Virus record (IMG/VR): IMGVR_UViG_3300012039_000023
Location: 1-29,666 of that record
Reading direction: 5' to 3' (one strand)
Length of the DNA stretch: 29,666 nt
DNA from: a virus
Shown: in pieces, positions 1 through 29,666 of the stretch
Layout of the letters: each line of letters begins with the position of its first letter
Numbering within the stretch: position 1 is the first letter of the stretch
Made by a program: the position numbers and the translations under genes
The notes under the pieces: model-generated
The model's database searches: none
Told to the model about the DNA's origin: nothing
What the model saw: the letters and a program-made list of their open reading frames with translations, nothing else

Positions 1-54
1 ATGGTAACATCTGGAGACTATGATTTAGTAGCCCCAACAATTAAGAGGTTCTAA
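1..54 (+). CDS. C-terminal end of an upstream gene (partial)
   Basis: The first frame is open from the window edge to a TAA at 52-54 and encodes a tail ending PTIKRF. An ATG happens to sit at base 1, but a 17-residue gene is unlikely, so this is probably the end of a longer gene cut by the window. The stop lies one base before the start of the DnaC-like gene, so the two are probably co-transcribed. In many phages the gene before a helicase loader is a replication initiator or helicase, but too little sequence is present to say. Confidence 0.4.
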   Translation: MVTSGDYDLVAPTIKRF

Positions 55-55
55 C

Positions 56-730
56 ATGAGCGACAAGACTATCGACAATGCCCTTAATTCAGCCTACATT
101 GAACGATCTATGGCAAAAGGTGTACATATAGCACCCAAGCAAACATCGTTCAACACAGGCCGTTTAAACGCATGGTATGAGTTTTGCAAACTAAACAACA
201 TCTTTCCTCGCTATAGAGATGTCTCTATCGACACTCTATCCATTCCGCCAAATGAGGACTGTGAGTCTTTTAGTTCAAAGGCTATGCGTTGGATCAATAA
301 GCCTAAGAGCTTGATACTCCAGGGAAGAGCAGGCCGCGGCAAAACGCATTTTATGTTCGCATTATTAAAAGAAATGTTTGTAACACATGGTTTGCGTGTG
401 TATGGAGACGTTCGCTATTTCGACTATGTAGACCTAGACAGACGCCTGCAAGAGGATGTCTTTAGGTTTAAATCATCACGGCCACTAATCGAGCAACTCA
501 GCGAGATCCCAATACTTGTGCTTGATGACTTTGGTATAGATACAGGCACAAACAAACATGAGCGAGATTTCTATGAGATATTCAACAATAGATTCGGAAA
601 CAATCTGATAACTATTATTTCAACTAACATGAATGAAACAGAAATGTATAAAGCATACGGTGAACGTATAATTTCTCGCATGAAAGAAGCGGCCGTGATA
701 GAATTTAACGGGCCTGATTTAAGAGGATAG
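56..730 (+). CDS. DnaC/IstB-like AAA+ ATPase, putative helicase loader
   Basis: This 224-residue protein has the core of the DnaC/IstB branch of AAA+ ATPases. Walker A is at residues 90-97 (GRAGRGKT) and Walker B at about 153-159 (ILVLDDF). A sensor-I-like strand, ITIISTNM, lies at 185-192, and an arginine-finger-like box, GERIISRMKEA, at 202-212. DnaC-type proteins bind the replicative helicase and load it onto single-stranded DNA using ATP. The roughly 85 residues before Walker A are where DnaC proteins carry their helicase-binding region; I see no zinc cluster there. The start follows the upstream stop directly, with AAGAGG about 8 bases before the ATG. IstB transposition helper proteins share the fold, but no istA-like gene is nearby, so a replication role is preferred. 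Confidence 0.85.
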   Translation: MSDKTIDNALNSAYIERSMAKGVHIAPKQTSFNTGRLNAWYEFCKLNNIFPRYRDVSIDTLSIPPNEDCESFSSKAMRWINKPKSLILQGRAGRGKTHFMFALLKEMFVTHGLRVYGDVRYFDYVDLDRRLQEDVFRFKSSRPLIEQLSEIPILVLDDFGIDTGTNKHERDFYEIFNNRFGNNLITIISTNMNETEMYKAYGERIISRMKEAAVIEFNGPDLRG

Positions 731-774
731 CGTAACCCGTTGCCCTAAGTAGATTTAACTTTAAAAGGAAACAA

Positions 775-1071
775 ATGAGAAAAGCCATTATAATGTTAAT
801 TATAGTTTTACTCCAATTAAGCATGCACTTAAACATCCATTTTAGGCATAATCAGCTTGAGAAACTACTCGAAAGTTACAACATACAGGAAAGAAATGCA
901 CGGATTATATTATCATGTGATTTACTTAGCAGGATTGACAGCGTAGAGCATAACATTAAAAACATTATGGACGGAAACTTAACAGTTGTAAGAGAAGAAA
1001 TCGAATACAATATCGGGGTCTTAGAAGTGTTAAGCGATGTGCTAAAGGATAATAACATTGAATTTGAATAG
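775..1071 (+). CDS. Small membrane-anchored protein, function unknown
   Basis: This 98-residue protein has an AAAGGA ribosome-binding site before its ATG. Residues 4-19 form a hydrophobic stretch (AIIMLIIVLLQLSMHL) preceded by R and K, which fits an N-terminal anchor or uncleaved signal. The rest is polar and helical, with spaced leucines and isoleucines suggesting a coiled coil. It does not match a family I know. Its end overlaps the TTG start of the HTH gene by 14 bases, so the two are translationally close. A membrane-anchored accessory protein is the most that can be inferred. Confidence 0.6.
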   Translation: MRKAIIMLIIVLLQLSMHLNIHFRHNQLEKLLESYNIQERNARIILSCDLLSRIDSVEHNIKNIMDGNLTVVREEIEYNIGVLEVLSDVLKDNNIEFE

Positions 1072-1294
1072 AAGAAGATCAAAGAAGAATTCGCGGGTGC
1101 GTTATGTGCGATTAATCAACAACATGACCGTAGGCGAGCTTGCATACAAAGCCAACATAGATCGTGTGCATCTTGAAAAGATAGAAAGTGGCTCAGCGCC
1201 GTGTACAGAGCTCAATGCAAGGCGCATAGCAGAGCTGTTTGGAATGCCTTGCGAATGGGAAAGCTTTGTTACGAGGCCTATTCAGTATGCGTGA
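1058..1294 (+). CDS. Cro/C1-type helix-turn-helix protein
   Basis: This 78-residue protein has a Cro/C1 (XRE) type HTH. Residues 23-63 read as helix, turn, helix: MTVGELAYKANIDRVHLEKI, then a loop ESGSAPCTEL, then ARRIAELFGM, the usual ending of this fold. The N-terminus is strongly basic (RRRSKK), which may add DNA contacts. The start is a TTG with AAGGA eight bases upstream and lies inside the preceding gene. Proteins of this type act as repressors or Cro-like switches. No operator could be identified with confidence in the 83-base gap that follows (1295-1377). Confidence 0.7.
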   Translation: MNLNRRRSKKNSRVRYVRLINNMTVGELAYKANIDRVHLEKIESGSAPCTELNARRIAELFGMPCEWESFVTRPIQYA

Positions 1295-1377
1295 CTTACG
1301 TTAAAATAATCTTCTCGGCACGGTGGTGGACACTTTTGTCTGTACACTAAATTCTCAATGGTTTATGCACCGGGTAT

Positions 1378-2100
1378 ATGAAGATTATTATACCAGGAAA
1401 GCCAATACCAAAAGCCCGTGCACGATATTCTAAGCGTGGTAAGTTCGTTATCACATATGATCCTCAAGAGTCAGATAAGAAGCTTGTGCGTCAAATCATG
1501 ACGGCGCAACTTGCTGATTACTTTCAACTTACGGACAAATCTACAACTGAAGCAATGCATAAAATCTGCATGACGAAAGTTTTTTCAGTGCAGTTTCTCT
1601 TTTTTCTTCCCATTAATTCAAGCGATAGTGTAGGAACCAGAAATAAGAAGCTTTGGGGCATCACAAGAGCCTCTACAAAGCCCGATTACGACAATCTAGA
1701 GAAGTTCTACCTCGATTGTGCAAACGGTATTTTGTGGGGTGATGACTCTACCATAGTGAAAGCCAAGGCAATGAAGCTTTATAGCGAAGAACCAAGGGTA
1801 GAACTAGTGTTACATGCTGTCCCAGACGTTAACGTAAGCAAGAATGTTGAGAGCGTAATCACTGCATTTTCACCCTCTGAGTTCAAGGAATTACAAGATT
1901 ATGCGCAGAAAATATCGAACATTACTCAGCCGTGTATGGAACGAATTGAAGATAGTGTTCTTCAAGATTGGATCGTTTCAACCGCCGCTTTGCTGAACGA
2001 ATTCGCTATAAAGTACGCACCAAAATTAACCAAGATATCAAAACTAGGAGACATCAAGAGTGAAGTCAAAAATCTGCAAGAATACAAACTCGCATTGTAA
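1378..2100 (+). CDS. RusA-like Holliday junction resolvase with C-terminal extension
   Basis: The first ~145 of 240 residues match the RusA family: GKPIPKARARYSKRGK at 7-22, YDPQ near 27-30, and the acidic block KPDYDNLEKF at 101-110 followed by GDDSTIV at 121-127. D103, D105 and K109 have the spacing of the RusA catalytic residues D70, D72 and K76, and D122/D123 is a plausible third aspartate. RusA dimers cut four-way DNA junctions, and phages use them to resolve branched DNA before packaging. Typical RusA proteins are near 120 residues. The extra ~95 C-terminal residues have no family I recognise. The Shine-Dalgarno is weak (CGGG shortly before the ATG). Confidence 0.85.
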   Translation: MKIIIPGKPIPKARARYSKRGKFVITYDPQESDKKLVRQIMTAQLADYFQLTDKSTTEAMHKICMTKVFSVQFLFFLPINSSDSVGTRNKKLWGITRASTKPDYDNLEKFYLDCANGILWGDDSTIVKAKAMKLYSEEPRVELVLHAVPDVNVSKNVESVITAFSPSEFKELQDYAQKISNITQPCMERIEDSVLQDWIVSTAALLNEFAIKYAPKLTKISKLGDIKSEVKNLQEYKLAL

Positions 2101-2107
2101 GGCTAAA

Positions 2108-2320
2108 GTGCCAGATGTTAGAAAAGCTAACAAAGAAGGTAAGCAAGAATTGGTGAAAACAACCCCAGAACCAAAAGTTGTTAAGGTTGAAAGCGAACAT
2201 GCAAATACACCATATCTGCTAAAAAGTGCTCCAAAGCCTACTACTGAAGTGAAGAAACCAGAAGTACAAGAGAAAAAGAAATGCTTCTTGCAGAAATTAT
2301 GCGCATGGATAGGGGTATAA
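2108..2320 (+). CDS. Small lysine-rich hypothetical protein
   Basis: The open frame extends upstream to an ATG at 2060 inside the RusA gene, but a GTG at 2108 lies just after the RusA stop with AAGG five bases before it, so I prefer that start (70 residues). The protein is rich in lysine, glutamate and proline and probably disordered (KTTPEPK, KPTTEVKKPEVQEKKK). It ends in a short cysteine-containing hydrophobic stretch, CFLQKLCAWIGV, which could be a membrane-active helix. Its stop is two bases before the lipoprotein start. Function unknown. Confidence 0.5.
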   Translation: MPDVRKANKEGKQELVKTTPEPKVVKVESEHANTPYLLKSAPKPTTEVKKPEVQEKKKCFLQKLCAWIGV

Positions 2321-2322
2321 CT

Positions 2323-2520
2323 ATGGCTAAAGCTTTATGTCTTATTGCAGGAACCATGCTATTCATAGGAATGACGTTCTTGTTAGTCGTAGTTGTTTCG
2401 GGCTGCACCTATAGCATAAACAACGTGCAGACAGAGGGAAAGGCTAGTGATGTAGTGGATGAGACCGATAACGTTGAACCTAACATTTCGCCAAACATAG
2501 AACTTCCTTTAAACATTTGA
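2323..2520 (+). CDS. Small phage-encoded lipoprotein (possible outer-membrane spanin or exclusion factor)
   Basis: The ATG at 2323 has AGGGG eight bases upstream and gives 65 residues. An in-frame ATG at 2281 is further upstream but lies within the previous gene. Residues 1-28 are a signal sequence with a hydrophobic core (FIGMTFLLVVVV) ending in a lipobox, VSGC, so the mature protein should begin with a lipidated cysteine. The remaining ~37 residues are acidic and Asn/Pro-rich. Small phage lipoproteins act as outer-membrane spanin subunits in lysis or as superinfection-exclusion proteins. The sequence does not decide between these, and no adjacent inner-membrane spanin is evident. Confidence 0.65.
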   Translation: MAKALCLIAGTMLFIGMTFLLVVVVSGCTYSINNVQTEGKASDVVDETDNVEPNISPNIELPLNI

Positions 2521-2526
2521 GGTATT

Positions 2527-2688
2527 ATGAAGAAAACTAAAGAAGCTAAGAAGATCAAGAAAGTTATGCATGAATACAAAGAAGGTGAGCTACACTCAGG
2601 ATCTAAGAAAGGCCCTATCGTGAAGAATCCTAAGCAAGCAGTAGCAATTGCAATGTCCGAAGCTAAAAAGATGAAGAAGAAAAAATGA
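2527..2688 (+). CDS. DUF6496-like small basic protein
   Basis: This 53-residue lysine-rich protein contains VMHEYKEGELHSGSKKG, then KNPKQAVAIAMSEAKK. That arrangement matches the DUF6496 family (pattern VMHEFKEG-LKSG, then QAIAIALSEARK), which recurs in phages and bacteria without a known function. The high charge suggests nucleic-acid binding, but that is inference. Its TGA overlaps the ATG of the next gene (ATGA). Confidence 0.7.
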   Translation: MKKTKEAKKIKKVMHEYKEGELHSGSKKGPIVKNPKQAVAIAMSEAKKMKKKK

Positions 2689-2930
2689 TCTACGAAGCAA
2701 GTGCAACATTTGATAACGGACACACACTAGTATTTGAGCTAGAAGAGTATCAAGTTGAGGATTTTGTATTTGCAGTATATAGTAAAACAATTTATAAAGA
2801 CGAAAAGACGGGGGTTTTGTCCTGGCTGCCACCAGACAAACTCCTCCACTTAATCGTAAAACCTAATTTGGAGAGCCCCAAATGCCCAAAAAGCCACCTG
2901 TCGGATCAGGTAAACGATTTGCTAGCCTGA
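2685..2930 (+). CDS. Hypothetical protein
   Basis: This 81-residue protein starts in an ATGA overlap with the DUF6496-like gene. Its N-terminal half alternates hydrophobic and polar residues (ATFDNGHTLVFELEEYQVEDFVFAVYS), suggesting a small beta sheet. No family was recognised. Its last 49 bases overlap the next small gene in a different frame, so its C-terminus may be under dual coding constraint. Confidence 0.5.
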   Translation: MIYEASATFDNGHTLVFELEEYQVEDFVFAVYSKTIYKDEKTGVLSWLPPDKLLHLIVKPNLESPKCPKSHLSDQVNDLLA

Positions 2931-3058
2931 CCAAATCCATCGCTAAGAACTCAGACATTAAGAATCCTGCCGCTGTAGCTGCATCCATAGGACGTAAGAA
3001 ATATGGTGAAGCGAAAATGGCTAAGCTTTCTGCTGCTGCTAAGAAAAGGAAGAAATAA
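2882..3058 (+). CDS. Small basic phage protein (GSGKRF / IGRKKYG type)
   Basis: This 58-residue protein begins MPKKPPVGSGKRFASL and continues NPAAVAASIGRKKYGEAK before a lysine tail (AAAKKRKK). From memory, proteins with GSGKRFA and PAA-AA-IGRKKYG recur in phage genomes without a known role. It starts inside the previous gene, with GAGAGCCCC upstream giving a usable GAG ribosome-binding site. It ends in a TAATG overlap with the next gene. DNA binding is plausible from charge alone. Confidence 0.6.
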   Translation: MPKKPPVGSGKRFASLTKSIAKNSDIKNPAAVAASIGRKKYGEAKMAKLSAAAKKRKK

Positions 3059-3252
3059 TGTTTGAATTTAGGCAACCGAGCATGTCAGAAGATTTAGATA
3101 CAATGTTAAGTAGGTTAAAGGTAGTAGATGATATTATATCATATAACTTTACCTTTAATTTACCAGTTAAGTACCAGGTATGGCTAAACGCACATAAAGA
3201 TATGATTGAAGAACTTGAATACATGATCAACGAAGATTTGAGCAAGATATGA
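3058..3252 (+). CDS. Hypothetical helical protein
   Basis: This 64-residue protein starts in a TAATG overlap and ends overlapping the methyltransferase start by four bases. It is acidic at both ends and mostly helical, with heptad-like spacing (LDTMLSRLKVVDDII, then MIEELEYMINEDL). No family recognised. Tight coupling on both sides supports a real translated gene. Confidence 0.5.
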   Translation: MFEFRQPSMSEDLDTMLSRLKVVDDIISYNFTFNLPVKYQVWLNAHKDMIEELEYMINEDLSKI

Positions 3253-4463
3253 GAAACTGGCGAATAGAAAGTAGAAATGTGTCTGATTTAATTTCTCATG
3301 CGAAAAATCCTCGCAAGTTAAGTAAGCATGATGCTTCGCACCTAAGAACAAGCATTTCTAAGTTTGGCCTGATTGACTTGCCAGTGATAACTAAGGATAA
3401 CAGGGTTATAGGTGGCCATCAGCGTCTGAATGTCCTCAAGGAAATGAAGGTTCCAACAGTCAATTGTTGGGTTCCAGAATTCGATGATCTAACACCTCAA
3501 GACATCGATGAATTGAACATTAGGTTAAACAAGAATCAAGGTGAGTGGGACTGGGATGTTCTTGCTAACGAGTGGGACATAAATAATCTCTTAGAGTGGG
3601 GATTTACAGAGCAAGATTTGAATGCGGACATTGATGTCATCAATAGCAAAGATGAAAAAGACAATGAAACACTAGAACCAACTAAAGACCCTAAGACAAA
3701 ACTTGGCGATATTTACGAACTTGGTAACCATAGATTGGTATGCGGCGACTCAACGATGCCTGATGATGTGGAGAAGCTTCTTAATGGTTCAGAGCCAATT
3801 CTTATGGTTACTGATCCTCCTTATGGAGTCAATTATGATCCTAAATGGAGAACTAATGTAGGTATCGGAAAAGGAAAAAGAACCTGTGGCGAAGTACAAA
3901 ACGATGATAAAGTGAACTGGGCACTAGCTTGGAGTCTATTTCCTGGTTCGGTTGCGTATGTATGGCATGCAGGAAAATATTGCTCAGAAGTACAAAAGAG
4001 TCTTGAAGAAGCAGAGTTCGAAATTAAAAGCCAAATAATCTGGATTAAACAACACTTTGCTTTATCGAGAGGTGACTATCATTGGCAACATGAACCATGT
4101 TGGTATGCTGTTAGAAAAGGGCATCCGCATAATTGGCAAGGATCCAGAAAAGAATGCACAACATGGGAAATATCTAACCTAAACGCATTTGGTAAGTCAA
4201 GCGAAGATGAACGAACATCTCACTCAACACAAAAACCTTTAGAATGTATGTCCATTCCAGTGCGCAACAACACCAAAGAAGGTGAAGGAGTTTACGATCC
4301 TTTCCTGGGTTCAGGTACTACTCTTATGGCATGCGAAAATCTGAACCGAAAGTGTTTTGGAATGGAACTCGATCCTGCATATTGTGATCTCATCGTAGAA
4401 AGATGGCAAAGGAAGACTGGAAAGAAAATAATTAAGAATGGTTTGGAGCAAGATTCACTATGA
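3249..4463 (+). CDS. ParB-domain / DNA methyltransferase fusion
   Basis: This 404-residue protein joins two domains. Residues ~1-95 are a ParB/sulfiredoxin-like domain, with AKNPRKLSKHD, FGLIDLPVITKDNRVIGGHQRL (36-60) and LNIRLNKN. The rest is an amino-methyltransferase: motif IV DPPY at 189-192 and the S-adenosylmethionine loop FLGSGTT at 352-358, followed by CFGMELDPAYC. Motif IV before motif I is the beta-class order, which methylates adenine N6 or cytosine N4. No restriction endonuclease is adjacent, so it is probably an orphan phage methylase that protects phage DNA or marks sites. The ParB-like part may add DNA binding or nuclease activity. Confidence 0.88.
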   Translation: MRNWRIESRNVSDLISHAKNPRKLSKHDASHLRTSISKFGLIDLPVITKDNRVIGGHQRLNVLKEMKVPTVNCWVPEFDDLTPQDIDELNIRLNKNQGEWDWDVLANEWDINNLLEWGFTEQDLNADIDVINSKDEKDNETLEPTKDPKTKLGDIYELGNHRLVCGDSTMPDDVEKLLNGSEPILMVTDPPYGVNYDPKWRTNVGIGKGKRTCGEVQNDDKVNWALAWSLFPGSVAYVWHAGKYCSEVQKSLEEAEFEIKSQIIWIKQHFALSRGDYHWQHEPCWYAVRKGHPHNWQGSRKECTTWEISNLNAFGKSSEDERTSHSTQKPLECMSIPVRNNTKEGEGVYDPFLGSGTTLMACENLNRKCFGMELDPAYCDLIVERWQRKTGKKIIKNGLEQDSL

Positions 4464-4609
4464 AAAAGAAAGATAAGCAAAAGTCTAGCACGCCTAAAAG
4501 AAAGCAAGAGCCTATGTCAAACGAACGCCAAGCAGAGATGAAAGCTAAGATAGCCAAACAGTCATTAGTGCCTAACAGACTACCATTTGATCAAGGAACT
4601 TGTATATGA
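4460..4609 (+). CDS. Small lysine-rich protein
   Basis: This 49-residue frame starts in an ATGA overlap with the methyltransferase stop and ends in an ATGA overlap with the next gene, which argues for translation. It opens MKKKDKQKSSTPKRKQEPM and continues with a charged helix (NERQAEMKAKIAKQSLV). It is probably disordered. No family recognised and no function inferred. Confidence 0.5.
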   Translation: MKKKDKQKSSTPKRKQEPMSNERQAEMKAKIAKQSLVPNRLPFDQGTCI

Positions 4610-4833
4610 GAGAACATTTACATCAGCTCAAACTTATTTATAATAGAGAACTTTTAGATACAAAAAATGAATTCTCTATTTTAAAAGATTATTTTTATTG
4701 TGCAGCAAAAACTTTCGTACAAAACTGTGAGAAAGAATTGGAAATTGTACAAAAGCTTGAAAAACTTGAAATGGACATCAAAATACATGAAATGTCGCTA
4801 AATCCAGATCAAGGGTATGAAGATGATCGATGA
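4606..4833 (+). CDS. Helical hypothetical protein
   Basis: The ATG at 4606 overlaps the upstream stop (ATGA) with AAGGA about nine bases before it; a TTG two codons upstream is less likely. The 75-residue product is almost entirely predicted helix (KLIYNRELLDTKNEFSILKD, then KELEIVQKLEKLEMDI), with leucine spacing compatible with a coiled coil. No family recognised. The downstream gene is similar in size and character, so the pair may be partners or paralogues that have diverged. Confidence 0.5.
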   Translation: MREHLHQLKLIYNRELLDTKNEFSILKDYFYCAAKTFVQNCEKELEIVQKLEKLEMDIKIHEMSLNPDQGYEDDR

Positions 4834-5017
4834 GATGAGCAAAATAGATGAACTAATTATTCTATATGAGAACATACTAAATGAATTAAAAGAATCATTG
4901 GCAGAAAAAGTTGTCGTACTTAACGAAATTTCCGAATTGTACGATGCTATGCAGAAAATTGAAGATCGACTAGATCAACTATACGAAGAAAATAACGATA
5001 ATGGCGAGATTACCTAA
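4823..5017 (+). CDS. Coiled-coil hypothetical protein
   Basis: The frame is open from ATG 4817, but AAGGG at 4811-4815 is better placed for the ATG at 4823, giving 64 residues. The sequence is a continuous heptad pattern (IDELIILYENILNELKESL, then LNEISELYDAMQKIEDRLDQL) typical of a coiled coil. It overlaps the putative small terminase start by 17 bases. No family recognised. Confidence 0.5.
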   Translation: MIDEMSKIDELIILYENILNELKESLAEKVVVLNEISELYDAMQKIEDRLDQLYEENNDNGEIT

Positions 5018-5420
5018 CTCAGATTTTACTGCTGACCAGCTAATTGAAGCCCTGACTCACTCCAGGGGATTCATACTCTCTGCCAAAAAATATCTTCTTA
5101 AAGTGTATGGAATCACAACAGGTTACTCAACGATTAAAACATGCATTAAGAACTGGGAGATGGGTGATTGGCTAGATGAAATACGAAAGAGTTTAGTCGA
5201 AGATTGCCTTAATAAGACCTTCGCTAAGGGTGTAGCAGACGGCGATAACCATTGCATATTCTGGATACTAGAAAAATACGGTCACCATGTTGATTTCCTA
5301 GATGGTAAAGACACAGAAACAGAATCGAAAAAAGGTTGGAGAGAACTACTTGACTACCAAAAAAGACCTCCTGAGTCCGATACAGAAACGCAGCCTGATA
5401 GAGAGCACAGCGAGACTTAA
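5001..5420 (+). CDS. Putative terminase small subunit
   Basis: This 139-residue protein lies directly before the large terminase and overlaps it, the usual place for a small terminase. Residues ~8-60 read as an HTH-like DNA-binding region (FTADQLIEALTHSRGFILSAKK, then YSTIKTCIKNW), as expected of a subunit that recognises the packaging start site. A second helical segment (WLDEIRKSLVEDCLNKTFAKG, then FWILEKYG) could be the oligomerisation core. Its last ~25 residues are acidic and read through the start of the large subunit gene in another frame. The assignment rests mostly on position, size and the HTH-like region. Confidence 0.6.
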   Translation: MARLPNSDFTADQLIEALTHSRGFILSAKKYLLKVYGITTGYSTIKTCIKNWEMGDWLDEIRKSLVEDCLNKTFAKGVADGDNHCIFWILEKYGHHVDFLDGKDTETESKKGWRELLDYQKRPPESDTETQPDREHSET

Positions 5421-6609
5421 TTTCTGGGAAGGCCCTGTTCGCTCTGGTAAGTCTTACTCATGCTTTTGGAGATGGATAGACTTCATACAGAATGGGCCGC
5501 CAGGGCCGCTGATTATGTGCGGTAGGACAGAGCCGACTATTAAGAGAAACATCATAAGGCCGCTACAAGACCTTATCGGTGATGATCTGCAATATATGTC
5601 GGGTAAAGGTGAAGTAAAGCTTTGGGGAAGGACTATAGACGTTGTAGGTGCTAATGACGAGAGAGCAGAGGCGAAAATACGAGGTTCCGAATATGTCGGA
5701 GCACTCCTTGATGAAGTTACTATTATTCCCGAAAACTTCGTCAAGATGTTATTTTCGCGCTTGTCTGTTCCTGGAGCGAAACTATTCGGCTCTACTAACC
5801 CTGACAGCCCATTTCATTGGTTGAAAGTAGATTACCTTGATAAAGCGGGCGAAATGGATGTAAAGGTATTTTCATTTGCTCTAGATGACAACCCGGCTTT
5901 AGATGAAGATTACAAGAAGAACTTAAAAAAAGAATACTCAGGACTTTGGTATCAACGATACATAGAGGGAAGGTGGGTACTAGCAGAAGGTGCAGTCTAT
6001 GACTTTTTCGATGAAGCGATTCACACTATACCTTACCCTCCCTCTCCAGCTACTTATTATATCCTTGGTGTGGATTACGGTACTTCCAATCCTTGCGTAT
6101 TCACTCTTATTGGCTATAACTCGGGAAGTTACCCTAATATGTGGCTGGAAAAAGAGTATTACTATGACTCAAAAGCTAAAAACAGACAAAAGTCAGACAG
6201 CGAATATGCCTTAGATCTGATTGAATTTCTCAGAGGATACCAAGTGAAAGCGATATATATTGACCCATCAGCGCTTTCATTCAAGGTGGAATTAAGGAAA
6301 CAGGGTTTAAGCAATCTTTTAGATGCAGACAATGATGTTTTAACTGGTATTAGGTTTACTTCTCAACTCATATCTAATGGCACTTTTAAGGTCTGCAAGC
6401 AATGTACAAACGCCATAAAAGAGTTTAGCACCTACGTATGGGATGAGAAAGCAAGTAGACGTGGAATTGATCAACCATTAAAGCAAAATGACCACGTAAT
6501 GGATTCCATAAGGTACGCTTTATATACACACTTTTTTAACAAGAGTCAATCAAGAATGACAGAAGCAGACTGTCAAGCAATGGAAAGAGCATATGCAAAG
6601 AAATTTTAG
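5350..6609 (+). CDS. terL: Terminase large subunit (packaging ATPase/nuclease)
   Basis: This is the packaging motor, which cuts the concatemer and pumps DNA through the portal. Motifs are Walker A GPVRSGKS (about residues 28-35), Walker B YVGALLDE (about 115-122) and the coupling motif GSTNPDSPF. The RNase-H-like nuclease follows with ILGVDYGTSNPC, then IYIDPSA, then NDHVMDSIRYAL, which supply acidic metal ligands. The frame extends to ATG 5302, but that codon has no ribosome-binding site. A TTG at 5350 has GGAGAG six bases upstream and gives a protein starting shortly before LLSPIQKRSL, like many relatives, so I chose TTG (419 residues). It overlaps the small subunit gene by 71 bases. Confidence 0.93.
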   Translation: MTTKKDLLSPIQKRSLIESTARLNFWEGPVRSGKSYSCFWRWIDFIQNGPPGPLIMCGRTEPTIKRNIIRPLQDLIGDDLQYMSGKGEVKLWGRTIDVVGANDERAEAKIRGSEYVGALLDEVTIIPENFVKMLFSRLSVPGAKLFGSTNPDSPFHWLKVDYLDKAGEMDVKVFSFALDDNPALDEDYKKNLKKEYSGLWYQRYIEGRWVLAEGAVYDFFDEAIHTIPYPPSPATYYILGVDYGTSNPCVFTLIGYNSGSYPNMWLEKEYYYDSKAKNRQKSDSEYALDLIEFLRGYQVKAIYIDPSALSFKVELRKQGLSNLLDADNDVLTGIRFTSQLISNGTFKVCKQCTNAIKEFSTYVWDEKASRRGIDQPLKQNDHVMDSIRYALYTHFFNKSQSRMTEADCQAMERAYAKKF

Positions 6610-6802
6610 CGCAGATATCTATATAAAAGTTTCAAATGAAACAAAAAATGTAGTGTCTATTATTCCTTTTTCTGATAGTGATAAGCGTATAGCTAAAACT
6701 CTTGAAAAAGTCCTAAATCAAAGCCTTATGCATGATAACGATATTGGTATGGATTTAGAAAGAGAAGACAGTTTTCGAAGACTGACAAGTGAAATTAGAT
6801 AG
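6593..6802 (+). CDS. Hypothetical protein
   Basis: This 69-residue frame begins 17 bases before the large terminase stop, with GGAAAGAG just upstream. It opens with a strand-rich segment (FSADIYIKVSNETKNVVSIIPF) and then becomes charged and helical (DKRIAKTLEKVLNQSL). No family recognised. It is the last gene before the structured gap that precedes the portal gene. Confidence 0.45.
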   Translation: MQRNFSADIYIKVSNETKNVVSIIPFSDSDKRIAKTLEKVLNQSLMHDNDIGMDLEREDSFRRLTSEIR

Positions 6803-6814
6803 ATAAATATTTTT

Positions 6815-6887
6815 AGCGAGCGGCCTGATCAGCCTTGGGGTACCTAACTACCCCACTCGCTCCTTCGTTAGGGAAGAGTATATACTC
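6815..6887 (+). other. Structured intergenic element: three-way-junction fold plus palindrome
   Basis: The 102-base gap before the portal gene is dense in complementarity. AGCGAG (6815-6820) pairs with CTCGCT (6856-6861). Inside it are two hairpins: GGC/GCC (6822-6824 with 6832-6834), and GGGGT/ACCCC (6837-6841 with 6850-6854). Together they make a compact three-way junction. A perfect 12-base palindrome, GAGTATATACTC, follows at 6876-6887, before the AGGGG site of the portal gene. It could be an RNA control element, a transcription processing site or part of a packaging signal. There is no U-run, so it is not a standard terminator. Confidence 0.5.
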
Positions 6888-6904
6888 ACGTAACAGGGGC
6901 GTTT

Positions 6905-8938
6905 ATGAGGCTGACAGGCCAGGAAATTGTAAGTGCTTGGGATGATGCGTATGACAAGAATTGGTACGCATGGAATGGATTAATCCCAGCATGTGAAACT
7001 GACATGGAAATGTTCCTTGGTAATCAATGGCAAGATAATGAAAAGCGTGCCTTGATGCAAGAGGGAAGAAATCCAAGAGTCTATAACTTCATCCGCCCTA
7101 AAATAAACATGGTATCTGGATACCAGAAGAAATACCGCCAATCATCCGTTGTAGTTCCTACAGAAGCTCAAGACCAAAAAGTATCAGACCAACTTACTAA
7201 AATGCTTATGTATGTAATGCAATTTGGTGATGGTTATGAGTGCATTTCTGATTGTTTCCGTGGATCGCTAATTACTGGATGGAATCTTTTAAGCCTATGG
7301 AAAGATTACAGAACAGATCCAGTCAATGGTGATATCAGATTTGGAAGAATACCATTCAATGGATTCCTATGCGATCCATACTTCTCAAAGCGAGATTTTA
7401 GCGATTGCGCAGATATTCAAAGAAGAAACTATATATCATTAGAGCAGGGAAAATCACTTCTACCAGAGTTCCGCAAGGAACTTGAATCACTCTATCGTAT
7501 AGGCTGGGAAAGAGACGATAAATTCAACTGGTTGCCTTACCAACAGCAGCCGAATGGCCAGCGTATGCTTGCTTATGATGAGTTTTGGGTGCAAGGTTGG
7601 GAAGAAAAGAAATATCTTTACAATGTGGCTACTGGTGATACCTTCAATTATGAAGGAAAAGACTCTGACTATTTCCTCTACGCAGATCCAAACATGGAAC
7701 TAATCGAACGTACAGAGCCCTACGTAGATCAACATATCATCGTCAATAATCAGCACATAACAACAGAAAGAAATCCATATGGCCTAAATGAATACCCTTT
7801 TATACCATTTTTCTGTGTTTTCGAACCGGAGTCACCGGATTATCTACTGAAAATTCAGTCTTTAGTAAGAACAATGATAGATCCGCAAAGGGATGCAAAC
7901 AGACGACGACTTCAGATGTCAGACATTGTAGAAAGCCAAATAAACTCAGGATGGTTAGCCGAAGAAGATTCTGTTGCGAACCCTCAAAGTCTTTATCAAA
8001 CATCTCAAGGAAAAGTCGTTTGGAAAAAGCCTGGTTTGCAACCTGGTGCTCTTGAAAGATTGCAAGCTGCACAAATACCCCCTTCCTTCTTCGACCTTAA
8101 CAATCTCCATGACAGTGATATTGGAATGGTAGCAAACATTTCAGATGAACTCCTTGGCCAAGCATCAAACGATCAAGACTCAGGTCTAAAGGTAATGCTT
8201 CGACAAGGAGCAGCATTAGTTGGCCTGCAAGATGTATTTGATAACTTACGTTTTGCTCAAGAAGTCACTTCGAAGAAAGTAATCAAAATGCTTTGCAGTT
8301 GGACACCAGAAAAGATGCAACGCATCATGAATGAAGAACCAGATGAAAGACTGAAAAGTATAGACGTATCTAAATATGATATTGCTGTGCAAGAGGGTGT
8401 GCTTACGAACTCTCAGCAACAACTCTTCTTCCGCCAAATGCTCGATATCAAAGCTATCGATCCAGATGCAGTGCCTCCTGGATTCCTTGCAAAAATCGCA
8501 CCACTACAAGGCAAAACAGAGTACTTGCAAGCAGTCGAAGAGTACAACAAGCAACAACAGCAACAGCAAGCAGAGCAAGCAAAAGTACAAAACCAACAAA
8601 TGGCTGTTCAAAGCGAACTTATCCAGTCTCAGTCTATAGCAAATATAGCTTCGGCGAAAGAGAGATTTACTCGTGCGGTCGCGAACATGGGTCTCGAAGA
8701 TGAACGCGCTTCAAAATCTGTTGATAATAGAGCCGACGCAACTCTTAAGCGTATGCAAGCAGCTGCACAGCTTGACTCTATGTCAGATGATAAGTTAATG
8801 AAATACCTAGATGTATTTCTCAAGTTAGAGCAGGTCAATGCAGCAGAAGAGCAAAAGCTTAAAGCTGATGACGTCTCTATATCGGCCGGAGTGGCCAACC
8901 AAAAACCAAAAGAGGTATCAAATGGACAAGAAATATAA
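6905..8938 (+). CDS. Portal protein (P22-type)
   Basis: This 677-residue protein forms the dodecameric ring through which DNA enters and leaves the capsid. The N-terminal region resembles P22-type portals: FLGNQWQDNEKRALMQEGRN, then YNFIRPKINMVSGYQKKYRQ, then RIPFNGFLCDPYFSKRDFSD. The long C-terminal part is helical and Gln/Ala-rich (a KQQQQQQAEQ run near residue 550), fitting the barrel or tunnel region of large portals of this class. AGGGG lies seven bases before the ATG. It sits between terminase and scaffold/capsid genes, the normal order. Its end overlaps the next gene by 17 bases. Confidence 0.9.
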   Translation: MRLTGQEIVSAWDDAYDKNWYAWNGLIPACETDMEMFLGNQWQDNEKRALMQEGRNPRVYNFIRPKINMVSGYQKKYRQSSVVVPTEAQDQKVSDQLTKMLMYVMQFGDGYECISDCFRGSLITGWNLLSLWKDYRTDPVNGDIRFGRIPFNGFLCDPYFSKRDFSDCADIQRRNYISLEQGKSLLPEFRKELESLYRIGWERDDKFNWLPYQQQPNGQRMLAYDEFWVQGWEEKKYLYNVATGDTFNYEGKDSDYFLYADPNMELIERTEPYVDQHIIVNNQHITTERNPYGLNEYPFIPFFCVFEPESPDYLLKIQSLVRTMIDPQRDANRRRLQMSDIVESQINSGWLAEEDSVANPQSLYQTSQGKVVWKKPGLQPGALERLQAAQIPPSFFDLNNLHDSDIGMVANISDELLGQASNDQDSGLKVMLRQGAALVGLQDVFDNLRFAQEVTSKKVIKMLCSWTPEKMQRIMNEEPDERLKSIDVSKYDIAVQEGVLTNSQQQLFFRQMLDIKAIDPDAVPPGFLAKIAPLQGKTEYLQAVEEYNKQQQQQQAEQAKVQNQQMAVQSELIQSQSIANIASAKERFTRAVANMGLEDERASKSVDNRADATLKRMQAAAQLDSMSDDKLMKYLDVFLKLEQVNAAEEQKLKADDVSISAGVANQKPKEVSNGQEI

Positions 8939-9173
8939 TCCAAACAAGGTTCCTAAGGAATCTCGTGTTGATGCTCACTATCCTGGTAAATCACATAATG
9001 AGAAATATTTAAATACTCAAGATGCTGGTTCCATGAATGGTGGAGTATTTGGACATGCTGATAAAGTCATGCAAGTAGATCCATGTCCTAACTATGACAT
9101 TGGTCGCATGAACTACAGCGATTTTCAAACCCGTGGCACGACTCCAATGGAAGCCTTTAAATACGACTTCTAA
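8922..9173 (+). CDS. Hypothetical protein in the head operon
   Basis: The frame is open further upstream, but the ATG at 8922 has AGAGG six bases before it and gives 83 residues, overlapping only the very end of the portal gene. The product is polar with many Gly, Asn, Pro and Tyr residues (MDKKYNPNKVPKESRVDAHY, then DPCPNYDIGRMNYSDF), so it is probably extended or a minor virion component. No family recognised. Confidence 0.6.
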   Translation: MDKKYNPNKVPKESRVDAHYPGKSHNEKYLNTQDAGSMNGGVFGHADKVMQVDPCPNYDIGRMNYSDFQTRGTTPMEAFKYDF

Positions 9174-9182
9174 GGAGATAAT

Positions 9183-9542
9183 ATGGTTCAACAAGTAGGT
9201 GAGACCACGACTGCGATAATAGAAGATGATGAAAAAATGATCGAAAAAATTCTCTCTGAGAATAGTAATCGTAAAGAAGTTTACTGGATCGTTTTATTCG
9301 CGAAACCATTAAAGCAAAAAGTAGATGGGAAAGCCGCTTTAATTAAAGTCCTTAAACCATATTACAAAAAACCACAAACCCAAGTTGGAATGATGATCGG
9401 TGAGGTCAACAATCAATCTGGGAAGATCAAATGGGAGGTAAATATGCCTGATAAGCCATTTGGTTTTGAACTATTAGGACTAGAAAAAGATGGCGTTGAT
9501 GTCTATGAGACAACAATACCATCATCTTATTTATACAATTAA
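9183..9542 (+). CDS. Hypothetical protein between portal and scaffold
   Basis: This 119-residue protein follows the previous gene by nine bases with a clear AAGGAG site. It has an acidic helical N-terminus (IIEDDEKMIEKILSENSN) and then a strand-rich part (KEVYWIVLFAKPLKQKVDGK, then VGMMIGEVNNQSGKIKWEVN). No family recognised. Its place between portal and scaffold suggests a role in head assembly, but nothing in the sequence specifies one. Confidence 0.6.
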   Translation: MVQQVGETTTAIIEDDEKMIEKILSENSNRKEVYWIVLFAKPLKQKVDGKAALIKVLKPYYKKPQTQVGMMIGEVNNQSGKIKWEVNMPDKPFGFELLGLEKDGVDVYETTIPSSYLYN

Positions 9543-9594
9543 CGAGCCGCCATCGTTTTCCCTGCCAGGAAAATAAGGGCGTAGGAGAGTCAAA

Positions 9595-10257
9595 ATGGAA
9601 GAACATACCAACACGGGCGTAATTGCTGAAGCCGCCGTTCAGTCTGACGGGTCACAACAACAGTCGATGGAGCAAACTCAGGAGCAGGTAGTACCTCTTT
9701 CTGCGTTGCAAGCCGAACGACGCGAGCGACAGCAACTTCAAGAAAATGTGAAGCTTATGCAAGACCATATGGCCTTGTTACAAGCTAACAATAATCAAAA
9801 AACTCAAGACAAACCAAATGAATTTAATGGTCTATCTGACAATGACGTGCTCACTGTCGGAGAAGCTAAGAAATTCATGTCGCAATTTACCCGTCAACAA
9901 GAGTTAGCGGTTGAAGAGCTACGTATGTCTCAAGCAAATAAAGATTATGATGAAGTAGTCAGAAAATATTTACCAGAAGTTTTAAAAACCGACCCTGAAC
10001 TTAAAGACATGATCATGTCCGCGCCCAACCCTTATAAGGCGGCGTATCACTTAGCAAAAAGATCTGATGGCTACCTAAGAGAACGAAGTAACGAAAATAG
10101 ATCGCCGGAGGCAAAACAAGCTGTCCAGAACCTAAACAGGGCTGGAAATCTGTCATCCGTGGGCTCAACCGCTGCATCTTCTCAAGCATCAGGTTTTAAA
10201 AATATGAGTGATAAAGACTTTAAAGCTCTTGCCGATAAGAACAGAGGTTATTTCTAA
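9595..10257 (+). CDS. Scaffold-like head assembly protein
   Basis: This 220-residue protein lies immediately before the capsid gene and has the make-up of a scaffold. The N-terminus is acidic and Gln-rich (QQQSMEQTQEQ). A long coiled coil follows (LQAERRERQQLQENVKLMQD), then a helical middle (VRKYLPEVLKTDPELKDMIM) and a basic-ended C-terminus (NMSDKDFKALADKNRGYF), the part that binds coat protein in known scaffolds. Scaffolds guide capsid assembly and are then lost or cleaved. No protease gene was seen nearby. A TTTTCC/GGAAAA hairpin at 9556-9573 lies just before its GGAGAG site. Confidence 0.7.
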   Translation: MEEHTNTGVIAEAAVQSDGSQQQSMEQTQEQVVPLSALQAERRERQQLQENVKLMQDHMALLQANNNQKTQDKPNEFNGLSDNDVLTVGEAKKFMSQFTRQQELAVEELRMSQANKDYDEVVRKYLPEVLKTDPELKDMIMSAPNPYKAAYHLAKRSDGYLRERSNENRSPEAKQAVQNLNRAGNLSSVGSTAASSQASGFKNMSDKDFKALADKNRGYF

Positions 10258-10274
10258 TTTTAAAGGATTATTAA

Positions 10275-10585
10275 ATGGCTATTACAAGCGTTACAGTATT
10301 GCCTCCAGCAGTACGTGATTATTATGATCGCCTTCTTTTGATGACAGCATACCCTACGCTCATTCACACAAAATTTGCGCAGAAAAGAATGCTACCTCGA
10401 AAGATGGGTGATACTGTCGTTATGAGACGATATAACCGTCTAGCAACCGTTCCAGTGCCTCTTGTTGATGGTATTACCCCTCCAGGTACCCAACTATCAG
10501 CAACAGACATCAAGGCTCGTGTTGATTTTTATGGTAACTTTGTGACTATCACAAATCAGGTAGAGCTAACAGTAGAAGACAGGGT
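10275..10585 (+). CDS. Major capsid protein, exon 1 of 3 (N4-gp56 family)
   Basis: The full gene is a join of 10275-10585, 11381-11942 and 12154-12225, which together encode 314 residues. The N-terminus matches N4-gp56-family capsid proteins: PPAVRDYYDRLLLMTAYP, FAQKRMLPRKMGDTVVMRRY, then FVTITNQVELTVEDRV. The family normally continues with a helix like VLNEAARLL, and here that is found only after removing 795 bases. The exon ends ...AGG GT at 10585, so the valine codon is split across the junction (GT + C). Unspliced reading runs on to a stop after LYKSPLIDLDLLEAA and would make a 123-residue fragment. AAAGGA precedes the start. The protein forms the icosahedral shell, so splicing is essential for virions. 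Confidence 0.9.
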
Positions 10586-10613
10586 TAACGTACAGGCCCT
10601 GTATAAATCGCCT

Positions 10614-11177
10614 TTAATTGACTTGGACCTCCTTGAGGCAGCTTAAGGAAGACAAGGGCGAAGACAAAGAGAAGTGATTGGTATAATTATGATTTTTAAA
10701 GCGAGAGTTAAGTTGAATCATTTGCTGACGAAAACCAGCTCTAAGTTCAAGAATATGTGGTGCCTGCTTAACAGGTCCGCAACTTCCTGTCCTAGAGAAT
10801 GTTTTGCGCATTTTCAACATAACTTCGGCTTGAGGTCTTTTTACTCTAAGATATGGAATAAGCATTTCTGTAATATCGGTAAGAAGATTTCCAGTCATAT
10901 GAATATCATAAGTAAAACAATTGCGGTCGTGCATTCTATTTACATTAAACTTAGTGATGCGTCCGCCAAATGTTTTAAGAATCCACTCCAAAACTTCTTT
11001 ACAGTTGTTAGAGATTTTCAAAATGCAATGGTAATTGGGATATCTATTACCAGTGCAATAGGATGTGTTGATGTGATGGCCAATGAAAAAACAGCCTTCT
11101 CCGTCAATAAATCCGGCCAAATAAGCAAGATCCAACGGTGTAACATTAGAAAGATCGTAGGGTTTAAGTTTAGGCAT
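10614..11177 (-). CDS. LAGLIDADG homing endonuclease, antisense within intron 1
   Basis: This 187-residue protein is encoded against the capsid gene. It has one LAGLIDADG motif at residues ~18-30 (AYLAGFIDGEGCF), then a strand-rich region (YHCILKISNNCKEVLEWIL, FGGRITKFN, FTYDIHMTGNLLTDITEMLI) and the family ending LIPYLRVKRPQAEVMLKM. Single-motif enzymes act as homodimers and make a staggered cut at an intronless target, which lets the intron spread. The ATG at 11177 has AAAGGA upstream on its strand. The last ~18 residues are translated from the antisense of the intron's 5' catalytic core, ending 28 bases inside the 5' splice site. Being antisense, it needs its own promoter, and its transcript would be complementary to capsid pre-mRNA. 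Confidence 0.88.
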   Translation of the reverse strand: MPKLKPYDLSNVTPLDLAYLAGFIDGEGCFFIGHHINTSYCTGNRYPNYHCILKISNNCKEVLEWILKTFGGRITKFNVNRMHDRNCFTYDIHMTGNLLTDITEMLIPYLRVKRPQAEVMLKMRKTFSRTGSCGPVKQAPHILELRAGFRQQMIQLNSRFKNHNYTNHFSLSSPLSSLSCLKEVQVN

Positions 11178-11182
11178 GAAAA

Positions 11183-11234
11183 TCCTTTCGTTAAAAACGC
11201 ATGTAGTTTAAACGAAAGAGACAATTTTTGTCAC
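11183..11234 (-). promoter_or_regulatory. Candidate promoter and ribosome-site-sequestering inverted repeat for the endonuclease gene
   Basis: On the minus strand, a -35-like GTGACA (11234-11229) and a -10-like TAAACT (11210-11205) are separated by 18 bases and point into the endonuclease gene. A perfect 8-base inverted repeat, CTTTCGTT (11185-11192) with AACGAAAG (11211-11218), overlaps the AAAGGA ribosome-binding site. A transcript begun far upstream would include both arms and hide the site. One begun at this promoter would lack one arm. This logic resembles T4 I-TevI control but is inferred from sequence only. Confidence 0.4.
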
Positions 11235-11380
11235 GCTGAACGACTTAACAAGGCGACTTTTCATCAGGAAAAGATGCGAAAGTCTGAACTCTGTGGTAAC
11301 ACGGAGAGGAAGATCCGAAGAGGTTTTCCCGCTGTAGATATACAGTCAGTAGGCATGAGCATGCCGAAAGTAACAGAATG

Positions 11381-11942
11381 CTTAAACGAAGCTGCAAGGC
11401 TTCTTGCTCAGAACCTAGGTCAAACAATGGACGAAGTGACAAGAGATGTTCTCGCGTCAACAAGTTCAGTTCTACAATGTTCACATGGTGGTAATGGTAA
11501 CACACCTACACAGTTAACGTATGAAGATATTTGTGCAGCAGTAGGAACTCTTCTTGGTAATGATGCCGAGATGATTTCGGAAGTTGTTACAGCAGGCCCT
11601 AACTTCAGTACTACCGCAATTCGCCCAGCGTTTTGGGGTTTTATTGACACAGACCTTCTGTGCGACCTTGAAAATGTTGGCGATATGTTCGTTCCAACAG
11701 CCCAATATGCTAGCCAACAGACAGTGTTGGAAGCTGAGTGGGGAGCAACAGGCAACGTAAGGTGGCTTTATACTTCTGTGGGCAGCGTTTCAACCGCTAA
11801 CCCAGCAGTATACAACAACTTCATAGTTGGGAAAGAAGCCTATGGCGTTGTGCACTTAGGTGCAGAAACTGGAGACTTCTACATTAAGCCGTTAGGTAGT
11901 GCTGGATCAGCCGATCCACTCGATCAACGCGGAACAGTGGGT
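11381..11942 (+). CDS. Major capsid protein, exon 2 of 3
   Basis: The exon opens by completing the split valine codon and continues LNEAARLLAQNLGQTMDEVT RDVLA, the expected continuation of N4-gp56-type capsid proteins. It ends DPLDQRGTVG at 11942, on a codon boundary. It carries most of the shell fold, including FWGFIDTDLLCDLENVGDMF and a strand-rich region ending GDFYIKPLGSAG. Reading on without splicing reaches a stop after HYKFSLIDLELLEAA. A gene finder working without splicing would instead attach this exon to ~700 bases of intron and endonuclease antisense, giving a false 442-residue protein starting at 10674. Confidence 0.9.
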
Positions 11943-12153
11943 GAAATGTCAGCTCACTATAAATTTTCTCTGATTGACTTGGAACTCCTTGAGGCAGCTT
12001 AAGGAAGACAGGGGGCAAGCGAAAGCAGCCTGAACGACTAAGTGAGAAAACCCGAAAGGGAAGCGATAGTCTGAACTCTATGGTAACATAGAGAGGGATC
12101 TCCGAAGAGGGAACCCCGCCACGAAAGTGGTCATAAAAGTAACAGAAATAGTG
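11943..12153 (+). ncRNA. Group I intron 2 in the capsid gene (211 bases, no ORF)
   Basis: P1: exon GUGGGU (ending 11942) pairs with the guide GCUCAC at 11952-11957 with U.G at the splice site. P10: the P1-loop bases TGTCA (11947-11951) pair fully with the 3' exon TGGCA (12154-12158). P5-like: GC-GAAA-GC near 12019-12026. P7: GACTA (12036-12040) with TAGTC (12067-12071). P8: CCC-GAAA-GGG (12051-12060). P9: CTCTATG-GTAA-CATAGAG (12076-12093). A further hairpin, CCAC-GAAA-GTGG, is at 12119-12130. The last base is G (12153). It is small for the class and needs no intron protein. Its mobility may depend on the intron 1 endonuclease or have been lost. Confidence 0.9.
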
Positions 12154-12225
12154 TGGCAACATCCATTTGTAGCACGTATCTTAAACGATAGTTTTATGTT
12201 GAATTTAGAAGCAACAGCAGCATAA
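12154..12225 (+). CDS. Major capsid protein, exon 3 of 3
   Basis: The last 23 codons read WQHPFVARILNDSFMLNLEA plus TAA and a stop at 12223-12225. Joined to exon 2 this gives RGTVG-WQHPFVARILND, which matches the usual end of N4-gp56 capsid proteins (TVGWK-x-x-FAA-ILN). The exon is too short to stand as a gene and is easily missed. It is followed ten bases later by the next structural gene. Confidence 0.88.
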   Translation, partial: WQHPFVARILNDSFMLNLEATAA

Positions 12226-12235
12226 GGAGAATAAA

Positions 12236-12835
12236 ATGGCTCAAATCAAAACGTTTAGCTGGACAAACCCAGCGACTGCTGTTGCGCGTAACCTAGATGT
12301 AGGTTTCGCAGTAGCTGAAGTCACAACCATTAACGTAACCTCTGGTGGTTCGTTTCAGTGGATGGACACCATGCCCGTTGCGTATTACCTAGATGTTGAT
12401 GCTGGTACTATTACCACAACAAACGGTTTTACTCCATTGGCACAAAGTGCAGTATTTGGTGCAACTGTGACTGGATTTACTAACGCAAATCCAGGCGTAA
12501 TAACAGCATCAAACATCGCTCAAGTTGGCATCGTAGCAGACGATACTATTAAAGTAGCCGCTATTGCAGATGATGGTACCGGTACATCACTAAATGGCAC
12601 GTTTACGGTTGCTTCTGTGACCGCTACCGCTATTACTCTAGTTGAAAATACATCAGCACCGACCTATAGTGTTTATGTATCTGGCGGCAGAGCAACAAGA
12701 GTAAGCGACACTAATGGTGACGCTATACCAACTGAAAACTTCGCTATCCAAGGTGTAACACTTGGTACAGGTGTAGTCGGTGGTAACAATGATGTAATGG
12801 TTGCAGTCGTTCGCGGCAGTAACTCAGTAACATAA
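12236..12835 (+). CDS. Minor head/decoration-type structural protein with an FCCH-like module
   Basis: This 199-residue protein follows the capsid gene with a strong AAGGAG site. It is Thr/Val/Ala-rich and beta-structured throughout. Residues ~76-153 (ANPGVITASN, then SLNGTFTVASV, then YSVYVSGGRATRV) resemble the beta-barrel module often labelled E1 FCCH-like in phage proteins, also present in the gene at 14758. Position and content suggest a capsid decoration or head-associated protein. No catalytic motif is visible. It is the last gene before a strong terminator. Confidence 0.65.
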   Translation: MAQIKTFSWTNPATAVARNLDVGFAVAEVTTINVTSGGSFQWMDTMPVAYYLDVDAGTITTTNGFTPLAQSAVFGATVTGFTNANPGVITASNIAQVGIVADDTIKVAAIADDGTGTSLNGTFTVASVTATAITLVENTSAPTYSVYVSGGRATRVSDTNGDAIPTENFAIQGVTLGTGVVGGNNDVMVAVVRGSNSVT

Positions 12836-12842
12836 CAAAACT

Positions 12843-12866
12843 GCGGGGATTCGTCCCCGCTTATTT
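12843..12866 (+). terminator. Rho-independent terminator after the capsid operon
   Basis: GCGGGGA-TTCG-TCCCCGC (12843-12860) is a perfect 7-bp GC-rich stem with a UUCG tetraloop, followed by TTATTT. It lies seven bases after the stop of the 12236 gene and before the ribosome-binding site of the next. It should end or reduce transcription after the capsid genes, setting head proteins at a higher level than the tail proteins downstream. Confidence 0.85.
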
Positions 12867-12879
12867 CTAGGAGAATATC

Positions 12880-13212
12880 ATGGCGGTAAGACATAAATTT
12901 GGTGAAACAAAATATAAAACACCAGAAATGAGTGAAAAAGAAAAGGCATGGCTTGCTGAAGAAGTAGAAATAGAATTCTACAATATTGAAGAGCCAGGCA
13001 TCATTAATAAGTTTTCATTTGGAAGTACAAAAGATTATACAGATTTTACACTATTTCATGGGGCAAAATATACGCTTCCAAGAAAAGTGATTAAACATAT
13101 TGAATCAAGACAAACTCCTATCTGGTCATACGAACCAGATGGACATGGCAGAATGGCTAAGAAATTGACTGGATGGAAGCCACGTTTTCAATGTAGACAA
13201 GTATTTGCTTAA
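12880..13212 (+). CDS. Hypothetical structural-region protein
   Basis: This 110-residue protein begins just after the terminator with TAGGAGA upstream. It has a charged helix (EMSEKEKAWLAEEVEIEF) followed by strands (FGSTKDYTDFTLFHGAKYTL PRKVI), then HIESRQTPIWSYEPDGHG. No family is named with confidence. Its position between capsid-associated and connector genes suggests a head-completion role, which is inference. Confidence 0.6.
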   Translation: MAVRHKFGETKYKTPEMSEKEKAWLAEEVEIEFYNIEEPGIINKFSFGSTKDYTDFTLFHGAKYTLPRKVIKHIESRQTPIWSYEPDGHGRMAKKLTGWKPRFQCRQVFA

Positions 13213-13223
13213 GGTAAATAAAA

Positions 13224-14096
13224 ATGGCATGGACTCTTGCAGATATTAGAAGAATGTTTCGACAGGTTAGTGGCAGGTTAAGCTCAAACCAGCTTTCAAA
13301 TACTGCTGCCGATACATACATAAACAACTATTATCGGTACGAGTTCCCTGCCGAAGTTAAGTTAGAAAAACAGCAGAAATACTATGAATTCAATACGGTA
13401 CCGTTACAGGTTGAATATGACTTTGACACTGTAAACTACACGAATATAGAACCTCCAGTCTATGTAAATTTACAGGATATTCTATATTATCAAGATCCTA
13501 CAATCTACTATTCGCAAAATCCTGAGCAAATCACTCTAGGTACACCATGGACGGGTGATGGTGTTACACTCGCATTTAACACAACAGTTCAAGTTCCCAT
13601 GATCGTTCCAGGAACGGTCATCGTAACCGACAACGTAGAAACCTTTACCGACAATGGATTAGGAACTCTTACAGGAAGTTTAGGCGGAACTGGTTCTGTA
13701 GTATATACCACTGGGGTCATAAACGTTTCTTTTGCAACCGCTCCAATAAATGGAGAAACAATTAACCTAAGCTATCAGCAAGAACAACCAGCTAAACCTC
13801 AATCTGTTCTTTTCTATGATGCTAAATTCAGATTCTACCCAATGCCAGATACAGTATACCGAATACGTGTAAAGGCATTTAAGGTTCCAGATGCACTCGT
13901 AAACGGTACAGATACGCCACCATTACAAGAATGGGGCCCATGCATAGCTTACGGGGCATGTAGACGAATTTTCATGGAATACGGAGAGATGGATCAGTGG
14001 CAACAGATTATGCCAATGTATAAATCGGAAGTTTCTTCAATTCTTGCGAGAACTGTAAACAATCTATCAAACACAAGAGCACAACCTAATTTTTGA
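13224..14096 (+). CDS. Head-to-tail connector / adaptor protein
   Basis: This 290-residue protein starts with a helical adaptor-like segment (WTLADIRRMFRQVSGRLSSN, then DTYINNYYRYEFP) and ends with helices (WGPCIAYGACRRIFMEYGEM). Between them lies a beta-rich insert (residues ~115-185: GDGVTLAFNTTVQVPMIVPG and following). Helical bundles of this kind build the ring below the portal in short-tailed phages. The position directly before tail genes supports this. The insert may form a surface domain. Confidence in the exact subtype is moderate. Confidence 0.65.
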   Translation: MAWTLADIRRMFRQVSGRLSSNQLSNTAADTYINNYYRYEFPAEVKLEKQQKYYEFNTVPLQVEYDFDTVNYTNIEPPVYVNLQDILYYQDPTIYYSQNPEQITLGTPWTGDGVTLAFNTTVQVPMIVPGTVIVTDNVETFTDNGLGTLTGSLGGTGSVVYTTGVINVSFATAPINGETINLSYQQEQPAKPQSVLFYDAKFRFYPMPDTVYRIRVKAFKVPDALVNGTDTPPLQEWGPCIAYGACRRIFMEYGEMDQWQQIMPMYKSEVSSILARTVNNLSNTRAQPNF

Positions 14097-14104
14097 GGTA
14101 AAAA

Positions 14105-14761
14105 ATGGCTACATGGACAACAACTCTACCGCAAGGTACTACAAAAATACGAATGGCTCCGACGATCCTGCAACAGCGATGGTCGAATATCCAACAAGGA
14201 GAAGTGCCATGTACTAAATGGCAACTAGAAAGAAGAGCTGGAAATCCTGGAGCAATTGCAAATTCTGGCTTAATTTTTACAAAAGATGGTGGTGCTGGAT
14301 GGTCGGAACTCTATTATAAAGATGATCAAGGCTCTGCAAAAACTACTCAGTTAACGACAGATGGTGGTATTGGACAATCGTCACAAGCTGTTTATGGCCG
14401 AACATATGTAACTTTGAAATCGGATAACGTAACGACAGTTACAAATACGCAAGATGGATTTTGTAGTGCTTGGGGACTTGTGACAGGTGCAGGCGCACTG
14501 GTTCAAAGTTATGGCATCGCTTCAGCAACAAGAACAGCTGCTGGTGAATATACGGTTACATTTACAACAGCTTTTGCATCAGGAGCGGACTATATAGTCG
14601 TAGCTACAGCATTTGATAATTCAGGATCACATAACAGAGTAGCGATGGTCAGATCGCAAGCAGGAGCTTCATTTAGAGTTTTAACATCATCAACAGCAGG
14701 AAGTTCTGGATCATATGTAGACGTACAGTGGCAATTTGCAGTTTTTGGAGGACGTACTTGA
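14105..14761 (+). CDS. Tail/fibre-type structural protein
   Basis: This 218-residue protein has a short N-terminal region with helices (KIRMAPTILQQRWSNIQQGE) and a C-terminal beta domain. The C-terminal pattern (RTAAGEYTVTFTTAFASGAD YIVVATA, then GSYVDVQWQFAVFG) is typical of small fibre-tip or knob domains in phage tail proteins. Its TGA lies inside the TTG-initiated next gene (TTGA overlap). Function as an attachment or baseplate-like component is inferred. Confidence 0.6.
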   Translation: MATWTTTLPQGTTKIRMAPTILQQRWSNIQQGEVPCTKWQLERRAGNPGAIANSGLIFTKDGGAGWSELYYKDDQGSAKTTQLTTDGGIGQSSQAVYGRTYVTLKSDNVTTVTNTQDGFCSAWGLVTGAGALVQSYGIASATRTAAGEYTVTFTTAFASGADYIVVATAFDNSGSHNRVAMVRSQAGASFRVLTSSTAGSSGSYVDVQWQFAVFGGRT

Positions 14762-16776
14762 CCTACCAACCATTCTTAATAGCAGGCTTTCAAACAGGGT
14801 TAGAGACAGATCTAAAACCTTGGCTACTTCCCCAAGATGCTTTTCAAAGTATCGTGAATGGTCATGTGCATAATGCTGTACTTGAAAAGCGTGCTGGAAT
14901 GGAGCTTTTTGGCAATATGCCAAATGGTGCTACTAATCCTATAATGGGAATTAAAAACTTTATCGACAACAGCGGTGAAGCAAAGATTCTCATTTTCGAT
15001 ACTAAAAGAGCAGCTATTTACAATGATGCAACACAAGTTTTTGATCCTTTGGATGCTGCTGATATCTTTAATGGAACAGAATCGTCTTTTGTGTCGGCCT
15101 CCGCTTTTGGTAAAACAAAAGCATTTTTGACAAGCACATTCTTTTTTACGAATTTTAACGGTGATACCACACTTCCAATATCACCGATTCGTACTTTTAC
15201 TGTAGTACCAAATACTACAATGTTTGTTCCCGAGACTACTCCAACAATAGCTACAAGAAATTATATAATTGCAGCTCAGTTTATCTTTACAATTCGGTCT
15301 AGACTAGTTCTTCTAAATACAGTAGAAGATCAAAATTTACCTGTAGGAGTTCCTCCTGTAGGTACTGGAACAAATTTCGCACAAAGAATGCGATGGTGTA
15401 GATCATTTAATCCTGATACAGGTGGTGTAGCCCCAGTACCAGGAAATCCTTGGGATGAATTGACACCTGGAAATGGAGGTTTTGTAGATGCATCAACATC
15501 TGAAGTTATCATTGGAGCAACTCAACTCGAAGATACAATTTTAGTACAATTTACAAATTCTGTCTGGGTAATAGAGCCAACATCTGATCCAGCGTTACCG
15601 TTTAGATGGATTAAGGTTAACAGTTATAGAACATGTAGTGCCCCTTACGCAAATATTGGTCATGATGGGTACGTACAGTCATTTGGAAATCGAGGAATTA
15701 TCGCAAGTTCAAGAAATGAAGTTAAAAGAATAGATGATAAAATAGAAACGTTCATGATGGACGAAGTAAATACTGACTTTTCCGTAAGAATGTATTCTGG
15801 CAGAGATTATACGCAAAGAAGATCATGGACACTTTACCCATCCTCTGTAAGAAATCTAAATGCAGCAAATGAAGCAGAAACATCTAACTTTGCACTTATT
15901 CGCTCTGAAGAAGATGGTTCTTGGTCAATATATGATGTAGCGCTACGAGATCAAGACCCAGATAACGGTACAAATATGAGTTGTCTAGGTTATGGATCAT
16001 ATTCTATAGACAAAACATTCGACGATTTTCCAAATGACGATGATAATCGATTTATGAGTCCGATAGCAGAAAATAACTGGACGGATTTTCTACAACAAGC
16101 AGAGACAGAGGTTTTCCTAGCAGGTGACCAAATAGGAAGAATAATTGCTCTAGATAGTGGTGGGGATGACTTAGGAGTTGATATAGACTTTGAAGTTGTT
16201 TCTGCTGGTTGGAACCCGTATGCACAAGAAGGCAAACAAGCGCAGATGGGATACGTTGATCTTTATATCGACGCAGATGAAAACACAGATTTTACTGTTG
16301 AATGTTATGTAGATGACATAGAAAGTCCTTATTCAATACAGACCTTAAATTGTCTGCCAAATTTAGGATTCATTGCAGATATTGTTGATATTAGCCAAGC
16401 TAATCCAGCAATTTTCACAGCTCCAAGTCATGGTATGGCAACAGGAACAGAGATATTTATCTATGGTGTAAATGGTATGGAAGACACTGTCAATGACACA
16501 GAAGTAAATGGAGGCCCATACACTATAACTTTTCTTAACGATAATAAATTTTCGATCGCTGGTTTAGATACAACTGCATATTCAGTTTATGAAAGCGGTG
16601 GCCAAATAGTTCAACGATCATTTGAAAATCAAAGATGCTGGAAAAGAGTTTACGCTGGCGGAAAAGGCTATCAACACTTTATAAAGATTACTAATTCAGA
16701 CAATAATGATGTTCTTAATTTTCACGCCTTTAAGCCTTATTTTAGACCAGTTGGCAACCGTATAATAGGTGGGTAA
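14758..16776 (+). CDS. Large tail structural protein with an FCCH-like domain
   Basis: The frame extends to an ATG at 14728 inside the previous gene, but a TTG at 14758 has GGAGG six bases upstream and overlaps the upstream stop, giving 672 residues starting TYQPFLIAGFQTGLE. The N-terminus (LKPWLLPQDAFQSIVNGHVH, then LEKRAGMELFG) recalls tail-hub proteins of short-tailed phages. Residues ~540-620 (SQANPAIFTAPSHGMATGTE, then YTITFLNDNKFSIAGLDT) match the beta-barrel module called E1 FCCH-like. No enzyme motif is seen. It probably builds the tail tube or nozzle. Confidence 0.65.
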   Translation: MTYQPFLIAGFQTGLETDLKPWLLPQDAFQSIVNGHVHNAVLEKRAGMELFGNMPNGATNPIMGIKNFIDNSGEAKILIFDTKRAAIYNDATQVFDPLDAADIFNGTESSFVSASAFGKTKAFLTSTFFFTNFNGDTTLPISPIRTFTVVPNTTMFVPETTPTIATRNYIIAAQFIFTIRSRLVLLNTVEDQNLPVGVPPVGTGTNFAQRMRWCRSFNPDTGGVAPVPGNPWDELTPGNGGFVDASTSEVIIGATQLEDTILVQFTNSVWVIEPTSDPALPFRWIKVNSYRTCSAPYANIGHDGYVQSFGNRGIIASSRNEVKRIDDKIETFMMDEVNTDFSVRMYSGRDYTQRRSWTLYPSSVRNLNAANEAETSNFALIRSEEDGSWSIYDVALRDQDPDNGTNMSCLGYGSYSIDKTFDDFPNDDDNRFMSPIAENNWTDFLQQAETEVFLAGDQIGRIIALDSGGDDLGVDIDFEVVSAGWNPYAQEGKQAQMGYVDLYIDADENTDFTVECYVDDIESPYSIQTLNCLPNLGFIADIVDISQANPAIFTAPSHGMATGTEIFIYGVNGMEDTVNDTEVNGGPYTITFLNDNKFSIAGLDTTAYSVYESGGQIVQRSFENQRCWKRVYAGGKGYQHFIKITNSDNNDVLNFHAFKPYFRPVGNRIIGG

Positions 16777-17318
16777 TGACACTTCCTACAGACATAAATT
16801 TTCCGCCCCCTGAAAATCTATTTAAAGAAGGCAGTAAATATAACGTAGAAACATATCTTAGAGAGATGAATGACCGTCTTTCTGATATGTATCAAAACGT
16901 TGCACAAAATGTTAATGGCTATATAAAAGACTGGACACCTGTTGTTTTTGGTTCTACTGGAACCGGAACAGGTACTTACGTAAATCAATTTGGTTGGGTA
17001 CGAAGAGCTGGGATTCTTGTAGAGTGCTGGATGGATGTATCCTGGACTGCACATACTGGAACAGGGCGCGTTGCAATACAGATGCCCTATGAAGCTGCAA
17101 ATAGTAGCGGATCGCCGTTTGTAGGAGTGATAGAATCATCAGGAGCTAATGCCTTTCCTGGATTCACATATTTGACTTGGAGAGTAGAACCAAATACCAC
17201 TGATGGTTATATTGTAAGAAATGGTGACGGAATAGTTTCGGCTAGACTTGGAATGGCAGCTAGCGGCGGATTTAGAGGATATATACGATATATAGGTAAA
17301 GAATTTGAAGAACAATGA
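16776..17318 (+). CDS. Fibre-like tail protein
   Basis: This 180-residue protein starts in a TAATG overlap with the tail protein. A helical N-terminus (NVETYLREMNDRLSDMYQNV AQNVNGY) may trimerise and attach it. The C-terminal jelly-roll-like domain (WTPVVFGSTGTGTGTYVNQF GWVRRAGILVECW) resembles head-binding or tip domains of short tail fibres. Its last bases overlap the GNAT-like gene. The role is inferred from fold-like pattern and position. Confidence 0.6.
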   Translation: MTLPTDINFPPPENLFKEGSKYNVETYLREMNDRLSDMYQNVAQNVNGYIKDWTPVVFGSTGTGTGTYVNQFGWVRRAGILVECWMDVSWTAHTGTGRVAIQMPYEAANSSGSPFVGVIESSGANAFPGFTYLTWRVEPNTTDGYIVRNGDGIVSARLGMAASGGFRGYIRYIGKEFEEQ

Positions 17319-17760
17319 CAAATCAATTGAAAATCTAAAATGGGTAAGAATTTTTGATCCTGTGCATATTCCTAAAGAATACATAGATCAAATTAAGCAT
17401 AAAGAGTTCACGAGTGAAAAGTTTTATGAATTTATTTCTAGCATAAGCGTAATTTCAAATGAAAATGGTTTAGTTTTAAACCCATTAAACTTGCTTTTTG
17501 TCCTCGTAGATGATAATAACAGGACAAAGGGCGTATTGTGGATGGTAATAGATAGTTTAGCTAATGCCTTGGTTATCAACACTTTCTCTATAGATAAAGA
17601 TTACTGGGGAAATGGTGCCGCTGTCAATTTACTTAAAGAAAAAGCCATAGAAACCAAAGAGAAAGAAAATTTAAGCAAGATTTATTGGATAACTAGGAGT
17701 CCTAAGCACTCGGAGAAATTTGGGTTCAAAAGATCTCGTAACACTTTAATGGAGTATTAA
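17305..17760 (+). CDS. GNAT-like N-acetyltransferase
   Basis: This 151-residue protein carries a GNAT core: a hydrophobic strand (GVLWMVIDSLANALVINTFS IDKDYWGNGAA, residues 76-106) with WGNGAAVNLLKEKAIE as the acetyl-CoA loop and helix, then KIYWITRSPKHSEKFGFKR, the typical final strand and F-G-F turn. The start is a TTG inside the previous gene. GNAT genes are repeatedly found among virion genes of short-tailed phages, but their targets are mostly unknown. The loop WGNGAA is a variant of the usual R/Q-x-x-G-x-G/A. Confidence 0.75.
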   Translation: MKNNDKSIENLKWVRIFDPVHIPKEYIDQIKHKEFTSEKFYEFISSISVISNENGLVLNPLNLLFVLVDDNNRTKGVLWMVIDSLANALVINTFSIDKDYWGNGAAVNLLKEKAIETKEKENLSKIYWITRSPKHSEKFGFKRSRNTLMEY

Positions 17761-17761
17761 G

Positions 17762-18610
17762 ATGGGAAGTTCAGCACGAGGCGCATTATTAGGGCCGTTA
17801 GGAATGCTGTCAAAGGAACAATTATTTGGTGGAGATGCAAAAGAAGTTGGGACTGCCAATCTTATGACCAAAGAACAGCAGAAGTTATTGAAAGGTGCAC
17901 TAGGTAGTGTTGGGGGAGATTTTGGTAATGTACTTCTCGAGCTACTGCAAGGTGGAGGTACATCTGGAGCATTTGAAGATCAATTCCAGAAAGGCGTTGT
18001 TGATCCTACCATGCAAACCTATAATCAAGACATTCTACCGGCCTTAGAGCAACGATATGCTGATATAGGCGCTGGATCTTCATCCGCATTAAATCAGGCG
18101 CTTGTACGAAGCTCTGACGACCTTACAAACCTATTGGCAGGCCAGAGAATAGGATACCAAGGACAACAGCAAGCTACACGTCAAAATGCACAAAACAGTG
18201 CACTTCAAGCAATCATGAGTCTAATGGGTCAAAAATCATTCCAGCCAATTGTTCAAGGGCCAACTGAGGGTTTAATTAAACCGCTTATAGGTGCAGCAGG
18301 ACAAGTTGGTGCAGGCGCTATGATGTCATCAGAGAAAGTAAAAGAAAATATTAGAGACTACAAAAAATCTCTTGATGTTATAGACAACATCGATGTTAAG
18401 CAATATGACTACATTGTAGAAGTTCCAGGAAAGCAAAAAGACCGAGTTGGGTTAATTGCAGAAGACCTACCTTGTGAATTAACAGCCGATGTTAACGGAG
18501 TGCTAGGCGTTGATCTTTATGGACTTGTATCAATACTTGTTAATTGCGTCAAAGACCTTAGCGCAAATGTTAAAGAGATGAAAAAGCAAATTCAAGCTTT
18601 GGAGGCTTAA
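17762..18610 (+). CDS. Putative ejection/virion protein with a C-terminal S74 chaperone domain
   Basis: This 282-residue protein has a Gly/Ala/Gln-rich helical N-terminal part (FGNVLLELLQGGG, then YNQDILPALEQRYADIGAGS, QRIGYQGQQQATRQNAQNSA). Residues ~189-282 match the S74 intramolecular chaperone: SSEKVKENI, QYDYIVEVPG, RVGLIAEDLP, GVDLYGLVSILVNCVKDL, ending in a coiled coil. S74 domains trimerise fibre-type proteins and often cut themselves off at a Ser-Lys pair; SSEKVK supplies candidate residues. It lies one base after the GNAT stop. Coupling S74 to an ejection-like region is unusual. Confidence 0.75.
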   Translation: MGSSARGALLGPLGMLSKEQLFGGDAKEVGTANLMTKEQQKLLKGALGSVGGDFGNVLLELLQGGGTSGAFEDQFQKGVVDPTMQTYNQDILPALEQRYADIGAGSSSALNQALVRSSDDLTNLLAGQRIGYQGQQQATRQNAQNSALQAIMSLMGQKSFQPIVQGPTEGLIKPLIGAAGQVGAGAMMSSEKVKENIRDYKKSLDVIDNIDVKQYDYIVEVPGKQKDRVGLIAEDLPCELTADVNGVLGVDLYGLVSILVNCVKDLSANVKEMKKQIQALEA

Positions 18611-18611
18611 A

Positions 18612-19700
18612 ATGGCTATCACTTTTGAAAGTATACGAGACCCTTATGGCTTAGGTGCTGCGGGAAATGCTCTTGGTGGTGCATTTATGCAAAAATCAAT
18701 GATGGGACTACAGAAAAAACAGGAAACGGAAGAAAGACAATTAAAGGGAACGGCTCTTCAAGCTGCAATAGAAGAGGCTTCAAAACCAAATGCAAGTTTT
18801 GAAGATAAAATTGGTGCATTTCAGAAATATGCTGCAACTACAGGTGACACGCAAAGCGTTAGTCCAATAATCAATCAATTAATGAAAGAATCATCTAGAC
18901 AAGGTGAGAGTCAAGCAGCTTTAGATTTTCTAAGAAGTCAAGGCGTAAATATACCTGAAATGGGTTCCGGTCAACAGCTTCCTCCAGCTTCGTTTCTAAG
19001 CTCATTTACTGAAACTTTGAAGCCCACATATGAACCAGAAAGTGAAAAAATCGAAGCAAAAAGAACAGCAGATGTAGCCGATAGAATAGTTAGTGATTAT
19101 GAAGGCGCTGAATCTTCAAAAAATAGGCTTATAGGAATGTTAGCCGCTGCCAAAAGTGGACAACTTCCAACACCTGCAATGGTAAGTTCACTTAATGCAT
19201 TAAATATTCCTATTGGCGTATTATCAAATCCACTTGCAGAAGGGTATGATAAAGCATCAAATGACTATATTAAAGACGTTGGTAAATATTTTCCTGGTAC
19301 AATTCGTGTAGCGGAAATTGAAGCATATTTGAAATCAATACCAACATTGTTAAATAGTGATGCAGGTAAAGAAGTGGTAATAGAAAATAATCAAATATTA
19401 AATGATCAGAAAGAGGCTAATTATCAAGCTTATATCGATATATTAAAAGAAAATAAAGGAAAGAAGCCAAGAAATTTGGATGTTGAAATTCTTGAAAAAA
19501 CAAGAGAAAAAAGAAAAGAAACCAGTGAAAAAATTAGACAAAATTTTGAAAAAGCAATTGGCATGACAAAATTTCCAACGCAAAAGGTAGCCAAAGGCAC
19601 AAAAATCACACCTAATATAGCGTTAAAATATATTGGTCGTGCTAACGGAGATAGGACAGAAGCAGAAAAATTAGCACGTGAGGATGGTTATGAGTTTTAG
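18612..19700 (+). CDS. Putative internal virion (DNA-ejection) protein
   Basis: This 362-residue protein is mostly helical. It starts ITFESIRDPYGLGAAGNALG GAFMQKSM, like proteins that associate with the portal and leave the head with DNA. A charged coiled segment follows (KIEAKRTADVADRIVSDYEG), and a basic C-terminal region (KTREKRKETSEKIRQNFEKA, TKITPNIALKYIGRANGDRT EAEKLAREDGY) has a short HTH-like end. No lytic motif is visible. Assignment rests on position between the S74 protein and another large helical protein. Confidence 0.6.
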   Translation: MAITFESIRDPYGLGAAGNALGGAFMQKSMMGLQKKQETEERQLKGTALQAAIEEASKPNASFEDKIGAFQKYAATTGDTQSVSPIINQLMKESSRQGESQAALDFLRSQGVNIPEMGSGQQLPPASFLSSFTETLKPTYEPESEKIEAKRTADVADRIVSDYEGAESSKNRLIGMLAAAKSGQLPTPAMVSSLNALNIPIGVLSNPLAEGYDKASNDYIKDVGKYFPGTIRVAEIEAYLKSIPTLLNSDAGKEVVIENNQILNDQKEANYQAYIDILKENKGKKPRNLDVEILEKTREKRKETSEKIRQNFEKAIGMTKFPTQKVAKGTKITPNIALKYIGRANGDRTEAEKLAREDGYEF

Positions 19701-21222
19701 TCCTTTTGATATTGCAGAACAGGAATATAAATCACAATCTGTTCCAAAACCAGAAGCTGAAGTTACAGTTATGGATCAACCCGTATCCTCATTTTCTCCA
19801 GCATCTTCATTTGATATTGCCGAGCAAATTAACACAAAAAATCAACCTGAGACATGGTGGGATGATACTGTTAGAGATATAACAAGATCTGGATCAAGAG
19901 CTGTCGAATTAGTTTTGGGAATGGCCAAAGATACAGCTAGTTTAGGAGATCCTTTATTTGATATGATACCAGATGATCCTGTGATAGGTAGACTTTTAGA
20001 TAAAACTATAGGAAGAGAAAAAGGAAAAGAAATAATTGAAGGTATTAAAAATGCCAGAAATTCAGCTATTACTTTTCCAGGATCAAAAGATCTTCAACAA
20101 ATGTCTGAAAGTATGACTGGAGGTTATACTACGCCAAGATCAAAAGGTGAAGAATTTTCAGATGAAGCAGTTAAAACTTTTACTGGATTAATGACAGGCG
20201 GTGGAATTCGAACAGGTTTTAATGCTGCAACACGTTTACCACAATGGGCACAACCATTATTAAATGTATCTAGGAAAATTGGATCGTCAATTCTTAGTGA
20301 AAGTGCAAAAGAGGGGATTAAGTTATATGGTGGTTCTGAGAATCTGCAAGAATTAGGAAAACTTACAACATTATTAATGACAGGTTTAACATTTCCTCGC
20401 GTCACTGGTGAAACGAATCCTGAAAATTATCTAAGGTCATTATATCAAGCAAGAGATGCTACAGTTCCACAAGGAACTATGGTATCAACTGCTGGTATTC
20501 AACACCGTTTGCAGAATTTTATAAATAATACTCTTCGTTTCGGTGAAATGACTCCAGAAAAAAGACAAGTTCTAAATGCGCTCGAAGGGCCTGATGGAAT
20601 CTACACTAGAAGTCAAACAGGTGTAAGGTCAATGCAGGAACTTTTTCAGTCTTACCGAGATATAAATAGAAATCGAGCAAATCTATATGTAAATAGAGAC
20701 CTAGATAGAGCTGGAATGAGGCAAGCTAGAGAATATTGGGGTGAAGTAGCTAATATCTTTAATGAAGGTATAGAGGGATATTTAGGCCCAATTAGTCAAG
20801 AAGGATTACAATTGCATCGTGCTGCCAATAGCGGATGGGCTGCATTAAATCAAGGAAACCACGTATCGGATTTTGTATTGAATCAAGCTAGAGGAGTTCC
20901 TTTTAAAACTGGCGTAGCAACGTTATTTGGTGGGGGGATTTTTAACCCAGCAGTCGCAGGCGGTGCGCTAGCAGGTGCGGCAGCAGCAGGTGGAACTGTT
21001 GCATCGGTAGATTTAGCTATGAGATTTTTAAGAAATCCGACTCTCAGACATTATTATACGGAAGTAATTCAAAATGCTATGAGAGAAAATGGCCCTGCTA
21101 CAATGCATGCATTAAAAAAACTGGATGATTCGTATCAAAAAGAACTGAATGATCCAAAATCTAACTTGAATTATCCTATTGGCGTGAGCGAGAAGCAACA
21201 AGAGCAACAAGCATCGCCATAA
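19690..21222 (+). CDS. Large putative internal virion (DNA-ejection) protein
   Basis: The frame opens at a GTG (19678), but ATG 19690 has GAGG six bases upstream, giving 510 residues. A short motif, FSPFDIAEQ, at the start is repeated ~35 residues later (SSFDIAEQ). The middle is helical with a domain ending MTGGGIRTGFNAATRLPQWA, and near residue 410-430 a Gly/Ala segment (FNPAVAGGALAGAAAAGGTV) could insert into a membrane. Such proteins form the channel that carries DNA across the cell envelope. No transglycosylase motif was recognised. Confidence 0.6.
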   Translation: MSFSPFDIAEQEYKSQSVPKPEAEVTVMDQPVSSFSPASSFDIAEQINTKNQPETWWDDTVRDITRSGSRAVELVLGMAKDTASLGDPLFDMIPDDPVIGRLLDKTIGREKGKEIIEGIKNARNSAITFPGSKDLQQMSESMTGGYTTPRSKGEEFSDEAVKTFTGLMTGGGIRTGFNAATRLPQWAQPLLNVSRKIGSSILSESAKEGIKLYGGSENLQELGKLTTLLMTGLTFPRVTGETNPENYLRSLYQARDATVPQGTMVSTAGIQHRLQNFINNTLRFGEMTPEKRQVLNALEGPDGIYTRSQTGVRSMQELFQSYRDINRNRANLYVNRDLDRAGMRQAREYWGEVANIFNEGIEGYLGPISQEGLQLHRAANSGWAALNQGNHVSDFVLNQARGVPFKTGVATLFGGGIFNPAVAGGALAGAAAAGGTVASVDLAMRFLRNPTLRHYYTEVIQNAMRENGPATMHALKKLDDSYQKELNDPKSNLNYPIGVSEKQQEQQASP

Positions 21223-21245
21223 AAGCAATTGGTATAATAATCATT

Positions 21246-21434
21246 TTATTTCTTTCCTTTTTGGAAAATTTCAATATACCGCTCTTCCAAACGGCATAAT
21301 CTACCGTGAAAGTCTTTAGATTCTGCGTGTATATCACGGCTGATTTGACGCATTTCTCTGATCATAAATAGCATCATACCTATGATCATGCCAAATGTTG
21401 ATCCTATGATTGCTATCGCTTGTGTCCATTCCAT
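21246..21434 (-). CDS. Small membrane protein, holin-like
   Basis: This 62-residue protein has one N-terminal membrane segment (AIAIIGSTFGMIIGMMLFMI) followed by a charged helix (REMRQISRDIHAESKDFHGR LCRLEERY). The pattern of a short periplasmic end, one membrane span and a coiled-coil tail is common in small phage proteins next to lysis genes. A GAGGA site lies eight bases before the ATG, and the start overlaps the upstream stop (TAATG). It is the last gene of a five-gene minus-strand string. A holin or antiholin role is plausible, not shown. Confidence 0.65.
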   Translation of the reverse strand: MEWTQAIAIIGSTFGMIIGMMLFMIREMRQISRDIHAESKDFHGRLCRLEERYIEIFQKGKK

Positions 21435-21538
21435 TATTTTTTCCTCATATTTTTAAGGCTAATTCTAAAATATTGCGTTAATAAAAACATGGGTATTATA
21501 ACAGATGCTATGATTGTCCAACACTTATTCCATTCCAT
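21434..21538 (-). CDS. Tiny membrane protein (34 residues)
   Basis: A 34-residue frame starts MEWNKCWTIIASVIIPMFLL and ends SLKNMRKK. It has one membrane span and a basic end, so the C-terminus probably faces the cytoplasm. AAGGA lies about seven bases before the ATG, within the end of the upstream tiny gene, and TAATG overlaps join it to both neighbours. Its first residues, MEW, match the start of the next gene, which hints at a duplication. No family recognised. Confidence 0.55.
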   Translation of the reverse strand: MEWNKCWTIIASVIIPMFLLTQYFRISLKNMRKK

Positions 21539-21615
21539 TAAGGCATCCTTATAAAAATTGTTACAACTACAACAGTAGCGCAGATGATTAGAACAATATT
21601 CTCAATATTTTCCAT
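21538..21615 (-). CDS. Tiny membrane protein (25 residues)
   Basis: A 25-residue frame, MENIENIVLIICATVVVVTI then FIRMP, is a single membrane helix with an acidic N-terminus. TAATG overlaps on both sides indicate reinitiating translation from the upstream gene. At this size, chance is possible, but the perfect chaining with four neighbours supports a real gene. No family recognised. Confidence 0.45.
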   Translation of the reverse strand: MENIENIVLIICATVVVVTIFIRMP

Positions 21616-21713
21616 TAGACTAAATCCATAATATGAATATACAGAAGACTAATAAAAAACCAAACAATAAATATTATGCAAATAATAAATAGTACTCGTT
21701 CGAATGGTTCCAT
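21615..21713 (-). CDS. Tiny membrane protein (32 residues)
   Basis: A 32-residue frame starts MEPFERVLFIICIIFIVWFF and ends ISLLYIHIMDLV. Nearly all of it is hydrophobic, with charges only at the N-terminus. It overlaps the zinc-finger gene and the next tiny gene by TAATG. The short form and hydrophobicity fit a pinholin- or toxin-like peptide, but no family is recognised. Confidence 0.5.
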   Translation of the reverse strand: MEPFERVLFIICIIFIVWFFISLLYIHIMDLV

Positions 21714-21934
21714 TAAATCCTAATCCTTAAATACTTACACGTATTAGAGCAAAATTTAGATCTCTTAGCCTGTGAATTCTTCACCTTATAAGTTTTCCCA
21801 CATTTTGTACAAATCTTAAACGTCTGCTTATGCGTGTTCCTAGGAAGTTTTGAAACCGCTTCATTTCGACATTGTATGCAACAATATTTCCAGTTTCTAT
21901 CGTCACCTATCATACTACAGTTTAGGCATTTCAA
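21713..21934 (-). CDS. Small zinc-finger protein
   Basis: This 73-residue protein has four CxxC-type knuckles: CLNC at 3-6, CCIQC near 18-22, CTKC at 42-45 and CSNTC near 62-66, arranged as two treble-clef/zinc-ribbon-like sites. It is basic (NSQAKRSKFC). The start is a TTG with GGGAG seven bases upstream on the minus strand. It is first in the five-gene string and may regulate it or act on nucleic acid. Function unknown. Confidence 0.6.
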   Translation of the reverse strand: MKCLNCSMIGDDRNWKYCCIQCRNEAVSKLPRNTHKQTFKICTKCGKTYKVKNSQAKRSKFCSNTCKYLRIRI

Positions 21935-22065
21935 TCAATATCTCCCTTAATTTTAATTAATGGCTCTTCTAGCCTAGAAATATTTAATTTCACTTATTTC
22001 TTCTGTATGCCATAGGGTGAATTAAATATAAAAACTTAATTAATCAAGAATTTTGGAGATTCAAA
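21935..22065. promoter_or_regulatory. Divergent AT-rich intergenic region
   Basis: This 131-base, strongly AT-rich region separates the minus-strand five-gene string from the plus-strand fibre genes and should hold promoters for both. GGAG before 22066 is the fibre ribosome-binding site, and GGGAG near 21942-21950 on the other strand serves the zinc-finger gene. A small hairpin, GGCT-CTTCT-AGCC (about 21962-21974), is present. No -35/-10 pair was convincing enough to place. Confidence 0.45.
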
Positions 22066-24348
22066 ATGGTAAAAAGCCCTTTAGCTTATATGGGTTCAGG
22101 CCCAGCAACTGACCAAAATGACGGCGTTGTCGAACTTGCTACAGTTGCAGAAACAGTTGCAGGAACTAATGCTACAAAAGCAGTCACACCGCTTGGTTTA
22201 GCCTCGGTAGCAATCGCAGGCGCTCCATCTGCAAGTACAGTACAAGCAGGTATTATTGAAATAGCTACAAACGCAGAAGCAGCTGCTCAAACTGATAATG
22301 ACAAAGCAATAGTTCCATCAAATTTGCCGTCAATTTTTGGAGCTACGGGTGCAATTGGTGGAACGACGCCAGCTGCTGGAACCTTTACAGATCTTACCGC
22401 AGATTCAACAGGCTCTATTAGCTTAGATGCTGATGCGGCCTCGCACTTCGCTGTATCTGGTGCTGGCATAGATCTTACTCTAGAAAGTTCAGGTGGACGA
22501 GTAGTTATAAACGGCGAAGAAGCTGCTGCTGATGCTGTCAGAGTGCTTTCTGCGGCAGGTGGACTAGATGTAGACGTAGCGCTCTTAATGAGCTTAGTTT
22601 CTTCTAGGAACAATGCCCAAGCTATTCTAATCAATGCCTCCGCTGGTGGTATCGACATAACTAACACAGGAACCGCTGGCGAAGATATTGATATCGCAAG
22701 CACTGGTGCATCGGTCAATATTTCGGCCACAGAAGCATCTGCGGACGCAATTACAATTGCTGCTTCAGCTGGTGGTATCGATATTACTGCTACTGGCGGC
22801 GATATGGACATTACAGCGTCTGGTGCAGGTCTTACGATTACATCAACTGAAAATGCAGCTGACTCGATTGCAATCATATCAACCGTTGGTGGTATTGACA
22901 TAACATGCTCCGCAGCCAGTGCTGGAGAGGATATTGATATCACAACAAGTTCATCAATTAACCTTACAGCTACCGAGAATGCAGCAAATGCAATCTATCT
23001 TAGAGCTAACGGTGGTACATCAGAAACAGTAAAAATCCACGCAGACCAAGGTACAGGCGTTGCTAGTATCGAAGTTGTTTCAGATGTAGGTGGAGTAACA
23101 ATTACAGGCGGCGTAGCCTCTGCTGATGCTATCAACATTGTAGCCTCAAATGCTGGAGGTGGTATCGATATCGATGCAGGTACTGCTGGATTCATCGTAG
23201 ATACTACCGGTGGAATCTCTCTTGACTCGGCCGCTGCCTCTAACTTCACAGCTACTGGTGCGTTCGACATTACTGTGCAATCAACAGCAGGAAGTATCTT
23301 AATAAATGCAGGTGAAGCCGCAGCAGATGCTGTTAACGTAGACTCCACAGGTGGTTTTGACCTTGACGCAGCATTGCAGATCAATATTGATTCGTCTCAA
23401 GCTGCTGCTGCTAACTCAGTCCGTATCGTAGCTTCAGCCGCAGATGGTGGTATGGATATTGATGCTGGAACAGGTGGTATAACAATTGACTCAACAGGTG
23501 CAGTTTCTATCGATGGAGCCGCAGCATCTAACTTTTCGGTTTCTGGAGCAGGTATAGACCTTACATTTGCAAGCACAGGTGGCCGAGTAGTCGTTAACGG
23601 CGAAGAAGCAGCCGCAGACGCGGTTAGGATCCTTTCCGCAGCTGGTGGACTAGATACAGACGTGGCACTACAGATGAGCCTTGTATCAAGCCAAAACGCT
23701 GCTGATGCAATCGTAATTAATGCGAGCGCTGGTGGTATAGATATTACAGCAGCAGGTGCAGCAGCTGAAGATCTAGACCTTGTGTGTACAGCGGGTTCTG
23801 TAAATATCACTGCAGGCGAAAGTGCTGCTGATTCAATGGTATTGACATCAAATGGCCTCGACATAGTAGTCGCAGGTGCAGCAGGTCGAGATATTGACGT
23901 TACGAACACAGGTGGATCCGTAAATATCACAGCTACAGAAAGCATTGCAAGCGCAATTGTAATTAATGCCTCTGGAGCAGCTGGTGGAGTATCAATTGAT
24001 GCTGGAACTAGCGGTTTAACAATCGGAACTGGTGTAACAAATGCAGTAACGACCGTAGCTACAGCAGCATCTCCGTACACTGTTCTAGGCACGGATTACT
24101 TTATTACTACCGACTCTACAGGTGGAATAATGACAATTACGTTGCCAGCAACACCTGCAACAGGACGCACAATCATTGTTTATGATGGTGTAGGACAAGC
24201 TGCCGGAAATAACGTCACTGTTGATGGAAACGGGGCTAACATTGCTGCCGGAGGTACATCAGCGGCAACTAAGGCTATAAATACTGCGTATGAGTCTTAC
24301 ATCTTGACATTTAATGGCACACTCTGGTGCGGACAAAATATCGTTTAA
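22066..24348 (+). CDS. Long beta-repeat fibre/appendage protein
   Basis: This 760-residue protein has three parts. Residues ~18-90 hold two fibre-type repeats (VVELATVAETVAGTNATKAV TPLGLA, then GIIEIATNAEAAAQTDNDKA), which trimerise and attach fibres. Residues ~113-660 are a long series of ~20-25-residue repeats built on SAGGIDITATG / DIDI-STGGSVNITATE, probably a stacked beta-solenoid shaft. Residues ~670-760 form a C-terminal domain (YTVLGTDYFITTDSTGG, then TITLPATPATGRTIIVYDG). The shaft contains a 110-residue duplication. Composition is Ala, Asp, Gly, Ile, Thr, with almost no cysteine. It probably extends from the virion to contact host or surroundings. Confidence 0.75.
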   Translation: MVKSPLAYMGSGPATDQNDGVVELATVAETVAGTNATKAVTPLGLASVAIAGAPSASTVQAGIIEIATNAEAAAQTDNDKAIVPSNLPSIFGATGAIGGTTPAAGTFTDLTADSTGSISLDADAASHFAVSGAGIDLTLESSGGRVVINGEEAAADAVRVLSAAGGLDVDVALLMSLVSSRNNAQAILINASAGGIDITNTGTAGEDIDIASTGASVNISATEASADAITIAASAGGIDITATGGDMDITASGAGLTITSTENAADSIAIISTVGGIDITCSAASAGEDIDITTSSSINLTATENAANAIYLRANGGTSETVKIHADQGTGVASIEVVSDVGGVTITGGVASADAINIVASNAGGGIDIDAGTAGFIVDTTGGISLDSAAASNFTATGAFDITVQSTAGSILINAGEAAADAVNVDSTGGFDLDAALQINIDSSQAAAANSVRIVASAADGGMDIDAGTGGITIDSTGAVSIDGAAASNFSVSGAGIDLTFASTGGRVVVNGEEAAADAVRILSAAGGLDTDVALQMSLVSSQNAADAIVINASAGGIDITAAGAAAEDLDLVCTAGSVNITAGESAADSMVLTSNGLDIVVAGAAGRDIDVTNTGGSVNITATESIASAIVINASGAAGGVSIDAGTSGLTIGTGVTNAVTTVATAASPYTVLGTDYFITTDSTGGIMTITLPATPATGRTIIVYDGVGQAAGNNVTVDGNGANIAAGGTSAATKAINTAYESYILTFNGTLWCGQNIV
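22402..22740 (+). repeat. Internal long duplication, copy 1
   Basis: Residues 113-225 of the fibre protein (from DSTGSISLDADAASHF through GRVVINGEEAAADAVRVLSA and SAGGIDIT) recur at residues 475-587 with about 75-80% similarity judged by eye. The offset is 362 residues (1086 bases). The DNA also matches over short blocks (for example GGCGAAGAAGC). Such duplications let a fibre shaft lengthen or shorten by recombination. Confidence 0.6.
23488..23826 (+). repeat. Internal long duplication, copy 2
   Basis: Second copy of the 113-residue block, here reading DSTGAVSIDGAAASNF, then GRVVVNGEEAAADAVRILSA, then QMSLVSSQNAADAIVINASA. Differences are mostly conservative replacements, which suggests an old duplication kept under the same structural constraint. 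Confidence 0.6.
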
Positions 24349-24363
24349 CGATAAGGAAACATT

Positions 24364-24702
24364 ATGGCTGTTACAAAACGGGTTTTTCTTCCTGAACCTG
24401 AAAGGGTAGCTGATGCTACCCTATTCAACAATACGTTTCAAACTTTTGACACGCCTATTGATCATCCATCAAGAACATTAATGTTCGTAAATGGATCTAG
24501 CGTAAATGTCAAAATTTCATGGGATGGAACAAATCCAGCATTCACTCTTTTGGCTGGTGCTACAGTTGTACTTGATGAAACCAGCAATACTGTTTCAGGT
24601 GTTCCTTTAGAAACTAAACAAGCCACGCAATTTTATATAAAAGGCGCAACTGCTGGCGCAGCTGGTGAAGAAGTTTATCTCTCAACCTTTTACGCTTTTT
24701 GA
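24364..24702 (+). CDS. Small fibre-region structural protein
   Basis: This 112-residue protein follows the long fibre gene with AAGGA upstream. It is beta-rich (LMFVNGSSVNVKISWDGTNP, then FTLLAGATVVLDETSN, then YIKGATAGAAGEEVYLSTFY). The form resembles small phage capping or head-fibre components. A perfect 7-bp inverted repeat, GGGTAGC/GCTACCC, lies within the start of its coding region (24404-24421). No family named. Confidence 0.6.
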   Translation: MAVTKRVFLPEPERVADATLFNNTFQTFDTPIDHPSRTLMFVNGSSVNVKISWDGTNPAFTLLAGATVVLDETSNTVSGVPLETKQATQFYIKGATAGAAGEEVYLSTFYAF

Positions 24703-24708
24703 GGTTAA

Positions 24709-25269
24709 ATGTCGCAGTACACACGAGTAGTCACAGCTAGCAATTTGCCACCTTCTGTTCCAACATCGTTTGCGACTCAAGATGGAACAGCCGTACCATC
24801 TGGCAATATTCTCATTATTGATGCAGTGGATTCTTCAGAAAATAACGATAATGGAATTATTTCAAAAGGGGGTGTTGTAGGAACTGGAACAGCTAATGAA
24901 GTGGATATCGTTCTTACTAACCGAAAAACCGGTGCAGTCACTACCTCAGATGCTACAGTTACCACTCTTATAACCTTTCCTCTGGCAGCATCAGGAACAG
25001 TCTATTCGATTAGTGGAATAGTGACTGTAAGAGTTCCAGCAACTGGTGATGGAGCATCTTATGACTTTAACGCTGCCTTTAGAACGAACGGCGCTATAGC
25101 ATCAGAAATTGGAACTGAATATCCCACTACTTTTGAAGATGTTTCACTTACTAATGCTGATATCACAATACTTGTAGATGGTGCAAACAATGTTCTTCTG
25201 CGTGTGCAAGGCATTGCAGCTACTACTATAAATTGGGACGGTTACTTAACATTTAGACAGGTGTCATAA
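24709..25269 (+). CDS. Beta-structured tail protein
   Basis: This 186-residue protein has repeated strand patterns (NEVDIVLTNRKTGAVTTSDA, SISGIVTVRVPATGDGAS YDFNAAFR, ADITILVDGANNVLLRVQGI), consistent with a jelly-roll domain of a fibre or receptor-binding protein. It ends in a TAATG overlap with the next fibre gene. Residues YDFNAAFRTNGAI resemble a motif seen in phage adhesin C-termini. No enzymatic residues are evident. Confidence 0.6.
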   Translation: MSQYTRVVTASNLPPSVPTSFATQDGTAVPSGNILIIDAVDSSENNDNGIISKGGVVGTGTANEVDIVLTNRKTGAVTTSDATVTTLITFPLAASGTVYSISGIVTVRVPATGDGASYDFNAAFRTNGAIASEIGTEYPTTFEDVSLTNADITILVDGANNVLLRVQGIAATTINWDGYLTFRQVS

Positions 25270-26396
25270 TGGGATCAAGTTCGATTACTGGTGACGAAAC
25301 CATACTATTCGCTGACAATATGTCCTTTGATGGAACGCAGCGTGGCGGAAAGATGACCACGAATGGCCAATTGTGGATAGGTTCAACAGCATCGCCTCAT
25401 GTAAGAAAAGGCACTCTTAGTTCTGCAGATGGTAGTCTTGACATAATTGTAGGTGCAGGAACCATCGACTTAGGAGTTAATGGGACTGTAGTAGGACAGA
25501 CCATCACAGGTAACTCTGGAGGCGCTCTAAGCCCAACAGCAGGTAATTGGAATATAGTAACAGATGATACCACGGTAAAGTTTGTAGGTGCTACTTCCAC
25601 ACTTACGCAGGATTTTGGAATTACTAACCTACTTCTGGGTTCTGATGGTGCTTCAATTACTGTAGCTACTACGAATGTAGGACTTGGAGAAAATGCTCTA
25701 TTATCGCTTACAGAGGGTACAGGTAATACGGTAATTGGCCATTCTGCAGGAGATTCAATAACAACTGGATCAAATAATACAGTTATCGGTAAAAATGCCC
25801 TTGTAACCGCTACTGGATCTGTACAAAATACCGCGGTTGGAGCCTCCGCTTTACAGGACATGACTACATCTACGGGATCTAATACGGCAATTGGCTATGC
25901 CGCTCTAGATAGTATTACAACTGGTACAGAAAACACCGCGTTAGGTGAAGGAGCAGGAGGAGACCTTACAGGATCTGATAGCTCAAATATTGACATAGGT
26001 AATGCGGGAGTTGCAGGCGATAATAATAGTATACGAATAGGTACTCAAGGAACAGGCGCAGGCCAGCAAAATCAATGCTACCTTGCGGGAGTGCTAAATA
26101 CTGTATCCGGTCGTGTGGTAAAGATAACGACTCCAGGAGCTTACCCATATACAACACTTATTTCAGATGAAGTAATCCTAGTAGATACATCATCTGCGAG
26201 GACTATTACACCTTTAGCATCACCTGTAACAGGAACGAGATATGTTATAAAAGATAACGTAGGTTCCGCTGCTGCTAACAATATCACCATCACACCTTCG
26301 GGTAAGAATATTGACGGAGCCGCTTCAAGCACCATCAATCTCAATTACGGAAGTGCAACAATTGTCTATAACGGCACCCAGTGGAATATAATTTAA
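25269..26396 (+). CDS. Fibre protein with YadA-like NTxxG repeats
   Basis: This 375-residue protein has a shaft of repeats with N-T-x-x-G patterns (NTVIGHSAGDSITTGSNNTV IGKNAL, NTAVGASAL, NTAIGYAALDSITTGTENTA LG), a series found in trimeric adhesin heads and fibre proteins. Then SSNIDIGNAGVAGDNNSIRI introduces a C-terminal domain (YPYTTLISDEVILVDTSSAR, then NNITITPSGKNIDGA, then ATIVYNGTQWNII) that matches the C-terminus of the 760-residue fibre protein. Trimeric assembly is inferred from the family. Confidence 0.7.
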   Translation: MGSSSITGDETILFADNMSFDGTQRGGKMTTNGQLWIGSTASPHVRKGTLSSADGSLDIIVGAGTIDLGVNGTVVGQTITGNSGGALSPTAGNWNIVTDDTTVKFVGATSTLTQDFGITNLLLGSDGASITVATTNVGLGENALLSLTEGTGNTVIGHSAGDSITTGSNNTVIGKNALVTATGSVQNTAVGASALQDMTTSTGSNTAIGYAALDSITTGTENTALGEGAGGDLTGSDSSNIDIGNAGVAGDNNSIRIGTQGTGAGQQNQCYLAGVLNTVSGRVVKITTPGAYPYTTLISDEVILVDTSSARTITPLASPVTGTRYVIKDNVGSAAANNITITPSGKNIDGAASSTINLNYGSATIVYNGTQWNII

Positions 26397-26406
26397 AGGT
26401 TATACT

Positions 26407-27033
26407 ATGACATACAAGCCGAAATTTCTAACCCCAGCCGAGGCAGGTTTAGGTGCAGCCACAACAGCGACATCAAACACGATTCTGAAAGGAAATGGCA
26501 CAAACTGGGTAGCTTCAACAGAGACTTATGCCGCTCCTTCGACTAGCGGTAACGTGATGACAAGTGATGGCACCAACTGGACAAGTGCTGCGCCTGCAGC
26601 AGGAACATGGGGAGGATATACAGTTACAACGGTATCAAGCTCCCTAACTAGCGCTCAAATAAAAGCATTGCATGGAACTCCCATACAAGTTGCGGCTGCT
26701 CCTGGATCAGGCAAAGTAATAGTTCCAATACAAGCAATGGGAAAATTTATATATGGTGGTACGAACGTTTTTGTTGCAGGTGCTGCACAGACAATTGCAC
26801 TTTCGTGGGGCACCGTAGCTGTTACTTCTTCATTAGCATCAAATGCTATTATAGTAGGTACGACAACGCAACTTACGATCTTAAATGGGCCAGGTGTTTC
26901 AGCACAATTATACAGCAGGTTTGATAATACAGCTTTAAATTTATACAATTCAGTAGTTACAGAGATTTCAGGAAATGCCGCAAATGATAATACTCTAAGT
27001 TACACCGTGACTTATATCACGATAACCATATAA
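26407..27033 (+). CDS. Fibre tip / adhesin-like protein
   Basis: This 208-residue protein has an N-terminal linker with the repeated form ILKGNGTNWVAST / VMTSDGTNWTSAA, common in phage fibres, and a C-terminal beta domain (SGKVIVPIQAMGKFIYGGTN, AAQTIALSWGTVAVTSSLAS, NDNTLSYTVTYITITI). It is the last plus-strand gene before the operon change. A receptor-binding role is plausible. No intrinsic terminator with a U-run was found in the 70-base gap that follows. Confidence 0.65.
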   Translation: MTYKPKFLTPAEAGLGAATTATSNTILKGNGTNWVASTETYAAPSTSGNVMTSDGTNWTSAAPAAGTWGGYTVTTVSSSLTSAQIKALHGTPIQVAAAPGSGKVIVPIQAMGKFIYGGTNVFVAGAAQTIALSWGTVAVTSSLASNAIIVGTTTQLTILNGPGVSAQLYSRFDNTALNLYNSVVTEISGNAANDNTLSYTVTYITITI

Positions 27034-27103
27034 CACTACCCCCACCCGCAGTCATTCTCCCGCTCAAGACCAAACAGCCTAAAAGCATTGCGGGGATCTG
27101 GCT

Positions 27104-27289
27104 TTAACACGCGTTAGTATTTATAGAGTCTAAATAATCTTTCTGCTCAAGATAAAGCTGCATAAGCTCAGTGTACTTAGCAAAAAGATTCTTGCGAACT
27201 CTATCCATTTGCTGTTCAAGCATATTTAAACGCTGCTCGAGCATATCTTCTCTGCTTTCTTCGAATAAAATGAGCTGTTTAGATGTCAT
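27104..27289 (-). CDS. Coiled-coil hypothetical protein
   Basis: The frame is open to 27322, but the ATG at 27289 has GAGG six bases upstream and overlaps the previous gene by only 11 bases, giving 61 residues. The sequence is a continuous heptad pattern (EESREDMLEQRLNMLEQQMD RVRKNL). No family recognised. It is the last gene of the right-hand minus-strand operon. Confidence 0.5.
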   Translation of the reverse strand: MTSKQLILFEESREDMLEQRLNMLEQQMDRVRKNLFAKYTELMQLYLEQKDYLDSINTNAC

Positions 27290-27632
27290 ATTCTGCCTCA
27301 TGTTTTTTAAATTCATCAACAATTATTTCTATAGCCTTTTTCATTTTTCTATAGATGTGTTCTTGACTCTGTTCAGAGATTTTATAATCTTGTGTCATAT
27401 CCACTTTTTCAAATATGACGCCATCACTAATCATTCCCAGCATATTAACTGATGTTATAAGAATTGAATACTGAACATTCAGGGGTATAAGAGCGGTAGG
27501 TATTTTTTCCATAACAAATTCAGTTAGTGTTGCTGAAGTACCTAGGAGAGTACAAATTAGCTCACATTTTTGTATATGATCAGGAAAATTCTTATCGATC
27601 TTGTCGTATAATTCCTGAATAGAATCAGACAT
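27279..27632 (-). CDS. Hypothetical protein downstream of the recombinase
   Basis: This 117-residue protein is helical with a hydrophobic middle (ALIPLNVQYSILITSVNMLG MISDGVIF) flanked by charged helices (EHIYRKMKKAIEIIVDEFKK). It overlaps the recombinase stop by eight bases. The hydrophobic segment is not long enough for a clear membrane span. No family recognised. Confidence 0.55.
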   Translation of the reverse strand: MSDSIQELYDKIDKNFPDHIQKCELICTLLGTSATLTEFVMEKIPTALIPLNVQYSILITSVNMLGMISDGVIFEKVDMTQDYKISEQSQEHIYRKMKKAIEIIVDEFKKHEAEYDI

Positions 27633-28323
27633 TCGCTGTATCCCTTTTAAGTCTTTCTACGCAAACTCTAAGTATACTAGAATGATTCCATTTACTACCA
27701 CCACGATTAAGTAAATTTCGATCATTTAAGCTCTTAGCTATGCCGCGTATAGAAATGCCTGAATTTCTGAGTTGAGTCATTTCTTGCAATAATGTTTTTT
27801 CAGAATGATTTTCAGATAGATGAATACCATTTTCACAGAGTTGAGAGCCAAAAGGTATATAACCAACACGTTCATTTTTCCTTTTCTTAGCCTGTAAAGC
27901 TGCACTTACACGCAGACCTATTATTAAACGCTCATATTCGCTAAATGCGTCGATCATTCTGCGCATAAGCATACCGGTAGGGTCATCGTTCTCTGTGCCC
28001 TCTCCGGCCAAGGAAATGATCTTAGCGCCCTTTCGCTTAACAGCGGCCTCGATCATTGCCATAACAAGAGCATCTCTACCAAGGCGATCGCGTTTTGCAA
28101 CAACTAGCAAGTCGCCTTTAGAGAGGGAATTAATGGCATTAAGCATGCCAGGCCTTTTCTCAAGTGATAGAGAGCCGCTTAATGCTTCATCCCTGAATAT
28201 CTCTTTCAGATCAGCTTTATTTTGTAGTGCATATTTCTCAATAGCAAAAGTTTGAGCATCTAGCCCGTGCTTAGATTCTGCTTGATATTCTGTGCTTACT
28301 CTTATATAGCCTATTATTTTCAT
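27625..28323 (-). CDS. Serine recombinase (resolvase/invertase family)
   Basis: This 232-residue protein has the resolvase catalytic domain: GYIRVSTEYQ with the nucleophile Ser10 and Arg8, then RDEALSG, the arginine-bearing KRDRLGRD (77-84), and the ending GMLMRRMIDAFSEYERLI. The C-terminal ~50 residues form an HTH-like region (LRNSGISIRGIAKSLNDRNL). Small serine recombinases cut both strands and rejoin them for resolution, inversion or integration. No recombination sites were found flanking the gene by eye, so integrase versus invertase is undecided. It starts in an overlap with the DUF551-like gene (ATGA). Confidence 0.9.
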   Translation of the reverse strand: MKIIGYIRVSTEYQAESKHGLDAQTFAIEKYALQNKADLKEIFRDEALSGSLSLEKRPGMLNAINSLSKGDLLVVAKRDRLGRDALVMAMIEAAVKRKGAKIISLAGEGTENDDPTGMLMRRMIDAFSEYERLIIGLRVSAALQAKKRKNERVGYIPFGSQLCENGIHLSENHSEKTLLQEMTQLRNSGISIRGIAKSLNDRNLLNRGGSKWNHSSILRVCVERLKRDTANV

Positions 28324-28631
28324 GAATCATATGCCTCTGGTAAAGCTACCCAATGAGTAATATCTGACATTTCTACAGAGTAGCGCAAGCCTGCACAACT
28401 TCCATTTCTTGGAATATAAAATAAACCACACATCATATTCAATGGGTCGTCGTTTAAATATTGGTAGTAGTGCATTCCATACTTTGTAAGCACTATAACA
28501 GATTGCGATTTTTCTGGCTTTTCTTTTTCAAAATCAATCCAAGGAAACCTCATTTTATTTATTAAATAAACTATTTGCTCATGCAATTTTGGAACATTGC
28601 ATTCCATTGGATCGTATACAAATTCAGTCAT
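28320..28631 (-). CDS. DUF551-like protein
   Basis: This 103-residue protein contains WIDFEKEKPEKSQSVIVL and ends MSDITHWVALPE, a spacing typical of DUF551 (W...PP...V.V... ITHWMPLP). The family is common in phages and has no known function. ATGA overlaps link it to both neighbours. The N-terminal ~45 residues (VYDPMECNVPKLHEQIVYLI) are an extra helical part. Confidence 0.7.
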   Translation of the reverse strand: MTEFVYDPMECNVPKLHEQIVYLINKMRFPWIDFEKEKPEKSQSVIVLTKYGMHYYQYLNDDPLNMMCGLFYIPRNGSCAGLRYSVEMSDITHWVALPEAYDS

Positions 28632-28741
28632 TTCTTTCTCCCATAAACCTTAAAAGCACCTTCGCATGTAGTTATATGAAACTCATCACATAAGCGAACT
28701 TTTACTAAGAACCACATTAAGATTAGAAATAATCTATTCAT
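28628..28741 (-). CDS. Tiny protein (37 residues)
   Basis: A 37-residue frame, MNRLFLILMWFLVKVRLCDE then FHITTCEGAFKVYGRKK, sits between the zinc-ribbon and DUF551-like genes with ATGA overlaps at both ends. GGAGAAGAG lies before the start. The hydrophobic N-terminus with one Arg and the later Cys pair would fit a short anchored protein. Too short to identify. Confidence 0.45.
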   Translation of the reverse strand: MNRLFLILMWFLVKVRLCDEFHITTCEGAFKVYGRKK

Positions 28742-28935
28742 TTACTCTTCTCCGAAGAAAAAACATAATCATTATAAATCTTCTGAAAAAAAGGGGCCAT
28801 CTCATGCTTTTGCTTCGGCCCCTTTACATAACGCCACATTTCCCTATGACAAAATACGCACAGACCACGCCCTTTATGCTTTAATTCGATTGTGCCGCAA
28901 TATCGACAGCATGTGTAGCGTTTAGACCAGGTCAT
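28738..28935 (-). CDS. Small zinc-ribbon protein
   Basis: This 65-residue protein carries CCRYCG and GLCVFCH, two CxxC knuckles separated by 15 residues, which together bind one zinc. It is basic in the middle (RYVKGPKQKHE). Zinc ribbons of this kind in phages often act as HNH-less nucleic-acid binding or transcription-related proteins; none can be named. It starts in a TAATG overlap with the previous gene. Confidence 0.6.
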   Translation of the reverse strand: MTWSKRYTCCRYCGTIELKHKGRGLCVFCHREMWRYVKGPKQKHEMAPFFQKIYNDYVFSSEKSK

Positions 28936-29432
28936 TAGAAATCAATATCCTCAAGTGAGTTATGGCGGTCTCCATCTGGATTAGTCCGGTGAAGATGAAC
29001 AGGTTCTTCATACCACTTTTTGAACATATCAAAGGGGCAATAGGTTGGGTCTAAAGATTTTTGATATAGATAGTCTCTTATATTTAAGAGTTTACTATCA
29101 TGAATTAAAGAATGAGTTTCTAGATTGTGAATCTGGAAACTATGTGTCTGAACATTTTCATCAAGTTGTTGAACTGTTTCCTCGAGTTCCTTACACAAAT
29201 TAACCACTCTATCTAAAATTACAATAAAGTTTGCTACTGTGTAATTATAATCTTCTTTTAGCTGAGTATATTTGCGTGCAAGTTGTTTCTTGGTGTGCCG
29301 CTTTTCATGTTTTCCTTTTTTTACTCCAGCATACAAAGGCGAATCACAAGTCGCCCAAACCAAAAAAAAAGTAAATAATATAACTAAAAGCGAAAAGCTT
29401 TTTCTACAAAATTTGGTTGATATTGAGTTCAT
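28935..29432 (-). CDS. Membrane-anchored or exported coiled-coil protein
   Basis: This 165-residue protein has an N-terminal hydrophobic stretch (FSLLVILFTFFLVWATCD) after a basic start, then SPLYAGVKKG, so it is either anchored or exported with a possible cut after YAG. Residues ~60-115 are a coiled coil (LDRVVNLCKELEETVQQLDE). The C-terminus is polar with His and Asp (HLHRTNPDGDRHNS). A structural or envelope-acting role can be guessed. No family recognised. Confidence 0.55.
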   Translation of the reverse strand: MNSISTKFCRKSFSLLVILFTFFLVWATCDSPLYAGVKKGKHEKRHTKKQLARKYTQLKEDYNYTVANFIVILDRVVNLCKELEETVQQLDENVQTHSFQIHNLETHSLIHDSKLLNIRDYLYQKSLDPTYCPFDMFKKWYEEPVHLHRTNPDGDRHNSLEDIDF

Positions 29433-29601
29433 AGTTTTCCTTGTTTAAATTAATTAAATGAATATCTGATAAAGAACTAACTTCCGTGCTTTCACGCTTT
29501 TTGGAATTTGATTTTATAAAGACTGATCCTCTAAGTTTACCACTTAAATATTTTACATTACCTGCTTGATGATATTTTGGTATCTCTTGTTTATCTTTCA
29601 C
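29404..29601 (-). CDS. Hypothetical protein with GTG start
   Basis: This 65-residue protein starts with GTG and has a near-ideal AGGAGG four bases upstream. It is basic and polar (AGNVKYLSGKLRGSVFIKSN SKKRES), ending with an Asn/Leu-rich tail. It overlaps the downstream gene by 29 bases and the end of the upstream partial frame by 11 bases. No family recognised. Confidence 0.5.
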   Translation of the reverse strand: MKDKQEIPKYHQAGNVKYLSGKLRGSVFIKSNSKKRESTEVSSLSDIHLINLNKENYELNINQIL

Positions 29602-29666
29602 AAGTCCTCCTAATTTTATATTTAATTGCAGTTGCTGTCACGCTACCACCCAGTACCGTTACAGCA
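29591..29666 (-). CDS. C-terminal part of a gene cut by the window edge
   Basis: A minus-strand frame enters from the right edge, reads AVTVLGGSVTATAIKYKIRR TCER and stops at 29593-29591. The start is outside the window. It overlaps the next gene start, as is usual in this operon. It is too short to identify and could be spurious. Confidence 0.3.
   Translation of the reverse strand, partial: AVTVLGGSVTATAIKYKIRRTCER

Follow-up and report, generated by a model that had tools for sequence, protein, structure and literature searches.

Two putative group I introns of one family in a phage N4-gp56-type major capsid gene and a probable homing footprint around the first

Background

How can a phage make its capsid when the major capsid gene is cut into three pieces by two non-coding inserts, and how did the inserts come to be there? 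This question is raised by a linear metagenomic virus contig of 29,666 nt, the whole of which was analyzed and is called the window here; related loci are cited by L numbers. Group I introns in phages, their homing, and the accompanying co-conversion of exon sequence are familiar from the td, nrdB, and nrdD introns of T4 and the endonuclease I-TevI.

Results

The interrupted capsid gene and its joined product

A preliminary description of the window, made from its sequence without database searches, held that two inserts break a capsid gene of the N4-gp56 type. Our analysis recovered the same coordinates, and the gene is divided into the following segments.

10275..10585, plus strand: capsid exon 1, codons 1-103 and two bases of codon 104 (TIGR04387, 78.4 bits; junction at the U.G of P1)
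10586..11380, plus strand: intron 1, putative group I, 795 nt, in codon 104 (phase 2) (missing in L005 and L004; homologues at the site in L084-L089; family model R1, below)
11381..11942, plus strand: capsid exon 2, remainder of codon 104 to codon 291 (TIGR04387, 108 bits)
11943..12153, plus strand: intron 2, putative group I, 211 nt, without an ORF, between codons 291 and 292 (phase 0) (R1; same site in relatives)
12154..12225, plus strand: capsid exon 3, 23 codons and the stop codon (intronless relatives read through)

Joining 10275-10585, 11381-11942, and 12154-12225 gives 945 nt in frame, encoding 314 amino acids followed by a stop codon. The joined product matched the NCBIfam model TIGR04387 (N4-gp56 family major capsid protein) with 218.4 bits (1.4e-64, model positions 3-322 of 324), reaching the curated cut-off of 60 bits over the full model and bearing out the expectation that the 314-residue protein would align with N4-gp56 capsids. 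The unjoined pieces scored 78.4 bits (exon 1) and 108 bits (exon 2), and the intronless relative L006 scored 227.4 bits. The joined protein also matched PHROG 1357 (major head protein, 1.2e-46) and PF25209. An AlphaFold model of an intronless capsid relative had a pLDDT of 35 and was unusable for a fold search.

The automatic ORFs over the gene were 10275-10646 (123 aa) and 10674-12002 (442 aa), so that the capsid is reported as broken, as had been anticipated. The 442-aa ORF is chimeric, spanning intron 1 and continuing into exon 2, and its frame is open through the intron probably because a gene on the opposite strand, described below, keeps it free of stops. The exon 1 reading frame meets stop codons just inside intron 1.

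Splice junctions were located independently by searching for boundaries that keep the frame, with U before the intron and G at its end, and by scoring P1. This search gave the same bases as the preliminary description for both introns, with a U.G-containing P1 at both 5′ sites and an omega-G at both 3′ ends.

10579..10602, plus strand: intron 1 P1, exon 10579-10585 (ACAGGGT) with guide 10596-10602 (GCCCTGT), U.G at the 5′ splice site
11936..11958, plus strand: intron 2 P1, exon 11936-11942 (AGTGGGT) with guide 11952-11958 (GCTCACT), from the junction search
11947..12158, plus strand: intron 2 P10, 11947-11951 (TGTCA) with 3′ exon 12154-12158 (TGGCA), read from the sequence

The P10 of intron 2, which had been called perfect, is contiguous over 5 bp but includes one G.U and is not all Watson-Crick; that of intron 1 is 2 bp only. 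Equally clean junctions were obtained in other intron-bearing relatives; for L078 (codon 292) the second candidate was needed, the L090 junction was read by hand, and the automatic junctions of several P22-coat introns were unreliable and were left out.

Group I identity of the inserts

The following core helices were assigned in the two introns.

10608..11256, plus strand: intron 1 P3, 10608-10614 with 11250-11256, seven standard pairs
11240..11285, plus strand: intron 1 P7, 11240-11246 with 11280-11285, the predicted guanosine-binding helix, with a bulged C
11964..12050, plus strand: intron 2 P3, 11964-11970 with 12044-12050 (covariation)
Plus strand: intron 2 P4, 11978-11981 with 12009-12012; P5, 11986-11989 with 12002-12005; P6, 12013-12016 with 12028-12031 (covariation)
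12034..12072, plus strand: intron 2 P7, 12034-12040 with 12067-12072, pseudoknotted with P3 (covariation)
Plus strand: intron 2 P8, 12051-12053 with 12058-12060 (covariation)

These include the P4-P6 and P3-P8 domains and a P7 pseudoknotted to P3, the arrangement by which group I introns are recognized. The 5′ and 3′ core segments of introns 1 and 2 are 84% identical, placing the two in one family, and their P3 helices read UUUUCUC/GAGAAAA and UCGCCUU/AAGGCGA, with all seven pairs maintained in both by several compensatory changes.

Covariation was counted over P3, P4, P5, P6, P7, P8, and one P9 helix. In alignment A1, comprising 45 introns gathered by a core motif with the window and its close relatives excluded, 96.5% of cells were paired, compared to 35-47% when partners were slid by 1-3 columns, and double-sided changes were present in 328 cells against 93 expected by shuffling. 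In alignment A2, comprising 16 introns (15 of N4-gp56 capsid genes and one of a P22-type coat gene), 97.1% of cells were paired, compared to 37-47% when slid, and all 7 P3 pairs had double-sided changes. A family covariance model, R1, built from A1 and so without the window, scored 189.7 bits (E 4.5e-41) on intron 2, and 83.3 bits and 27.9 bits on the 3′ and 5′ halves of intron 1. Introns 1 and 2 were the only real R1 matches across the window, the next having an E of 1.5.

The Rfam Intron_gpI model, to which the preliminary description had looked for confirmation, provided little of it. A scan of the whole 29,666-nt window gave no Intron_gpI match, intron 1 gave none, and intron 2 scanned alone gave 15.8 bits (E 0.066), short of the gathering score of 50, which is a database cut-off and not a biochemical definition of a group I intron. 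The experimentally proven intron of mycobacteriophage LittleE scores only 30.7 bits with the same model. The family member L146 scored 35.3 bits (E 2.5e-5) end to end, and the family belongs to group I on account of this match over the whole model. With R1 removing the doubt that Rfam had left, the combined evidence supports the assignment of both inserts to group I, as members of one small-intron family.

An antisense endonuclease gene and a foreign exon tract at intron 1

Intron 1 contains an antisense LAGLIDADG gene that the preliminary description did not notice, and it is flanked by an unusually divergent stretch of exon.

10614..11177, minus strand: gene for a 187-aa homing endonuclease of the LAGLIDADG type, within the loop of P6 in intron 1 (PF00961, PHROG 5046, I-MsoI)
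10559..10585, plus strand: candidate co-conversion tract, upstream arm
11381..11516, plus strand: candidate co-conversion tract, downstream arm

The 3′ end of the endonuclease gene overlaps the ribozyme core of intron 1 on the opposite strand. Its product matched PF00961 (LAGLIDADG_1) with 31 bits (4.9e-7), passing the cut-off of 23.1, and PHROG 5046 (2.5e-20); the best solved relative was I-MsoI (1.6e-9), a match of the I-MsoI/I-CreI type. A purine-rich leader precedes the start codon, AACGAAAGGA in this phage. Six relatives were found by the endonuclease sequence, and each is encoded antisense within a capsid-gene intron at this codon-104 position, the gene being present in all seven occupants of this phase-2 site. 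The gene is under purifying selection, with a dN/dS of 0.08-0.26 where measurable in the seven phages and changes biased to third positions. At 4-fold sites the endonuclease had diverged less than the capsid gene carrying it in the six pairs that include this phage; both the shortness of the genes and the lack of independence among pairs confound this comparison. A promoter scan for the antisense gene gave no convincing candidate, its result being at chance level. On the minus strand, 11175-11215 is predicted to form a leader hairpin over the ribosome-binding site (-10.2 kcal/mol, z -2.5), which is uneven in relatives and for which a role in translational control is possible.

Two relatives lack intron 1: L005, whose protein is 99.7% identical over residues 1-291 and whose gene has intron 2, and L004, whose contig ends inside intron 2. 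From -27 to +136 around intron 1, the exons differ from those of L005 at 36 of 163 positions (34 synonymous), against 14 differences in the remaining 710 compared capsid positions, a contrast whose P of 2e-17 is only descriptive since the bounds were chosen after the data were seen. L004 agrees with L005 within the tract. This indicates that a short foreign exon tract entered around intron 1; no donor of the tract was found. The tract is best read as the footprint of homing, as co-conversion predicts, and this pair of alleles with and without intron 1, together with the sharp tract, would make natural homing visible at base level.

It is conceivable, at fairly long odds, that both inserts self-splice while the endonuclease gene is a relic, intron 1 having been inherited vertically and not by homing. 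The seven occupied alleles could be old; the low dN/dS of the gene, the co-conversion tract on both sides of intron 1, and the near-identical allele without it all speak for homing instead.

Empty and occupied sites and selection on the exons

Among 80 capsid relatives in viral contigs, about 74 capsid genes have no interruption, and these empty sites, along with the TIGR04387 match of the joined product, uphold the view that two inserts break the gene. The intron 1 site is occupied by homologous introns in L084-L089, and the intron 2 site is occupied in L005, L070, L078, L184, and L208. The occupation of the same base in these independent metagenomes makes it very improbable that this is a capsid pseudogene, decayed or mis-assembled, whose inserts are not removed, as a frame interrupted by stop codons on a linear metagenomic contig might suggest. 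The insert cores are moreover conserved by compensatory changes, and purifying selection on the joined exons is strong (dN/dS about 0.03-0.1). Given this selection, and because two thirds of what is conserved in the protein is encoded beyond the introns, it may soundly be concluded that virion formation would require splicing.

Least probable of all, inteins, translational-bypass segments, or group II introns would suit the weak Rfam score and the exon 2 frame that is open through most of intron 1 (10674-12002), but they are at odds with the exon 1 frame that stops just inside intron 1, the covarying P3-P8/P4-P6/P7 core, the U.G and omega-G junctions, and the family member that matches Intron_gpI end to end (35.3 bits), the open frame being a shadow of the antisense gene.

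Related capsid genes showed further arrangements. In L085 (reverse strand, 3252-1804) the capsid gene has three introns, at codons 36, 88, and 104, the middle and last of which are set apart by a 50-nt exon only. The L081 insert (2074-3009, 936 nt, codon 36) gave no R1 match and was rejected as a family member; it encodes a sense-strand LAGLIDADG_2 protein.

Proposed splicing and homing of the introns

We favor, with a probability of about 0.93, the reading that two group I introns of the same family are spliced from the capsid mRNA and that intron 1 was spread by the homing of its antisense endonuclease. The boundaries, the capsid identity, the covarying structure, the selection, the empty and occupied alleles, and the co-conversion tract were established by computation. 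On the late transcript, each intron would fold into a ribozyme core with P3-P8 and P4-P6 domains, in which P7 would bind guanosine, the 5′ splice site would be aligned by P1, and the 3′ site would be marked by the terminal G. Two transesterifications would then give an uninterrupted mRNA for the 314-aa capsid protein, and we infer that both introns are spliced, and efficiently. Intron 2 would be a bare ribozyme. The endonuclease of intron 1 would need a separate minus-strand transcript for its expression and is presumably made from one; capsid alleles without intron 1 would be cut at codon 104, the likely target site of the enzyme, and repair of the break would copy intron 1 with the flanking exon DNA. 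The most abundant protein of this phage would thereby depend on RNA being spliced twice. Genes of this kind are broken by automatic annotation, which would miss the capsid here or call it as a chimeric ORF of 442 aa.

Host genes and spread of the intron family

Introns occupied about 21 different positions of the N4-gp56 capsid gene (approximate in distant relatives), with a weak tendency to lie at conserved codons (P 0.03). Searches with the core motif were not selected for capsids, and among the matches listed capsid genes hosted 47 of the 88 dereplicated viral clusters; the non-capsid hosts among these matches were mostly tape measure, ribonucleotide reductase, and portal genes or were unassigned. 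When an independent 3′ motif was used, capsid exons adjoined 81 of 88 introns, and 29 of 33 at newly fetched loci, in both cases among the matches listed. These capsid fractions are estimates, since they are counts among the matches listed and both motifs were derived from this intron family. The capsid lean was absent from genome_contigs, where capsid genes accounted for 2 of 27 with the core motif among the matches listed. On these estimates, capsid genes are mostly the usual home of this small-intron family and not the exception.

The core of intron 2 is 82% identical to that of a codon-79 intron in another phage, compared to at most 73% for same-site introns outside its own near-identical relatives. 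Cores from different sites are often closer than those from the same site across the family, which suggests movement of introns between sites; insertion by reverse splicing into late capsid mRNA, which is abundant, is a speculative route for it. As a tentative wider view, which we hold to be rather less than an even bet, these introns could be a widespread small group I lineage specialized on phage capsid genes that has entered about 21 N4-gp56 positions as well as P22-type coat genes and the capsid genes of PHROG 9953, 283, 4523, and 1328, that moves between sites, and that is spread at codon 104 by the antisense endonuclease. The capsid lean raises the question of why capsid genes accumulate introns and, second, whether new sites are reached through abundant mRNA.

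Several other loci are of note. In L163, a stretch of about 1.2 kb (5914-7064) at and near a capsid gene contains no fewer than three group I introns. Same-family introns were present in P22-type coat and PHROG 283 capsid genes (L095, L111, L115, L121, L180, L185, L187, and L193), often two or three in a row. Desulfovibrio phage SRB7757 (L091, 1424-1629) has a member of the family in a host gene that was not identified as a capsid gene, and this intron adjoins a small cysteine-containing ORF that may encode an endonuclease.

Other genes in the window

3249..4463: ParB-like domain fused to a DNA methyltransferase (PHROG 620 and 498)
22066..24348: 760-aa protein with degenerate repeats (GGIDI...)
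27625..28323, minus strand: serine recombinase (PF00239)

No Pfam family matched the 760-aa protein, and a tandem repeat was not detected in the DNA of 22066-24348. Given the serine recombinase gene, the phage may integrate.

Comparison with known systems

The preliminary description regarded two introns in one capsid gene as unusual, a view that is tempered by capsid genes being the usual home of this family and by precedents in LittleE and a crAss-like phage. In mycobacteriophage LittleE the major capsid gene is interrupted by a group I intron (about 820 nt) that carries a LAGLIDADG gene on the opposite strand; RT-PCR demonstrated that the intron is spliced, intronless relatives exist, and a related endonuclease-free intron is present in another gene (PMC3706429). 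An intron in the capsid gene of Tuc2009 is cited there as well (PMC3706429). The window resembles LittleE in having a group I intron in a phage major capsid gene, an antisense LAGLIDADG gene, and intronless relatives. It differs in that the LittleE gene has a single intron whose splicing was shown experimentally, and in that the LittleE endonuclease follows the core whereas that of the window sits in P6. As a candidate direct relative the LittleE intron was rejected, as it gave no R1 match and the endonucleases share the motif region only.

Several group I introns per major capsid gene, as in the window, are also found in the crAss-like Zeta-group capsid gene OLRF01000054, a likeness drawn from its published description; that gene, from larger gut phages, is in five fragments, with three of the four inserts encoding intron-type domains (PMC7886860). 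The genomes of Jug phages have about 18 small group I introns each, and 37 of the 76 that were checked have metatranscriptome read support (PMC12363816). Phage capsid genes with one intron or several are thus already known, and what is new, within the open-licence literature, is the capsid lean of one family. Neither a capsid preference of one intron family nor a natural co-conversion footprint in a capsid gene was found in the literature searched (open-licence papers only). The T4 introns differ from those of the window in their metabolic host genes and in their sense-strand GIY-YIG and HNH enzymes. In MW202674.1 (Podoviridae sp. ctn9Y15), the same intron family (R1, 177.1 bits) interrupts a capsid gene of the P22 coat type, whose two pieces are annotated as 'P22 coat protein'; it differs from the window in its capsid family and in having an intron without an endonuclease.
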